DNA of 64,000 nt, from assembly GCF_035953295.1 (NCBI RefSeq), contig NZ_CP108370.1:7611001-7675000 (forward strand). Direction: 5' to 3'. The notes under the pieces are model-generated. The model had not been told where the DNA came from. It saw nothing but the letters and a program-made list of their open reading frames with translations, and did not search any database. The position numbers and the translations under genes are program-made. Of this stretch, positions 1 through 64,000 are shown piece by piece (position 1 is the stretch's first letter; each line of letters begins with the position of its first letter). Origin of the DNA: Streptomyces sp. NBC_01335 (lineage in GTDB: Bacteria > Actinomycetota > Actinomycetes > Streptomycetales > Streptomycetaceae).

Positions 1-1683
1 GCTCGTCGCGGAGGAGCACCCGGGCTGTGGTGCCGGCGAATGCGGCCGCGTGCTCCGTGTCGGTGAGCACGACGCGAGCACCGGCGTCATCGACGACGTA
101 GGCGAGCCGCTCGGCAGGGTAACCGGGATCGAGCGGGAGATAGGCGCCCCCTGCCTTGAGGATGCCGAGCAGACAGACGACCATGTCGACCGACCGGGGC
201 AGACACAGGCCGACGGGCTGGTCGGGAACCACGCCCAGGCCGATCAGCTGGTGGGCCAGACGGTTCGCCCGTGTGTTGAGCTCCCCGTAGGTGAGCGTCA
301 CGTCCTCGTGTTCGACGGCGGTCGTCGAGGGGTCCCGTCGTACCTGCTCCTCGAAGAAGGAGGCGGTGGTGCGGTCGCGCGGGAAGTCGCGCGCGGTCCG
401 GTTCCACACCGAGACCACTAGCTCGCGCTCCTCGGGCGGAAGCACGGGCAGGTCGGCGACGCGGGTGTCGGGCTGCCGAGCGGCCGCGGTGAGAAGGTGC
501 TCCAAGCGGCGCACCAGCCGCTTCGCCGTGACCGGGGCGAACAGATCGGTGTCGAACTCCAGCGTCCCGTGGAGTTCGTCGTCGCGCAGGTCGAGGGCGA
601 CGGACAGGTCGCGGGCGGCCGTGCCGAGGTGCAGGTCGACCGGGTCGCACGAGGCTTTCGCGTAGTCCGGCAGCCCGGCGGACCGCCTCCGGACGGCGAA
701 CTTGGCGGGCGCCGCCTGGCGGTCCGGGTCTCCGCACGCCCCGGCCAGCTCGGCGAGAGCGCCCGGCGGGAGGGTGGAGGAGTGCGCTCGTGCCCGGGCC
801 AGCTCGGCACCGGTCCGGGCGACCAGCTCCCGGAACGTCGGGTCGCCGTCCAGCCGCAGGGTCAGCACGACATCGGTCTCGGGTCGGCCGACGCGCGTGT
901 CCGGGCGGGCCGGGGACGGGCTCACGGGCACCAGGAGCGGGACCGCCGGCTGCGCGGTGTGGCGCGCGAGGAGGACAGCGCCGGCCGCGTATACGGCGGC
1001 GGTGGCGTCCGGGGTCCCGGACAGCTCGCTCAGGCTCCCCGTCAGACCGGCCGGCAGGACGAAACGCTCAACCGCGCCGCTGCGGACGGACCGGACCTGG
1101 CGAGGTAGGTCCGTCGGCAGGTCCAGCACGGGGAGCGGCGACTGCGCCTGCCAGTACGCGAGGTCGGCGGCGGCCTGCCCGGCGGAGGGCCGTGCCTGCT
1201 GCGGCGGCTCGGCGTGGGCGAGGGTCTCGCCCTCTCGGGCCGCGCTGTAGGCGTGCGCGTGCTCGACGAGGAAGGCGTCCAGCCCGACGGCGTCCAGCAG
1301 TGAGCGGTGGGCGACAGCGACCAGGAGGCGGTCCCCGTCGGCGACGCGCAGAGCGCGGATCCTGAGGAGGGGGCCGTGCGGGAGCGTGAACGGCGCGACG
1401 GCTTCCCTTACGGCCACGTCGATCGCCTCGTCGGCCGACACCCGCAACTCGGCGAAGTCGACGGGCGCCGTGTCCGGCGGCGACGCGGGACTGCCGTTCG
1501 CCGTGACGTGGGCGTTGTGCGACGCCGCAAGGTGGACCGTGACCGTGCGAAGAGCGTCGCGTGCGGCTTCGCCGTCGAACTCCCCCCTGATCCGCAGGCA
1601 CCGGACCACGTGGTGGCTCGGGTGCGAACCGAGTTCGGGATCGGGCTCGTTCGACGCGGCCATCGGGTGTGCCGGGGTCGTCA
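1..1683 (-). CDS. Nonribosomal peptide synthetase, condensation-adenylation (3' end outside window)
   Basis: The 561 visible codons begin at GTG 1683, which overlaps the stop of the upstream P450 gene as GTGA, so the two are translationally coupled. Residues about 10-425 read as a condensation domain. From about 430 an adenylation domain starts, with A1/A2-type motifs (TYGELNTRANRLA, LKAGGAYLPLDP), and is cut by the window edge. The condensation active-site motif HHxxxDG appears as HRSLLDA near residue 125: the second, catalytic His is Arg and the Gly is Ala, so classical amide-bond catalysis is doubtful. The substrate pocket of the A domain lies outside the window. It is the last visible gene of the amidinotransferase/P450 operon and probably supplies or loads a building block of the same peptide. 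The family call is secure; the product is unknown. Confidence 0.93.
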
Positions 1684-2979
1684 CAGTGCTTCCTCAGTGG
1701 TCTTGCCGAGCGGCTGTAGGTCTCGCAGGCCGACTCCGTCGGGCCCCAGGACGGTGCGAACGGGCAGGCTCTTGATGCCCGCGATGAACGTGGAGTGGAG
1801 GTGGCGGGGTTCACCGGCGAGCTCGATCCGCTCGAAGTTCCGGGCGATCTCCTCGAAGAGCACGGTCAGGGCGAGCCTCGCCACGTGCGCGCCGATACAG
1901 CGGTGCGCCCCGACACCGAACGCGATGTGCCGGTTCGGCTTCCGGTCCACCGCGAAGCGAAACGGCCGGGGGAACACGCTCTTGTCACGGTTGGCCGAGC
2001 CCAGCCACGCGGTGACGGGTTGTCCGGCACCGATGCAGGTGTCACCCAGCCGCACCTCGTCGGTGGAGTGACGCAGCGCGTGATTGGCGGGCGACGTCCA
2101 GCGCAGGATCTCCTCCACCAGGGAGACCGTGTCCCCGGAGGCTCGCCACCTGGCGAACTCACCGGGGTTCTCCAGCAGCGCCAGGAGGCCGCCGCTGGCC
2201 GCGTGCGACGTGGTGACGGTCGCACCGATCAGGAGGCTGTAGGCGTTGAGGATGACCTCCTCGCGGCTCAGCGGCTCACCGTCCGGCGCGGCTCGCAGGA
2301 GCGCCCCGATCAGGTCGTCCGCCTCGGCCCGCCCCGGTCGGGACACCTCGGTGGCGAAGTAGAGGAAGATCTCGGAGTGCGCCCGGCTCAGCACCTGGGA
2401 ACGCGAGGAACCCTCCGGTGCGTAATCCGGGTCGGACTCCGCCACCGCCGCGTACGTGAAGTGCTTCAGTCGGTCCCAGGAGGACTCCGGGATCCCGAGC
2501 AGCAGACCCGCGATGGCGATCGGGTAGTACGCGGCCTGGGCCGCGAAGTCCCAGGTCTCCTCGCGGGCAGCGACGGAGAGCAGCCGCCGCGAGAACTGCC
2601 GCAGCGCGGGCTCGTGGTCGCGGACCGCCTGCCGGGACACATGCGGGGCCAGCGGGTCCTTGAGCCGTTTGTGCTCCGGCGGGTCGGTTACCGCGAGCAT
2701 CTTCCCGCCGGCGATGTCGGTCTGACCAAGCGTCGTCAGGATGTTGCCCCGCGACGTCGTGAACTCGGTGTGCCTGGCCAGCACCCGTGACACGTCCGCG
2801 TGTCGCGTGACGGCCCAGAATGCCGGCTTCGCGCCGACGGGGCACTGCCGGTGGACGGGATCCTCGGCGCGCAGCCGCGTCCACACCGGGTGCGGATCGC
2901 CGGTGCCGTAGAACTGCGGGTCGGACAGATCCGGTTCGGGACCGTTCTCCCCGGCCGGACCGCCAGAGGTTATGCGCAT
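1681..2979 (-). CDS. Cytochrome P450 (unusual I-helix, no acid)
   Basis: A 432-residue soluble bacterial P450. The heme ligand motif FGVGAHRCIG places the Cys near residue 361, and an ExxR-type motif (EEILR) is present. The I-helix near residue 254 reads LLIGATVTTSHA: the usual acid before the Thr (AGxD/ET) is Val, so proton delivery to oxygen is probably altered, as in P450s that rely on substrate or act on carrier-bound substrates. The ATG at 2979 follows GGGAGG at 7-nt spacing. The stop overlaps the NRPS start. Redox partners may include the ferredoxin encoded at 4208-4405. A likely role is oxidation of an intermediate or NRPS-tethered amino acid in the cluster; substrate unknown. Confidence 0.93.
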   Translation of the reverse strand: MRITSGGPAGENGPEPDLSDPQFYGTGDPHPVWTRLRAEDPVHRQCPVGAKPAFWAVTRHADVSRVLARHTEFTTSRGNILTTLGQTDIAGGKMLAVTDPPEHKRLKDPLAPHVSRQAVRDHEPALRQFSRRLLSVAAREETWDFAAQAAYYPIAIAGLLLGIPESSWDRLKHFTYAAVAESDPDYAPEGSSRSQVLSRAHSEIFLYFATEVSRPGRAEADDLIGALLRAAPDGEPLSREEVILNAYSLLIGATVTTSHAASGGLLALLENPGEFARWRASGDTVSLVEEILRWTSPANHALRHSTDEVRLGDTCIGAGQPVTAWLGSANRDKSVFPRPFRFAVDRKPNRHIAFGVGAHRCIGAHVARLALTVLFEEIARNFERIELAGEPRHLHSTFIAGIKSLPVRTVLGPDGVGLRDLQPLGKTTEEAL

Positions 2980-3034
2980 GCGTCAGCCTCCCTTTGCCAC
3001 GAGTGGACGCTCCTTGACGACGGGCTGGAGCGGC

Positions 3035-4177
3035 TCAGATGTAGTCTTCGGCGCCGCCGGTGCGGACCGTGTCGAGCGTGAAGCAGTGGAAGCCGCCGCC
3101 GAAGAGCCGACGGTGGCGGTGCTGAACCGGGACCACGGTGAAGTGGTGCTCTTCGAGCGTGCGGATGAGGGTCTTGCAGGCGTCGTTGACCATGACGGTG
3201 TTCTCGTCGATGGAGAGCACGTTGAGGTCGATGTACGGGCTTGGCGGGATGGGGTCGCCGTCCGGGTACTGCGGGTAGTCGCTGATCTGCGGGGCCGGCG
3301 GCACGATCAGATCCCACGTGCGCAGCGGCTCGGGCAGGAAGTCCGCCACGTCCGCGGAGCGCACCAGCAGAGTGCCCGGCCGCAGGGGGACGACGACGCT
3401 GTCGATGTGGCTCTGGGTCAGCTTGTGCATCCGGTGCACCCGGAAGCGGCCCTGGAGGTGCCGCTCCAGCCAGTCACAGGCAAGGGCGTGGTTGGCGTTG
3501 GAGATGTTGACGATCAGGTCCCGGCCGAGCCGCAGGCAGTTCGCGGCGTCGATCATCAGCTCCACGCCCGCGTCGTACGGAGACGGCTGGGGGTTTTCCG
3601 GCACCTCGATGTTGGGCGCGGCGTTTTCGTTGTTCGGGTCGAACGAGGCGTCCGTCATCACCGGCCGGGGCATGGTCGTCCAGCGCGCGCCCTGATTGAA
3701 GTACTCCATGAACACCGGCTTCAGGAACTGGTTCTCGAAGTACCGGTCGCGCAGCGTGGGCGGCATCTCGATGATCTCGTCGCCCATGACGAGCGTGTTG
3801 TCGCGGACGTTGAGCGGGGGAACCACCGCGGCATCCCAGGCCGGCGTGGTGACCCTGGTGAGGTCGGGGGCCGGCTCGACCGGGCGGTGGACTTTCACCG
3901 AGAGGGCCTCGAGCTGCTGGGCCACCCCCTCCACGTCCTCTACGAGCTCGTCGAGCAGTCGCTTCTTGAGGGCCAGGCGGTCGGGGTCGTTGCGTCGGGA
4001 CCGAGCCTCGCTCTCGCGCCACGTCGACAGGCTCGGGAAGTACCCACGGGTGCCCGAGAGGTTGTCGCTGATGAACATGTCGAACGAGAGGTCCAGGATC
4101 CGGTCGGCGTATCCGTCTGCGGATCCGACGACGATCTCCTTGAGCGGAGTGAAGTCGTCAAAGCTGTTCAGTCGCAT
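3035..4177 (-). CDS. Amidinotransferase 1 (L-arginine:amine amidinotransferase family)
   Basis: A 380-residue protein of the glycine/inosamine amidinotransferase family (like StrB1), which moves the amidino group of arginine to an amine to make a guanidine. The catalytic Cys sits in FGGGFHCFTLDTVR near residue 364. The conserved His lies in SHIDSVVVPLRPG, and the acidic/Asn motif in DAANCLRLGRDL. Length is typical for the family. The acceptor amine cannot be read from sequence. It is in the same direction as, and closely spaced to, the ferredoxin and both P450 genes, so probably one transcript. A clear homologue lies 1.5 kb upstream at 5675-6835. Family membership is certain; substrate is not. 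Confidence 0.95.
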   Translation of the reverse strand: MRLNSFDDFTPLKEIVVGSADGYADRILDLSFDMFISDNLSGTRGYFPSLSTWRESEARSRRNDPDRLALKKRLLDELVEDVEGVAQQLEALSVKVHRPVEPAPDLTRVTTPAWDAAVVPPLNVRDNTLVMGDEIIEMPPTLRDRYFENQFLKPVFMEYFNQGARWTTMPRPVMTDASFDPNNENAAPNIEVPENPQPSPYDAGVELMIDAANCLRLGRDLIVNISNANHALACDWLERHLQGRFRVHRMHKLTQSHIDSVVVPLRPGTLLVRSADVADFLPEPLRTWDLIVPPAPQISDYPQYPDGDPIPPSPYIDLNVLSIDENTVMVNDACKTLIRTLEEHHFTVVPVQHRHRRLFGGGFHCFTLDTVRTGGAEDYI

Positions 4178-4207
4178 GTCAGAAGGCTTCTTTCTGGGCG
4201 GTGAACG

Positions 4208-4405
4208 TCAGGGGGCGGTTGCCGAGATCGCCTGCACCGGACAGCGGTTGACGGCTTCGGCCACGTCGTCGTGCAACTCCCGCGGCGGTTCCGGGTCGAG
4301 CAGGACGACCAGGCCGTCGACGTCGTCCTGGTCGAACACCTCGGGCAGGGCCAGGGCGCACAGGCCCGACCCCATACAGAGCGTCGTGTCCACGGACACG
4401 TGCAC
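4208..4405 (-). CDS. Small [3Fe-4S]-type ferredoxin
   Basis: A 65-residue acidic ferredoxin with one cluster motif. CMGSGLC lacks the second Cys of CxxCxxC, and a distal CP follows (NRCPVQAIS). This pattern is typical of actinobacterial 3Fe-4S ferredoxins that donate electrons to P450s. The GTG at 4405 follows GGAGG at about 6 nt. The gene sits directly downstream of the P450 at 4433-5635, which is probably its first partner; it could also serve the P450 at 1681-2979. No ferredoxin reductase is visible in the window, so a housekeeping reductase is presumably used. Confidence 0.93.
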   Translation of the reverse strand: MHVSVDTTLCMGSGLCALALPEVFDQDDVDGLVVLLDPEPPRELHDDVAEAVNRCPVQAISATAP

Positions 4406-4432
4406 TTCGGTCCTCCGTTGCGGGTTGGGGGG

Positions 4433-5635
4433 TCACCAGACGACGGGCAGGCGGTGCACCCCGTACACACTCATGTCGGTGGAGAGCGGGATGTCCTCGG
4501 CCGGGACGGCCAGGGTGAGCGCGGGGAACCGCTGGAAGAGCGCGGGCAGGGCCGTGCGCATCTCCATCCGGACCAGGTTCTGGCCGAGGCACTGGTGGAT
4601 GCCGTAGCCGAAGGCCACGTGTCCGGTGGTACGCCGGGTGAGGTCCAGCCGGTCCGCCTCGTCCTGGAACCAGCGCGGGTCACGGTTGGCGGCGGACAGC
4701 GAGACGGTGATCGAGTCACCGGCCCCGAGCCGTCGGCCCGCGAACTCGAGATCCTCCAACGGCGTTCGGGGCACGCCGAAATGAAAGACCGTCAGGTATC
4801 GGAGCAGCTCCTCCACTGCGTTGTCGACGATGGAAGGATCGGCCGTCAGTCGGGCTAGCTGGTCAGGGTGGGACAGCAGCGCGAACACACTCAGCGCCAG
4901 CGATCCCGTGGTCGAGTCGTGTCCTGCGGTCAGCAGCAGGACGCCGACTCCGGCGATCTCCTCCGTGTCCAGGGTCCCGTCCTTGGCCAGCGCCTGGAGG
5001 AGTCCTGGTGTTCCGCCTGCCTCCCTGCCGCCCGCGGCGATGCTGCGGATGGTGGCGTACAGCCGCTCCAAGGCCCCAGAGGTGTCCGCCGCGGTCGAGT
5101 GGAGGTTGAACAGGATCCGGCTGTTGCGCTGGAACTCCGCGCGGTCGACGGACGGGACACCGAGCAGTTCGCAGATCACCTGGGAGGCGAAGGGAAGCGC
5201 GAAAGTCTCCACGAGGTCCACGCCCGGTCCGCCGCGCTCCATGGCGGACAGCAGCCCGTCCACGATCTCCACCAGCCGCGGCCGTAGTTCGCGCATGCGG
5301 CGCGCGGTGAACTGGCCCGCCAGTTGCTGCCGCAGCCGCGTGTGCTCCGGGGGATCCATGTCGACGAGCCATCCGGGGGCGGCCGGGACGCCGAAGAACG
5401 GCTCGGTGCCCGGGCGGTGCACGGGCGCCCGCTTGAAATCCGAACGCGCGCTGAACCGGGGGTCGGTGAGCATCGTGCGAGCCAGCTCGTGGCTGGTGAT
5501 CACCCAGCCGACATGTCCGTCGGGGTAGCGCATGCGCCGCAACGGCTCGCCGGACTGCCACTCCATCAGTTCCTGGGGCGGATCAAACGGCCGGCGACGC
5601 TCGATCGGGTGCATGGGCACCGGTTCCGCGGACAA
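4433..5635 (-). CDS. Cytochrome P450 (CYP105-like)
   Basis: A 400-residue bacterial P450 with canonical features: I-helix LLLTAGHDSTTGS near residue 239 with the acid/alcohol pair intact, EELLRY as the ExxR motif, and heme motif FGYGIHQCLG with Cys near 347. The TTG at 5635 is preferred because AGGAGG lies 7 nt upstream. The gene stands between the two amidinotransferases and just before the ferredoxin gene, a normal P450-ferredoxin pair. It probably hydroxylates a free or guanidino intermediate; substrate unknown. Confidence 0.94.
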   Translation of the reverse strand: MSAEPVPMHPIERRRPFDPPQELMEWQSGEPLRRMRYPDGHVGWVITSHELARTMLTDPRFSARSDFKRAPVHRPGTEPFFGVPAAPGWLVDMDPPEHTRLRQQLAGQFTARRMRELRPRLVEIVDGLLSAMERGGPGVDLVETFALPFASQVICELLGVPSVDRAEFQRNSRILFNLHSTAADTSGALERLYATIRSIAAGGREAGGTPGLLQALAKDGTLDTEEIAGVGVLLLTAGHDSTTGSLALSVFALLSHPDQLARLTADPSIVDNAVEELLRYLTVFHFGVPRTPLEDLEFAGRRLGAGDSITVSLSAANRDPRWFQDEADRLDLTRRTTGHVAFGYGIHQCLGQNLVRMEMRTALPALFQRFPALTLAVPAEDIPLSTDMSVYGVHRLPVVW

Positions 5636-5674
5636 GGGAGAACCTCCTTCGGTGGGAAGCTGGCTGCGGAAGGT

Positions 5675-6835
5675 TCAGACGAGGTAGTCCTCGAGCCCGC
5701 CGTCACGCACGGTGTCCAGGGTGAAGCAGTGGAAGCCGCCGCCGAACAGCCGGCGGTGGCGGTGGCGAACCGGGACGACGGTGAAGCCGTGCCGCTCCAG
5801 CTCGCGCATCAGCTCGGGGCATGCCTCGTTGACCAGTACGGTGTCCGGGCTCACCGAGAGCACGTTGAGGTCGATGTACCGGCTCGTGAGGATCAGGTCG
5901 TCGTCCGCGTACTGCGGGAAGTTGTAGCTCTCCGGCGCCGGCGGGACGATGACGTCCCACTTCCGCAGCGGCTCCGGCAGGTAGTCCAGCACCGCCTCGG
6001 AGCGGCACAACAGCGTTCCTGGACGCAGTGCCAGCACCATGCTGTCGATGTGGCTGTCGCTGAGCTTGTGGACACGGTGGATCCTGAAGCGGCCCTCCAG
6101 GTGCCGCTCCAGCCAGTCGACGCCCAACTCGTGGTTGCGTGTCGAGACGTTGGCCACGATGTCACGGCCGAGGCGCAGGCACTGCGCCGCGTCGAAAAGC
6201 ATCTCGTGACCGACGTCGTAGCGTGACGGCCGAGGGTCCTCGATCGGCTCCATCGGACCGCCGGCCGTGCTGGAGCGCGCGTACGACAGGTCGAAGGAGG
6301 CGTCGGTCATCAGCGGCCTGGGCATGACGGACCAGCGGGCGCCACGCTGGAAGTACTCCTGGAACACAGGCTTGAGCAACTGGGTCTCGAAGTACCGGGA
6401 CCGGATCATCGGTGACGTCTCGATGATCTCGTCACCGACGATCAGGGTGTTGTCACGGAGGTTGAGCGGCGGCACGACCGAGGCGGACCAGGCCGGAGTG
6501 CGCACCGAGGCCGTTTCCGGGGCGACGTCCGTGGGGCGGTGCACCGTCACCCCGAGCGAGGTGAGGGTGTCGGCCAGGCCCCGCAGGTCTTCGTTCAACT
6601 CGTCGACGTAACGCCTCTTGACCGGAACCCGGGTGCCGCCGGTGGCCTGCTTCTCGTCGCGCGAGCGGAGTCGCGGGTAGTACCACTCCAACCGGGCGGC
6701 GCCGTTGTCCCCCGCGATGTTGTCGTGGAAAAAAAGCTCAAAAGAAAGCTCACGCTCATGCGAAACATAGTTTTCCGCCGAGCCGACAATCACTTCCCTG
6801 AGAGGTGACCATTCATCAAAGCTATTGAGCGACAT
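5675..6835 (-). CDS. Amidinotransferase 2
   Basis: A 386-residue paralogue of the protein at 3035-4177, sharing the start (SLNSFDEWSPLREVIVGSA against RLNSFDDFTPLKEIVVGSA), the His motif SHIDSMVLALRPG and the Cys motif FGGGFHCFTLDTVR near residue 370. Active-site residues are intact, so it looks functional and not a decayed duplicate. It is the first gene of the minus-strand operon. The start region is AT-rich for this genome. Two amidinotransferases imply two guanidine-forming steps, or one forming and one transferring step, in the same pathway. Confidence 0.95.
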   Translation of the reverse strand: MSLNSFDEWSPLREVIVGSAENYVSHERELSFELFFHDNIAGDNGAARLEWYYPRLRSRDEKQATGGTRVPVKRRYVDELNEDLRGLADTLTSLGVTVHRPTDVAPETASVRTPAWSASVVPPLNLRDNTLIVGDEIIETSPMIRSRYFETQLLKPVFQEYFQRGARWSVMPRPLMTDASFDLSYARSSTAGGPMEPIEDPRPSRYDVGHEMLFDAAQCLRLGRDIVANVSTRNHELGVDWLERHLEGRFRIHRVHKLSDSHIDSMVLALRPGTLLCRSEAVLDYLPEPLRKWDVIVPPAPESYNFPQYADDDLILTSRYIDLNVLSVSPDTVLVNEACPELMRELERHGFTVVPVRHRHRRLFGGGFHCFTLDTVRDGGLEDYLV

Positions 6836-7115
6836 AGCCGATCCCCGTACGTATATCTAGACATGAATGGGAAAACTGGACAAACTGGTTGCAGTCGGCA
6901 TGCATTTGCCATGCTTGCACGCTGTCCGGGGCGGCGCAATCGGATTTTTAGTGACCTGAATGTTACCTGCGCCACATCGTGATCTCGTTGACTGACTGCT
7001 CGAGGGCTGGCAATACTGCCGTGGCGCGCCAACTGCTTTTCTTCACGAGGCAGCCCGATACGTACCGAATCGACCGGAACTCGCAGGTTTCACGGACGCG
7101 GAGGCTCAAGAAGTA
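6836..7115. promoter_or_regulatory. Divergent promoter region between amidinotransferase and methyltransferase operons
   Basis: This 280-nt gene-free stretch separates two divergent operons of the same cluster. It is clearly more AT-rich than its surroundings, with runs such as GGATTTTTAGTG. I cannot assign -35/-10 boxes or an operator with confidence. Its position makes it the natural control point of the cluster's left half; no pathway regulator gene is visible in the window. Confidence 0.5.
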
Positions 7116-8159
7116 ATGCCAAGCCAGCAAAAGAACAGCCCTGAGTACCAGCAGTTCGACTTCCTTATGAATGCGCCGGCTCTGTTCAACGCCGCCGCAA
7201 CTGCGGCGGAACTGCGCATTTTCATTTTCCTTTCGGAAAACCCGGGCTCTGATTTCGAGGCCATATGCGAGTTCACGGGCGTACCGCCGCACCAGCTCCG
7301 GGTCCTGCTCCAGGGCGTCTGCGCGGCCGGTCTGATGGAGCGGTCTGAGGGCAAGTACCGCAACTCCGCCGTGGCCCAGGACCTGCTGGCTTCCGACGAG
7401 CCCGACAGCTGGGCGCACACCCTCATCGGGTGGAAGGAGATCTACTACCCCGCCTTCGGCCAGATGACCAAGGCCCTGAAGGCAGGCACGAACACGGCCC
7501 TCGAGAGCTACCCGGGCGACGAGCCCACGCTGTACAAGCGGCTCACCCGGAACCCCGAGCTCGAGGGTGTGTTCCACAAGGCAATGGCCGCCTTCACGCT
7601 GGCCTCGATCAACGACCTGGTGGAGCGCGAGGAGTTCGGTACGGTCAAGCACCTGCTGGACATCGGCGGCGGCGACTCCACCACCACCGCGCGGCTGCTC
7701 GACCGCTACCCGCAGATGCGATCGACCGCCTTCGACCAGCCGAGCGTGTCGGGGCTCGCCCACGGCAAGGAGGCGCAGAAGTTCCTCGACCGGATCGACC
7801 TCGTCACCGGTGACTTCTTCGACACCCCCTTCCCAGAGGGTGCTGACGCGGTGCTCTTCAGTCACGTCCTCGGCATCTTCTCAGCCGAGCAGATCGGCAC
7901 CCTGCTGAAGAAGGCGTACGACGTGCTGCCCTCCGGCGGGCGCATCTTCATCTACGACTACAACGTCACGGAAGACGAGACCAAGGGCATTTACGGCGCC
8001 CGCCTTGGCCTCTACTTCAACATTCTTGCCAGTGGTACCGGTATGGCGTACCCGGCCGAGGACTTCGAAGGCTGGCTCGCCGAGGCCGGTTTCGAGAACA
8101 TCAGCACCGTTGCGGAACTCGACTATGAGCACGGGTTCCATATCGGCGTCAAGCCCTGA
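7116..8159 (+). CDS. SAM-dependent O-methyltransferase (Methyltransf_2 type)
   Basis: A 347-residue protein with an N-terminal winged-helix dimerisation domain (residues about 15-100) and a C-terminal Rossmann methyltransferase fold. The glycine-rich SAM motif LLDIGGGDSTTTARL lies near residue 182, followed by the acidic motif and the GGRIFIYDY strand. This architecture is that of the small-molecule O-methyltransferases of polyketide and peptide clusters. It starts the plus-strand operon that faces the amidinotransferase operon. Substrate unknown; N- or C-methylation is possible in this family. Confidence 0.93.
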   Translation: MPSQQKNSPEYQQFDFLMNAPALFNAAATAAELRIFIFLSENPGSDFEAICEFTGVPPHQLRVLLQGVCAAGLMERSEGKYRNSAVAQDLLASDEPDSWAHTLIGWKEIYYPAFGQMTKALKAGTNTALESYPGDEPTLYKRLTRNPELEGVFHKAMAAFTLASINDLVEREEFGTVKHLLDIGGGDSTTTARLLDRYPQMRSTAFDQPSVSGLAHGKEAQKFLDRIDLVTGDFFDTPFPEGADAVLFSHVLGIFSAEQIGTLLKKAYDVLPSGGRIFIYDYNVTEDETKGIYGARLGLYFNILASGTGMAYPAEDFEGWLAEAGFENISTVAELDYEHGFHIGVKP

Positions 8160-8254
8160 CGGATAAGAATTACGTGTGCGGCGCGGCTCCCGTGAATCTA
8201 CCCCCGGCGAGCCGTGCCGCCCTATGGCTCATGAGGCATTCGAGGGGGCTAAGC

Positions 8255-9613
8255 ATGTTCGTAAGCAATAGTCTGGCCCGGTACTACGAGCACGTCCAGG
8301 CGGCACTCCGCGACCTGCTCGACGGGAGACAGGGCGGTAATCCCGCCGAATTCACGCCTGGCGTCGAGCTGCCTCGTCTCACGCCGGCCGTTCAGGAATT
8401 TCTATCGGTCTCCGATGTGTCCGTTGCGTCGCTTCCTTCCTATGACGGCCGGAACCTGGCACTGCTCGACCTGATGAGCAACCCGGCCACCATGACGACG
8501 AAGACCTTTGCGTCGCTGGTCATCGTCGCCCGGGCCGTGCGCTTCATTCAGGACACCGGTGAGCGACTCACCATAGTCACGCCTTCGTCGGCGAACAAGG
8601 CCATCGCGCTGCGGGACGCGGTCCTGCGGGCCGTCAACTGCGGCCTGGTGGAAGCCGATCAGCTCAACATCGTGGTCCTCGTCCCGGAGGACTCCGTCGC
8701 CAAGCTGCGCCGCACCGGGCTGTACAGCGATCCGTACCTGCGCGCGCGTAACCCGATCGCGGTGCTGGGCCGCGACCGCACCCCCGGCGCAGTGAAGGAC
8801 ATCGCCCGGGGTTTCGTCGACGCTCACAGCGAAGAGCTGTCCAGGGGCCACAAGACCCACCTGTGGTACACCCTCCAGCTGGAGAACTACCTCGCCGCCG
8901 ACATCGTACGAGCCCTGTCGGAAGCCGAGTTCTTCCCGGCGGCGGCCGACCGACCGCGACTGCACGCGCATGCCGTCTCCAGCGCCTATGGCCTTCTCGG
9001 ACACGCCTACGGCCGCACCCGGCTCCCCGAGGCCGACCGCGTCGGCACGCCCGACCCCCGCTACTTCCTCGTCCAGCACCTCGGCGCACCTGACATGGTG
9101 CTGAGCCTGTACAACGACGGCTCGACGAACCCGGAGAACATGCCCACGTACTCCCTGCAGCCCGAGACCGGGCTCTACACGCAGGAGAGGGACCCGCACT
9201 TCCCGGCCTTCACGTACGACCCGCACGAAGCGCTCGACTCCACCTTCTACACCCGCACCCCCCCAACCTCGACCCGCATGAACGAGCTGATCCAGGGACA
9301 GGGCGGAGGCGGGCTCGTGGTCTCGCTCGCCGAGTGCCTCCAGCGGTATGCACAGGTCCGGAACATCCTGAGCGAGGCGAAGGTGCGCCTCCCCGCCGAC
9401 CCGCGGGCGCTGCGCGAATGGTCGCTGGTGATGGCCGTGACGGGAGTCCTCACCGGCATCGACCGGGGCCTGATCGGCGAACAGGACATCCTGGTGCACG
9501 GTTCGGGCAGTTACTCGACCGCCGACTTCGACAGTTTGGGCATCCACGACACGCACCTCGTCGAGGACGTCGCGGCACTCCACCAGCTGGCCCTCACCGC
9601 CGTCAAGCAGTGA
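8255..9613 (+). CDS. Fold-type-II PLP-enzyme-like protein of uncertain function
   Basis: A 452-residue protein that I do not recognise by name. Residues about 95-140 hold a Lys in MTTKTFASL followed, about 30 residues on, by TPSSANKAIALRDAV. This resembles the Schiff-base Lys and substrate-loop S-x-G/A-N of the tryptophan synthase beta/threonine synthase superfamily, so a PLP-dependent elimination or replacement reaction is inferred. A Gly/Ser-rich segment near the C-terminus (VHGSGSYSTADF) may bind a phosphate. ATG 8255 is chosen because GAGGGGG lies 6 nt upstream; an in-frame GTG at 8174 has no comparable site. It may make an unusual amino acid, such as a diamino acid, as amidine acceptor. 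Confidence 0.7.
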   Translation: MFVSNSLARYYEHVQAALRDLLDGRQGGNPAEFTPGVELPRLTPAVQEFLSVSDVSVASLPSYDGRNLALLDLMSNPATMTTKTFASLVIVARAVRFIQDTGERLTIVTPSSANKAIALRDAVLRAVNCGLVEADQLNIVVLVPEDSVAKLRRTGLYSDPYLRARNPIAVLGRDRTPGAVKDIARGFVDAHSEELSRGHKTHLWYTLQLENYLAADIVRALSEAEFFPAAADRPRLHAHAVSSAYGLLGHAYGRTRLPEADRVGTPDPRYFLVQHLGAPDMVLSLYNDGSTNPENMPTYSLQPETGLYTQERDPHFPAFTYDPHEALDSTFYTRTPPTSTRMNELIQGQGGGGLVVSLAECLQRYAQVRNILSEAKVRLPADPRALREWSLVMAVTGVLTGIDRGLIGEQDILVHGSGSYSTADFDSLGIHDTHLVEDVAALHQLALTAVKQ

Positions 9614-9676
9614 CCGCGACCGGCCTTCTCCACAGTTCTCCCGTCCACCCACCGTCAGCGCCGAGGTGACCTCTCC

Positions 9677-10834
9677 TTGTCCGCAGAGAAACCCGCTTCG
9701 CGCGATCCGTTCCCGCAACGGGCGCGCATGCACGCCGGCTACCACTGGCGCAACAGCGGCAGTCCGTTCGTCACCCGCCTCCGGGACCGCTGGGACACGC
9801 GCAGGACCGCAGTCTTCCCGTCCGTCCGCTCGGACCTCGCGGGCCTGTCGGTGGGCTACTCCGGCCTGCGGGAAGGTCTCGCCTACACCCTGGAGTTCAC
9901 CGAGCTGCGCCGGGAAGCGGGCACGGAATCGCCCGCAGCGCGGGCCTCGAGACTGGTGTCGGGGGCGCGGCTGCGAGATCCCGCCGCGCTGCCGGAGGCG
10001 GACATTCGCATCGTCGGCACCAGTGCCTCCCTGGCCCGCCGTATGCCGAAGGAGGCGTCGCTGGTCATTCCCATGCGCGTGCACTTCGTCATCGACTTCG
10101 ACGGCGACCCGGAGTCGGCGCGCCGGGCCATCTCCAAGCGCGAGCGTTCACGGTTCAACAGCGACATGCGCCGACACCAGTGGGGCTGGGAGGTGACCGA
10201 CGAGCCCGAGTGGTTCAACGCCTTCTACGACGACCACTACCGCCCCACCATGTTCCGGCGGCACGGCGCACGCGAGCGGACCGAGGGCAGAAACGCGGCC
10301 TACGAGTGCCTCTTCCGCACCGGCAGGCTGTTCCGGCTGACGCAGGGCGGCAAGCCGATCGGCGGGGCCCTGTGCCACTGGGACCCCCACCAGAAGGTGC
10401 TCACGCTGCGCCTGCTGGGCGTGCAGGACGGGGACGAACGGCATTACGAGAGCGGCGCGTTCAAGGCGATCTACCACCTTCTCATCGGCTGGGCCGCCGA
10501 GAACGGCGTGGGGCGTCTCGACTTCCAGGGCACCGAACCCTTTCTGAGCAAGGGGACGTTCCAGTGGAAGCGCCGGTTCGGCACCCGGGTGATCATGCCG
10601 CCGAACCACTTCGGCGACAAGCGCCTCTGGCTCCAGGCGCGCCAGGATACCCCGGCTGTACGGGACTACCTCGTCGCGAACCCGACCCTCACCGAGACCG
10701 CGGACGGCCTGCTCGAGGCGGTCTACTTCCACGACGAACAGCGGCCGCCGCGGCTCGACTTCTCGGCGAAGGCCCCAGGAGTGGACAGGGTCCGCAATGT
10801 CGACCTTGACGAGTTCCTCGCACCCCTGCTATGA
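9677..10834 (+). CDS. GNAT/FemAB-type acyl- or aminoacyl-transferase (BioF2-like)
   Basis: A 385-residue protein with a C-terminal half typical of the acetyltransferase fold used by FemAB and BioF2-like proteins (FRLTQGGKPIGGALCHWD, then a helix region, then GVGRLDFQGTEPFLSKGTFQWKRRFG). Such proteins transfer acyl groups from CoA or amino acids from aminoacyl-tRNA. A TTG start at 9677 is used, with GAGGTG upstream; the next Met (9728) has no good site. It is third in the plus-strand operon. It might form a peptide bond without an NRPS condensation domain, which would fit the degenerate C domain at the left edge; this is inference. Confidence 0.78.
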   Translation: MSAEKPASRDPFPQRARMHAGYHWRNSGSPFVTRLRDRWDTRRTAVFPSVRSDLAGLSVGYSGLREGLAYTLEFTELRREAGTESPAARASRLVSGARLRDPAALPEADIRIVGTSASLARRMPKEASLVIPMRVHFVIDFDGDPESARRAISKRERSRFNSDMRRHQWGWEVTDEPEWFNAFYDDHYRPTMFRRHGARERTEGRNAAYECLFRTGRLFRLTQGGKPIGGALCHWDPHQKVLTLRLLGVQDGDERHYESGAFKAIYHLLIGWAAENGVGRLDFQGTEPFLSKGTFQWKRRFGTRVIMPPNHFGDKRLWLQARQDTPAVRDYLVANPTLTETADGLLEAVYFHDEQRPPRLDFSAKAPGVDRVRNVDLDEFLAPLL

Positions 10835-10841
10835 TCACTTA

Positions 10842-10860
10842 GATCCTGATCTTCAGGATC
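10842..10860. other. Short perfect inverted repeat after the transferase gene
   Basis: GATCCTGA-TCT-TCAGGATC: 8-bp perfect arms with a 3-nt loop, 7 nt after the stop of the preceding gene. There is no T-run, so a weak terminator, processing site or operator for the following helR-like gene are all possible. A second palindrome with 7-bp arms lies at 11061-11075 in the same gap. I did not see the 19-bp rifamycin-associated element upstream of the helR-like gene. Confidence 0.45.
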
Positions 10861-11131
10861 TATATCTCCGAGGTCATCTCACACAGCGGACGTAATCGTC
10901 CGACACCCTCGGATCTGAGTATGACCCGCCATATCCCGCACGGGCGCGCGGTCTTTTCCGGTCGACACCCCCAGCCACCAGCCGGGCGGATGTCGACCAT
11001 TTTTTTTGTTCCACGTCCGGCACCCGGCCCATCCGGGGGCCGTCCTGTCCATCAACCCGTCGCGGCTCAGCCGCGGCATGCCCTACCGACGGGCCAACGC
11101 CACCCGCCGGCCCTTCGCCATGGAGTCCGCT

Positions 11132-13555
11132 ATGACCTCTTCGTCGCCGGAAGAACCGCCCCGACCGACCGAACTCAGCCGCGAACAAGCCTACTTGGAC
11201 CTGCTCCACGGCCGACTGGGTGCCCTGCGCGAGGAGACCGGCAGTGAACTGCGCGCCGTCCTGAGCGAGTCTTCCGGGACCGCGCAGGGACAGGTGGAGC
11301 GCGGAGCCGCGGCCGAGCGGCTCGCCCGCAAACTCCTCACGCTGGAGACCGCCGAGAGCAGACTGTGCTTCGGCCGACTGGACCGCGCCGACGACGACCG
11401 GTTCTACATCGGTCGTATCGGCGTGCCGGGCGCCGGTCCCGACGACGACCCCCTGCTCATCGACTGGCGCGCCCCCGCCGCCCGCCCCTTCTACACCGCC
11501 ACGGCCGCGGCCCCGCAAGGCGTGCGCCTGCGCCGGCACCTGCATACGCGGAACCGTCGCGTGCTGCGGCTGGACGACGAACTGTTCGACGACACTTCGG
11601 GCGTGCCCGATGACGTCCAGCTCTCCGGCGAAGCCGTCCTCCTGGCCACCCTCCAGCACGGCAGGACCGGCCGGATGCACGACGCGGTCGCCACCCTCCA
11701 GGCCGAGCAGGACGAGATCATTCGCTCACCGCACGCAGGCGTCATGGTGGTCCAGGGCAGCCCAGGCACCGGCAAGACGGTCGTCGCCCTGCACCGCGCC
11801 GCCTATCTGCTCTACAGCCACGAGCGGCTGCAGCGCACCGGCGCCCTGGTGGTGGGCCCGAACTCGGTATTCCTGGAATACATCAGCCAAGTGCTGCCCG
11901 GTCTCGGCGAGACCAGCGTGCTGCTGTCCTCCGTCGGGGGGCTGTATCCCGGTCTCTCGGCATCGGCCGAGGAGCCGGCGGCGTCCGCCGAGATCAAGGG
12001 GCGCCTGGTCATGGCGGACGTCCTCGACCGTGCCGTACGGGCGCGGCAGGCCGCCGTCACCGGGCCGGTCGACGCGCTCATCGGCGGCGAGCACATCCGG
12101 CTGTCACGGGACTTCCTGGCCGACGCGGCTGCCCGTGCCACCGAGGACGGTCGGCAGCACAACCTGGCCCGGCCGGAGTTCCGCGACATACTCTTCGAAG
12201 AGCTGGCCGACCGGCTGGCCCGCGTCATCGGCGACATCGAGGTCGGCTTCGAGGAGATCCTGGCCGGCGAGATGGACGTCCAGGCCCTCGACCGCGCCGT
12301 GCAGGAAGACCTGGCCAGCGTGTTCGGACTGGATGCCAGGGCCTACGACTTCAGGGCGCGGCTGCCCGCCGAGTTCGCCGAACGCAAGGCCAACTGGTTG
12401 CACGCGTTGCCCCGGGACCCGGACGCCCGACGACTGATGGACTCCCTGTGGCCACTTCTCTCCCCGGAGCAGCTGCTGGACGACCTGTACACCGACCCTG
12501 CACGCCTCGACGAGGCCGCGCCCCAGCTCGAAGAGGAGGACCGGGCCCTGCTGGTGCGGGAACGGGGCGCGCCCTGGACCCCGTCCGACGTACCCCTCCT
12601 CGACGAAGCCGCCGAACTGCTGGGGTACGACGACCGTGCCGAGACCGAGCGGCAGGCGGCCCGCCGAGCCACCCAACGGGAATACGCCCAAGGAGTCCTG
12701 GACATCGCGCGTGGCTCCCGGGACGCGGACGGCACCGCGGACGAGCAGCTGCATGCCGCCGATCTGGTGACCGCCGAACAGCTCGCCGGGTGGCACACGC
12801 AGACGGACCTGCGCACCGTCGCGGAGCGTGCGGCGGCCGACCGGACCTGGGTCTTCGGCCATGTCATCGTCGACGAGGCGCAGGACCTCTCCCCGATGAC
12901 CTGGCGCCTTCTGGTGCGCCGCTGCCCCACCCGCTCCTTCACCGTCGTCGGTGACGCGGCGCAGTCGAGTGACGCGGCCGGCGCGACGTCCTGGCGAGAG
13001 GCCCTGGAACCGTTCTTCGGCACGCGCTGGCGACTGTCCCAGCTCACCGTCAACTACCGCACCCCCGGCGAGATCATGGAGGCGTCCCGACAGGTGCTGA
13101 AGGCCATCTCGCCCGAACTGCTGCCGGCGCGGGCGGTACGCCACGGCGCCGAACCGCCGCGCTGCGCAGGTACCACGCCGGAGGAGTTCCCCGCCGGGCT
13201 GGCCGAGGCCGCGACCGCTGCGGCCCGCCGCGCGGCAGGGGGCCGCACTGCGGTCGTCGTCCCCACCGCCGACCTGGAACGGCTCGCAGCCGCCGTCGCC
13301 GCGCGGATCCCCGACGTCTCCTGGGGCGTTGACGTCGACCTGGAGAGGGACGTCGTCGTGCTCAGCGTCCGCCAGGCCAAGGGGCTGGAGTTCGACTCGG
13401 TGGTCGTGGCCGACCCCCAGGGGATGCTGGACAGCTCCGCCCGGGGCCTCAGCGACCTCTACGTGGCGCTCACCAGGGCAAGCCGGTCCCTCCACGTGCT
13501 CCATCCCGGCCCGCTGCCGGAGGTCCTGTCCCACCTGGCACAGGACCCCTCCTGA
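11132..13555 (+). CDS. helR: HelR-type RNA polymerase recycling/protecting ATPase
   Basis: An 807-residue SF1 helicase-like ATPase with Walker A GSPGTGKT near residue 209, Walker B VDEAQDLSPM near 580, and C-terminal helicase motifs QAKGLEFDSVVV and YVALTRASRSLHVLHP. An acidic, coiled-coil-like N-terminus (residues 15-60) fits the RNAP-secondary-channel arm of HelD/HelR proteins. Actinobacterial HelR removes stalled RNA polymerase from DNA and protects it from rifamycins. ATG 11132 is preferred because GGAG lies 6 nt upstream. Its place between the cluster's biosynthetic and exporter genes suggests self-resistance to a transcription inhibitor, but HelR also occurs as a general gene in Streptomyces. 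Confidence 0.85.
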   Translation: MTSSSPEEPPRPTELSREQAYLDLLHGRLGALREETGSELRAVLSESSGTAQGQVERGAAAERLARKLLTLETAESRLCFGRLDRADDDRFYIGRIGVPGAGPDDDPLLIDWRAPAARPFYTATAAAPQGVRLRRHLHTRNRRVLRLDDELFDDTSGVPDDVQLSGEAVLLATLQHGRTGRMHDAVATLQAEQDEIIRSPHAGVMVVQGSPGTGKTVVALHRAAYLLYSHERLQRTGALVVGPNSVFLEYISQVLPGLGETSVLLSSVGGLYPGLSASAEEPAASAEIKGRLVMADVLDRAVRARQAAVTGPVDALIGGEHIRLSRDFLADAAARATEDGRQHNLARPEFRDILFEELADRLARVIGDIEVGFEEILAGEMDVQALDRAVQEDLASVFGLDARAYDFRARLPAEFAERKANWLHALPRDPDARRLMDSLWPLLSPEQLLDDLYTDPARLDEAAPQLEEEDRALLVRERGAPWTPSDVPLLDEAAELLGYDDRAETERQAARRATQREYAQGVLDIARGSRDADGTADEQLHAADLVTAEQLAGWHTQTDLRTVAERAAADRTWVFGHVIVDEAQDLSPMTWRLLVRRCPTRSFTVVGDAAQSSDAAGATSWREALEPFFGTRWRLSQLTVNYRTPGEIMEASRQVLKAISPELLPARAVRHGAEPPRCAGTTPEEFPAGLAEAATAAARRAAGGRTAVVVPTADLERLAAAVAARIPDVSWGVDVDLERDVVVLSVRQAKGLEFDSVVVADPQGMLDSSARGLSDLYVALTRASRSLHVLHPGPLPEVLSHLAQDPS

Positions 13556-13634
13556 CCCACGCCCTCGTCTTCAGGGCGGCTGTTCCCGCAGGCTCTCCCA
13601 TTCGTCCCGAGCAGAAAGACCAACAGACAACGCC

Positions 13635-14879
13635 ATGTCGACCACTCAAGCTCCGCCCCTCCGGCAGATCACCGGATTCCGGAACTTTTGGCTCTCCCGT
13701 GCCGTGTCCGGCCTCGGATCCGCCATCACCACCGTCGCGCTGCCCGTCCTGGTGTTCCAGGAGAGTCACTCCCCCCTCCTGGTCTCCCTCGTCGCGGCTG
13801 CCGGGACCCTGCCCTACCTCGCCTTCGGCTTGATCGCCGGTGCGGTCGCGGACCGAATGGACCGGCGCACCCTGATGATCGTGACCGACTGCCTGAGCGC
13901 CTTGAGCCTCGCCTCCATACCGGCCGCCTGGGCTCTGGACATCCTGACGGTCACCCACGTCGTGGTGGTCGCGTTCCTCTCCTCCAGCCTCTCGCTCTTC
14001 TTCGACGCCGGCGTGTACGGCTTCATCCCCGACATTGTCGGCAAGGACAAACTCACCCAGGCCAACAGCGCGATCTACGGTGCCGAGACCGTCGTCCGCA
14101 TCGCCGGCAACGCCGTCGCGGGCGCCCTCATCGCGTTGATGAACCCCGTGGGCACGCTCGCCCTCGATGCCCTGAGCTTCGCCTGCTCCGCCCTGTTCAT
14201 CAGGGCGGTCACCAACGTCGCCTTCCGCCCGGCCGGTTCGGGCGGCAAGCGACCGGGTTTCCGGGAATCGGTGACCGAGGGCCTGCGTTTCCTGGCCGAT
14301 CACCGTACGCTGCGGACCATGACGGTGGTCGGCACGCTCCAGTCGTTCTCCGGCGGAGCCATCGTCGGCCAGCTCGTCGTCTTCGCCGACCGTGTCCTCG
14401 GCATCCACGGCTCTGACGGGCGTATCGGCCTGCTCTACATGGCGTGGAGCGCCGGGGGCATCGGCGGCTCCCTGCTGCTTCCCCGGCTGCGCAAGCGCTT
14501 CGAGGCCTTTCCGCTGCTTCTCGGGGTGCTGCCGATCGGCGCGCTCCTCGGACTCGTCGTTGTAGTCACCACGGACTGGCGGATCTCCCTGGTGGCCCTG
14601 GCGGCGTGGGGAACGGCCTACCTGGTCGTACTGGTGAACACGATGACCTACTCCCAAGAGGTCACGCCCTCCGAGCTGCAGGGCCGTGTCAACACCACAC
14701 GCCGCATGCTCTCCTCGGGCCTGGGAGTCCCGCTTGGCGCCTTGGTCGCCAGCAGCATCACCGTGTCCGTCGGCATCCGGGCCGGCATGGCCACGGCTGT
14801 GGTCTCCATCGCCCTGGCCGCGGTCGTCGTCTGGGTGGTACAGCTGCGCCGCCTCCTGAGCCCCGCGGCGGAGGCATAG
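13635..14879 (+). CDS. MFS exporter (DHA3-like)
   Basis: A 414-residue membrane protein with about 12 hydrophobic segments and the loop 2-3 signature GAVADRMDRRTLM (GxxxDRxDRR), as in MefA/EntS-type drug and siderophore exporters. It starts 79 nt after the helR-like gene and ends before a strong hairpin facing the convergent oxygenase gene. It is the likely exporter of the cluster's product and, together with HelR, a resistance pair. Confidence 0.93.
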   Translation: MSTTQAPPLRQITGFRNFWLSRAVSGLGSAITTVALPVLVFQESHSPLLVSLVAAAGTLPYLAFGLIAGAVADRMDRRTLMIVTDCLSALSLASIPAAWALDILTVTHVVVVAFLSSSLSLFFDAGVYGFIPDIVGKDKLTQANSAIYGAETVVRIAGNAVAGALIALMNPVGTLALDALSFACSALFIRAVTNVAFRPAGSGGKRPGFRESVTEGLRFLADHRTLRTMTVVGTLQSFSGGAIVGQLVVFADRVLGIHGSDGRIGLLYMAWSAGGIGGSLLLPRLRKRFEAFPLLLGVLPIGALLGLVVVVTTDWRISLVALAAWGTAYLVVLVNTMTYSQEVTPSELQGRVNTTRRMLSSGLGVPLGALVASSITVSVGIRAGMATAVVSIALAAVVVWVVQLRRLLSPAAEA

Positions 14880-14885
14880 GCGGCC

Positions 14886-14936
14886 CGACGGCTCTGCGCC
14901 GCCCCGCCGGTCGGGCGGGACGGCGCGGAACCGTCG
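14886..14936. terminator. Bidirectional hairpin terminator
   Basis: GC-rich hairpin between the convergent MFS and oxygenase genes. Inner arms 14896-14908 and 14914-14926 match at 12 of 13 bases around a 5-nt loop, and outer GACGG/CCGTC bases extend the stem. There is no U-tract, usual for Streptomyces. It probably ends transcription from both sides. Confidence 0.65.
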
Positions 14937-14947
14937 GCACTCGCGGA

Positions 14948-16003
14948 TCAGGCTCGGTCGACCAGCACCGGCCCGTCGAAGACCGCCGCGCCGTCGGCGC
15001 GCCGCGCCACGGTGACCTGGCCGGTCATAGCGACGAGGGTCCGCCGCTCCCCGGTGTAGGGGCGTCGGCCGTGGGACTGGAGCAGGTTGTTGACGACCAT
15101 GAGATCGCCGCGCTGCCACGGGAAGGCGTACGTGCAGGCGCCGAAAGCCTCGCGGACCCGGGCCATCTCCTCGTCGGAGATCGGCGAGCCGTCGCCGTAC
15201 GTGGCGGTGCGGGGCATCTCCTCCTCGGGGAACAGCTCGCCGAGCGCCTCCCGGGTGGCGGCGGGCAGGTTCGAGACGTGGAAGAGGTGCGCCTGGTTGA
15301 ACCAGCACTCCTCTCCGGTGCCCGGGTCCGTCACCAGGGCCGGGCCGCGCTGTGAGGTGCGCAGCCCGTAGTCGGTCCAGGTGAGGTCGATACCGTGTTC
15401 CACGCAGTACCGCTCGACCTCCGCGCAGTCCTTGGTCTGGAAGGTCTCCTGCCAGGTCAGGCCCATCCCCTCGCGGTAGGACCGGTGGTAGGCGACACCG
15501 AGCTTCCGGAAGCGGTCCAGCAGGTCGGACGGCAGACGCCGGGTCACCTCGCGCACGTCGGCGAGCGGGGTCTCACCCCCGGTCTCGGCGGACTGGAAGC
15601 AGGCGAAGAACAACCTGTGCGGAAAGACCCTGGCGTAGGCGCTCTCGTTGTGCTGGGTGATCGTCTCGGACGCCGGGTACTCCGTGGAGGTGTAGACACC
15701 TCCGCTGACGGCGCTGCGGGGCGTGGAGCGCTCCGTGTAACTGAGCAGTTCGCCACCGAAGTGCCGTGCTACTCCGGCCAGTTGCTCGGGGCTGTGCACA
15801 CAGTCCCGCACCAGCACCGCGCCGACGGTGTCGAGCAGGCCCGTCAGCGCGGCGCCGTGCTCGACCACCCAGTCCTCGGTGCGTCCGCGCTCGGTCTCCG
15901 GTCGCGTGCCGGATCCCTCGTAGACGACGAGCCTGGTACCGTCGGCTCCCTCGATCCGTCCCGTGTACGACCCGAGCACCGGCAGCGCCGTGTCCTGTGG
16001 CAC
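14948..16003 (-). CDS. Fe(II)/2-oxoglutarate oxygenase, clavaminate synthase/TauD family (AsnO-like candidate)
   Basis: A 351-residue non-heme iron oxygenase. The facial triad is visible as HNES (His-x-Glu) near residue 117 and the distal His in SHGRRPYTGERR near 311; the Arg of GERR is the expected 2-oxoglutarate anchor. HxE rather than HxD is typical of clavaminate synthase, VioC and the asparagine hydroxylase AsnO. The GTG at 16003 follows AAGGAGG at 6 nt. It lies 30 nt after the A-PCP gene in the same direction, and that A domain appears asparagine-specific, so 3-hydroxylation of Asn, free or carrier-bound, is the best guess. Arginine or another amino acid cannot be excluded. Confidence 0.88.
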   Translation of the reverse strand: MPQDTALPVLGSYTGRIEGADGTRLVVYEGSGTRPETERGRTEDWVVEHGAALTGLLDTVGAVLVRDCVHSPEQLAGVARHFGGELLSYTERSTPRSAVSGGVYTSTEYPASETITQHNESAYARVFPHRLFFACFQSAETGGETPLADVREVTRRLPSDLLDRFRKLGVAYHRSYREGMGLTWQETFQTKDCAEVERYCVEHGIDLTWTDYGLRTSQRGPALVTDPGTGEECWFNQAHLFHVSNLPAATREALGELFPEEEMPRTATYGDGSPISDEEMARVREAFGACTYAFPWQRGDLMVVNNLLQSHGRRPYTGERRTLVAMTGQVTVARRADGAAVFDGPVLVDRA

Positions 16004-16033
16004 GGTGGTCCTCCTTTTCCTCGTGAGTGATGG

Positions 16034-17851
16034 TCAGCTCCGGTCGGCGGACGGCGCGGTCGTGGTGGTGCCCTCCGCACGGGAGGCCATCACCCTGACG
16101 CTTCCGGACCGGAATACGTCCGTGGGCGTCAGAGTGAGGCCCTTCCGGCGTGCCTGCGCCGACAGCTGGATGCCGAGCAGCGAATTGCCGCCGAGCGAGA
16201 AGAAGTTGTCGTCCAGGCCCACCCGCTGGACGCCGAGCAGCTCCGCGCACAGATCGGCGAGCAGTTTCTCGGCCGCGGTCATCGCGGTGTCCGCCTCATC
16301 GGCTGCCGCGGCCGGGCCGGGCTCCGGCGGCAGAGCGGCGACCAGGGCCGCGCGGTCGACCTTGCCCTGCGGGGTCAGCGGCATCCGGTGGACGAGTACC
16401 ACAGCGGACGGCACCAGGTACGACGGGAGCCGGCTCGCGGCGTACGCGCGCAGCCCCTCGGCCAGGTCCGTCCTCTCCCCGGTGGCCTGGGCCTCCGGTA
16501 CGACGTGCGCCACCAGGCGCAGCCCGCCGGGCATGGACACCGGGGTGACGCAGACCTGCGCGACGCGGTGGTCAGTCAGCAGTGCTGTCTCCACCTCGCC
16601 GGGCTCGACACGGTGTGAACGGATCTTCACCTGCTGGTCCTTGCGCCCGATGAACACCAGGGTCCCGTCGGGGCGCATCCGGACCAGGTCGCCCGTCCGG
16701 TACATCCGCGCACCCCGCGCGTCGAACGGATCGCGGACGAAGCGCTCCTCGGTCTGGTCCGGCCGGTTCAGGTAGCCAAGGGCCAACTGGTCTCCCGCGA
16801 GGAAGAGTTCACCGGTCGCTCCTTCTGCCACCGGCCGCAGCTGTTCGTCCAGCACATGGACGCGCACTCCGGGCGCGGGCCTGCCGATCGGGACGGGTCC
16901 ACCGGTCAGTTCGGTTTTCGGGTCGACGCGGTGTGTGACACAGCCCACGGTTGCCTCGGTGGGACCGTACTCGTTGGTCACCGCCGCACCCGGCGCCCGG
17001 CGGCGCCACGCGTCGAGTTGCTCACCGAGCAACTGTTCGCCACCGACGACCAGGTCGACGGTGGCGAGGGCGGACTGCGGCAGAGCGTCCAGGACAGCCA
17101 GGTGGCTGGGCGTCACCTTGAGGAAGGTGACCGGGCCGTCGGTCCCCGCGTCGTCGGCGGTGCCGTCCGGGTCGAGCAAGGGGGCGACCCGGACGGCACC
17201 GCCCGCCGACAGCGGTCCGAAGAGCGTGGTGACAGTGAGGTCGAAGGAGACCGCCGAGTGCAGCAGGGCAGTGCCGGCGAGGCCGGGGTAGGCATCGAGG
17301 GCCCATCCCAGATAGGCCGCCAAGCCGCGATGGGGCACGACGACACCTTTGGGCGTGCCGGTGGACCCGGAGGTGTGGATCACGTATGCCGGGTCCTCCG
17401 CCCGTACCGCGCGCCCGCGTTCGTCGTCCGTCACCGTGTCGCCGGGAAGGGCTTCCAAGGCGCGCAGCGTCCCCGGGGCGTCCAGGTCCAGCCGGGCCAC
17501 CGCTGTCGCCGGGGTGTAGGAGCCGGTGGTGAGCAGTACGGCGGGCCGGGCGTCGTCCAGGACGGCGGCGACGCGCGCCGCCGGATGGTCCACGTCCAGA
17601 GGAATGTAGGCGGCGCCCGCCTTGAGCGCAGCATAGAGCGTGACGATCAGCTCGACGGAGCGGGGGAGCGCGACGGCGACGATGCCGCCGGCTCCTACGC
17701 CCCGGGCCAGCAGGTGGCGTGCGAGCCGATTGGCCCGGGCGTCCAATTCGGCGTAGCTTACGGTTCTTTCGCCCTCCTGCACCGCGAGCGCCGCGGGGTT
17801 TCGGACCACCTGCGACTCCAGCAGTTCGTGGGCGAAGACGACATGGTTCAT
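16034..17851 (-). CDS. Stand-alone NRPS adenylation-PCP didomain, predicted Asn-specific
   Basis: A 605-residue protein with an adenylation domain (residues about 1-510) and a carrier domain (about 525-590, phosphopantetheine Ser in DNFFSLGGNSLLG near 557). A3 reads TSGSTGTPKG and A10 reads TPQGKVDRAAL. Reading the specificity pocket by alignment to GrsA gives D-L-T-K-V-G-E-V-G-K, essentially the asparagine code. No condensation or thioesterase domain is present, so the loaded amino acid must be passed to another enzyme. ATG 17851 has GAGAGG upstream; the open frame beyond it lacks NRPS similarity. It is cotranscribed with the oxygenase at 14948-16003. Confidence 0.93.
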   Translation of the reverse strand: MNHVVFAHELLESQVVRNPAALAVQEGERTVSYAELDARANRLARHLLARGVGAGGIVAVALPRSVELIVTLYAALKAGAAYIPLDVDHPAARVAAVLDDARPAVLLTTGSYTPATAVARLDLDAPGTLRALEALPGDTVTDDERGRAVRAEDPAYVIHTSGSTGTPKGVVVPHRGLAAYLGWALDAYPGLAGTALLHSAVSFDLTVTTLFGPLSAGGAVRVAPLLDPDGTADDAGTDGPVTFLKVTPSHLAVLDALPQSALATVDLVVGGEQLLGEQLDAWRRRAPGAAVTNEYGPTEATVGCVTHRVDPKTELTGGPVPIGRPAPGVRVHVLDEQLRPVAEGATGELFLAGDQLALGYLNRPDQTEERFVRDPFDARGARMYRTGDLVRMRPDGTLVFIGRKDQQVKIRSHRVEPGEVETALLTDHRVAQVCVTPVSMPGGLRLVAHVVPEAQATGERTDLAEGLRAYAASRLPSYLVPSAVVLVHRMPLTPQGKVDRAALVAALPPEPGPAAAADEADTAMTAAEKLLADLCAELLGVQRVGLDDNFFSLGGNSLLGIQLSAQARRKGLTLTPTDVFRSGSVRVMASRAEGTTTTAPSADRS

Positions 17852-18376
17852 GGGCTTGCCTCTCGACTCGGGCCTGTCGCCCAGGGAAAGCGGCCGTCCG
17901 GCACGCGCGGTATGCGTCGGGAGTGCGTGGCGACCTCCTGCACGCGTCATCCGTCGGGGATAGCGCCCCGTTGAGCGCCCGGGCATCGGCGATGCCGTGC
18001 GAGCAGGCACGCGGCGACGGTGACGGACAACCCTCTCGGGCATTGACGGGTACCGCCGCGGGCCGAATCGGTAGCTGCGGCCTCCATCTCCACGGCGGCT
18101 TGGCAAGCGCCTCGGCACATGGGTCTTCGCTATTAATGGCAGACGTAAGCATCCTTGGCAAGGGGTTATTTCCTGTGGATCTCGCCCACGTACGGTAAGA
18201 GGCCGTTCAGAGCGCCTCGAGCCTGGGCGGCACGAATGACATCAGCCGGTCAAAAGGGAAATTTTCCAACGGTGAGAGGCATGGAACACACAAGTGTGAC
18301 CTTGCCCCCTGCGGATCCATGGTGTTCTATAGCAGGCGAAGGTTGTAGGCGCAGGTTCACCCGGGGGAGGGAACTC
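17852..18376. promoter_or_regulatory. Divergent intergenic region, NRPS / ATP-grasp operons
   Basis: A 525-nt stretch without a supported gene between the minus-strand A-PCP gene and the plus-strand ATP-grasp gene. The part from about 18120 on is relatively AT-rich. No operator could be assigned. An ATG at 18281 is in frame with the ATP-grasp gene but its upstream GAGAGG is only 1 nt away, and the intervening 32 codons lack family similarity, so this part is treated as leader. Confidence 0.45.
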
Positions 18377-19321
18377 TTGACTGGCGTCATCAATTGGATT
18401 TACCAAGAGGATGATCTGGAATTCGATGAAGTTCTCAGATTTGAAGAAAGCCTCTCTGGACGATACCTTCCCCTGGCTCAGAAGATAGGTTTCGATTTCC
18501 GTCTGATCAGGGCCGGCGAGATCGTGCTTTCCTGTCTCGGCAAGCCCGTGATGCGTTATCGCGGTGAAGATCTGCTGGAGACCCGGCAGTGTTACATCGC
18601 CGAAGACATCAGCATGGAGCCGCAGGGCCTCCAGCACATGCGCGCGATCTACCGGACGATCCACGCCAGTGACTCGGTTCTGCTCAACAGGTCGATCAGC
18701 GGCCCGGATTACCTGGAACGGGACAAATTGGCGCTCCTCCAGCACGCCGCCAACCTGGGCGTGCCGGGCCTGAAGGCCATTGCGGTGCCTCCCAAGAAGT
18801 ACGCCCGCAAGGTCATTCCCGAGGTGGAGCGGGAGCTCGGCCCCGGCCCCTATATCGTCAAACCGCGAGAACTCGGCATGGGTGTGGGAGTCCTCAAGGT
18901 CGAGACGGATCAACAGCTCGCGTCGACCATCGATATCGTCTCCACGACGGGAACGGGCTACATCGTCCAGCAGTTCCTTCCGCATTACGCAGACATGCGT
19001 GTGTTCGTTGTCGATGGCAAGGTGGTCACTTCACTCAGTCGAAAGCCCCGGCCCGGCGGATATCTCGCCAGTATCAGCCAAGGTGGCTCGCTGGAAGTGA
19101 ACGACGATCACCTTCAGGTCGAGGAATGGTGCAACAGTATAGCCGAAAGCCTGAATGCCGAATTCCTTTGTATCGATTGGCTGATGACAGATTCTGGGCC
19201 GATCCTGAACGAGTGGAGTACAGCCAGCGCCGGCTTCACGCTCCTGCCGGAGCCGCAGCTCACTCTGCTTGCCGACGCCTTTTTCGGCTGGATCAAGCGA
19301 AAATTCGAAGAAGGGACCTGA
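18377..19321 (+). CDS. ATP-grasp ligase, RimK-like
   Basis: A 314-residue ATP-grasp enzyme that would form an amide bond through an acyl phosphate. ATP-grasp elements are visible: YIVKPRELGMGVGVLKVE (nucleotide-binding Lys and Gly-rich loop), GYIVQQFLPHYADMRVFV, and the metal site in CIDWLMTDSGPILNEWS. The TTG at 18377 is chosen because GGAGG lies 6 nt upstream and the family-like sequence (QEDDLEFDEVLRFEESL) starts right there. It is followed within 4 nt by a second, unrelated-looking ATP-grasp gene. It probably joins amino acids in the cluster without a condensation domain. Confidence 0.85.
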   Translation: MTGVINWIYQEDDLEFDEVLRFEESLSGRYLPLAQKIGFDFRLIRAGEIVLSCLGKPVMRYRGEDLLETRQCYIAEDISMEPQGLQHMRAIYRTIHASDSVLLNRSISGPDYLERDKLALLQHAANLGVPGLKAIAVPPKKYARKVIPEVERELGPGPYIVKPRELGMGVGVLKVETDQQLASTIDIVSTTGTGYIVQQFLPHYADMRVFVVDGKVVTSLSRKPRPGGYLASISQGGSLEVNDDHLQVEEWCNSIAESLNAEFLCIDWLMTDSGPILNEWSTASAGFTLLPEPQLTLLADAFFGWIKRKFEEGT

Positions 19322-19325
19322 CGGC

Positions 19326-20669
19326 GTGGCCGAGGAGACCTGGTTCGGCACTGCGGAGCTGCCGAAGGAGTCGCGACTGGCGGTTCCGGAACTCACCGAG
19401 CACCTGAATCGAACGCTGGACGACCTGGACTACCCGGTCAACAGCACCTCCATGAACCCGGTGGTTCTGCCGCAGAAGCGCTACACGGAACTCTTCGACG
19501 CCACCAGGCAGTTGCTCCGGCTGCTTCGTCGCGCGCTCTTCGGAATCGCCCCCGACTTCCACGGAAGGCTTCGCGCGCTCGGTGCGGTGGAGGAAAACTA
19601 CCCGCTGTGGGTTCAGGGTCCTCTCGAAGAGACGTACGCGACGTGCATGACCCGCCCGGACATCGCCATCGGCCCGACGGGGCCCAAATTCCTCGAGTTC
19701 AACATCGGTTCCGGTATCGGCGGTGTCGTCGAGACCTCCGTGCAGTCCGCGGTCTGGAAGGCCGCATACGGTGGCGCCGACGCGGCACCCTTCCGTGCCA
19801 CGCCGGACCCGCTCTCCGTACGGGACCAGATCTTCGTGCGCGCTGTGCGTGATCTGGGCACCCCTCCCGCCGTGGCCATCGTCGGGGCACTGCGGGAGTT
19901 CAACGCCGTACGCACCACGCGGTACTTCGACATCCAGGTCCAGTCGCTGCGCGGTCAGGGCCTGCAGGCGGAGTACTTCGAGCCCGAACAACTGCTCCAG
20001 GGGCTCGGCCTGGGCGGAGGCCGCTCGACGCCCCGCTACCGGCTCGGCCTGCGGCACTTCACCATCTTCGACTGGACGAGGCTCGGGATTGATCTCGCAC
20101 CCATGCGCTCCGCCCTGGACGCGGAGTGCTTCCTGATCGCCTCTCAGAGCGCTTACCTCGTTGCCAACAAGAAGGTGCTCGGCTGGGTCTCCGAAGGACT
20201 GCCGTGGATGACCGCGGAGGACCACGCACTGGTCGAACGGTATCTGCCCTGGACCAGGACCGTCTCCGATCGGCAGGTGCGCTGGCGCGGTACCACCCGG
20301 CCGCTGCCCGAACTGCTGCTGTCGGAGCGGGAGGACTTCGTCCTCAAGCCGGCCATCGGACTGGGCAGCCACGGTGTCGTCCTCGGCCGCCACGTCGACG
20401 ACGTTGCCTGGCGCACGACGCTGGACACGGCGCTGAGCACCGGCCAGTACATCGCGCAGGAATACGTCGAGCCCGTGCCGTACCGCGTGGAACTGCGCGC
20501 GGAAGGCAGCGAGGAAACCTACGAGACGGAAGTCCACCCGGTGCTGAGCCCGTTCCTCTTCGACGGGCAGCCCGGTGGCTGCCTGGTGCGCTACCTGCCG
20601 CCCGGTCGTGCGGGTGTCACCACCATCCAGGGCAACGGCGCATTGCCGTCAGTTGCCCTGCCCGTATGA
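19326..20669 (+). CDS. Second ATP-grasp-type ligase (circularly permuted/glutathionylspermidine-synthase-like)
   Basis: A 447-residue protein. The C-terminal half has an ATP-grasp core (DFVLKPAIGLGSHGVVLG, then QYIAQEYVEPVPYRVE). The N-terminal half (GPTGPKFLEFNIGSGIGG) resembles the substrate/metal region of circularly permuted ATP-grasp proteins. The GTG at 19326 lies 4 nt after the preceding stop, showing operon coupling. Two dissimilar ligases in a row imply at least two amide or ester bonds made outside the NRPS. Exact subfamily not certain. Confidence 0.8.
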   Translation: MAEETWFGTAELPKESRLAVPELTEHLNRTLDDLDYPVNSTSMNPVVLPQKRYTELFDATRQLLRLLRRALFGIAPDFHGRLRALGAVEENYPLWVQGPLEETYATCMTRPDIAIGPTGPKFLEFNIGSGIGGVVETSVQSAVWKAAYGGADAAPFRATPDPLSVRDQIFVRAVRDLGTPPAVAIVGALREFNAVRTTRYFDIQVQSLRGQGLQAEYFEPEQLLQGLGLGGGRSTPRYRLGLRHFTIFDWTRLGIDLAPMRSALDAECFLIASQSAYLVANKKVLGWVSEGLPWMTAEDHALVERYLPWTRTVSDRQVRWRGTTRPLPELLLSEREDFVLKPAIGLGSHGVVLGRHVDDVAWRTTLDTALSTGQYIAQEYVEPVPYRVELRAEGSEETYETEVHPVLSPFLFDGQPGGCLVRYLPPGRAGVTTIQGNGALPSVALPV

Positions 20670-20701
20670 TTCGCCAGGTCGCTCCCCGACAGGAACGCGA
20701 T

Positions 20702-21496
20702 ATGACCACGCCCTTGTCCGACCGTGCTGCCCGGTGGCTGCGCACACCCCGGCCGAAGCCGTCGGCGTCCGTCCGCCTGATATGCCTGGCGCACGCCGGG
20801 GGAGCGGCCAGTTCCTGCCAGGACTGGTCGCCTTACCTCCCCGACGGCATCGAGCTGTCCGTCGTCCAGTACCCGGGCCGCCACGACCGCATCGCGGAGC
20901 CCTGCGTGGACTCGATGGACGAGATGGCCGACGAGATCGCGGCCGTCGTACGGTCCCAGGGCCGACAGGACACTGTGCTGTTCGGCCACAGCATGGGCGC
21001 GTCCGTCGCCTACGAGGTGACCGTGCGCTGCGTGGAGCACGGACACCCTCCGCGGCAGCTGATCGTCTCCGGACGCTCGGCTCCGCACCGTCCGGGCGGC
21101 GACCTGCACACCCAGGACGACGACGCGCTCGTGGCCGAATTGCGCAGCACGTCCGCCACCGACAAGGCCGTCTTTGACGACCCTGAACTTCCGGCCCTGC
21201 TCGTCCCGATGATCCGGGCCGACTACCGGCTCATCGAGCGCTACCGGCGCGAGGCACCGCCCCCGGATCGACATCCCGATCACGGTCTTCCGCGGTCGTA
21301 CGGACGACCGGTTTCCACCTCTAGAGGCCGATGCCTCGCGAGAACTGATCAGTCGTGACTTTGCTCACCAGGTGTTCGAAGGCGGTCACTTCTACCTCCG
21401 CGACCGTGCCCATCAGGTGGTGCCTGGGGTCGTTCAGGCCATCGGCACGACCACGACAGCACTCCGGACGACGGCGCCCGAGGAGCCGACACATGA
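20702..21496 (+). pseudogene. Type II thioesterase with frameshift
   Basis: The first 185 codons are a clear alpha/beta-hydrolase type II thioesterase: LICLAHAGGAASS, FGHSMGASVAYE with the nucleophile Ser, and a typical lid. At 21260-21264 a run of five C moves the reading frame. Four C would read on as IDIPITVFRGRTDD and GGHFYLRDRAH, the expected Asp- and His-containing end. As given, the frame stops at 21358 with a nonsense tail lacking the catalytic His. The restored frame has no early stop, while the original frame would end at TGA 21496, overlapping the next gene's ATG, so a second compensating indel is possible. It may be a sequencing error or real inactivation. Confidence 0.82.
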
Positions 21497-21996
21497 GCGA
21501 TACCACCGCAGCCACTGCTGTCTTCGACGCTCTCGTCGAACACGACATGGGCCCCTACTTCGCCACTCCCTGCGGCGTGCTGGCGCCATTGCTGGCCCAG
21601 TTGCAGGAGCGCGCCGACTACCACGTGGTGGCACGCGAGGACAACGCCGTCGGGATGGCGGCCGGGGTGGCCCTCACCGGAGGCACCGCCACCGTGCTGA
21701 TGCAGAACTCCGGGTTCGGGCAGTCCGTCAACGCCCTCGCCTCCCTGGTGGTCCCTTACCGCATCCCCATGCTTCTGATCATCAGCATGCGCGGAACCCC
21801 GCCGGACCCGACGCCCGAAAACCTCGCGATGGGGCGGCTGACCGCGCCGATCCTGGACGGCCTGGGCATCGGGCACCACTACCTCTCCGCCGGGATGGCC
21901 GACGATCAGATCCGGGACGTCCGGCGCACGGTCGTGGAGAAGCGCCACAGCCACGCCTTGCTGGTACGACCCGACGAATTCGACTGGGAGGCGTGA
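21493..21996 (+). CDS. ThDP-dependent decarboxylase, alpha (PYR-type) subunit; phospho-/sulfopyruvate decarboxylase-like
   Basis: A 167-residue protein matching the N-terminal domain of phosphonopyruvate decarboxylase and the ComD subunit of sulfopyruvate decarboxylase. The cofactor-activating Glu is in VAREDNAVGMAAG, and the characteristic MQNSGFGQSVNALASL follows. ATG 21493 has GAGGAG 7 nt upstream and overlaps the thioesterase's original-frame stop. The partner subunit follows immediately. No PEP mutase gene is visible, so the natural 2-oxo acid is unknown. Confidence 0.88.
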   Translation: MSDTTAATAVFDALVEHDMGPYFATPCGVLAPLLAQLQERADYHVVAREDNAVGMAAGVALTGGTATVLMQNSGFGQSVNALASLVVPYRIPMLLIISMRGTPPDPTPENLAMGRLTAPILDGLGIGHHYLSAGMADDQIRDVRRTVVEKRHSHALLVRPDEFDWEA

Positions 21997-22001
21997 CCGT
22001 C

Positions 22002-22577
22002 GTGCCTTTCGACAAGTCCACGGCCATCGCCGAGATCTTGGCCACCGCGCCCGGGATCCCCACTGTGTTCACCACCGGCTTCGCCTCCCGGGTGGCCGCG
22101 TCCCTGGACGACCGGCCGAACCACTTCTACATGACCGGCTCCATGGGCCTGGCCCTGGCTCTGGGAACCGGTGTCGCCATGGCCTCGCAGCAGCCGACGA
22201 TCGTCGTCGACGGGGACGGCAGCCTGCTGATGAACCCGGCCACGCTGCTCGCCGTGGGAACGGCACCGGACCTGCCCCTGGTGCACATCGTTCTAGACGA
22301 CGGCCTGTACGCCTCGACCGGTGGTCAGCCCACCCCAGGAAGGCACGCCCATCTGGCTGGGCTAGCCACGGCGAGCGGTTACCAATCCGTATGCGAGGCG
22401 ATCAATCTGTCCGCTCTGCGGGCTCGGCTCACGACCGCGCTCGATGTTTCCTCGGCCGTCTTCATTCACTGCCCCGTCCAGCCGGACGCCACCCCGCCCC
22501 AGAGTCGTGTCACGCCGGATCTCCCGGGCGTCGCGATGCGCTTCTCGCAGTTTGTCAAGGCGACCGCCGCAGCGTAG
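22002..22577 (+). CDS. ThDP-dependent decarboxylase, beta (PP-type) subunit
   Basis: A 191-residue protein with the ThDP pyrophosphate/Mg motif (VVDGDGSLLMNPATLLAVG) typical of ComE or the C-terminal half of phosphonopyruvate decarboxylase. GTG 22002 lies 10 nt after GGGAGG; a GTG at 21993 overlapping the alpha subunit's stop is the alternative. Together the two proteins make one decarboxylase active site. It is the last gene of the plus-strand operon and probably the right border of the cluster. Confidence 0.88.
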   Translation: MPFDKSTAIAEILATAPGIPTVFTTGFASRVAASLDDRPNHFYMTGSMGLALALGTGVAMASQQPTIVVDGDGSLLMNPATLLAVGTAPDLPLVHIVLDDGLYASTGGQPTPGRHAHLAGLATASGYQSVCEAINLSALRARLTTALDVSSAVFIHCPVQPDATPPQSRVTPDLPGVAMRFSQFVKATAAA

Positions 22578-22758
22578 TCGGCTTGTAGGGCACCCCGGCG
22601 ATGCACCATGAACTCCGACGCTCCTGTCGGTTCTTCGCCGCCGATTCGCCACCGGGACCACGGGAAACCACACCCAGTCTGCTCCCTCGCTGTACGTAAC
22701 AGCAGGCTCGGGGTCTCGTTCCAGGCGCCGATATGCACGGCCTCGGCGTGGGCCGACG

Positions 22759-23140
22759 CGAGGACGCCAGTTGGCCGACGGAGATTGCAGCGTTGCTGTG
22801 GTTGCCCTTGGCCGCGATAGGAATCGCGAGGGACGGCTCCCCAGGGCGCCAGGCCTCCGCGAAGTACTGAGGCCGGTATGTGTACTTGACCTGGTGTCCC
22901 TTCTCCCTGCTCGTAAGGGCCCACCCGGCCCGTAAGACCGTGCCGGCAGGGACGATGCTCACGGAGTGGTCCGGGAACCCGCGCCCGAGCATCTGCTTGG
23001 CGGGCGTAAGAGCTAAGCCCACGCCGAGTCCCTGCGACTGACTGGATGTTCTTGTAGCGTTTGGCGATCGTCCGTCCTTCGGGCGGCAGCCCGAGAAAGG
23101 CACCTTCGCCGCCTGCCAGTGCCTGGCTGTACTTCAGGGC
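22759..23140 (-). pseudogene. Unrecognised frameshifted gene remnant
   Basis: Read on the minus strand, 23140-23039 encodes LKYSQALAGGEGAFLGLPPEG and a basic stretch RTIAKRYKNIQS. The reading then continues, in another frame from about 23031, as LALTPAKQMLGRGFPDHSVS and KYTYRPQYFAEAWRPGEPSLA. The two pieces look like one protein split by an indel, but I cannot name the family. Its 3' side decays before the ThDP beta gene. The stretch 22578-22758 holds nothing I can support. Confidence 0.35.
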
Positions 23141-23204
23141 TCCCCAGTGCTCGGCCCGCCCCCGCCCGCCCCTTTCCAGGACAGGGTGGTGGCCCGCTTG
23201 GACG

Positions 23205-23515
23205 GGCGCTCCTGCTGGGCATCGCGGTTGTGGACGCGGCCACCGGCCCGGAGTACAACCTGCTGCCCGTGTACGCCGCCGGACCAGCGGTGGCTTCAGC
23301 GCGAGGGCCGTTGCGGAACGTCGTGGCCATGGGTGCGCCGACCGTTCTCCTGTGCCTGCTGTCCGCATGGAAAGCCGACCGCTTCGGTGAGTTGCGGATG
23401 AGCGTCGCGCTCGCCGCTATCGCCTACGTCACCCTGGCATCCGCCTTCGCGGCGTAGTCACGAGTGGAGACCGAACAACGTCTCGTCGACGTGCGGGAAG
23501 TGGCCGAGACGGGCA
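23205..23515 (+). pseudogene. Partial duplicate of the membrane N-terminus of the SpoIIE-type phosphatase gene
   Basis: This segment is nearly identical to about 55302-55604, the start of the phosphatase gene at 55240-56376. The shared peptide includes GIAVVDAATGPEYNLLPVY and AWKADRFGELRM. A TGG codon of the intact gene is TAG here (23455-23457), homology stops abruptly after the VREVAET segment, and the whole catalytic domain is missing. It is therefore a decayed, truncated copy, 32 kb away from and in the same orientation as the intact gene. Confidence 0.8.
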
Positions 23516-23593
23516 TGCCGAGACATGCACAGCAGCCGGACAGGGCGTCTGACCTGCGGGACCCCGCGACAGCCGTCACCCGGTACTCCTCAA

Positions 23594-25012
23594 TCACCAG
23601 CCGGTCAGCAGCAGATGATTCAGGAGCAGGGGGAGCGCCACCTGTGCGGCGAGCCAAGCGCGGTGGCGGGTGAGGAGGGCACAGGCGGGGAGCAGCCACA
23701 TGGCGAAGGGAAGCCAGATGCGTTCCGTCTCCGCCTTGCTCATCCCTGACAGGTCGGCGACGAGCAAGGCCAGTAGGGCGGCTGCCGTCAGAAGTGCGAG
23801 GCGGGAGTCGGCCGATGCCCGGTCGCCCGAGCCGTCCGGGCGGCTGAGGACGCCACCCGGTCCGTTCGCCAGTACCGCGCCGCCCCGCCGTAGGCCCGCG
23901 GCCGTCGCCGGGCCGGTGATGAGGACGGTGCACGCAAGGTTGGCCCACACCCAGTACCCGTACGGACGGGTGCCGCCCGCGCCCTGGTAATAGCGGACGA
24001 CCAGCAGGTGGTACCCCTCCCACCAGTCGAATCCGGCGAGCGTGAACGCGATCGGCACGACGGTCGCGCCGACGAGCAAGGGGGCAAGTAGCAGGGGGCG
24101 TTCGCGGACTTCGTGCCGACAGAGGAACAGAACCGCGACGGCGATGAACGCGAAGAGTGTGAGGCCGTAGGAGAGGTAGCAGGTCAGACCGAACAACAGA
24201 CCGGACGCGGCGGCGGCCCGTAGGGAGCCCCGGGTCAGCGCGACGGCCAGCAGAGCCACCGCCCAGGCGGCGACGGCGGCGAAGTAGGCGTCTGCCGAGG
24301 TGCCCATCCACACCGCGGCCGGCGCGACGGCCAGGAAGGGAGCTGCCCGCCGCGCCGGGCGCTCGCCGGCCAGGGCACGCACCGCGACCAGCACGGCCAC
24401 GCAGGCGGTCGCTCCGACCGAGATGCACCACACCCCCGCCCAGCCGCCTCCCCGCAGACCCAGCCGGTCGAGCAGGACGAACGTCAGGGTGGCCGCCGGA
24501 GGGTGCCCGGCCACGTGGGCCGGCCAGTTGCCGGGGGAGTGGATCAGGATGTGCTGCGTGAAGCCGCCCAGAGCCGCCGGGACGTCATGGAAGCGGTCGA
24601 TGACCTGGAGGTATTCGTTGCGCGTCGTGAGACGGACGGCGATGCCCCGGCGGGGGCCGTCGACCAGGGCGAGGGAGAAGATCCAGGCCATGGACGTGAC
24701 CCACGCCAGCGGGGGCAGGACCCGCCACGGTATCCGGACGGAGAGGGCGGGGCCGTGGGCGACCGTGAGGACCGCGACGAGCAGAGCCGCGGGGGTGCCA
24801 GGACCGACGTGGGGCCGCCAGGAGCCGAGCACCGGTGGCCAGCCGACGGACAGCGTGTGACGGGTGTCCTGGATGTGGTGTCCGATCAGCACGGCGGCAG
24901 TCACCAGCAGCACGGCCGCCGCGGCGGCGTACAGGTCGTAGCGGTCGCCGTCGGACGGGCGGGGCGCGGGGCGCGGGGGATGCGGTTCGGTGCGAGGCAC
25001 GGTGCGGATCAC
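23594..25012 (-). CDS. Multi-pass membrane protein, glycosyltransferase-like (GT-C type)
   Basis: A 472-residue protein with about ten hydrophobic segments. A first loop contains VDGPRRGIAVRL followed by a long extracytoplasmic stretch with paired His/Pro residues (HSPGNWPAHVAGHPPAATL), reminiscent of polyprenyl-phosphate-sugar-dependent GT-C enzymes. Membrane location is sure; the catalytic role is inferred. GTG 25012 is used but the ribosome-binding site is weak. It is divergent from the cytochrome b/molybdopterin fusion gene at 25127. Confidence 0.8.
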   Translation of the reverse strand: MIRTVPRTEPHPPRPAPRPSDGDRYDLYAAAAAVLLVTAAVLIGHHIQDTRHTLSVGWPPVLGSWRPHVGPGTPAALLVAVLTVAHGPALSVRIPWRVLPPLAWVTSMAWIFSLALVDGPRRGIAVRLTTRNEYLQVIDRFHDVPAALGGFTQHILIHSPGNWPAHVAGHPPAATLTFVLLDRLGLRGGGWAGVWCISVGATACVAVLVAVRALAGERPARRAAPFLAVAPAAVWMGTSADAYFAAVAAWAVALLAVALTRGSLRAAAASGLLFGLTCYLSYGLTLFAFIAVAVLFLCRHEVRERPLLLAPLLVGATVVPIAFTLAGFDWWEGYHLLVVRYYQGAGGTRPYGYWVWANLACTVLITGPATAAGLRRGGAVLANGPGGVLSRPDGSGDRASADSRLALLTAAALLALLVADLSGMSKAETERIWLPFAMWLLPACALLTRHRAWLAAQVALPLLLNHLLLTGW

Positions 25013-25126
25013 GTCCCGAACGCTAGGGCGGCAAGACCTCCGCCCACCCCCGTCCGGGCGGGACGTCAGAGTTTCGTCATGAGTCGCGCGGACCGCAAGG
25101 GAAGGGCTGCGGCCTACGGTCGGACC

Positions 25127-26356
25127 ATGAGAGACGACCCGCGGTTCCCGACGTCCCCCGCCTTCTGGCGCAGTCCTCTGCGGGGCCCGCGGCTGACGTC
25201 CGTGCTCGGTCTCGTCCTGCTCGGCGGCGTCATGGTGTTGTTCGTGACGGGCTTGCTCTCGTACGCCGCCTACAACCCCGGTCTGTCGCCCGTGAACGAC
25301 AAGACCCCCGGCAAGGGGATCCTCGGGTTCTACCTGTTTCCCTGGCCCACGAGCCCCCACTGGTCGTACCGAGTCGTCCAGGGTGTCCACGTGACCCTCG
25401 GCATCTCCCTGATCCCGGTGCTGCTCGGCAAGTTGTGGTCGGTGGTACCGAAGCTGTTCGCCCTGCCGCCGGCCCGGTCCGTCGTCCACGCACTGGAGCG
25501 GATCTCGCTGCTGCTGCTGGTCGGGGGCGGGCTGTTCGTCTTCGTGACCGGGGTCTTCAACGTCCAGCTGAACTACGTCTTCCCGGGTTCCTTCTACCCG
25601 TTGCACTTCTACGGGGCGTGGGTCTTCTTCGCGGCGTTCCTGGCGCACGCGCTGCTGAAGACACCGGCCGCCCTGCGCAACGTGCGACACCTGCGGGAGG
25701 AACGGGCCGACCTCGTGGCCCCGGAACCCGCCCCTCCGACGGTCTCGCGCCGTGGTGCGCTGTGGTTCGTCGGAGGAGGCTCGCTGCTGCTGTTCGGTAC
25801 GACGGTCGGGCGGAGCTCCGACGTCCTGCGCGGGACCGCGCTGCTCGCGCCGCACGGAGGCGCCGAACCCGGCCGCGGTCCGAACGGATTCCAGATCAAC
25901 AAGACGGCCGCGTACGCCGGGATCGGTGTGGCGGAGACGGGCGAGGACGCCTGGCGGCTCGTCGTCACCGGGCGCACCGGAACCGTCCGCCTCGCCCGGA
26001 CGGACCTTCTCCGGCTCCCGCTGCACAGCTCGGCGTTGCCGATCGCCTGCGTCGAGGGCTGGTCGACGTCCGACCAGTGGTGGCGCGGGGTGCGGCTGCG
26101 GGACCTCGCGGCGCTCGTGGGCCACGACGGCGATCCGCCGGACGTGTTCGTCGAGTCCCTCCAGCGGCACGGTTCCTTCCGCCGGTCGGCCCTGCGCGCC
26201 AACCAGGTCGCCGATTCGCGCTCCCTGCTGGCCCTGTACGTCAACGGTGAGGATCTGTCGCCCGACCACGGGTTTCCCGCCCGGGTGATCGTGCCCGCCG
26301 CGCCCGGAGTGCTGAACACCAAGTGGGTGGCCCGCCTGACGTTCGGAGAACTGTGA
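25127..26356 (+). CDS. Cytochrome b561-like membrane domain fused to sulfite-oxidase-type molybdopterin domain
   Basis: A 409-residue fusion. Residues about 20-195 carry four to five membrane segments with His residues suitable for heme ligation (HVTLGISL, LHFYGAWVFF, FLAHALL). After a TVSRRG twin-arginine-like stretch and a hydrophobic segment, residues 250-409 form an oxidoreductase molybdopterin domain with the molybdenum-ligand Cys in LPIACVEGWS near 308. MsrP/YedY systems place these on two proteins (YedZ membrane subunit, YedY catalytic subunit); here one chain would pass electrons through the membrane to an extracytoplasmic catalytic site. It is translationally coupled to the next gene. 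Confidence 0.87.
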   Translation: MRDDPRFPTSPAFWRSPLRGPRLTSVLGLVLLGGVMVLFVTGLLSYAAYNPGLSPVNDKTPGKGILGFYLFPWPTSPHWSYRVVQGVHVTLGISLIPVLLGKLWSVVPKLFALPPARSVVHALERISLLLLVGGGLFVFVTGVFNVQLNYVFPGSFYPLHFYGAWVFFAAFLAHALLKTPAALRNVRHLREERADLVAPEPAPPTVSRRGALWFVGGGSLLLFGTTVGRSSDVLRGTALLAPHGGAEPGRGPNGFQINKTAAYAGIGVAETGEDAWRLVVTGRTGTVRLARTDLLRLPLHSSALPIACVEGWSTSDQWWRGVRLRDLAALVGHDGDPPDVFVESLQRHGSFRRSALRANQVADSRSLLALYVNGEDLSPDHGFPARVIVPAAPGVLNTKWVARLTFGEL

Positions 26357-26814
26357 TGCACCGACGTTTTCCCGTCGGCAGCCCGCTGCGACTGCTGCTG
26401 TTCGCCTGTTCGTTCGCTCTCACCGCGTACGCGGGTGTTCGCCTCCTCGCGGACGACTGGCTCCGCGTGGGACTGTGGATCGTCGGGGCGGCGCTGCTGC
26501 ACGACCTCGTGCTGCTGCCCCTGTACGCGGCGGCGGACCGGGCCGCGGTACACGCTCTCGAAGCGGCCGGTCGCCGGGAGTGGGCGATGTACCTACGGGC
26601 TCCCGCCGCACTGTCCGGCCTGCTGCTCCTCGTGTGGTTCCCGCTGATCAGCGGGATGGTGAGCCGGCGTTACCGGCTCGCCACGGGGCTGCCGTCGGAC
26701 GGGTTCCTCTCCCGCTGGCTGCTGATCACCGCCGCCCTCTTCGGCGGCTCGGCGCTGCTGCTCGCCCTGCGGCTGCGGAGGGCGGCGAACCGACGGCCGC
26801 CGGCCGACCACTGA
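26356..26814 (+). CDS. Small four-helix membrane protein
   Basis: A 152-residue protein with about four hydrophobic segments (LLLFACSFALTAYAGV, WIVGAALLHDLVLLPLY, LSGLLLLVWFPLI, ITAALFGGSALLLALRL). The ATG overlaps the stop of the molybdopterin gene by one base (TGATG), so the two are cotranslated and probably act together, for instance as an accessory membrane subunit. No named family is recognised. Its last 145 nt overlap the 3' end of the convergent methyltransferase frame. Confidence 0.8.
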   Translation: MHRRFPVGSPLRLLLFACSFALTAYAGVRLLADDWLRVGLWIVGAALLHDLVLLPLYAAADRAAVHALEAAGRREWAMYLRAPAALSGLLLLVWFPLISGMVSRRYRLATGLPSDGFLSRWLLITAALFGGSALLLALRLRRAANRRPPADH

Positions 26815-27413
26815 GCCGTCCGCTCCCACTCCGGGGCATGCCGGTACAACGCCGGGGTGCCGACCCGTGCCCAGGGAAAGCGGGCGCCCGCGGTGGTGCG
26901 CGCGTCCGTGATGTGGACGCGCAGGCGCTCGTCGACGTCGACCGGCGCGGTCTCGGCGATCATCAGCCCACCTGGAGCGAGGAGACCGGCGACCCGCTCG
27001 ACGAGCGCGCGCGGGTCCCCGCCGATGCCTACGTTGCCGTCCATGAGCAGGACCGTTCCCCAACGGCCCTCGCCCGGCAGCCGATCGAACACGGAGCGCC
27101 GCAGCGCCGCCCCGCCGAGCCGCACCGTGTGGTCGACCGCGGCCTCGCTGACATCGACGCCGAGGGCGGTCCTGCCCCGGGCGGCGAGTTCCGCCACCAG
27201 ACGGCCGGGTCCGCACCCGACGTCGAGCACGGTGCCCTCGCACCGGTCGAGTACGTCGAGATCCACCGGGTCGGCTCTGGAACACCACCGTTCCACTTCC
27301 AGCGGCAGCAGCCAGCCGTCGTCCCGGCGCAGGAACAACGGTCCCCGTCCGGCGCGCAGGGCCGCGGCGTAGGAGTCGGCGGCCGCCCACGGGGGTGCGG
27401 TGGTGGTACTCAT
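26670..27413 (-). CDS. Class I SAM-dependent methyltransferase
   Basis: A 247-residue protein with SAM motif I VLDVGCGPGRLVAELAARG near residue 62, then LGVDVS and the motif IV/post segment LAPGGLMIAET. The last recognisable residues (WSAGGRRFAALR) lie near 26812; the frame then runs a further 47 codons antisense to the convergent membrane gene, so the family-like end is followed by an unusual tail. The start overlaps the stop of the DUF2064 gene (ATGA). Substrate unknown. Confidence 0.85.
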   Translation of the reverse strand: MSTTTAPPWAAADSYAAALRAGRGPLFLRRDDGWLLPLEVERWCSRADPVDLDVLDRCEGTVLDVGCGPGRLVAELAARGRTALGVDVSEAAVDHTVRLGGAALRRSVFDRLPGEGRWGTVLLMDGNVGIGGDPRALVERVAGLLAPGGLMIAETAPVDVDERLRVHITDARTTAGARFPWARVGTPALYRHAPEWERTAQWSAGGRRFAALRSRRASSSAEPPKRAAVISSQRERNPSDGSPVASR

Positions 27414-28030
27414 CGGCCGTCCTCTCCCGTCGTGCGGCGGGCAAGCCGCGCCGCGAAACGGCTGTGCGGCGCCAGGGCGGCCACCGCGTGGGCGTCGGCC
27501 GCGAGGTCGACGTCCCGGAGGGCCGGGAGGTCGCGTACCCGCAGGCCGGCCGCGACCAGTCGTTGCCGCTGCACGGCGCCTGTCCGCGACGTCGACATGG
27601 GCACGCCCCGCAGCAGATCAGGATCGGGGCGGGACAGGCCGAGAGCCCAGAATCCGCCGTCCTCGGCCGGACCGAAGTACGCGTCGCACTCGGTGAAGTC
27701 CACGTCGAGCAAGTGCGGTGTCACTTGAGGGGTGTCCATGCCGATGAGCAGGGCCGGTCCGTCGCAGTGCGCGAACGCCCGCGCCAGCCGCTCGTCCAGG
27801 CCACCGCCGCACTGCGGAACCACGTCGAACCCGGGAGGCAGCCAGGGTCCCGGGGCACCGTCGAGGACGAGTACCCGCCGAGACGCGGACGTCGCGGCCA
27901 CCGCGAGAAGGGTGTCGGCGAGCGCTGCCTCCGCGAGTCCCGCCGCTTCCTCGGGGGTGAAGGTCGGCGTGAGCCGCGTCTTCACGCGGCCCGGCCGTGG
28001 TTCCTTGGCCATCACGAGGAGTGTGGTCAC
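27410..28030 (-). CDS. DUF2064 nucleotidyl/glycosyltransferase-like protein
   Basis: A 206-residue protein with the start MAKEPRPGRVKTRLTP and the motif IGMDTPQVTP, hallmarks of the DUF2064 family ('transferase 1' of rSAM/selenodomain-associated pairs), a GT-A-like nucleotidyltransferase fold. It usually sits next to a GT2 'transferase 2', as here: its GTG overlaps that gene's stop by GTGA, and its own stop overlaps the methyltransferase start. The three genes form one operon for an uncharacterised glycoconjugate or small molecule. Confidence 0.88.
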   Translation of the reverse strand: MTTLLVMAKEPRPGRVKTRLTPTFTPEEAAGLAEAALADTLLAVAATSASRRVLVLDGAPGPWLPPGFDVVPQCGGGLDERLARAFAHCDGPALLIGMDTPQVTPHLLDVDFTECDAYFGPAEDGGFWALGLSRPDPDLLRGVPMSTSRTGAVQRQRLVAAGLRVRDLPALRDVDLAADAHAVAALAPHSRFAARLARRTTGEDGR

Positions 28031-28719
28031 CCCGTGCTCCCTTCCGTGCGCGCGGCCGTCTCCCGCAGGACCCGGCTCATGTCCCGTACCGCCTGCCAGG
28101 TGCCGCGCCAGGTGCCCGTCACCTTCGACGTGCCGGCGCGCGGCAGATACGGCACGTCGCGCTCCACGACACGCCAGTTCGCGTCCGCCGCCCGTACCAC
28201 CATCTGTAGGGGGTAGCCGCTGCGTCGATCGGTGAGGCCGAGGGAGAGCAGCGGATCGCGACGCGCTGCGCGCAGGGGACCGAGGTCGTGCAGGCGAAGG
28301 CCGGTACGCCGGCGCACCATGTGCGCGAGAGCGAGGTTGCCCACGCGGGCGTGTACGGGCCAGACGCCCCGGGTGTGCGGAATACGCCTTCCGAGGACCA
28401 GGTCGGCGCCTTTGGAGCGGACCTCTTCGACGAACGGCACGAGCCGCGCGGGATCGAGAGAGGCGTCGCAGTCGCAGAAGCAGACGATGTCGGCCGTGGC
28501 AGCGGTCAGTCCCGCGTGGCAGGCGGCGCCGAAGCCCCGGCGCGTCTCGTGCACGACGGTCGCGCCGAGTGCGCGGGCGATCTCCGCCGAACCGTCGTCC
28601 GAGCCGTTGTCGACGACCAGGGCACGCCAACCATCGGGAATCCGCGCGAGCACCCAGGGCAGTGCCTCGGCCTCGTTCAGGCAGGGGAGGACGACATCGA
28701 CGTCCGGTGGTGTGGTCAC
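28027..28719 (-). CDS. Family 2 glycosyltransferase
   Basis: A 230-residue GT-A glycosyltransferase. The nucleotide-binding start VDVVLPCLNEAEALPWVL, the NGSDDGS loop and the metal-binding acidic motif FCDCDASLDP are visible. Dolichyl-phosphate-sugar synthase-like enzymes share these. The GTG start at 28719 is first in a three-gene operon with DUF2064 and methyltransferase genes. It is divergent from the two-component system at 28843. Confidence 0.9.
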   Translation of the reverse strand: MTTPPDVDVVLPCLNEAEALPWVLARIPDGWRALVVDNGSDDGSAEIARALGATVVHETRRGFGAACHAGLTAATADIVCFCDCDASLDPARLVPFVEEVRSKGADLVLGRRIPHTRGVWPVHARVGNLALAHMVRRRTGLRLHDLGPLRAARRDPLLSLGLTDRRSGYPLQMVVRAADANWRVVERDVPYLPRAGTSKVTGTWRGTWQAVRDMSRVLRETAARTEGSTG

Positions 28720-28842
28720 GCCCTTCACCCTACGAGCGCGAATCGGACAGTTCGGGCCTGCGGTCCTTACGAAACGCGGACGTCGGGGCTGCGCGAGGGC
28801 CCAGCGGCCAGGAAGTCGACGGGGTGGTGCAGGGTGGGGGAC

Positions 28843-29634
28843 ATGCAACAGCCGTACGAGTCCTCGGGCGCACCAGCAGCAGGCCCGTCCCCCCGGATCC
28901 TTGTCGTCGACGACGATCCGACCGTCGCCGAGGTCGTCGCCGGATACCTCGGCCGGGCAGGTCACCTCGTGGACCGCGCACCCGACGGGCCGACGGCGCT
29001 CCTCCACGCCGCCGCACACCGGCCGGACCTGGTCGTACTGGACCTGATGCTGCCCGGCATGGACGGTCTGGAAGTCTGCCGACGACTGCGCGAACGCGGG
29101 CCGGTCCCCGTCATCATGCTCACCGCCCGCGGCGACGAGGGCGACCGGATCCTCGGCCTGGAGGTCGGCGCCGACGACTACGTCACCAAACCCTTCAGCC
29201 CCAGGGAACTCGTTCTGCGGGTCGAGTCGGTACTGCGCCGCTCAAGGCCCGACTCGGGGGCACGTCCCTTCGGGGCGGACGGACTCACCGTGGACCCTTC
29301 AGCCCGCCGCGCCACCAAAGACGGATACGAACTCGCCCTCACACTGCGGGAATTCGACCTTCTCGCCTTCTTCCTGAGGAACCCTGGGCGCGCCTGGAGC
29401 CGAGAGGATCTGATGCGTGAGGTGTGGGGCTGGGACTTCGGGGATCTGTCGACCGTCACCGTCCACGTCCGGCGGCTGCGCGCCAAGATCGAGGAAGACC
29501 CGGCTCAACCCCGTCTGATCCAGACCGTGTGGGGCGTCGGCTATCGCTTCGAACCGGGGCTGCGCCCCGCGGCGCGGGAGCGGGACGGGCAGTCGGCCGG
29601 ACAGGCGCGCCGGGAGGCGGGCAGCCGTGGGTGA
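28843..29634 (+). CDS. OmpR-family response regulator
   Basis: A 263-residue regulator with an N-terminal receiver domain (acidic DDD pocket, phospho-acceptor Asp near residue 67 in VVLDLMLPGMDG, Lys in VTKPFSP) and a C-terminal winged helix (EVWGWDFGDLSTVTVHVRRLR, VWGVGYRFEPG). It overlaps the downstream sensor-kinase gene by 8 nt. Targets are unknown; the divergent glycosyltransferase operon and the convergent epimerase gene are natural candidates. Confidence 0.95.
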   Translation: MQQPYESSGAPAAGPSPRILVVDDDPTVAEVVAGYLGRAGHLVDRAPDGPTALLHAAAHRPDLVVLDLMLPGMDGLEVCRRLRERGPVPVIMLTARGDEGDRILGLEVGADDYVTKPFSPRELVLRVESVLRRSRPDSGARPFGADGLTVDPSARRATKDGYELALTLREFDLLAFFLRNPGRAWSREDLMREVWGWDFGDLSTVTVHVRRLRAKIEEDPAQPRLIQTVWGVGYRFEPGLRPAARERDGQSAGQARREAGSRG

Positions 29635-30733
29635 CATCCTCCTCATCGCGCTGTACGCGTTCGCGGGTGCCGCCGTCACCGGCTCGGCGGGAGCGGTCGT
29701 CCTGCGGATGATCCGCCGCCGGTCGCTCACCGCCTCCCTCGCCGTCGCCGCGACGGTGGGGGTGCTGGCCATGCTCGCCGGAACACTGGCCGTGGCCTGG
29801 GCGATGTTCCTCTCACCCCACGACCTGACGGTCGTGACGACTGTCGTCGCCATGGCGGCCGTCGTCTCCCTGGCCACCGCCCTGCTGCTGGGACGCTGGG
29901 TCGTCGCCCGCAGCCACGAACTGGCCGATGCCGCCCGCACCTTCGGCGACGGCCCGTTCGCCGCGCCCGACGGCCCGGCCACCGCCGAGCTGGAGGCGGT
30001 CAGCCGCGAGCTCGCGGCCACCAGCGCGAGACTCGCCGAATCCCGTGAGCGTGAGCGGGCACTGGAGGCGTCCAGGCGGGAACTCGTCGCCTGGATCTCG
30101 CACGACCTGCGCACTCCGCTGGCCGGGCTGCGCGCCATGTCGGAGGCGCTGGAGGACGGCGTCGCACCGGACCCCGCCCGCTACCTCGCGCAGATCCGCA
30201 CCGAGGTCGAACGGCTCAACGGCATGGTCGGAGACCTCTTCGAACTCTCCCGCATCCACGCCGGCACTCTCGCGCTGGCCCCTTCACGCATCTCCCTGTA
30301 CGACCTCGTCGGCGACGCGCTGGCGGGAGCCGACCCCCTCGCCTGTGAGTACGGCGTCAAGCTGGTGGGCAACCGGGTCGAACCCGTTCCGGTCGAGGTG
30401 GACGCCAAGGAGATGAGCCGGGTGCTCGGCAATCTCCTGATCAACGCCATCCGGCGCACCCCGGCGGACGGCACCGTCGCCGTCGCTGCCGAACGGGCTC
30501 CCGAAGGCGTGGTGTTGTCGGTGACGGACGGTTGCGGCGGCATTCCCGAGGAAGACCTCGCGCGGGTCTTCGACACCGGCTGGCGAGGCACCGACGCCCG
30601 TACGCCGCCGGCCGGAGCGGGCCTGGGGCTCGCCATCGTCCGAGGGATCGTCGAGGCGCACCAGGGCCGGGCCACCGTGCGCAACATCCCCGGTGGCTGC
30701 AGCTTCGAGGTCACCCTGCCCGTACGGTCCTGA
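29627..30733 (+). CDS. Two-component sensor histidine kinase
   Basis: A 368-residue kinase with two N-terminal membrane helices (residues about 3-25 and 45-70), a HAMP-like linker, the phospho-acceptor His in WISHDLRTPLAGL near residue 158, and an ATPase domain with N box NLLINAIRRTP, G1 DGCGGIPEED and G2 GAGLGLAIVRG. The short periplasmic part suggests a membrane or intramembrane signal. GTG 29627 overlaps the response-regulator stop, so they are cotranslated. Confidence 0.95.
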   Translation: MGDILLIALYAFAGAAVTGSAGAVVLRMIRRRSLTASLAVAATVGVLAMLAGTLAVAWAMFLSPHDLTVVTTVVAMAAVVSLATALLLGRWVVARSHELADAARTFGDGPFAAPDGPATAELEAVSRELAATSARLAESRERERALEASRRELVAWISHDLRTPLAGLRAMSEALEDGVAPDPARYLAQIRTEVERLNGMVGDLFELSRIHAGTLALAPSRISLYDLVGDALAGADPLACEYGVKLVGNRVEPVPVEVDAKEMSRVLGNLLINAIRRTPADGTVAVAAERAPEGVVLSVTDGCGGIPEEDLARVFDTGWRGTDARTPPAGAGLGLAIVRGIVEAHQGRATVRNIPGGCSFEVTLPVRS

Positions 30734-30827
30734 CCGACCGTCCGGAGCTCCGGTCCCAGCGCGCCGGGGGCCGCCCCGGACAACTCTCGCATGCCACCGG
30801 CGCTCCCCGGACCGGCTCATCCGCTCC

Positions 30828-31817
30828 TCAGCCCGCTTTCGTGAACTCCCGCATCCCCTCGTCGAAGCCGATCTCCGGCTTCCAACCCAACTCGGTCCGC
30901 AGGAGCGAGGAGTCGGCCGTGATGTGCCGCACGTCGCCCAGACGGTACTCGCCCGTGACGACGGGTCCGGGACCCCCGCAGGCGCCGGCCAGGGCCCGCG
31001 CCATCTCGCCGACGGTGTGCGGCTCCCCGCTGCCGGTGTTGTACACCGTCAGCGCTCCGTCCCGCGCGGCGGCCTCCAACGCCGCCACGTTCGCGGCAGC
31101 CACGTCCCGTACGTGCACGAAGTCCCGTCGCTGCCGCCCGTCCTCGAAGACCCGTGGCGCTTCGCCCCGGGCCAGTGCGGACCGGAAGAAGGAGGCCACT
31201 CCCGCGTACGGGGTGTCGCGGGGCATCCGGGGCCCGTACACGTTGTGGTAACGCAACGACACCGCCGAGCCGCCCGTCGAACGGGCCCAGGCCGCCGCCA
31301 GATTCTCCTGCGTGAGCTTGGTCGTCGCGTACACGTTGCGCGGATCGAGAGGGGAGTCCTCAGCGGTGAGGCCGGCGGACAGCTGGTTCCCGCACGATGG
31401 GCACCTCGGCTCGTACACGCCCGACCGGAGGTCGTCGGCGGTTCGTGGACCGGGCCGCACCACCCCGTGCCGGACGCAGTCGTACCGCCCCTCTCCATAC
31501 ACCACCATCGACCCGGCCAGCACGAGTCGGTCCACGCCGGCCGCCGCCATCGCGGACAGCACGACGGCCGTACCCAGGTCGTTGTGGGAGACGTACTCCG
31601 CCGCGTCGGCGACCCCGTTCCCCAGCCCGACCATGGCAGCCTGGTGGCAGACCGCGTCGATCCCGTCGAGGGCACGGGTGACCGCCGCCGCATCGCGCAC
31701 GTCCGCTCCCGGATCGTTTCGCACGTCGTACACCACCGCCTCATGGCCGTACGCACGCAACGCATCGACGACATGGGACCCGATGAAGCCGGCTCCGCCG
31801 GTAACCAGAACACGCAT
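30828..31817 (-). CDS. NAD-dependent epimerase/dehydratase (extended SDR)
   Basis: A 329-residue sugar-nucleotide epimerase-like protein. The NAD-binding motif TGGAGFIGS is at the N-terminus and the catalytic YxxxK in VYATTKLTQE. An inserted Cys-containing segment (EPRCPSCG) between the core strands is a feature of one UDP-glucose-4-epimerase-like subgroup and may bind metal. It is convergent to the sensor kinase; context with glycosyltransferases suggests sugar-nucleotide supply for envelope glycans. Confidence 0.9.
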   Translation of the reverse strand: MRVLVTGGAGFIGSHVVDALRAYGHEAVVYDVRNDPGADVRDAAAVTRALDGIDAVCHQAAMVGLGNGVADAAEYVSHNDLGTAVVLSAMAAAGVDRLVLAGSMVVYGEGRYDCVRHGVVRPGPRTADDLRSGVYEPRCPSCGNQLSAGLTAEDSPLDPRNVYATTKLTQENLAAAWARSTGGSAVSLRYHNVYGPRMPRDTPYAGVASFFRSALARGEAPRVFEDGRQRRDFVHVRDVAAANVAALEAAARDGALTVYNTGSGEPHTVGEMARALAGACGGPGPVVTGEYRLGDVRHITADSSLLRTELGWKPEIGFDEGMREFTKAG

Positions 31818-32045
31818 ACGGGCACGTTAAGCCCGCCGTGCACGAGGACTCCGCGGCCGGCCAGGTACGTCATCACTCCGTAAGGAGGCGCCGGGCAAGA
31901 CGGGGGAGGGAGTGAGACCCGGCCGGGTCGGACGGGCCGCGAAGGGTAGCCCACGTGTCTCGTGCATTCGGCACCGCGGCGGCCAGCGCGTCCAGGCCAG
32001 GTTGATGTTTGGGCGGGGTCGATACACGGCGCGCCCGACATCGTT

Positions 32046-32112
32046 TTGTCCAGCTTCAACGGCGGCTGCTGGAGACGTTCGGGGGGTAGCAGCCGCCGTT
32101 AAGGCTGGACAA
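32046..32112. repeat. Imperfect inverted repeat, copy 1 of a dispersed element
   Basis: Arms 32046-32070 and 32088-32112 (25 nt each) match at 23 positions around a 17-nt loop. The left arm contains AACGGCGGCTGCTGGAGA, which recurs with small changes at 38663 and 51371. It lies in a 730-nt gap (31818-32547) in which I find no supportable gene. It could be a terminator, a REP-like unit or a MITE-like element. Confidence 0.75.
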
Positions 32113-32547
32113 TGAGGCTGCGTAGAGGTGGCGGCGGTCAGGACATCGCCGACCGTCGACTCTCCTCCGGGTACCGAGGCACTGGTCCCCGGAGAAGATC
32201 ACGTGATTGAGGACGCGGTGGGCATTGTCGTAGTGACGGTGCCGGCGACGGACGAGCCTGCGAGAGCGAGGAGCGGGACGCGCCTGCGGGGCCACATCCT
32301 GTGGTCAAGGACCAAGACGGGACGGGAGCACACGCTGCCGGCCTGGATGCGGGCGATCGACCGCATCGGCCCGGGCAGGGCGGCCGGTCCCGCCGCCCTG
32401 CTCGCGACCGCACAGACCTTGCGAAGCTCCCCCGACCGACATTGCGGCGCACTGCCCCGCATGTCGGCGCTCCGGTGGCGGGAACGGTTGCCCGAATCGG
32501 GGGAAGAGAACTGATCACGGTTCAGTCCCTGTCGGATGGAGGAGCGC

Positions 32548-33264
32548 ATGGCGAAGAGCCGGGCAGAGACGAGGTTCAGGCATCCGCGTCATGAGCGGCG
32601 AGGTGAGGCGCGACTGCCCGCCGTCGTGGCGACCCTCGTGGCGATCGTCCTCTACCTGGCGCTCCCGCAGCAGTTGCTGGTCGCCCCGCGGTTCGTGCTG
32701 CCCGGCCTGGAACTGCTTCTCCTCGTCCCCCTGGTGGCGATCAACCCCCGACGCCTCACCCGCCAGACCCGGACGTTCCGCGTGCTGTCCCTGACTCTCG
32801 TGCTCGTGATCGCGGCGAGCAACATGACCGCGCTGGGCATCCTGGTCCACGAACTGATCCACGCCGGGGTCAAGGACGGGCCCGCGCTGCTCACGGCGGC
32901 CTTGCAGGTGTGGCTGACGAACATCATCGTGTTCGGGCTGGCCTTCTGGGAACTGGACCGCGGCGGCCCCGTCACGCGGACACAGGCACCCCGGGACGAA
33001 CTGCCCCTGGCGGACTTCCGGTTCTCCCAGGACGAGAACGACGACGCGGTCCAAGAGGTCGCCGACGGTGCGAGCGGCTCCTCGGACTGGGTGCCCACCC
33101 TCGTGGACTACCTGTACATCTCCGTGACGAACTCCACCGCCTTCAGCCCCACCGACACCATGCCGCTCTCCAGCCGCGCCAAACTGCTGATGGGCGTCGA
33201 GAGCATCGCGGCACTCACGACGTCACTGCTCGTCATCGCACGTGCCGTCAGCGTCCTGCACTGA
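32548..33264 (+). CDS. DUF1345-like membrane protein
   Basis: A 238-residue protein with about five hydrophobic helices (LPAVVATLVAIVLYLALP, VLSLTLVLVIAASNMTALG, QVWLTNIIVFGLAFWEL, and a C-terminal helix). It carries the motif DYLYISVTNSTAFSPTDTMPL, common in actinobacterial DUF1345-type proteins related to potassium-channel-like folds. ATG 32548 follows GGAGGAG closely. No operon partner. Function unknown. Confidence 0.8.
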   Translation: MAKSRAETRFRHPRHERRGEARLPAVVATLVAIVLYLALPQQLLVAPRFVLPGLELLLLVPLVAINPRRLTRQTRTFRVLSLTLVLVIAASNMTALGILVHELIHAGVKDGPALLTAALQVWLTNIIVFGLAFWELDRGGPVTRTQAPRDELPLADFRFSQDENDDAVQEVADGASGSSDWVPTLVDYLYISVTNSTAFSPTDTMPLSSRAKLLMGVESIAALTTSLLVIARAVSVLH

Positions 33265-33313
33265 CACCGCGGGCCGCGTCGCGTCAGGAATTGCGTCAGT
33301 CGGTCCGACAGGT

Positions 33314-34387
33314 TCACTCCGGCCGCGATGGCCGGGGGACCGGAGGCCTCCGGCACTTCGAGCCAACAGAGAGTGACGAGGGAGTGGAGTCCAGGCGGAG
33401 CGCGCCGGGCTGCTGAAGCTCGCAGCAGCGGACTGTTTCCGACACCGTAGTGGAGTCACAACGCTGCACGTGGTCGAGCCGGCTTTTCAAAGTCCACAGG
33501 CGCTCGACGCCGTTCCGCGGAGCAGGACCTGATCGTGAGGCAGTCCCCTGGCCGGCGCCCAGAGCCATGCCGGAGCCAGGAGTCCACGCCTGGAAGGTGA
33601 GGTGGCCGCGGTGGCGGCGCAGCAGTCGGCGCGGGTTGTAGCGGACGCTCTCCACGGCGGTGTCGAGACCGGCCCGGGCCTGTTCGATGAGGCTGCCGGT
33701 CCGGGCGGCCCGGTCGCGCCAGCGGCTGGTGGTGTCCGCGTCGAGGGTTCTGTCGCGCAGGGCGGGGTGCATGTCGGACGTGAGGTCGTGGAGCGTACGG
33801 GCCAGGACGCGGACGGCGTGTTCGGCGCTGCGGTAGCGCAGTGGCGGGGCGATGGCGACGTTGACGGCGGTGCCGATGGCGCAGCCGATGAGGACCAGGA
33901 GCACGATCTGTCCCAGTCGGCTGACTCTGGCGGAGTCGTCGGTGGTGCTGACGTAGGTGGAGAACGCGAAGAGGGCGGCGGTGGCCACCTGCGGTCCCTG
34001 CGTCCCGAGGACGCGCAGGCGGCTGATGGACAGCGCGATCACCGCCACCAGCACGAAGGTCAGCAGATCCGGCCCGGCGAGGAAGCCCAGCAGGGCCTGG
34101 ACCGCGACTCCGACCGCGACCGCCGCGACGTAGCGCAGGGACTGCACGACGGACTGGTAGACGGTGACGTACATGATCGTCACCGCGGAGAACGGGGCGA
34201 ACGCCGGTGACGTGGCGTCCATGAGGTTGTAGGACACCAGCCAGGAGAGGGTGGCGGCGAGGGTGCTCTTGCCGATCAGCAGCAGGGTGTGCCGCTCGGA
34301 ACTGTCCTCGTGCGCAGCCCTTCCCCACCAGCCGGCCAACCTGGTGGACCAGCCCCGCGCTCCCGCGGTCGTCCGGTCATCGGCCAT
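33314..34387 (-). CDS. FUSC-family membrane protein with aberrant C-terminus
   Basis: A 357-residue reading. Residues 35-185 contain about six membrane segments typical of FUSC/aromatic-acid-exporter-like proteins, followed by the expected helical cytosolic part (RYRSAEHAVRVLARTLHDL, YNPRRLLRRHRGHLTFQA). After residue about 270 the sequence no longer looks like the family (Ser/Arg/Pro-rich tail), so an ancestral frameshift or deletion near 33560 is likely. It may export aromatic compounds if functional. Confidence 0.72.
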   Translation of the reverse strand: MADDRTTAGARGWSTRLAGWWGRAAHEDSSERHTLLLIGKSTLAATLSWLVSYNLMDATSPAFAPFSAVTIMYVTVYQSVVQSLRYVAAVAVGVAVQALLGFLAGPDLLTFVLVAVIALSISRLRVLGTQGPQVATAALFAFSTYVSTTDDSARVSRLGQIVLLVLIGCAIGTAVNVAIAPPLRYRSAEHAVRVLARTLHDLTSDMHPALRDRTLDADTTSRWRDRAARTGSLIEQARAGLDTAVESVRYNPRRLLRRHRGHLTFQAWTPGSGMALGAGQGTASRSGPAPRNGVERLWTLKSRLDHVQRCDSTTVSETVRCCELQQPGALRLDSTPSSLSVGSKCRRPPVPRPSRPE

Positions 34388-34417
34388 ACCGTGCCCGCCT
34401 CCGTTTCCCAGCGGTGG

Positions 34418-35126
34418 TCAGTCCGCGTCCACGTCCTGCACGGAGACGCGGATGGTGTCCAGCGTGCCGTCCGCCGCGTCCGGGATCAGCATCCCGGCGC
34501 GCGCCCCGCTGCGGAGATAGTCCACCACCGGCTGGTCGAGCACCTCTCCGGGGAGTTGTGGACCGAGGTCACGCAGACTTCGGCGCCCGCGTCCATCGCC
34601 CAGGTGGGCAGGTCGGGGTGGAAGGGCAGATGGGCTCTCCACGCCTCGTCCACGATCAGCGGCGTTCCGCGCTGATGGCAGATTTCGGCGATGGCTCCGA
34701 TGTCCGCGCAGGCGCCGTAAGGGGTGGGGCTGGTGACCAGGGCGCCGCGCGCGTCGGGGTGCTCCTCGAACGCGGCCCGGAAGCCGTCGGGGGCCGGCGG
34801 GTGGGCGAGGTGGAGGCCGGTGTCCCACTGGGGATCGACCCAGACGGGACGGATGCCCGCGAGGATCAGGCCCGAGATCACCGACTTGTGGACATCGCGT
34901 CCGCCATCAACTCCTCGGCGCGTTCCATGACTTCGTGCGACATCGTCCGGTCGTCCAGGCCGGAAACCGCGAGCATGTCCGCCCGGAAGAGGGCGTCGCC
35001 CAGGACCGCCCGGACCCTCGGGTCGGCTCCCCGGCCCTGTTTGTGACCGGGGGGTGTGAATGGCAACTGGTCCTGGTCCTGGTACGCCGTCAGAGCATCG
35101 AGGACAGGTGCTTCGGAGTGGTCCAT
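34418..35126 (-). pseudogene. Orn/Lys/Arg decarboxylase remnant
   Basis: Pieces of a PLP group III decarboxylase read in several frames. The N-terminus is LDALTAYQDQDQLPFTPPGHK, with VSGLDDRTMSHEVMERAEELMADA. An out-of-frame deletion junction near 34905 then joins to RDVHKSVISGLILAGIRPV and a fold-type-I core up to VTSVH, where the PLP-binding Lys region should follow. Instead the sequence jumps to the protein's end (VVDYLRSGARAGMLIPD). The Lys and most of the C-terminal half are missing. Clearly non-functional. Confidence 0.85.
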
Positions 35127-35285
35127 GAGGTGCGGCTTTCCGGAGTCGGAGGGAGGAAACACGGGCGTGCGGCTCGGCGAGCCCGCTCTTCGTGCGGGAG
35201 TGGTGCGGGCGCCCACGGAAGCACCCGCACCACTCCTGGCGTGCCCCGGCCACTCGTCCGCGGCAGCCGTCCGAAAAGCAGACCG

Positions 35286-37565
<2,280 letters not shown>

Positions 37566-37740
37566 GCCATCTCCTTTAGCCGAAAAAGCCGAGAAAAAAG
37601 CCCATAACTTCATATTTGAGGAGAATGTGCTGACTGTGCCACCTGTTCGGACTCAGAGGGGTCGCAGTGCGGTGCACCGTCACCCTCAGCCGCCTGCGGC
37701 GGGCGCGGCAGAAGCTTTCGGTTTCAGGGGTCCGCGCGTC

Positions 37741-37793
37741 CGTCGCCACTCACCGGTTCCACGAGCTCCGTCGCCACTCACCGGTTCCACGAG
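37741..37793. repeat. Short tandem duplication
   Basis: A 25-nt unit (CGTCGCCACTCACCGGTTCC plus ACGAG) occurs at 37741-37765 and again, identically, at 37769-37793, a period of 28 nt. It lies in the non-coding stretch 37566-37830 upstream of the catalase gene. It looks like a recent slippage duplication. Confidence 0.85.
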
Positions 37794-37830
37794 CAGCGGC
37801 AGCGCGTGGTCCCCGCCCGGTGGCCCTCGC

Positions 37831-38001
37831 TCAGGGGCGACGGTGCGTGAGGGTGAAGAGTCCGCCCGTCGGGTCCTGCTGGCCCACCTGGCGGGCGGCA
37901 TCCGCCCCGAGTCACTTCTCCAGCTCGCCTGCGGACATGTTGACGGCCTCGCCGAAGCTGTCGAGCACGCTCTGCCGGTCCTCGTCGCCGGTGGCGCTCA
38001 C
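37831..38001 (-). pseudogene. DUF3140-like small gene with an internal stop
   Basis: The GTG at 38001 overlaps the stop of the DUF2945 gene (GTGA). The frame reads SVLDSFGEAVNMSAGELEK, then TGA at 37912-37914, then LGADAARQVGQQDPTGG to a final stop at 37831. DUF3140 proteins normally have Trp after ELEK/R, so TGG to TGA is the simplest explanation. The family's later part is also shortened. Either a nonsense pseudogene or a residual 29-codon peptide. Confidence 0.5.
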
Positions 38002-38231
38002 GAGCCGCAGTCCCTCTTGCGCAGCGACTCGGGCTTGTGCACGGCCGGCTTGCCCGTCCTGTCGCTCCGTACCTCGTACTGAGGCTGTTCCTCGGAGGCG
38101 TCCACGGTCCGGCCGGCCGCTTCGGCGCGCCTGTCGATTCTGCGCTGCACCGAGCCCTCCACGTTCTGTTCGTGGCTCTTCCAGCTGACGTCGTCGCCCT
38201 TGGACAGCTTCTTGTCCTTCTTCCCGGGCAT
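37998..38231 (-). CDS. DUF2945 small basic protein
   Basis: A 77-residue protein with the family pattern KLSKGDDVSWKSHEQNVEGSV and PQYEVRSDRTGKPAVHKPESL, a small beta-barrel (Tudor-like) domain of unknown role often called hypervirulence-associated in fungi and found in many bacteria. It starts at ATG 38231 and is coupled to the broken DUF3140-like frame. The 709 nt upstream (38232-38940) contain no supported gene except the repeat at 38663. Confidence 0.85.
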   Translation of the reverse strand: MPGKKDKKLSKGDDVSWKSHEQNVEGSVQRRIDRRAEAAGRTVDASEEQPQYEVRSDRTGKPAVHKPESLRKRDCGS

Positions 38232-38662
38232 GCGAGCGTTCCCTTCTCTCGGAGGGTCGTCGAGTCGTGTCCGTACGAATCGCTGCCTTCTGCCGACTGG
38301 GCCCGCATGCCGGACACGTGGTACCCCGTCTCGGTGGCCGTCGAGGCAATGGGTCCGGTCTCTCGGGCGTACCGCCGGGGGCGGCCGGGCCGGACCGAAC
38401 ATGGAGGACCGGCTTCGGAGTAAGGGGGCGCACAGGCATCATCCTCGACGCAGCGGAAGTCGTCCCGTTCGTGCGCCTCGAGATCCTGCTCGCTCCACGG
38501 GCCCTTGGCCATGCCGGTTCCCCGCGTCACGGGCCAGGGGCCGCACCACCGGGTCGGAGCAGTGACGCAGGAACCGGCGCTTCTGGGGTGTGGCTGGTCA
38601 AGCAGCTGCCGACGCCGACGAATCGGCGACTCCCTGGGCGGGGCCTCGTAAGGTCTGGCTTT

Positions 38663-38705
38663 GACGGCGGCTGCTGGAGACGGTTCGCGGACAGCGGCCG
38701 CCGTC
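38663..38705. repeat. Inverted repeat, copy 2 of the dispersed element
   Basis: GACGGCGGCTGCT (38663-38675) and AGCGGCCGCCGTC (38693-38705) pair at 12 of 13 positions around a 17-nt loop. The left arm and the following GGAGACG match copy 1 at 32046. It is shorter than copy 1 because the outer part of the arms has diverged. Confidence 0.7.
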
Positions 38706-38940
38706 ATAGGACGGTTGCCGCCGGGCGCTGCTCCTTGGCAGGGAGGTCCGGGGCGCCCGGGAGCCGTTCCAGGGCTCTGGCCGTCGGCGGCGCGGAGCGT
38801 TCGGGGAGGGAAGCAGGTCGTGTGAGCCGGAGAGCCGCGGCAGCCGGGTCGCCCCGGGCCGCGAGCCGCAGCGCAGGCTGCGACCACCTGCGCTGCGGGA
38901 ATCGCGGTGTCGGCCCTTCAGCCCCGGTGCCGGCCCCGGT

Positions 38941-39609
38941 TCATCCCTGGACGAGGTCCTGGACGACCAGGCCCTGCGGATACCCGAACCGCTCGCCCAG
39001 AGCGACGAGAGCGGGGCGGGCTCCGGGGGCGACCGGCACGGCGTAGGCCTTGAGAGCCCGCAGGAACAAGCGGTAGCCGAGGTCGGCGCAGACCTCGGTC
39101 ACCACCCGCTCCAGCGCCGGGACGACGTCTCCCACCGGCAGCACGTCGTACATCCGTCCCGCCATGTCGGCCAGGGCCAGGTCCACGCCGACGGTGCCGA
39201 CGGCGTGGAGTACGGCGGCGCGGGACGCGTCGTCCGTCACCGGGTCCGCCGACGGCCCGACGAAGCCGGGGGAGTTCCGGCGTTCCTCGGCCAGCCAGGC
39301 GGCCTCGACCATGTCGAGCCAGGTACGGACGCCCACACCTTCCTTGAACGGATCGAAGGCATGGTCCGTGGACGCGATCCAGGCGGTACGGATCGCCTCC
39401 TCCGGGATGTCCGACTCGCGCAGGCGTCGGACATCCCGACCCAGTTGCAGGGACGACGCCCCCCGGAGTTCCGTGACCGACCGTCCGGCGACCAGGACCA
39501 TGGCGGAGACCGGGCCTCGCTCGATCAGGCAGTCCAGTTCGTGCGGCGGCAGGTCCTCCATGTCGTCGCACTGTTCCGCCAGCCAGGTCAGCCCGATCTC
39601 CTCGGTCAT
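38941..39609 (-). CDS. Presumed immunity protein of the polymorphic toxin
   Basis: A 222-residue acidic, mostly alpha-helical protein without signal peptide, unrecognised by family. It starts at ATG 39609, only two bases after the stop of the toxin gene at 39612-44546, the usual place for a cognate immunity gene. Its cytosolic, acidic nature fits binding of a basic nuclease tip. The role is inferred from position. Confidence 0.6.
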   Translation of the reverse strand: MTEEIGLTWLAEQCDDMEDLPPHELDCLIERGPVSAMVLVAGRSVTELRGASSLQLGRDVRRLRESDIPEEAIRTAWIASTDHAFDPFKEGVGVRTWLDMVEAAWLAEERRNSPGFVGPSADPVTDDASRAAVLHAVGTVGVDLALADMAGRMYDVLPVGDVVPALERVVTEVCADLGYRLFLRALKAYAVPVAPGARPALVALGERFGYPQGLVVQDLVQG

Positions 39610-39611
39610 GC

Positions 39612-42600
39612 TCAGTCCTTCAGATAGGAGGTGTAGACGACGTACTTGCTGGGCTTGTGCGCCTTGCCGACGTATTTGAGCTGGATGACCACCGTAGTGC
39701 CGGCCGGTCCGCCCTGAACGCCGTTCCTGACCCACTTCTTCCCGAGCGAGCTGCCCATGCCGCGGATGTCCCACTGGATGGTCTTGAGGTCACGGGTCGA
39801 GACGAAGGGCAGCTTCTTCCCGATGCGCTGTGCCTGTTTCGTCTTCCACGCCTCCAGCTCCGCGGCCTTGCCGGGCTGCTGCATCCACTCCCTCATGGCC
39901 TTGTCCACCGCCTCGGTCGCGGTCGCCTCATCGGTCCACCGGGTCGCGACGCCGCCCTTTGCCGCGTCGGCCTTGGCGGCCATCTCGGTGTCGGACTTGT
40001 TGACGTGGTCGCCGAGGGTGTGGGCCCCCTCATAACCCTCGTCCGAGACGATGTCGGTGCAGTTGTGGACCAGGACGTTCTGCGGCCGGGTGCCGCGCGT
40101 TCCGACGTAGAACGTGTGCACCTCGTCGACCGTGAGGTCGTAGACCTCGGTCGGCGTCAGTCCGTCCCGGTCGCGAAGCCGGCTCACCCGGTGCAGGGCG
40201 CCGTCCGGGGTGCGCAGACGGTCGCCGGTGCGCAGGTCCGACACGAACGTCCAGCCGCGCCCCTCCACGTGGAACCGGTGGCCGGCCGTGCTGGTCAGTA
40301 CCGCGCCGTCGACCGTGATGTCGACCAGGCGCGTGGTGCCGTGGCGGAAGGTGTCGGTCACCGGCTCGGAGGTGGAGAGCCCGGTCGACGGGTCGGTCGC
40401 CAGAACCCTTTCGCCCCGGCGCACGTCGCGGATCGCCTTGAGCGAGCCGTCCGCCATGAGGACCCGGGTGTCTCCCGGGAAGCTGTTCCGCCGGCAGAGC
40501 GAAACAACGTCCTCGTAGCCGTTGACCGTGTTTTCGAGACGGGCGACCGTCGCCGGGTTGATGTCGTCCAGCGCCTTCAGAGCGACGAACGCCTCCCGGA
40601 CGCCGACGCCGGTCTTCATGGCCGCGTCGAGGGCCCGGATGCCCTCGACGACCTTCCCCAGCGCCTTGCCGGGGATGAAGTTGGACGCCGCCCAGGCGCA
40701 GCCGCTGACGCTGCCGTGCCAGCAGTCGACGAAGTCCTGGACGAGGATCGCCTTGCCCACCGCCAGGTAGGTCTGGAGCAGGCCCTTGAGGATGTCCATC
40801 TGGGTGAAGGTCTTGGTGACGTCCTTCTTCAGGCCCGTGAAGGGTTCCGTTCCCAGGTGCTGGGTGTCGGAAGCCGGGCATCCCGAAGCCGTCGCGGGGA
40901 CGGCGTCGTTGACGCACAGATAGAAGTCGACCATCACGTCGAACGTGTAGGTGAAGGTGACCGTGCAACTCGTGCCGAAGCCAGGCGGAATCTCGCAGGG
41001 CTTGTCCTGCTTGGTGTCGGTGACCTTGACACTGTCCTCGTCGACGACGAAGAAGGTGCCGCCGATCCCGGTGCCCGCGCCCGTGCTGACCTGCTGGTTG
41101 GCTTCCTTGCGCTCGGCGGCCTCCGCCGCTTCCTGGGCCGACTCCGCGTACAGCTGCGCGTCCTTCGCGGCCTCCTCGGCCGCCGTGGCGGCTTCGTCGG
41201 CCCGGCTCGCCGCGGCCCGTGCGGCCTCGGCGGCCTCGGTCGCCTCCGCGGCCGCGGCGCGTGCCGCACTCGCGTCGAGAGCCGCCTGGTCGGCGGAGTC
41301 GCGCGCCTGGGTGGCGTATCCCTCGGCGCGTCCCGCCGCCTTGTCGGCGGCCTCCGCGTCCACTGTGGCCTGGCGGTCCCACTCGATGGTGCGCGCCAGC
41401 GACGCCTGCGCCTTCGCCGCGGCGGTGGCGGCGTCGGCCGCGTAGCCGAGGGCCTCCTTCGCGTAGCCGCGGGCGACCGCGGCGTAGTTCGCGGCGTTGG
41501 CCGCGTGCTGGTAGGCGGCCTTGGCGTCGCCCTGTGCCTGGTCGGCGATGACCTTGGCGGCCGCCGCCTCCTCCGCGGCGTTCTGGGCGTGCGCGTCGGC
41601 GACCGCCTTCTGCTGTTCCGCGATCGTCTTGGACGCCTGTCCGCTCAGCACCACGAGGCCGGCGGCGGAGTCCTTGGTGACGTAGGGCGAGCCGAGCTGG
41701 ATCGCGTCGTTGGCCGGCGCCGCGACCTGTGCGGCCGCGTTCCCGGCGTCCACCGCCGCCTGGGCGGTGACATGGGCGAAGCCCGCCGCCTTCGCCGAGG
41801 CGACCGTGGCCTTGTCCGCCTCCACCCTGGCCACGTCCGCGTGGGACTTGGCCTCCTTCGCGCGGAGCTCGGCCTCGTCGGCCATCTCGACGGCGAGGTT
41901 CGCCTCGGCCGCCGCGTGCTCCGACGCGACGATGGCCTCGGCCGCCGCGCTCGTCGCGGTGCGGACGGCTGCGTCGGCCTTCAGCTTCGCCGCCTGCGCC
42001 CCGTCCGCCGCCGCGCGCGACCGCTTGGCCGCTGCCTCGGCGCGGGTGGCCGCGGCGTCCGCGTCGGCGGCCGCCTGCGAGGCCGCGTCGGCCTCGGTGC
42101 GGGCCCGGCCCGCCGCCGCCTCGGCGTCGTCGGCATGTCCGGCGGCCGCGTCGGCGGCCGCCCTGGACGCGGTGGCTTGGTCGTCGGCCTCGTGGGCCTC
42201 GGCGAACGCCTCCTTGGCGTCAGCCTTGGCACGGGCGGCGTCGGCCTTCTGCTCGGCGTCCCAGGCGTCGTCGCGCAGGTCGCGTGCCCGGTCCCGGGCA
42301 GCCTCCGCGTCGTTCCTGCGGGCCACCGCGGTGGACTCCGACGCCTCGGCCCTGTCCTTGGCCTCGTTGGCGTTGACCGCCTCCGCCTCGGCGTTCTGGC
42401 GGTGCTGGGCCGCCTCGGCCTGCTTGGCCTCGGCGGTCTCCTTCTCCTTCTTCGCCGTGGCCTCCTCGGCCTCGGCCGCGAGCCGCTCGGCGTGCGCGTC
42501 GGCCGCCGCCACCTTGGCGTCGGACTCCGCCGCCAGGGTCTCGGCGAGCTTTGCCTCGGCGGTCTCCTTGTCCTTCTTCGCGTTGTCGCGGTGCGTCTTG

Positions 42601-44546
42601 GCCGCCTCCGAGGCGGCCTTGGCCTGCAGTTCGGCCCGGTAGGCCGCCTGGCTGCGGAACTCCGTCTTGGACTGCGCGGCCTGCGCCAGCGCGCGCTGGG
42701 CGATCGTGTCACTGTCCGCGGCAGCCGCCCGGGTGGCCGCCTCGGCCGTCTCGCCGGCCTTCACCAGAGCAGTCACCGCCGCCGCCGCGCCCTGCGTGAC
42801 CTGCGCCTTCTGTTGTCCCACCAGCAGACCGCGACCCCGCGGCGCCCCATTGGCGTCCGCGATGGCGTACGCCGCCTGCTCGGCGGTGACGCTGGCGCTC
42901 TGGGCGGTCGTCGCGGCCGTCGCCTGACGCTTCAGTTCCGCCAGTTCCGCCTGCGCTCCCGTGCGTGCGGAACTCAGCCTCGCCGAGGCCTTGGTGAACT
43001 CCGCCGCGGGAGGCACGGTGCCGTTGTGCGCGGAGACCTTGAACAGCACCTTCTGCGTGGCGGCGGTGCTGCAGGCCGCCGCGAGCGCGTCCTGTCCCGC
43101 GGTGTACGCCGGGAAGTTGAGGCATTTGCTCGCCCCCACGTTCTGCAGGGTGGCGCTCGCCCGGACGCTGAACTTCCACACCTGCGTGGGCGTGCCGTTG
43201 CAGGTGTAGATCTGGATCTTCGTCTGGTTGGTGGCGAGGTCGAGGCACTTCTGCGCGTTCACGTTCTGAAGGCTGTAGCCCTGGCCGTAGCCGCCGTTGA
43301 TCCGCCACTGCTGGGCGGCCGCCGTGGAGCAGGTGACGACCTCGACGGCCGTGGCGTTCGCGGTTCCCGAGCCTTGGACGCCCAGGCACTTGCCTGTCGC
43401 GCCCGGGATCTGCACGGCCATCGGTGAGTCGCCGATCCAGCCGATGCCGCCCGAGGACCAGTAGTCCTGCCAGCGGGTGATGTGGTCGGCGACCCACGAG
43501 TGGCCGAGCATCTTGCCCATCGACTCGGAGGCCACGGTCAGCGCCTGGACGGCGTTCTTGTTCGCGGTCAGGATGTCGTTGCGCTTGGCCGCCTGCGAGC
43601 CGATCTCCTGCTGCCACTCCGCCGCGGCGGTCGTGGAGACCTCGCCGAGGGCCTTCTCCGGGTCCATCGGATCACGCCACGCGCACGCGGCGAAGCGGGA
43701 CTTGAGGTCCTCGACCGCGATCCGGTGTTCGGCGGTGCCCGGCACCGGCGCCTTGTCCGGGAAGCCACCCGAACTCAGGAAGAGGCGGGCGTTGTCGGCG
43801 CCGGTCGGCTCCAGGCTCCAGTCCGTCAGGTGCTCGTAGGCGGCCCGCAGAGCGAGCTGCCGGTCCCAGTCCGGCAGGGACGGGTCGGGGTCGCTCCCGT
43901 ACAGCGGCTGCCCCAGGGCCTTGACCGCGGCGACGGTCTGCGCGTCGGCGGCCGGGGTGGCGTCCTCGTAGAAGTCGCTCTCGTCCTTCCAGAACCGGTC
44001 GGCGATCCACTCGGTGAGGCCGGTCTGGGAGTGGAAGTCCTCGCCGTCGTCGCCGCTCGTCCCCGGTGGCCACTCGAAGTCGACCACGGATTTGAAGCCG
44101 CCCGGCGTCTCCAGCCCGGTGATCTTCCAGGTGTTGTGAAGCGCGTCGAGGCGGTCCAGTTCGGCCAGTGCGGCGGTCCGGTCCGATTCGTACGCGGTGG
44201 CGAGCGGCGTGTCCTCCCAGTAGTCCCGGTCCGCCAGTTCCCGCAACCGCTCCGGGCTCTGGTTCAGGGCGTCCTTGGCGCTGGTGGCCATGGCCGGCCC
44301 GCCGAGCCGCAGGACGTCGCTCATCAGACACTGGTCCTGCCGCAACAGCTCGGCGGGCGTGTCCTCGTACCAGTCGTAGTCGCTGGAGGCCGCCTCGGTG
44401 TTCGGGGCGGTGGGCCGGGCCAGGAGTTCGGGGGTGACGGCCACGCCCACCAGCAGTGCGGCGGCCAGCAGGGGCGGTACGAGCCGGGCGGAGAGCCCGG
44501 CTCGCCGGAGAGCAGGTCTGCGCGACCCGGATGATCGTGAACGCAC
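39612..44546 (-). CDS. Giant secreted polymorphic toxin: ricin-B lectin, Ala-rich coiled coil, Hint, RNase A-like C-terminus
   Basis: 1644 residues from GTG 44546 (GAGGAT upstream). An N-terminal signal/anchor (ARLVPPLLAAALLVGVAVT) is followed by a helical domain. A ricin-type beta-trefoil at about 375-510 has repeated QxW blocks, such as CSTAAAQQWRINGG. A roughly 600-residue Ala/Glu/Lys coiled coil follows. A Hint autoprocessing domain at about 1352-1496 starts NSFPGDTRVLMADGS and ends VLVHNC. The tip (1499-1644) has AHTLGDHVNKSDTEM, TRWTDEATATEAV and YVVYTSYL, matching the bacterial RNase A-like toxin fold. It would bind glycans, cleave off its tip and attack RNA of competing cells. The putative immunity gene follows directly. 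Confidence 0.88.
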   Translation of the reverse strand: MRSRSSGSRRPALRRAGLSARLVPPLLAAALLVGVAVTPELLARPTAPNTEAASSDYDWYEDTPAELLRQDQCLMSDVLRLGGPAMATSAKDALNQSPERLRELADRDYWEDTPLATAYESDRTAALAELDRLDALHNTWKITGLETPGGFKSVVDFEWPPGTSGDDGEDFHSQTGLTEWIADRFWKDESDFYEDATPAADAQTVAAVKALGQPLYGSDPDPSLPDWDRQLALRAAYEHLTDWSLEPTGADNARLFLSSGGFPDKAPVPGTAEHRIAVEDLKSRFAACAWRDPMDPEKALGEVSTTAAAEWQQEIGSQAAKRNDILTANKNAVQALTVASESMGKMLGHSWVADHITRWQDYWSSGGIGWIGDSPMAVQIPGATGKCLGVQGSGTANATAVEVVTCSTAAAQQWRINGGYGQGYSLQNVNAQKCLDLATNQTKIQIYTCNGTPTQVWKFSVRASATLQNVGASKCLNFPAYTAGQDALAAACSTAATQKVLFKVSAHNGTVPPAAEFTKASARLSSARTGAQAELAELKRQATAATTAQSASVTAEQAAYAIADANGAPRGRGLLVGQQKAQVTQGAAAAVTALVKAGETAEAATRAAAADSDTIAQRALAQAAQSKTEFRSQAAYRAELQAKAASEAAKTHRDNAKKDKETAEAKLAETLAAESDAKVAAADAHAERLAAEAEEATAKKEKETAEAKQAEAAQHRQNAEAEAVNANEAKDRAEASESTAVARRNDAEAARDRARDLRDDAWDAEQKADAARAKADAKEAFAEAHEADDQATASRAAADAAAGHADDAEAAAGRARTEADAASQAAADADAAATRAEAAAKRSRAAADGAQAAKLKADAAVRTATSAAAEAIVASEHAAAEANLAVEMADEAELRAKEAKSHADVARVEADKATVASAKAAGFAHVTAQAAVDAGNAAAQVAAPANDAIQLGSPYVTKDSAAGLVVLSGQASKTIAEQQKAVADAHAQNAAEEAAAAKVIADQAQGDAKAAYQHAANAANYAAVARGYAKEALGYAADAATAAAKAQASLARTIEWDRQATVDAEAADKAAGRAEGYATQARDSADQAALDASAARAAAAEATEAAEAARAAASRADEAATAAEEAAKDAQLYAESAQEAAEAAERKEANQQVSTGAGTGIGGTFFVVDEDSVKVTDTKQDKPCEIPPGFGTSCTVTFTYTFDVMVDFYLCVNDAVPATASGCPASDTQHLGTEPFTGLKKDVTKTFTQMDILKGLLQTYLAVGKAILVQDFVDCWHGSVSGCAWAASNFIPGKALGKVVEGIRALDAAMKTGVGVREAFVALKALDDINPATVARLENTVNGYEDVVSLCRRNSFPGDTRVLMADGSLKAIRDVRRGERVLATDPSTGLSTSEPVTDTFRHGTTRLVDITVDGAVLTSTAGHRFHVEGRGWTFVSDLRTGDRLRTPDGALHRVSRLRDRDGLTPTEVYDLTVDEVHTFYVGTRGTRPQNVLVHNCTDIVSDEGYEGAHTLGDHVNKSDTEMAAKADAAKGGVATRWTDEATATEAVDKAMREWMQQPGKAAELEAWKTKQAQRIGKKLPFVSTRDLKTIQWDIRGMGSSLGKKWVRNGVQGGPAGTTVVIQLKYVGKAHKPSKYVVYTSYLKD

Positions 44547-45149
44547 GTGTGCATCCTCATTACGTGGAGGGTGGACCGACCGGTCGGTGACCGGTGCCGC
44601 GACGCCGTGACGGCGCGCGATCCGACGCGGGGGCAGGGGCGTCGGGGCACGGCGGACGGCATGGGACGCACGGAGTGCGGGCATGGCGGTACGACGATGG
44701 ATCCCCCGGCGACGTGGTTCCCCCGGTCGCTCGAATGACGTGCGCGGTCCCGGTCTGGTCTGGACCGGGCCCAGCGCGGCGTCACTTTAGGCAGAAGTCG
44801 ACACTTTCCGGAAGGGGTTGACGGTGGCAGGAAGGAGATTGGCGTGATGCGGAATGCGGGCTGCCGCGGCTCCGTCCGACCGACTGAAGTGTTGGCACCC
44901 GTGGTTACCTGTGCGTTGCCTGTGCATTCAAGTTGCGCGTGGGGTGGACGGTTCGGCAGAAGCTGGCCGGATTTCGCCCGTCGGTAGACGGCTCCTCCGA
45001 CGCTTGTGACCGCCGCCGTCGTCGTCGGTGTGGTGATCTCACTCATCACACCGGCGATCCGAGGGGCCCCGTTGGTTCGTATCGAGCCATGCTCGATGCC
45101 CCGCACGAGCTCGTCGAGCACGTCCCCTGGCTGTCGTACGACGAGATCG

Positions 45150-45375
45150 TCGACAGCCGCGTTCAGCTCGGCGAGCGGGACCCGATGCGACTGGTCGAAG
45201 AATTCCGCCTCCTGCCACCGGTCCAGCGGCGCCAGCAGGGTTGTCCCGAGCCGAACACGAGCTCCAGGCACAGGAGTTGCCAGGCCATGTCGTTGTGGAG
45301 AACGAACAGGATGCTCTGGAGGCAGAGCCGATCCGCGATGGGCAGGTACCGCCCCTGGGCCGTGTCTGACCATTC
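45150..45375 (-). pseudogene. IS5-family transposase fragment
   Basis: Minus-strand reading from 45372 gives WSDTAQGRYLPIADRLCLQ and ILFVLHNDMAWQLLCLELVF, the typical N-terminal region of IS5-type transposases. Near 45225 the frame shifts and continues as DRWQEAEFFDQSHRVPLAEL. The DDE catalytic part and clear terminal repeats are missing. The rest of the 1083-nt gap 44547-45629 holds no supported gene. Confidence 0.75.
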
Positions 45376-45629
45376 CCGCCGGGCGGTCAGCGCCCGGCAC
45401 GGCGCCTCGCGGCGTTGTCGGACCGCCTGGGTACATCCCGTACTCGGGTGATCCTCCGCCTTGCGACGCACCGCACCGGACACCGCCCGCTGATCCGGCG
45501 CACATGGTCAGACACGGCCCAGCACGCTCCGGCCCGGGGGTTCCGCGCGGCGGCCGAGCCGGTCAACCGCAAGCGGCGGCGACGGGCCCGGTGGGCCGGA
45601 GGCCGCCGCCGCGCCGGCTTCCGGTGTGC

Positions 45630-46172
45630 TCAGCCGGTGATGACGATGCTGATCGGTCCGGAGATGCTGGTGACGCCTTGGGGGGTGGCGCACTGGAGGA
45701 GGTTGGGCGCGAGGTAGGTCACGATCTCCTGGAGGGCCTTGCCCGCGAAGCGGCCCGAGGTGATGGTGCCTGTGCTGGTGACGATGAGCTGGCCGCCGGT
45801 GACGACCACCACGTAGGTGCCCTCGTAGTGGCTGGTGGTGTTGTCGTTCCAGGTGAGGTCGAACGCGTCGTCGCCGATGGGCGGGGTGTAGAGGCAACTG
45901 GCTGTGGTGTCGAACGGTCCGAAGCTGTGCCGGCCGGAAGACACGGGGCCACCGAGGCAGGTGGTGAGGTCGGAGCTGTTGGTGACCTCCGTCTGCTGGG
46001 TGCTGAGGGTGATGCCGGGGGAGTACGTCTGAAGTCCGGTACCGGTGCAGACCATGACCACGGGGTCGGCGTGGGCGGTGGGTGCCGCCAGTAGGGCGGA
46101 GGTGAATGCGAGCAGGAGCGCGGCCAGGGTGCTCACGGCCGTGCGGAGTGGTTGGCGGGGCCGATCGTTCAT
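45630..46172 (-). CDS. Secreted hypothetical protein
   Basis: A 180-residue protein with a clear signal peptide (positively charged start, ALLLAFTSALLAAPTAHA, cleavage before DPV) and three Cys in the mature part (MVCTGTGL, TTCLGGP, SCLYTPP) plus one near the end (LLQCATPQG), so two disulfides are possible. The mature part is beta-rich with no charged catalytic motif. ATG 46172 has AAAGGG 6 nt upstream. Family not recognised; a common Streptomyces exported small protein type. Confidence 0.8.
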   Translation of the reverse strand: MNDRPRQPLRTAVSTLAALLLAFTSALLAAPTAHADPVVMVCTGTGLQTYSPGITLSTQQTEVTNSSDLTTCLGGPVSSGRHSFGPFDTTASCLYTPPIGDDAFDLTWNDNTTSHYEGTYVVVVTGGQLIVTSTGTITSGRFAGKALQEIVTYLAPNLLQCATPQGVTSISGPISIVITG

Positions 46173-46418
46173 GGGAGCCCTTTCGCGACGCGGACTCGAG
46201 CGGGGGCCCTGCATCGCGAACATCTCGTACGGATGCCAGGGATCCACACTTCGAGAACTACGGTCACTTTTGGTGACCTCGTGACAGCATTGCGTGAACT
46301 TCCGGGTCTGACAACCCTCTTCGTGGGATTCGCCTTGAGCTCGTCCGCGCCGCCGGAGCACCGCGTGGAGTGCGTCGGCGCCAGGGCGCGGCATCGGCAT
46401 CGCCGGGCCGTAGGCCCT

Positions 46419-47243
46419 TCACGGCCCGTCCTCTTCGAGTCGGCGGGAGATCGCGCGGGCGGTTGCCCGTACGGCCGGGCCGTAGCCGGCTTCCGTGAAG
46501 CCGGTGCTGGGTGCGACGACCGACAGCGCCGCGACCACCTCGCCGCCGTTTCGCACCGGTGCGGCCATGGTGTCCACCGGCCAGGGGTGGCTCTGCCGGC
46601 CGTACGCGTGGTCTCCGCGCCGTACTTCGGCGAGCGCGCGGCGCAGGTCGGCCGGGGTACGGATGTCGTCGTGACCCTGTCGGAGACGGCCCTTCGCGGG
46701 TTCGTAGGTGGTGAGGGCGCGGTCCTGGACGTCCTTCGGCGCGAAGGCGAGGAGCACCAGTCCGACTCCGGTGGTGGTGAGCGGAAGGCGTCCTCCCACG
46801 CGGTAGCGCACGGGGCCGGCGTCCAGCGCGGAGAGCCGTTCGACGAGTACCGCCTCGTCCTGTTCGCGGACGGCGAGCAGGACGTGCTGCCGGGTGACGT
46901 GGAAGAGGTCTTCCATGAACGGCATGGCCACGGATCGCAGGCCGTGGCCGCGCGGCGCCAGGGACGCGGTCTCCAGAAGGCGAAGGCCGACGACGTAGCG
47001 GCCGTCGTCGAGACGCTCCAGCGCACCCGCGTGGACCAGCGACCGGGCGAGCCGCAGGGCGCTGCTGCGGGGAGTACCGCTCCGCCGCGCGAGTTCGGCG
47101 AGCGTCTGCGCGCGGTGGTCGGTGTCGAACGTGCTGAGCAGGGCGAATGCCCGGTCGATGACAGGCTGCCCCTCGGCGGGCTTCCCGCCGCGTCGCCCGC
47201 TCGGGTTGCCGTTGTCCGAACCCGGTGTTTCATTCATCGGCAT
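46419..47243 (-). CDS. IclR-family transcriptional regulator
   Basis: A 274-residue regulator. Residues 25-85 form a winged helix (QTLAELARRSGTPRSSALRLA), followed by the IclR effector domain (YRVGGRLPLTTTGVGLVLLA, and GGEVVAALSVVAPSTGF). Several starts are possible: GTG 47255, ATG 47243, ATG 47237. It is divergent from the amidohydrolase genes at 47314 and 48321 and so probably controls them; IclR proteins usually regulate aromatic or carboxylic acid breakdown. Confidence 0.92.
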   Translation of the reverse strand: MPMNETPGSDNGNPSGRRGGKPAEGQPVIDRAFALLSTFDTDHRAQTLAELARRSGTPRSSALRLARSLVHAGALERLDDGRYVVGLRLLETASLAPRGHGLRSVAMPFMEDLFHVTRQHVLLAVREQDEAVLVERLSALDAGPVRYRVGGRLPLTTTGVGLVLLAFAPKDVQDRALTTYEPAKGRLRQGHDDIRTPADLRRALAEVRRGDHAYGRQSHPWPVDTMAAPVRNGGEVVAALSVVAPSTGFTEAGYGPAVRATARAISRRLEEDGP

Positions 47244-47313
47244 CACACGTGCCACCCTACGACGCCGTTCCTACGCTGGCTGAGGCAAGGACCCGCGAGC
47301 GAAGGAGTTCCGC

Positions 47314-48264
47314 ATGGCCCCCACCGGCCTCATCGATGTACATGCCCACTTCGTCACCGACAGCTACGTCGCCGCGGCCCGGTCCGCGGGGATCGAGCAC
47401 CCCGACGGGATGCCCGGCTGGCCTGCGTGGAGCGTCGAACAGCATCTCGACCTGATGGACCGCTCGGGCATCGAGAAGTCCTACCTGTCGATCTCCTCTC
47501 CGGGCGTGCACTTCGGCGACGACGACGCCGCCCGCGCCCTCGCGCGCGAAGTCAACGAGTTCGGCGCCGGCGTCCGCGGCGAGCGCCCGCGGCGGTTCGG
47601 CCACTTCGCCTCCCTGCCGCTGCCCGACGTCGAGGGCGCGCTCGCGGAGGCCGCCCACGCCCTCGACGTACTCGGTGCGGACGGGGTGGCCGTGGAGACC
47701 AACCACCACGGCGTCTACCTCGGCGACCCGCGGTTCGAACCCCTGTGGGAGGACCTCGACCGGCGAGGCGCCCTCGTCTTCGTCCACCCCACGTCCCCGC
47801 CCCACGCCGACGACGTCTCGCTGGGCCGGCCGCGGCCGATGCTGGAATTTCTCTTCGACACCGCCCGCACGGCGAGCGACCTGCTCCTGCGCGGCGTGTT
47901 CACCCGCCACCCGCGGATCCGGTGGGTGCTGACCCACGGCGGGGGAGCGCTGCCTCTGCTCGCCGACCGCATCGACCTGTTCGGCTCCGTGTTCGGTGAC
48001 GGCTCCGAGGACGTGCCCAGCGCGGTGGAGCAGCTCGGCCGCCTCTGGTACGACATGGCCGGGACGCCCTTCCCGCGCCAGATCCCGGCCCTCGACGCCG
48101 CGTTCGGCACCGAGCGCCTGCTGTACGGCAGCGACTACTGCTGGACACCCGCGGCGGGGGCGCTCGCCCAGGTCGCCTCCGTCGACTCCGCGGCGCAACC
48201 GTCGACCGCCGACACCTGGCGCGACCTCACCACGCGCAACGCGCGGCGCCTGTTCGACGCGTGA
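47314..48264 (+). CDS. Amidohydrolase_2 family decarboxylase/hydrolase (ACMSD-like)
   Basis: A 316-residue TIM-barrel metal-dependent enzyme. The metal motif VHAHF (HxH) is near residue 10, another His occurs in VLTHGGGALPLLADR, and the final Asp in LLYGSDYCW. Members decarboxylate or hydrolyse aromatic and lactone acids (ACMSD, LigW-type). The gene lies 57 nt from a second amidohydrolase and divergent from an IclR gene: a small catabolic module. Confidence 0.9.
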   Translation: MAPTGLIDVHAHFVTDSYVAAARSAGIEHPDGMPGWPAWSVEQHLDLMDRSGIEKSYLSISSPGVHFGDDDAARALAREVNEFGAGVRGERPRRFGHFASLPLPDVEGALAEAAHALDVLGADGVAVETNHHGVYLGDPRFEPLWEDLDRRGALVFVHPTSPPHADDVSLGRPRPMLEFLFDTARTASDLLLRGVFTRHPRIRWVLTHGGGALPLLADRIDLFGSVFGDGSEDVPSAVEQLGRLWYDMAGTPFPRQIPALDAAFGTERLLYGSDYCWTPAAGALAQVASVDSAAQPSTADTWRDLTTRNARRLFDA

Positions 48265-48320
48265 CGGCAGCCGAAACCCGTAACTCGAAGCGATCAGTCG
48301 TGATGACACGAAGGAGAGAC

Positions 48321-49766
48321 ATGAGCAGGTACGTCGAGCCGTCCGGGGTTACGGGGCGAGTGGTGATCCGGGACGTCACCGTGGTCGATCCGCTGGACGG
48401 CCGCCGCACCCCCGGTCAGGACGTGGTGGTCGACGGAGGCCGGATCACGTCGGTGACGGCCACCGGTGGCCCCGTCGCGGAGCCGCACGTGGTGGAGGGG
48501 CGGGGCCGGTTCGTCGTCCCCGGGTTCATGGACATGCACATGCACGCGTTGAACACCCCGAAGGACGTCGACGGCACGTATGCGCTCATGCTCGCCAACG
48601 GTGTGGTCGGTTTCCGTCAGATGTCGGGCAACAAAGCACTCCTGAAGTCCCGGAGACAGGGCACGCTGCCCCAGCCCACCGGCTCCCCGGTGCTCAAAGC
48701 GACCGCGGGCGACCTGCTGACCCCGCTGAACGCGAGCACCGCCGACGGTGCGGTGCGGGCCGTCCGCGAACAGCACCGGGACGGAGCCGACTTCGTCAAG
48801 GCCGGTATGACGACCCGGGTCACCTTTCTGGCGGCCCTCCAGGAGGCGAACCGTCTCGGTATCCGGCTCGGCGGTCACCTGCCGGCCGACCTCGACCCCC
48901 GGGAGGCCGCGCGCGGCGGCGTGTGGTCGATCGAGCACCTCGGTCCCGGCGTCACCGTGTTCGCCGCAGTCTCCTCCAAGGAAGACGAGGTCCGCGCGAG
49001 CAACGCCACCCGCAAGCTCCCGCCCATTCCCAGGATCAAGATCCCGGGCGCCGACAGACTGGCGACGAGGCTGATCAAGGGCATGGTCACCAACCCCGCG
49101 ACCGCCACGTCCGAACTGGAAGCGCACGCCTACAACCTGGCCGACGGATCCTACGACCAGCGGAAGGCGGAGGAGCTGGCGGCCGTGTTCGTCGCACACG
49201 GCACCTGGCAGTGCCCCACTCTGATCCGGGTCCACACCCAGCAGTTCGGCGACTCGCCCGAACACACCCAGGATCCGCGGCGCCGCTACATGGCACCCGA
49301 TGAACTGCGCACCTGGGACAAGTCGTCGAGGAAGTTCTCCAGGCTTCCCGAGGGCACCCGTGAGGCCCTGCACGACCACTGGGCGGCTCAGCTCAGAATG
49401 ACCAGGACGTTCGCCGACGCCGGAGTTCCGATGGTCGCGGGAACCGACGCGTGCGGAGCCGCGGGAATCATCCCGGGCTTCGCACTCCACGACGAGTTCG
49501 ACCACCTGGCCGAGGCTGGACTCGACCCGCTGGCCATTCTGCGGATGACGACCACCGAGCCGGCGCGATTCCTGGGCGAGGAGGGGGAGTTCGGCCGGGT
49601 CGCGGCCGGCATGCCCGCCGACCTGGTGCTGCTGGACGAGGACCCGCTGGACGACCACACCGCCCTCCGCAAGATCGCGGGAGTGATGCGCGACGGCTCT
49701 TGGTGGACCCGCTCGGACCTCGACGCCATCCTCGCGCGGGTCGCCGCCCATCCCGGCGCCCACTGA
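48321..49766 (+). CDS. Amidohydrolase_1 family protein (imidazolonepropionase/prolidase-like)
   Basis: A 481-residue metal-dependent hydrolase. It has the N-terminal beta-domain start VVIRDVTVVDPLDGRRT, the metal motif MDMHMHAL (HxH), Lys region FVKAGMTTRV, His IEHLGPG, and Asp in VAGTDACGAAG with a typical end GRVAAGMPADLVLLDEDPL. ATG 48321 has AAGGAGAG upstream. Paired with the preceding enzyme; substrate unknown. Confidence 0.9.
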   Translation: MSRYVEPSGVTGRVVIRDVTVVDPLDGRRTPGQDVVVDGGRITSVTATGGPVAEPHVVEGRGRFVVPGFMDMHMHALNTPKDVDGTYALMLANGVVGFRQMSGNKALLKSRRQGTLPQPTGSPVLKATAGDLLTPLNASTADGAVRAVREQHRDGADFVKAGMTTRVTFLAALQEANRLGIRLGGHLPADLDPREAARGGVWSIEHLGPGVTVFAAVSSKEDEVRASNATRKLPPIPRIKIPGADRLATRLIKGMVTNPATATSELEAHAYNLADGSYDQRKAEELAAVFVAHGTWQCPTLIRVHTQQFGDSPEHTQDPRRRYMAPDELRTWDKSSRKFSRLPEGTREALHDHWAAQLRMTRTFADAGVPMVAGTDACGAAGIIPGFALHDEFDHLAEAGLDPLAILRMTTTEPARFLGEEGEFGRVAAGMPADLVLLDEDPLDDHTALRKIAGVMRDGSWWTRSDLDAILARVAAHPGAH

Positions 49767-49799
49767 GACCGACTGCAGCGGGTCTCGCCGTGTGCGAGG

Positions 49800-50011
49800 C
49801 GGCAGGAGACCAGCCGGGCATCCGCGCTGCGGAACAGGGCGAGCTCGCCCGGGTAGGTGGGGGAGTCCAGGACGCCCCTGCTGTTCGGTCGCAGGTACGC
49901 CGGGTTGAGCAGGCTCAATGCGGCATCGGCACCGCTGCTCAGCAGAAGGTGCTTACGGTCGGTCGGTGCGCGTCCCCGTGCCCGTCGCGACTCGGCGACT
50001 CGCGCGGGCAT
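49800..50011 (-). pseudogene. MocR/aminotransferase-like fragment
   Basis: Minus-strand reading RAPTDRKHLLLSSGADAALS, then LNPAYLRP, then LDSPTYPGELALFRSADARL, matches the cofactor-binding start of the aminotransferase domain in MocR-type GntR regulators. There is no N-terminal HTH nor the C-terminal half with the PLP Lys. A remnant only. The rest of 49767-50351 shows no supportable gene. Confidence 0.55.
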
Positions 50012-50351
50012 CGACGCCGTCGTGCCCACACCGACCACTGCCTTCGTCCACGGCCCACTGTGGGGGCCGGCCTTCCAGGCCGGGGACGCCTGTGAGGACG
50101 CGGTGGCCGACGGCGCCGCAACGGTGGGCACGGGAGGCGCACGCCACCGACCGCATCAGGACCGCTGTGCTGCTCTCGACGGTCCCGCCGATGTTGCGGA
50201 CCTTGCCGCATCGGCGTCCGTCGTCTTTTCCAGATGTCGGATTGGAGGTTCACCGCCTTGCCACTGATATCCCGCAGGACGACGTCCGCCGATCGCAGGG
50301 CTCTTGCCGGTGCACGTACCGCTGCACTTGGCGGAACACTCAAGGGAGTAC

Positions 50352-50442
50352 GCCGGTAACTCCGTTCTCGCGGAGAGGACGTCGTACCAGCGGTTCGGCC
50401 CGAGGATGCCGACCGGCTCACCTCCGCTCGCGCGGAGAGGAC
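50352..50442 (-). CRISPR. Degenerate two-repeat CRISPR unit in inverted orientation
   Basis: On the minus strand two repeat-like 29-mers (50414-50442, two mismatches to the main repeat; 50352-50380, decayed, with 19 of 23 matching positions at its conserved end) flank one 33-nt spacer (50381-50413). The spacing is that of type I-E units. It is about 365 nt from the main array and faces the other way, so it is probably the stub of a second, divergent array. Confidence 0.65.
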
Positions 50443-50699
50443 AGGCCGAGCGCAGCCGAGATGGCACCATTGGTCCCCTCACCCAGAACGACGTCCCACA
50501 ACTCCTGGAACACTGCGGCGGTGTCGTCGAGATGGCACATCAACGGGGTCGGGCGGGGCAGTCCATGCTCCTTCCCTCGCAGACGTACATCCAGAACACG
50601 GTCCCCCGGGGCCCCACGTCGTCGTGCTTCAGCGTGAACACAGAGATAGCACTGCCCACCGACAACCACCCCATATGGCCCAACTGGCTACCGATGTGA

Positions 50700-50806
50700 G
50701 GGGTGGGCTTTACACTGCCGCGTGACGGCAGGAGGGATGAAAAGCGTGTGCGGCGAAGGTCAGCAAAGGAATTGCAAAGCCGTCGAATAAGGGCAGGTCG
50801 CGAAGG
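50700..50806 (+). promoter_or_regulatory. Putative CRISPR leader
   Basis: About 100 nt upstream of the first perfect repeat, relatively A-rich for this genome (GATGAAAAGCG, AGGAATTGCAAAG, GAATAAGGG). The degenerate repeat is at the other end of the array, so the leader and newest spacers should be on this side. Transcription would be rightward. Confidence 0.5.
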
Positions 50807-51318
50807 GTGCTCTCCGCGCGAGCGGAGGTGAACCGCGGACCAAGTCGGTCGAGTTCGAGTGGCAGACGTGCTCTCCGCGCGAGCGGAGGTGAACCGGCCT
50901 CGTGCTCCATGAGTTCGGCGCCCACTTCGTGCTCTCCGCGCGAGCGGAGGTGAACCGGTCTCGATCTCGATCACGCGGCCGGTCTCGGGGTGCTCTCCGC
51001 GCGAGCGGAGGTGAACCGACCTTCGTCATGAGCCACGGCCTCTTCACCCCGTGCTCTCCGCGCGAGCGGAGGTGAACCGTCGCACCCTGCCGGGGTTGCG
51101 CATTGCGCACAGTGCTCTCCGCGCGAGCGGAGGTGAACCGCCATCGAGCTGGCCGGCCTGGTCCGCGGCTGGGTGCTCTCCGCGCGAGCGGAGGTGAACC
51201 GGTCTTCAAGTACGCGAAGACCGAACCCGCCTCGTGCTCTCCGCGCGAGCGGAGGTGAACCGGGGATCCCCGTCGAAAAGGAGGGCACCACCTCGTGCGC
51301 GCGAGCGGAGGTGAACCG
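50807..51318 (+). CRISPR. Type I-E-like CRISPR array, 9 repeats and 8 spacers
   Basis: Eight 29-nt repeats (begin GTGCTCTCCG, end GGAGGTGAACCG, with palindromic CTCCGCGCGAGCGGAG) start at 50807, 50868, 50929, 50990, 51051, 51112, 51173 and 51234. All eight spacers are exactly 32 nt. The ninth repeat (51295-51318) has lost five bases (TCTCC) and marks the trailer end. The repeat is of the Streptomyces I-E kind. No cas gene is present in this window, so the array depends on distant genes or is orphan. Confidence 0.97.
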
Positions 51319-51364
51319 AACATCCCCAGACGGCTGAACAGTCGGATTCTGCCTCGCAGGGTTC

Positions 51365-51387
51365 AGCTTTGACGGCGGCTGCTGGAA
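51365..51387. repeat. Half copy (3) of the dispersed inverted-repeat element
   Basis: AGCTTTGACGGCGGCTGCTG plus GAA matches the left arm of the elements at 32046 and 38663. The right arm is not recognisable, although GTGGCCGC follows at 51400. It lies 46 nt past the last CRISPR repeat and before the convergent membrane-protein gene. Confidence 0.6.
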
Positions 51388-51440
51388 GCATTCATCTGCG
51401 TGGCCGCATGCTGATCCAGACCCTGTTCGCCCGCGTGTTG

Positions 51441-52541
51441 TCAGCCTGTCTGGGCCGTTCGGGCGCGGTCGGAGAGGAGTCGGGTGAGGCTTTCGAGGTC
51501 TGTACTGCTGTAGCTGCGGCTCTCGTTGTCGTTGCCGACGACGATGGTGAGCACCGTTCCGGTGCGGACCACGGTGCTGCGGGTGGTGTCGGTGACGTAA
51601 GCGTCCCCCTGGCTCGTCGAGATCGCGAACGCCGCGATCTGGTCCCCGACCTGCGCCATGGTCAGCGAACTCGCTCCCTCCTCCCGCGCTTTGGAGACCA
51701 TCGCGTCGAAGGCCGTCCGTGCCGTGTCCTCGTCCGGGTAGGAGCGAACCAGGAACTGGGTCTCCATGCTGTAGCGCCCCAGGTACTCGGACTCGCCTTC
51801 GAAGGTGGAGCCGTCATCCTGCGAGGAGACGTCTGCGGTGGGTGCCGAGTTCTCGATCCAGCCCGACGGCAGGCTTGTCACGTCCGGCAGTACGTTGCGG
51901 ACGGCCTCTGTATCGGCGAGAGGCGTCGAGTGGTCCGTATCGCCGATAGCTGCTGAGTCGTTGCCCGCTTCGTCGTTGCTGTCGGTTCCGGGCCTCTGTT
52001 GGCTCTTCCCCGGCTCCGACCCGCCTCCGAGCCGGGAGCCCGGAGAGTCGCCGTCCAGGGCTTGGATACCGCCGTAGACCAAGAGCACCATCAAGGTCGC
52101 CAGCGCGACGCAGACCACACCGAAGGCGGTGCGTCCAGCGGGAGTGTTGCTGAAGGTCACCGGCCCGAGCGCAATGGTGGTGCGGCGCACTCTCGCCCCA
52201 CCGCCGATCACCACACTGCCCTGGATGGTCTGCATGGGCGGCTCCTTGGGCGGTGGCCCGGCAAGGACCGGAGCAAGGGCCGCGGCCAACGCGTCGGCGA
52301 AGGCACGGTCGGCCGTGACCCCGGCGTCGAGCTCGTTGTGCAACCCTGCGACGGCAGCCGGGTCATCAGGCTGCGCGTCCACGGCTGCCAAGGCCGCCTG
52401 TCCCGATGGTGTACCGCTGAGCCGCTGCCGTACGAGGTCCGACACGGTCTGCCCGACACCCGTGGCCACCGCGGTGGCTGCGCCCCCGGCAAACTCTGTC
52501 ACTACTCGCACGGCCTGTGACACGAGCTCTGTTGGATCCAT
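51441..52541 (-). CDS. Membrane-anchored hypothetical protein with extracytoplasmic domain
   Basis: A 366-residue protein. Residues 1-120 are Ala-rich helices, ending in a repeat-like TIQGSVVIGGGARVRRTTIALG. A single membrane helix follows at about 135-160 (AFGVVCVALATLMVLLVYGG), then a Ser/Asp/Gly-rich linker and a C-terminal extracytoplasmic alpha/beta domain (ETQFLVRSYPDEDTARTAFDA, GDQIAAFAISTSQGDAYV). ATG 52541 has GGGGGA upstream. Function unknown. The 544 nt after it (52542-53085) contain no gene I can support. Confidence 0.82.
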   Translation of the reverse strand: MDPTELVSQAVRVVTEFAGGAATAVATGVGQTVSDLVRQRLSGTPSGQAALAAVDAQPDDPAAVAGLHNELDAGVTADRAFADALAAALAPVLAGPPPKEPPMQTIQGSVVIGGGARVRRTTIALGPVTFSNTPAGRTAFGVVCVALATLMVLLVYGGIQALDGDSPGSRLGGGSEPGKSQQRPGTDSNDEAGNDSAAIGDTDHSTPLADTEAVRNVLPDVTSLPSGWIENSAPTADVSSQDDGSTFEGESEYLGRYSMETQFLVRSYPDEDTARTAFDAMVSKAREEGASSLTMAQVGDQIAAFAISTSQGDAYVTDTTRSTVVRTGTVLTIVVGNDNESRSYSSTDLESLTRLLSDRARTAQTG

Positions 52542-53085
52542 CGTTTCCCCCACGAGTCAGCTGTGTACATGCTAAGACCGGAGGTGGCCTCCTATAGCTC
52601 AACTTAACTAGTATAAAGGCGAGTTGATTGAATTCAGCTTCTGGAATGCGTTGCCCCGGATCCTCACGGACTGGTGGTGGAAGAACGCAGATGTTGCTGC
52701 GGAAGGATCCGCCGTCTGCGACTGGGCCTCGACCCCGGACTCTGGACACGGGTTATGCGGTTGGTGTGAGCGCAGTCGATGGTGTTCGGGTCGGAAGTCG
52801 CGCTGGAAGCACCGGCTCGACTCTCGGCAAGGCCGCTCCACACCAGTACTGGCCCGCCTCTGACGCCTGAGTCCCAGGACGTGGCTGCGGCTCTTCCACT
52901 GCACCATCGTTTCGCCTCCATAGCACTGAGGGGCGTTTCGGCGAAAGAGACGTCCCTTCGATGGGGTGGTCTCGCCCGGACCGCCTGTGCGCGGTTGCGG
53001 TTCGTGGTGATGGTCGGGGGAGGCGGCCGTCTGGCCTCCTCACCGCCATGGGGCGGTGATCGTCAAGAACGGTGGGAGGGCTTCG

Positions 53086-54321
53086 GTGCGGGTGGATGTG
53101 GTGCGTGACTCCGCGATGGCGGGGCGAGTGGTGCTGTGGGAGGAGTCGGCTCGGGACGGCGCGCAGGCAAAGACGCTGATGTCGGCGCGGGCCAGGGTTC
53201 GTCTGGCGTGTGAGACCGGACGGGTCTTCGGCGGGGACGGGGCGCGGCACGTCGTGTTCGCCGCCGGGTTTCCGGCGGTGTGTGCGGAGGAGTTCGAGGC
53301 CGTGCGCCAGGTCGCGGTGGAGGCGGAGGGCGCGGTGAGTGTGGCGGCGGTGTGCCGGGGGGCGGCGCGGGACGTGGAGCAGGCGGTCGCGTCGGTGCGC
53401 GGCAGCCGTCACGCGCGGGTGATGGTGGTGGTGCCGGCCTCGGAGGCCATGGCGCAGGTGATGGTCCACCGCCCGGCCGCCGAAGCACTCCAGGCCGGGG
53501 TCGAACTGGTCAAGCGGGCCCGCGACCTGGACCAGGAGGTGGCAGTCGATGTGTGCCTGGCCGATGCTTCCCGGGCCGACCACGCGCTGATGGGCACCTT
53601 CGCCGGGGAGCTGACCGCCGTCGGCGCCGGACTCGTCGTGTTGGCGGACACCGTCGGCGCCCAGTTGCCCGACGCCTGCCGGCAGATGTTCACCGCGGTC
53701 GGGACCGCAGCGGGCGGGGACACCGTGCTCGCCTCCCACCTGCACAACGACCTCGGACTCGGCCTGGCCAACAGCCTGCAGGCCCTGGCCTGCGGGGTGC
53801 GGGTGATCTCCTCCTCCTGGCTGGGCCTCGCGGAGCGCGCCGGCCTCGTTGCGACCGAGCAGTTGCTGTTCCTCCTCGCCCGGCACGCGCCCGAACTCCT
53901 CGGCACCGGCGCCGTACCGTGGTGGATTGAACCGGACCTGACCCGGCTGCCGGGCATCGCGGAGATGGTCGCGCAGGAGACCGGGGTGCCACTGTCGGTG
54001 ACCACTCCGATCGTCGGGACCGGGGTGGGCACCATTTCCACTGGCACGCCCTTCGTCCACCCGGAGCTGTTCCAGCCCTACGACCCCCATCAGGTCCTGG
54101 GCATCGAGCCGCGCACGGTGCTGACCCAACTGGCCAGCGCCCGGGTCGCCACCGCAGTCGCCGCCCGCCTCGGTCACGCCCTCGATGACGACCAGGCACG
54201 TGCGGCGATGGCCTGGGCCAAGAGACGGGCCTTCGCTACCGGACGGTCCGTCATCGACGATGCAGCGTTCGACGCCTACCTCCAGGGCCTCACCCACACC
54301 ACCACCGGGAGCATGCCGTGA
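53086..54321 (+). CDS. HMGL-like (DRE-TIM) enzyme, isopropylmalate/homocitrate-synthase-like
   Basis: A 411-residue TIM-barrel enzyme of the acyltransferase/lyase family. The active-site start LWEESARDGAQAKTLM corresponds to the DREG/RDGxQ motif (here ESARDGAQ), and the metal motif is SHLHNDLGLGLANSLQA. The GTG at 53086 lies 5 nt after GGGAGGG. The protein is shorter than leucine-pathway LeuA and lacks its regulatory domain, so a dedicated condensation in secondary metabolism is more likely. It is coupled by GTGA to a Sua5-like gene. Confidence 0.82.
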   Translation: MRVDVVRDSAMAGRVVLWEESARDGAQAKTLMSARARVRLACETGRVFGGDGARHVVFAAGFPAVCAEEFEAVRQVAVEAEGAVSVAAVCRGAARDVEQAVASVRGSRHARVMVVVPASEAMAQVMVHRPAAEALQAGVELVKRARDLDQEVAVDVCLADASRADHALMGTFAGELTAVGAGLVVLADTVGAQLPDACRQMFTAVGTAAGGDTVLASHLHNDLGLGLANSLQALACGVRVISSSWLGLAERAGLVATEQLLFLLARHAPELLGTGAVPWWIEPDLTRLPGIAEMVAQETGVPLSVTTPIVGTGVGTISTGTPFVHPELFQPYDPHQVLGIEPRTVLTQLASARVATAVAARLGHALDDDQARAAMAWAKRRAFATGRSVIDDAAFDAYLQGLTHTTTGSMP

Positions 54322-55010
54322 CCTCCACTGCCGAACCCACAGCCCGGCCCCCGGCCGACTTCACCACCGTGCGCGACGCTCTCGCCGCGGGCGGGGCGGT
54401 CGTCCTGCCCAACCCGGCACCGCTGACCCATGTCGTCACCGCCACCCGCCCCCGCGCCGTCAACCAGGCCAAGGGCCGGAACGCCGACCAGCCGGTCGCC
54501 CTGTGGGCCCATCACCCCGGCACCCTGGACACGCTCGACCGGCTGTGGGACCTCACACCGCAGGACAGGACGCTGGCACGGCGGCTGCTCGGTGATGAAC
54601 ACCTCACAGTCCTTCTGCCGCTCAGGCCCGGCGCGGAAGGTCCGGCCTGGCTGGCCCCGGCCCAGAAGGACGGCTGGGTCCTGCTGTTCGGAGCCCGCTG
54701 GCAGCCTCTGCGGCCTCTGCTGGACGAATACCCGATGCTGTATGTCTCCAGCGCCAACCGCACCGGACACCCACCCGCCGCCACCACCGAGGAAGCGCTC
54801 GCCATGTTCCCCGCAGCCGTTCCCGTCCTGGACCCGCCGCAACCCGACGCCGGACTGAGCGGGACGGAGCGGCAGGCAACGACGACGGTGCGCCTGCACC
54901 CGGACGGCCGGCCCGAACTGCACCGGCACGGGGCCCAGGACCAGAACCACGGCAGCGCGGGCGCCTACCTGCGCCACCTGCTAGCCCGGTACACAGCCAC
55001 CACCCGGTAA
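54318..55010 (+). CDS. Divergent Sua5/YrdC-domain protein
   Basis: A 230-residue protein with the YrdC fold signature: AKGRNADQPVALWAH (K-G-R and the following strand) and YVSSANRTGHPPA (the S-A-N nucleotide/tRNA-binding motif). The usual N-terminal PTDTVYGL is replaced by LPNPAPLTHVV, so normal threonylcarbamoyl-AMP synthesis is uncertain. True Sua5 is a housekeeping gene; this one is coupled to the HMGL-like gene and may adenylate or transfer a carbamoyl-like group in a small pathway. Confidence 0.75.
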   Translation: MTSTAEPTARPPADFTTVRDALAAGGAVVLPNPAPLTHVVTATRPRAVNQAKGRNADQPVALWAHHPGTLDTLDRLWDLTPQDRTLARRLLGDEHLTVLLPLRPGAEGPAWLAPAQKDGWVLLFGARWQPLRPLLDEYPMLYVSSANRTGHPPAATTEEALAMFPAAVPVLDPPQPDAGLSGTERQATTTVRLHPDGRPELHRHGAQDQNHGSAGAYLRHLLARYTATTR

Positions 55011-55239
55011 GCCGCCTTGACACCGACGTGCGGGAAAACGGAGAAGGCACTCCGCCCGGCCGTCATCGACATCGAGGGCCGTACGCAGCCCGGCTCGCGC
55101 ATTCGACTCATTCCCTCGTGTTGCTCCTGTCGGATTTCAATGGTTTCGCCATTCTTCGCTGCCCTTTGCGTACATTTGGTCAATCGCCGACTGGCGGACG
55201 CCGAAGGGCTTCGCGGCGATGAGCGCAGGAGGTGCGGTG

Positions 55240-56376
55240 ATGTCATGGCGTCAATGGGTGAACGGGGTGACCCGTTCACCGAGCGCGCTGCCACTGGCGG
55301 TCGTCCTGGGCATCGCGGTTGTGGACGCGGCCACCGGCCCGGAGTACAACCTGCTGCCCGTGTACGCGGCCGGGCCTGCGGTGGCTTCGGCACGAGGGCC
55401 CGTGCGGAACGTCGTGGCCATGGGTGTGGTGGCGGTTCTCCTGTGCCTGCTGTTCGCATGGAAAGCCGACCGCTTCGGGGAGCTGCGGATGCGTGTCGCG
55501 CTCGCGGCGATCGCCTACGTCACGTTGGCATCCGCCTTCGCGGCGTGGTCCCGGGTAAGGACCGAGCGACGTCTCGTCGACGTGCGGGAAGTGGCCGAGA
55601 CCCTGGAGGACGTGCTCTTCACCCCCGTACCGCCGGTCATCGGGCCTGTCCGCATCGGAACCTCGTACATCTCCGCGAGCCGCGCCACCCGCATCGGAGG
55701 GGACCTCTACGACGCGGTGGCATCGCCCGACGGTGTCCGCCTGATCATCGCCGACGTCCAGGGCAAAGGACTGGCCACCGTCCGCTGTGCCGCCGCGGTG
55801 CTGGCCGCCTTCCGGGAAGCCGCCTCCGCGCTCGAAGATCTCGCGGACGTGGACCGTCGCATCGAGACCGCCCTGGAACGCCGAACGGACGGCCAGCGGT
55901 TCGTGACGGGCATCCTCGCCCGGATCAGCCCCTCCGGGCGGCTCATCGCGTTCAACCACGGCCACCCCCCACCCCTGTTGCGTGCCCGTGACGGCAGTAC
56001 CGCGTTCGTGGAGTCGGACGATCCGGTCCCTCCGTTCGGCCTGAGCGCACTGACGGGCGGGGCCCGGCAAGACAGCGTCAACCGGCTCACCCTGCAGGCG
56101 GGGGACCGGCTCTTCTTCTACACCGACGGCCTCAGCGAGGCCCGAGACGGCGAAGGCAATTTCTACCCGGTGGGCGAGAGGGTGGCGCCGCTGCTGGGCG
56201 AAGGCGATCCAGGAGAAGCCCTGAGCCGGATCCGGGCCGACGTCGCAGCCTTCACCGGGGCGCCACCGGACGACGACTCCGCCCTGCTTCTCATCGAGCT
56301 CGCCCCGCAGCCGCACGACGACGAAGCCCGGGGCCGCTTGACGGTGAACCCGCCGCGCGATCTTCCCAGCCCGTGA
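55240..56376 (+). CDS. Membrane PP2C/SpoIIE-type serine phosphatase
   Basis: A 378-residue protein. Three hydrophobic segments fill residues 15-105 (LAVVLGIAVVDAATG, VAMGVVAVLLCLLFAW, VALAAIAYVTLASAFAAW), and the catalytic domain follows (RIGGDLYDAV, LIIADVQGKGLATV, FFYTDGLSEARD, DDDSALLLIEL) with the metal-binding Asp residues. ATG 55240 has AGGAGG 6 nt upstream. Such phosphatases act on anti-anti-sigma factors. A truncated copy of its first 100 codons lies at 23205-23515. Confidence 0.92.
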   Translation: MSWRQWVNGVTRSPSALPLAVVLGIAVVDAATGPEYNLLPVYAAGPAVASARGPVRNVVAMGVVAVLLCLLFAWKADRFGELRMRVALAAIAYVTLASAFAAWSRVRTERRLVDVREVAETLEDVLFTPVPPVIGPVRIGTSYISASRATRIGGDLYDAVASPDGVRLIIADVQGKGLATVRCAAAVLAAFREAASALEDLADVDRRIETALERRTDGQRFVTGILARISPSGRLIAFNHGHPPPLLRARDGSTAFVESDDPVPPFGLSALTGGARQDSVNRLTLQAGDRLFFYTDGLSEARDGEGNFYPVGERVAPLLGEGDPGEALSRIRADVAAFTGAPPDDDSALLLIELAPQPHDDEARGRLTVNPPRDLPSP

Positions 56377-56609
56377 TCACGTGCCTCGGTGAGGATGCCA
56401 CCCGGTTGTTCCTCCCGTCCGCACTCGGCATACCGCTCCACGAGCCCTTGTGAACAAGGTGGTTGAAGTGACGGGAAGTTCCTGGGGATGCTCGTGCATA
56501 CCGTGTGACAGGTGTGGGTAGCTTGCGCTCGCCAGCAAATCGGCGTGCCGTTTCTCACGACTCGCCGGGTCCGACGAGTCGCGTGACACTCCCGGGAGGA
56601 GGTGCAGGG

Positions 56610-56690
56610 ATGAAGCTCCTTTTCGCCATCCGTAACAAGGTCGCGGCCACCAAGAGCCTCAAGGCGAGCGCTTGGTACATCTGGTACTGA
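56610..56690 (+). CDS. Atropopeptide (tryptorubin-type) precursor peptide
   Basis: A 26-residue peptide with a basic amphipathic leader (MKLLFAIRNKVAATKSLKAS) and C-terminal core AWYIWY, followed directly by TGA. GGGAGGAGG lies 7 nt before the ATG, a very strong site for so small a frame. Tryptorubin A is a hexapeptide of exactly this sequence whose aromatic side chains are cross-linked by a P450, so the core and the P450 at 56815 together identify the family. A hairpin separates the two genes, fitting excess precursor transcript. No protease gene is adjacent; leader removal must rely on host peptidases. Confidence 0.92.
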   Translation: MKLLFAIRNKVAATKSLKASAWYIWY

Positions 56691-56723
56691 GCGTGACGCT
56701 CGGCCACGTCGCCGAGTAGACAA

Positions 56724-56763
56724 CGTTGTCCGGCACTCCGCTCCGGTGGGGTGCCGGACAACG
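56724..56763. terminator. Perfect hairpin between precursor and P450 genes (attenuator)
   Basis: CGTTGTCCGGCAC (56724-56736) and GTGCCGGACAACG (56751-56763) are perfect 13-bp arms around a 14-nt loop. It sits 34 nt after the precursor stop and 51 nt before the P450 start. It probably acts as a partial terminator or RNA stabiliser so the precursor is made in excess of the enzyme, as in many RiPP operons. Confidence 0.75.
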
Positions 56764-56814
56764 GTCAGCCGCACTGTTCCCTCAACACCTTCTTCCCCCT
56801 GCAGCGGAGCCACG

Positions 56815-57867
56815 ATGTCGCCGTCATCCACAGTGCGCCCGCGCACCACCGTGTTCGCACCCCGCTTGGCCGCGCTCCTCGACAAGCACGTGGGCCAGGA
56901 CGTCTTCCGGCTGGAGCCGGACACGGTCGGGGTCGCCGGGGTCGAGGTCGCCGACCGCATCCTTTCCGCGCGCCGGGCCACCGAGACGGAGCGCCCGACC
57001 TTCAAACCCCTGCACGGGCGTTCCATAGCGCGTGGTGAGGCTTCCGCCGTCACCCGCACGATCGGCAGCGACGTACGCGCGGCACTGGCCGCCTACGAGC
57101 CGCGGCAGGTGGACCTCTCCGGGTCCTGGCCGCTGACCGGGCACCTCTTCCTGCGCGACCTCATCCTGGGGCAGGACCCCTACCGGCTGCGCCTGCTCAT
57201 GAGCCGCTACCTCGAACTGACGCCCAAGCTCACCTGGTCGGTCATCGCGCTCGGCGCCGCCCTGCCCGGCTGGCCCCGGCCGGGCGACCGGCTCACCGGG
57301 CTCGGCGCACGGGCGGCGGAGGCCACCGGCTACCAGGACCGCCGGTACGCGTTGGGCATGTACCGCCGAGCGGCGGCCCCGGTCTGCTTCACCGTCTCCA
57401 CCCTCGTCGCCAACGCGCTCTGGCTCGGGTCGCCCCTCGACGACAGCACACCCAACCGGCACCTCATCCATGAGGCGTTGCGGATGCTGCCACCGTCCTG
57501 GAACATCCTGCGCAACGCCTCACCGGAGTATCCCGTCATCGACGACCGGATCGGCGAGCACGACGACGTCCTGCTGCTGCCCCTGCTGTCCCACCGCGAC
57601 CCCGCCCTGTGGGACGACCCGGACAGCTTCCGTCCGGAGCGCTGGAACGATCTCGATCCCGACACCGCTCCCGGCTACCTGCCGTTCGGCCACTCCTCGG
57701 AACGCTGCTGGGGCCGGCACATGGTGATGCCCCTCGCCGAACTCCTGCTCGACCTCATCCGCGGCTCCGGACTGGTGGTCGACCCGGACCAACGGACCGG
57801 CAAGGTGCCTCTCCTCGGCCTGTTGGGCGTGGAGGACGTACGGCTGACACGGCCGTACCGCGTCTGA
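56815..57867 (+). CDS. RiPP-modifying cytochrome P450 (atropopeptide cross-linking)
   Basis: A 350-residue P450, shorter than usual (about 400). The ExxR motif is HEALRMLP near residue 220, the PERW motif FRPERWNDLD, and the heme motif FGHSSERCWG with Cys near 297. The I-helix region (FTVSTLVANALW) lacks the normal AGxD/ET pattern, as in several P450s that couple aromatic residues by radicals. Position after the AWYIWY precursor makes it the enzyme that forms the C-C and C-N links between Trp, Tyr and backbone. No dedicated ferredoxin is present. Confidence 0.9.
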   Translation: MSPSSTVRPRTTVFAPRLAALLDKHVGQDVFRLEPDTVGVAGVEVADRILSARRATETERPTFKPLHGRSIARGEASAVTRTIGSDVRAALAAYEPRQVDLSGSWPLTGHLFLRDLILGQDPYRLRLLMSRYLELTPKLTWSVIALGAALPGWPRPGDRLTGLGARAAEATGYQDRRYALGMYRRAAAPVCFTVSTLVANALWLGSPLDDSTPNRHLIHEALRMLPPSWNILRNASPEYPVIDDRIGEHDDVLLLPLLSHRDPALWDDPDSFRPERWNDLDPDTAPGYLPFGHSSERCWGRHMVMPLAELLLDLIRGSGLVVDPDQRTGKVPLLGLLGVEDVRLTRPYRV

Positions 57868-57942
57868 CCCTTCACGAGCCACCTGTGCCGTCGGTCAGAT
57901 CCCACCTGCGGGTGTCCGCTGCTCCCGTCGGCCCGGATCGGG

Positions 57943-59322
57943 TCAGGTGGCGGACGGGATCCGGTGCGCCGCGACGTAGCGGGCCGGATCGCCCCGGTGG
58001 CTCGTCGTCCAGCGGCGGGCCGTCTGCTCGGCGAACGTCTCGTTCGTGTCCACGATCTCGTCGAGCGGGTCGAGATAACCTGCCGCCTCGGGCTGTTCGA
58101 GCCCTGCCCGGATGCGGGCCTGCAGGCCCGCGCGGGCCAGCCCGAGCAGGTGCCGGGCCAGGTCGCGCACGCTGTCCCCGCCCAGACGGGTGGCCAGTCC
58201 GGCGGTGGGCAGGGCGCGTTGCGCGGCGTCGTTCTCCTGGGGTGTGTACCGCCGGAGGAGTTCCCAGGCGGCCGCGCGGCTGGGCGCGTGGTACGTCAGT
58301 CCGGTCCACAGTGCCGGACCTGCGGGAACGTACGGGTACGGGGGGCCGTCCGGCGCGCGGGTCTCCAGGGTCCGGCGCACGCGGACGGTGGTGTAGATCT
58401 GGTCGAGGTGCGAGAGCCAGTCCTCCCAGCGGGGCCGGGTGCCGTCGTCGAAGCCGTGGCGCAGATGGTCCGCGAAGGGCTGCGGTCCGGCGAGACGGTA
58501 GCCGCCCGGGCCGCGACGGTAGATCATGGGCATGCCCAGTGCCCAGTCGGTGAGGGCCTCCACCGTGAGCGGGGTCCGCAGCGCGGGGCCGGGAGAGCCG
58601 CAACGGCGGGGGTCCATGCGCAGCCAGTCGCGGCAGCGGTGCGAGAGGACCCCGTCGAGGCGTCCGGCGTACAGCGGCGAGTTGACGAACAGCGCGGCGA
58701 CGACGGGTGAGGCGGCTACCTGAACGCGCAGCTTCGAGGCCAGGTCGTCCTCGGACAGGTGGTCCAGGGTGGTCTGGGTCGAGGTCGACAGCCTCATGAT
58801 GTGCGGAGCCCCTTCCCCGTCCGGGCCGAGCCCCGCGAAGTACGTCCGCATGACTCCACCGCGCACGGTGGGTACCCAGGTGGCGCGCTCCGCCCTGTCG
58901 AACGGGAGGTTTCCCCCGGGAACGATGGCCAGCCGGTGCCGCTGCGCCAGAGCGGCCAGGGCTTCCATGGTGGCGCGCATCGCCGTCACCAGAGTGACGA
59001 GGTCGTCCGCGGGAGGGGAGGAGTACTCCAGCTGGCCTCCGTGTTCGAGTGTCAGCTTCGTCCCGTCCGCGAGATGCACCCCCGTCAGGACGTCGTCGGC
59101 CCACTGCGGTGAACCGCCCCAGTCCCGCAACACCTGGTGGAGGAGGGCAGCCATGCCGTGGGGCCCGTCGTAGGGGGCCGCGAGTCCGGTCGCCTCGTCC
59201 AGCACACCTGCCTCGATCTCCAGGCCGATGCGTTCGCGGGTGCCGTGGGGCGCGTGGAACGCTTCGTGCAGGTCGGACCTGCGCAAGCGAGCACGCCCGC
59301 TCCCCGTGTCGCACGTACTCAC
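57943..59322 (-). CDS. Glutamate-cysteine ligase family 2 (GCS2/EgtA-like) enzyme
   Basis: A 459-residue ATP-dependent carboxylate-amine ligase. It has the GCS2 start RIGLEIEAGVLDEATGLAAP, the His/Gly-rich HGGQLEYSSPP, the IVPGGNLPFDRAE segment and STSTQTTLDH, typical of actinobacterial GshA/EgtA. It would join glutamate gamma-carboxyl (or a similar acid) to an amine or thiol. GTG 59322 overlaps the stop of the amine oxidase gene (GTGA), so both act in one pathway. No glutathione/ergothioneine partner genes are visible. Confidence 0.88.
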   Translation of the reverse strand: MSTCDTGSGRARLRRSDLHEAFHAPHGTRERIGLEIEAGVLDEATGLAAPYDGPHGMAALLHQVLRDWGGSPQWADDVLTGVHLADGTKLTLEHGGQLEYSSPPADDLVTLVTAMRATMEALAALAQRHRLAIVPGGNLPFDRAERATWVPTVRGGVMRTYFAGLGPDGEGAPHIMRLSTSTQTTLDHLSEDDLASKLRVQVAASPVVAALFVNSPLYAGRLDGVLSHRCRDWLRMDPRRCGSPGPALRTPLTVEALTDWALGMPMIYRRGPGGYRLAGPQPFADHLRHGFDDGTRPRWEDWLSHLDQIYTTVRVRRTLETRAPDGPPYPYVPAGPALWTGLTYHAPSRAAAWELLRRYTPQENDAAQRALPTAGLATRLGGDSVRDLARHLLGLARAGLQARIRAGLEQPEAAGYLDPLDEIVDTNETFAEQTARRWTTSHRGDPARYVAAHRIPSAT

Positions 59323-60965
59323 GATGCCGTCCCTTCCCGGACGAAGTCTTCCGTACCGCGCTCCTCGCGGTGCCCGCCCGGCTCCTCGGCGGTCGCGGAC
59401 AGCCGGTCGAGCAGGTGGCCGACCGTGCGGAGTGCCGACTGGGCGGCGCCCTGCATCCACGCGTGGGCGGCCGAGAGGTGCTCGCCGGCGAAGTAGAGGC
59501 GCGGGTCGCTCTCCGGGTGCGGCGTCGCGAGGCCGTTGAGGTACCTCGTGTGCTCGCCGGGAGAGAGATAGGCGAAAGACCCTCCGCTCATGCCCAGATG
59601 GCTGTCCCAGTCCCAGTGCACGATCTCGTCGATGTCCTCACAGATCCCCGGATGCAACTGCTCCAGGCACCGCATCACGACCCGGTCGCGGTCCGCGGCC
59701 GGCAGTGCGGTGAACCGGCGGGCGTGCGGGCCCCAGAGATAGGCGCCCGTAAGCACCCCCGGCTCGTGCGAGAGCTCGGCGTTCCGGGCGGTCAGCCTCT
59801 GAGGTGAGGACGGGCGGGCGTCCAGGACGACGCGGGCGTTGTCCGACGGGTACCAGCACTGCTGAATGGGGAGGTCGGTGAAGCTCCCACCGCCGTAGAT
59901 GCCGTCGTCGAGTTCCCAGCTCCGCCGACGCAGGTGCACCAGGGTTTTGGTACTGCTCGCATAGGTGAGACTGCGGACGGCCTGGGCCTGCCGGTGGGGC
60001 AGGGCCGGGGTGATGGTGATCCGGTCGAGTGTGGTCAGCGGGACGCAGGCCAGCACGGCATCGTAGGTCTCGTCGACGGGGCGGCCCACGCAGTGCCCTC
60101 TGATCCGGCCACCGTCGGAGTTCAGCTCCACCGCGTCGACGTGGGTCGACAGGCGCAGCGACCCCGGCGTCAGCCGCCGTACGAACTCACGGACCAGCGT
60201 GTCCATCCCGCCGACCAGTTCGAGGGGGGCGGCATGGAAGAGACCGAAGTAGTCGACGAGCACTTCGAGAAGGGAGGCGTGCTCGTAGTGGACCAGTCCG
60301 CTGGCGTACCCCAGCAGATCCCAGGCGTCCTCGGAGAACTGCTCCCGTGCGAACTGCCACAAGGAGACCGACATCAGGCGGTCCAGAGCCGCGTCCTGCC
60401 AGTTGCCCTCCAGGACACTCAGCTGCTGTGCATGGCTGAGCGCGTCCCAGGCCGTACGCAGCACACGGTCCAGCCAGTTCCTCGGCCCGTCCTGGTCGGC
60501 GGCGTCGAGGCCGTAATCCGGATAAAGCTGGTGGCCGTGGCTCAATCGGGTGCGGCGGCCGCGCAGGTGGTAGTACCCATCCGGGTTCAGGTTGACGAAG
60601 GGACGGGTCCGCAGCCCGAACTCACGCACGTAATGGAGCACGCATTCGTGATTTCCGGGAATGCGCATCGCGCCGACGTCCGCGTAGGTCCCGTCCCAGA
60701 AACGATGCGTACGCACCCGCCCCCCGGGACGCTCGGCCTGCTCGTAGAGCACGGCTTTCACTCCGCGCCGCTGCAGTTCGTAGGCCGAGACCAGACCGGC
60801 CAGCCCGCCGCCGATGATTCCCACACGCGCCGGGCGAGCGGCACTCGCCACTCGTAATTCCTCCGGAAACGCGAAGCACCGATCGAACAAACCCTCCACA
60901 CTCCTCCACTCGCATACTGCTCCCCCCATTGTCTGGCGATCCGCACCCGCCGCAACGACATCCAT
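59319..60965 (-). CDS. Flavin-dependent amine oxidase (L-amino acid oxidase-like)
   Basis: About 548 residues. The FAD-binding motif VGIIGGGLAGLVSAYELQRRG is near residue 50 and the GG doublet in ERPGGRVRTHRF; GAMRIPGNHECV follows, and FAGEHLSAAHAWMQGAAQSA closes the FAD domain near the C-terminus. Such enzymes oxidise amino acids to imino/oxo acids or oxidatively decarboxylate them (tryptophan monooxygenase type). The start is uncertain: ATG 60965 and ATG 60929 are both possible, and the open frame reaches 61139. It is coupled to the GCS2 ligase gene. Confidence 0.86.
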   Translation of the reverse strand: MDVVAAGADRQTMGGAVCEWRSVEGLFDRCFAFPEELRVASAARPARVGIIGGGLAGLVSAYELQRRGVKAVLYEQAERPGGRVRTHRFWDGTYADVGAMRIPGNHECVLHYVREFGLRTRPFVNLNPDGYYHLRGRRTRLSHGHQLYPDYGLDAADQDGPRNWLDRVLRTAWDALSHAQQLSVLEGNWQDAALDRLMSVSLWQFAREQFSEDAWDLLGYASGLVHYEHASLLEVLVDYFGLFHAAPLELVGGMDTLVREFVRRLTPGSLRLSTHVDAVELNSDGGRIRGHCVGRPVDETYDAVLACVPLTTLDRITITPALPHRQAQAVRSLTYASSTKTLVHLRRRSWELDDGIYGGGSFTDLPIQQCWYPSDNARVVLDARPSSPQRLTARNAELSHEPGVLTGAYLWGPHARRFTALPAADRDRVVMRCLEQLHPGICEDIDEIVHWDWDSHLGMSGGSFAYLSPGEHTRYLNGLATPHPESDPRLYFAGEHLSAAHAWMQGAAQSALRTVGHLLDRLSATAEEPGGHREERGTEDFVREGTAS

Positions 60966-61261
60966 GAGGCGATCGGGGAGACCTTCAGCCGCTCGAAGAA
61001 ATGACGGGAGAAGGCTTCCCCCGACGGCGGCGGGAAGTCCCGGAAGAGGCGGGAAGTCCTGAAGGAGGCGGTGGCGTCGGCTGTATCGGCGGTCCTCCCG
61101 TCGTGGCTTCTCGGGGGCAGGGGCTTCACCCGCGTCCAAGGCCGACTGGGCTCCCCGCCGGGGGTGTCCGCTTCGTTGCTCCGGACCACGCTGATCGGAT
61201 GGGGCTCGTCATACGGGGTTCCGGGCAGCCCGTCCCGGCTGATACAGCACGCCCGGCCGAA

Positions 61262-61303
61262 CGCGCCGGTGCCGGGCAGGAGAACCTGCCCGGCACCGGC
61301 GCG
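61262..61303 (-). terminator. Perfect 19-bp-arm hairpin terminator
   Basis: Arms 61262-61280 and 61285-61303 are perfectly complementary (begin CGCGCCGGTGCCGGGCAGG) around an AGAA loop. It lies 115 nt past the chaplin stop and upstream of the amine oxidase gene, so it should end the chaplin transcript and insulate the next operon. Confidence 0.85.
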
Positions 61304-61417
61304 GACCGACGTGGGAAACCGTGGGGAGCGGATCACTGCTGTCCCGACCGGGGTTCGTGCGGTCGGCACCGGCTGACCGGGGCCCCCGGGCACCTCAGCC
61401 GGGCAATCCCCGGGGAC

Positions 61418-61726
61418 CTACTTGCTGTGGTCCCCCATGGAGCCCTCGTGGCCGCTCTTCGTCTCGTCGTGGCCGCGGTCGTGGCCTTCGCCGTTGACGC
61501 AGGTGTTTCCGAAGCTCGGGTTCAGCAGACCGATGATGTTGAGGGAGTTCCCGCACACGTTGACGGGAATGTGGATGGGGATCTGGACGACGTTGCCGGA
61601 CAGCACGCCCGGCGAGCCGAAGGCGGCACCTTGCGCTCCGGCATCCGCGGCGGCCGTTCCGGCGCCGGTGAACATCAGGGCGGCAGCGGCCGCGGCCAGG
61701 AATACTGTGCTTCTCAGCTTCAACAT
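61418..61726 (-). CDS. Chaplin family protein with charged C-terminal tail
   Basis: A 102-residue protein with a signal peptide (VFLAAAAAALMFTGAGTAAA) and one chaplin domain at about 34-75 (SPGVLSGNVVQIPIHIPVNV, then CGNSLNIIGLLNPSFGNTC) with the two conserved Cys. Chaplins self-assemble into amyloid fibres on aerial hyphae and spores. Unlike short chaplins, about 23 extra residues rich in His, Gly, Asp, Glu and Lys follow (GHDRGHDETKSGHEG). There is no sortase signal, so it is of the short secreted type. ATG 61726 has GGAGAG upstream. Confidence 0.93.
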   Translation of the reverse strand: MLKLRSTVFLAAAAAALMFTGAGTAAADAGAQGAAFGSPGVLSGNVVQIPIHIPVNVCGNSLNIIGLLNPSFGNTCVNGEGHDRGHDETKSGHEGSMGDHSK

Positions 61727-61847
61727 TGAGCTCTCCGCACTTCGAGTGCCACCGCTCGGACGCGGCAACTGCCCCCACGATGCGCGCCCGCTCCCGTCCG
61801 GACCGCCGACGCGCCTGCCCGCCGCCCAGACCCCCCTGAACGGTCGT

Positions 61848-62480
61848 TCATTCATGCGCGGTTGGCCGAATCGTGCCCCCGGATCCGCTGAGGGTGCGTG
61901 CCGTCGGACCGGCCAGGTAGTCGTCCAGGAGAGCGATCTGACGCCCCGGCGGGAACGCCTCCGGGGCGAACAGCGCCTGGACCACCAGGCCGAGTACGAA
62001 GGACTGGGCCGCGGCGGCGATGTGCTCGGGGTCGCCGGGGGGCAGTTCACCGAGCTCCTGGGCCGCGGCCACCTGCTCGCTCAGCCTGTCCCGGCTCCGG
62101 GCGTACTTGCGGGCGTAGGCGGAGCTCAGGTGGGGGTCGGAAAGCGCGGCATCCCAGGACGAGACCCAGATCCGGTTGCTGTCGGTGGACTCCGGAGTCA
62201 GCGGCAGGATGTCGAGGAGTGCGGCCCTGAAGGCGGCCAGGCCTGCACCTGCCTCGCGGCGGGGGCGGGTGATGGTGCGCTGTTCGAGCAGGTCGAGGGC
62301 GTACTCGACCAACGCTTGTTTGGTCGGGAAGTAGTGCGTGAGCAGGCCGGTGGTGGCGCCGAGTTCGGCGGCGACGGCGCGCAGGGTCAGGCCGGTGAAG
62401 CCACGGGTGGCCATGATCTGCCAGACCGCCGCGGAGACGTCGCGTCGACGGGCCTCGTGGTCTCCCTTGGTACGGGGCAT
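61848..62480 (-). CDS. TetR-family repressor
   Basis: A 210-residue regulator with an N-terminal HTH (FTGLTLRAVAAELGATTGLL, THYFPTKQALVEYAL) and a BetI-like C-terminal domain. It is divergent from the GNAT gene at 62518, with a palindrome-like site between them, and probably represses itself and that gene. Confidence 0.92.
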   Translation of the reverse strand: MPRTKGDHEARRRDVSAAVWQIMATRGFTGLTLRAVAAELGATTGLLTHYFPTKQALVEYALDLLEQRTITRPRREAGAGLAAFRAALLDILPLTPESTDSNRIWVSSWDAALSDPHLSSAYARKYARSRDRLSEQVAAAQELGELPPGDPEHIAAAAQSFVLGLVVQALFAPEAFPPGRQIALLDDYLAGPTARTLSGSGGTIRPTAHE

Positions 62481-62490
62481 GCCGACACGG

Positions 62491-62516
62491 TACATTGCCG
62501 TAACGCTTGTTATGTA
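62491..62516. promoter_or_regulatory. Candidate TetR operator
   Basis: TACATTGCCGTAACGCTTGT followed by TATGTA contains TAAC-GCTT-GTTA, flanked by TACAT and ATGTA. It is 10 nt from the repressor start and directly at the GNAT start, the usual place for an autoregulated divergent operator. Confidence 0.6.
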
Positions 62517-62517
62517 A

Positions 62518-63081
62518 ATGGGGGTGCTCATGTTCTGGCTGTCGCTGCGCGACGGTGCCCGCCTCGGGGAACTGGAGGTCTGGCACGCGGAGGAGTTCGC
62601 CGCCCACATGGACCGGGCCCGCGACCACATCCGGCCGTGGGTCGGGCCCGCGTTCCTCACCGGCGACGTGGACGGGGCGCGGGCCACGCTCGCGCGGTAT
62701 GCCGGACGCAAGGCCGCCGACGGAGCCCGCTTGTACGGCATCTGGCGGAGCGAAGTCCTGGTCGGCGGGGTGATGTTCACGGACTTCGACGCCGCTGCCG
62801 GCACGTGTGAGATCGGCTGTTGGCTGGAGCCGTCCGCCGAGGGGCACGGGCTGATCACCCAGGCGGGCGGCGCCCTGCTGGACTGGGCGTTCACGTCCCG
62901 GGGGCTGCACCGTGCCGAGTGGCACTGCCGGGCCGACAACGACCGCAGCTCGGCGGTGGCCAAGCGACTCGGCATGACCTTGGAGGGCGTACGCCATGAG
63001 GCGTGGCCGTACGAGGGCGTGCGCCACGACAAGCAGCTCTGGGCCGTCCTTGCTCCGGAATGGCACGACCTGGAGCGGTGA
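62518..63081 (+). CDS. GNAT N-acetyltransferase (RimJ/RimL-like)
   Basis: A 187-residue acetyltransferase with the acetyl-CoA region EIGCWLEPSAEGHGLITQAG and the helix NDRSSAVAKRLGMTLEG, as in RimJ/RimL enzymes acting on protein N-termini or small amines. ATG 62518 would be nearly leaderless if the operator covers the promoter; ATG 62530 with GGGGG upstream is an alternative. Likely controlled by the adjacent TetR protein. Confidence 0.9.
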   Translation: MGVLMFWLSLRDGARLGELEVWHAEEFAAHMDRARDHIRPWVGPAFLTGDVDGARATLARYAGRKAADGARLYGIWRSEVLVGGVMFTDFDAAAGTCEIGCWLEPSAEGHGLITQAGGALLDWAFTSRGLHRAEWHCRADNDRSSAVAKRLGMTLEGVRHEAWPYEGVRHDKQLWAVLAPEWHDLER

Positions 63082-63145
63082 GCGGCGACGACTCGCACAC
63101 GACGTGGCGGTCGGCCGTGCCGGGGTGGGCCGACCGCCACGAGGC

Positions 63146-64000
63146 TCAAGGCGACGCCGGGGGCGCCGAGGTCGTCGTGGTGGGCACCGGTGCCGGCGGC
63201 TCGCACGCCGAGGTCTTGTCCTCGGCGTGGCGTGGGGCCGAGAGCGCCGCTCGCCAGCCGCCGTGTGCGGTGATCTCGCGGGCGCCGTCGAGTGCTACGG
63301 GCTCACAGAGGAAGCCTGTCACGCAGGTGCCGTCCGCGAGTTCCACGGTGCCGAGGGCCATGGGGCGGGGGAGCGCCGCGAGGAGCGTGCCGAGCCCTTC
63401 GGCCGAAAGCCGCCACACCTCGGCCTCGATGGCGGCACCTCCCTCGACGGTACGGACCAGACCGGGTTTGGGCGGCGACGTGTCGAGGGCGTACAGCCGG
63501 TAGACGGGTGCCGTGGTGGTGGTGCGTACGAGCCGGGCGCCGAGGGCGAGCAGCTGTCCGTTCAGAGGCTGTCCGGACAGGTGCGCGCCGACCACCGCCA
63601 GGTCGTGTTGTGGAAGGAGCGTCGTCCGCCCGACAGGCGGGACTTCCACAACACGACCCAGGCGCGGAGGCGGGGTGGTGAGCAGGCCGGCGACGCGGAC
63701 GAGCCGTTCGTCGGTGAACGCGGGGCCGATCAGCATCACGCCGAACGGGAGCCCGTCCACCTCGCCCGCCGGAACGGCGACCGCCGCGAGGTCGAAGAGG
63801 TTGGTCGAGTTGGTGAACCGGCCGAGCCGGGCGTTCGCGCCCAGGGGGTCTGCCGCGACCTCCGCGAGGGTCGGATGTCCGGGCGTCGTCGGCAGGAGGA
63901 GCGCATCCGCGTCCCCGAGCGAGGCCAGGGCCCTGTCGCGGAGGACCGACAGCCTCTCCAGATCCGCGCAGAGCCGGTGGGCCGGGATGTCCCCGGCCCC
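63146..64000 (-). CDS. Amidase / allophanate hydrolase-like, 3' part (start outside window)
   Basis: The last 284 residues of an amidase-signature protein: LLLPTTPGHPTLAEVAADPL, then TNSTNLFDLAAVAVPAG and GLPFGVMLIGPAFTDE end the amidase fold. An allophanate-hydrolase C-terminal domain follows (DLAVVGAHLSGQPLNGQLLA, GTCVTGFLCEPVALDGAREI). The order matches AtzF-type enzymes that split allophanate from urea breakdown into ammonia and CO2. The Ser-Ser-Lys triad lies outside the window. A urea carboxylase gene would be expected nearby beyond the edge. Confidence 0.88.
   Translation of the reverse strand, partial: GAGDIPAHRLCADLERLSVLRDRALASLGDADALLLPTTPGHPTLAEVAADPLGANARLGRFTNSTNLFDLAAVAVPAGEVDGLPFGVMLIGPAFTDERLVRVAGLLTTPPPRLGRVVEVPPVGRTTLLPQHDLAVVGAHLSGQPLNGQLLALGARLVRTTTTAPVYRLYALDTSPPKPGLVRTVEGGAAIEAEVWRLSAEGLGTLLAALPRPMALGTVELADGTCVTGFLCEPVALDGAREITAHGGWRAALSAPRHAEDKTSACEPPAPVPTTTTSAPPASP

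Follow-up and report, generated by a model that had tools for sequence, protein, structure and literature searches.

A very probable minimal atropopeptide gene pair in Streptomyces sp. NBC_01335 and its candidate conserved intergenic hairpin

In Streptomyces sp. NBC_01335, a reading frame of 26 codons, a hairpin and a short cytochrome P450 gene follow one another within the 64-kb stretch of DNA analysed here (the window), which raises the question of what peptide such a compact locus would make and what the hairpin between its genes may do. Atropopeptides are defined by a class-defining P450 encoded together with the precursor, by KSLK or a close variant in the leader and by Trp at position 2 of the core (PMC11450843). 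More than 650 such clusters have been charted with AtropoFinder (PMC11450843), and antiSMASH 8 names a new atropopeptide rule (PMC12230676). The locus belongs to a kind already charted in this way and recognised by NCBIfam and the antiSMASH 8 rule, and its less-charted part is the hairpin.

The precursor gene runs from the ATG at 56610 to the end of the stop codon at 56690 on the + strand, and the ribosome-binding site AGGAGGT (56597..56603, + strand), read directly from the sequence, lies 6 nt upstream of the ATG. The 26-residue translation, MKLLFAIRNKVAATKSLKASAWYIWY, consists of the leader MKLLFAIRNKVAATKSLKAS, with KSLK at residues 15–18, and the C-terminal core AWYIWY. Sites resembling the ribosome-binding site were also present in close relatives, and 14 of the 19 regions compared upstream of close loci contained the 8-mer GGAGGTGC. 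Against the NCBIfam model NF038372 (tryptorubin family RiPP precursor), the peptide scored 58.1 bits, compared with a cut-off of 33, and it was the sole match to this model in the 8.36 Mb genome (E ≤ 0.001). Codon differences from 17 close relatives, summed with the window as the reference, amounted to 97 synonymous and 63 non-synonymous changes; dN was 0.03–0.17 and dS 0.31–0.87, indicating purifying selection. The 26-codon gene with a strong ribosome-binding site and an AWYIWY end, as given in the preliminary description, was thus borne out. The accompanying remark that the gene is easily missed had to be softened, since NF038372 and the antiSMASH 8 rule now cover such genes.

The second gene (56815..57867, + strand) opens with an ATG after GGAG and encodes 350 aa; its reading frame, relatives, motifs and model fold point to a cytochrome P450 of the atropopeptide-modifying kind. 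The heme-ligand motif FGHSSERCWG contains Cys298, and ExxR occupies residues 220–223. Cys298, Glu220 and Arg223 were invariant in all 28 aligned P450 rows (28 of 31 sequences; L035, L059 and L071 were left out, the range of L071 containing a stop). With the heme-thiolate Cys motif, ExxR and the P450 fold of the predicted model, the protein belongs to the cytochrome P450 superfamily, which agrees with the earlier reading of a short P450 gene with P450 motifs beyond the hairpin. The Pfam p450 model gave 52.4 bits, with the match confined to residues 217–312, and a genome search with the P450 returned the protein itself as the only full-length match, beside a single weak and partial one at 27% identity. 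As a side observation, P-x-C-F-T at residues 189–193 (window 57379–57393) was invariant in 28 of 28 rows and lies in a long helix; we take it to occupy the place of the usual P450 acid-alcohol pair.

A species-genome scan yielded 86 confirmed P450 loci, and among the best 80 of them the P450s were 54–85% identical to that of the window and came from Streptomyces, Kitasatospora, Streptacidiphilus, Kutzneria, another member of the Pseudonocardiaceae, Nocardia, Xanthomonas, Luteibacter and Burkholderia. When further relatives and the window were added to these 80, a KSLK-type precursor was present upstream of the P450 in 84 of 89 loci. The five loci without a found precursor (L086, L087, L063, L069 and L078) were dropped before the counts given below; counts on 80 loci omit four near-copies (L084, L085, L088 and L090), which are included in the z-scores on 84 loci. 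In 61 genomes, comprising the window's own and others of its genus, order and class, P450 matches at E < 1e-129 turned up in nine, one of them the window's own.

With regard to the published definition, the window P450 is closest to enzymes nearly all preceded by KSLK-type precursors, both in identity and in a tree of family P450s; within these comparisons there was no sign of clustering with ordinary small-molecule P450s, the outcome that would have spoken against the proposal of a compact atropopeptide locus. The KSLK motif is present, at residues 15–18 of the 26-residue precursor (it is placed at residues 17–20 in PMC11450843), and position 2 of AWYIWY is Trp. The three sequence features therefore support the proposal, and, together with the NF038372 score, they argue that the locus is very probably a minimal atropopeptide (tryptorubin-type RiPP) gene pair. 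Biarylitides, which have a five-residue precursor and a P450 clade of their own, are set apart by the 26-residue length of the precursor. That 26 codons are short, and that the Pfam model covers only part of the P450, might suggest a chance reading frame beside an ordinary small-molecule oxidase; we consider this extremely improbable. A chance frame is contradicted by the NF038372 match, the pairing with a P450 in 84 of 89 listed loci, purifying selection and the ribosome-binding site, and was rejected on family score, pairing and selection. As for an ordinary oxidase, none of the seven listed NCBIfam P450-type models passed its cut-off with the window P450, and the best of them was itself a RiPP P450, ApyO of the aminopyruvatides (NF050147), at 68.9 bits against an equivalog cut-off of 525, which also speaks against an ApyO-type enzyme.

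The core was defined as the last six residues (eight for L080), and in the 80 listed loci it was AWYIWY in 22, AWYLWY in 21, AWYFWY in 13, AWYGWI in six, SWYIWY in five, AWYHWY in five and another sequence in eight, indicating that the AWYIWY core is not rare. On the P450 tree (79 rows; L061, whose frame ends early, was left out), the distribution of AWYIWY needed 13 changes, at least 10 of them forced by supported branches, so AWYIWY-bearing P450s are not one lineage. The starred group that contains the window has 18 rows, 13 of them with AWYLWY and five with AWYIWY cores, and the five rows nearest to the window by path carry AWYLWY, not AWYIWY. The AWYIWY core is, from these comparisons, recurrent and labile at position 4. 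This scatter agrees with the remark that tryptorubin-core sequences fall into multiple clusters and that the core possibly evolved several times (PMC11450843). A Xanthomonas locus (L080:4481-4743) has two different precursors in tandem, with cores SWPHWY and AWEGYISY, ahead of one P450; two-precursor atropopeptide loci are mentioned in PMC11450843.

Upstream of the pair lie genes for a SpoIIE-type phosphatase, a Sua5/YrdC-domain protein and an HMGL-like protein, and downstream, on the opposite strand, genes for a GCS2-type ligase and a flavin amine oxidase. When seven flanking ORF products (taken as longest ORFs, whose starts may be wrong) were compared with the flanks of the 83 other loci, near-copies included and up to 5 kb each (shorter for several loci), a single match was obtained at E 1e-15, the SpoIIE protein at 34% identity. 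Among 41 genomes, the GCS2 product had a match (E 1e-60) in two, the window's own counted, and the SpoIIE product had relatives at 39–44% identity in 13 other genomes. GCS2 and SpoIIE were not accepted as pathway members, given that the flanking products have hardly any matches at other loci. Because the neighbours are hardly shared with the 83 loci, the unit looks like a stand-alone two-gene cassette. Its G+C content (70.0%) equals that of the window (69.9%) and thus gives no sign of recent import. A sigma-70 promoter scan found none. The motif GATTA-N(14-18)-GGGAAG, chosen after viewing the sequences, was observed 75–118 nt before the precursor ATG in 12 of 80 listed loci (about 0 expected), all among L003–L014 and L082, and was followed by GATCTTCAC at 63–67 nt before the ATG in seven of the 12; it may represent the promoter of the closest clade. 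In the window the GATTA half is missing, and GGGAAGTTCC sits 137 nt before its precursor ATG.

Which peptide would this pair make? We take AWYIWY to be the residues of tryptorubin A, and the trp/try locus of tryptorubin A is described with the same two genes, precursor and P450, the KSLK leader motif and an AWYIWY core; the window differs from it in the leader (cf. L049) and has a P450 66% identical to the homologue of Streptomyces sp. SPB074, a strain presumably tied to tryptorubin. These residues also fit the formula C49H51N8O9+ of the lau hexapeptide (PMC11450843). The lau locus of Streptomyces laurentii (laurentirubin B / tryptorubin B) likewise has a KSLK precursor and a family P450, and LauA with LauB1 alone gives tryptorubin B (PMC11450843); in lau a second P450 introduces an ether bond, whereas no second P450 was found among the tested flanking genes of the window. 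By analogy, the 26-residue precursor would be translated and its KSLK-anchored leader bound by the neighbouring P450; the C-terminal AWYIWY would enter the active site of this enzyme, where its aromatic side chains would be joined oxidatively through three bonds and six H would be lost. A cellular protease that is not part of the pair would free the hexapeptide, for which tryptorubin A is expected ([M+H]+ 895.377, calculated for AWYIWY minus 6 H), and trimming of Ala would give tryptorubin B (calculated 824.340). These calculated ions equal the candidate hexa- and pentapeptide ions of the lau locus, 895.3760 and 824.3401 (PMC11450843). We infer the cross-link pattern and the protease step from published relatives, for which a precursor and a P450 yield cross-linked peptides in a heterologous host and a leader protease is proposed outside the cluster (PMC11450843, PMC12352619).

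The product is, by this analogy, fairly likely to be tryptorubin A/B itself, with the P450 identity of only 66% to SPB074 and the AWYLWY cores of the nearest tree rows counting against it. We consider it unlikely, with a chance still well worth weighing, that the locus is an atropopeptide locus whose P450 links AWYIWY differently, through one or two cross-links or with another connectivity, the product being a new relative of tryptorubin A. Different P450s of the family do give different products, and even a single P450 can: SvaB produces two bridging patterns from one precursor, as in the varsorubins (PMC11450843), and ScaB turns LauA into a 2-Da-lighter monocycle (PMC12352619). The amyxirubin, varsorubin, scabrirubin and cihunamide loci belong to the same family and have the family-defining P450 and, by definition, the KSLK motif in the leader and Trp as the second core residue (PMC11450843), and differ from the window in their cores and bond sets. 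The at least 10 label changes of AWYIWY on the P450 tree point the same way. However, amyxirubin B is the product of both the jum and the amyxirubin P450, although the two share only 59% identity (PMC11450843), and the lau locus, where LauA and LauB1 lead to tryptorubin B, was found by similarity to the cluster of Streptomyces sp. MMG1121, whose P450 is 78% identical to that of the window (the MMG1121 homologue, L081, carries the core AWYFWY).

The hairpin (56724..56763, + strand) consists of 18 pairs around the loop TCCG. Its presence had been described correctly; the word 'perfect' applies only when wobble is allowed, because two of the 18 pairs are G-U. The 124-nt spacer folded at −62.1 kcal/mol, compared with −43.5 (sd 3.9) for shuffled sequences, a z of −4.8. 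No T-run directly follows the stem, the tail being GTCAGCCGCACT, and the terminator scan did not list the hairpin, indicating that it is not a textbook intrinsic terminator. Unbroken stems of at least 16 pairs (G-U allowed) with loops of 3–10 occur at only four places in the window, this hairpin included. Two stems of 19 Watson-Crick pairs lie elsewhere in the window, at 17156–17203 and 61262–61303. The arm pair was found once in the genome, by which a dispersed repeat was rejected. Rfam gave no match over threshold, and one sub-threshold match (19.6 bits against a gathering value of 41, E 0.71). Word searches of the main texts of PMC11450843, PMC12352619 and PMC13417212 found no mention of the hairpin, and literature searches on stem-loops at tryptorubin loci and on lasso or lanthipeptide hairpins found nothing. 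In the thiopeptide pbtA system, which belongs to a different family, a RiPP precursor transcript likewise ends at a hairpin just past the stop codon (PMC8269224); the hairpin there was deduced from RNA-seq, that of the window from comparison only.

The chance that the hairpin is a conserved RNA element, acting as a transcription attenuator or 3'-end stabiliser that leaves more precursor mRNA than P450 mRNA, seems to us slightly better than even; this adds to the gene-pair explanation. Spacer z-scores were below −2 in 53 of 84 listed loci, and in only 8, 3 and 13 of 84 for control stretches upstream of the precursor, inside the P450 gene and downstream of the P450, respectively. Counting for each locus the hairpin with the most pairs in a span-limited fold, we found that 70 of 80 spacers reached at least the stability of −20 kcal/mol, more than in any of the three controls (24, 37 and 36 of 80 upstream, coding and downstream), and that 49 reached at least that of −30 kcal/mol, versus 6, 7 and 17. 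After the P450s were thinned at 80% identity, −20 kcal/mol was reached in 32 of 35 spacers, versus 8, 15 and 13. Alignment A1, which covers 16 pairs in 13 sequences of the window clade (of the 18 loci at ≥ 79.5% identity, five with other hairpins were left out), had 95.2% of cells pairing and four pairs changed on both sides, against a shuffled mean of 1.3, and its covariation of 0.251 collapsed to 0.034–0.109 when slid. Alignment A2 of another clade (17 distinct sequences, 15 pairs; 18 of 20 candidate hairpins, L034 and L042 left out and several ends hand-trimmed) had 93.5% pairing and seven pairs changed on both sides, a count reached in 0 of 500 shuffles, with covariation of 0.257 falling to 0.016–0.119 when slid. 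On the other side, 10 of 80 spacers were without a hairpin of −20 kcal/mol, 31 of 84 loci were not below z −2, and hairpins were weak or different in several Xanthomonas and some close Streptomyces loci; moderate hairpins are common in the controls at this G+C, the hairpin sequence differs from clade to clade, the A1 count was matched in 7 of 500 shuffles, and the lack of a T-run also weighs against such an element. As the alignments were hand-picked and relatedness inflates the counts, the covariation evidence is good, not final.

Alternatively, the hairpin could be a mere inverted repeat of a DNA-binding operator regulating the P450. The left arm in the window, GACAACGTTGTC, is a 12-base palindrome, and in close relatives it is GACATCGTTGTC or similar. 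Yet the left arm departs from a perfect palindrome in the relatives, where pairing between the arms is nevertheless kept; other clades retain a hairpin that is unrelated in sequence, and the genome has the arm pair at one place only. We regard an operator as improbable. As a conserved RNA element, the hairpin would most likely, judging from the architecture, make the precursor transcript stabler or more abundant than that of the P450, and may thereby set the precursor:P450 dosage. In line with a dosage effect, an RBS inserted before svaB raised the yield 100-fold (PMC11450843), indicating that P450 supply can limit. Taken over the family, we give about even chances to the idea that atropopeptide loci of Actinomycetota, and more weakly those of Pseudomonadota, share an RNA hairpin that is kept by compensatory change despite sequence turnover and sets the precursor:P450 ratio.

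The locus is another source of a tryptorubin-type P450, in a family in which a strained, shape-chiral peptide that is laborious to obtain by chemical synthesis (PMC12352619) is built by two genes. If the hairpin is indeed shared and functional, clusters described as two genes would have a third functional part, at which production could be tuned. Should it control dosage, it would offer a simple production handle, consistent with the gain obtained at svaB (PMC11450843).
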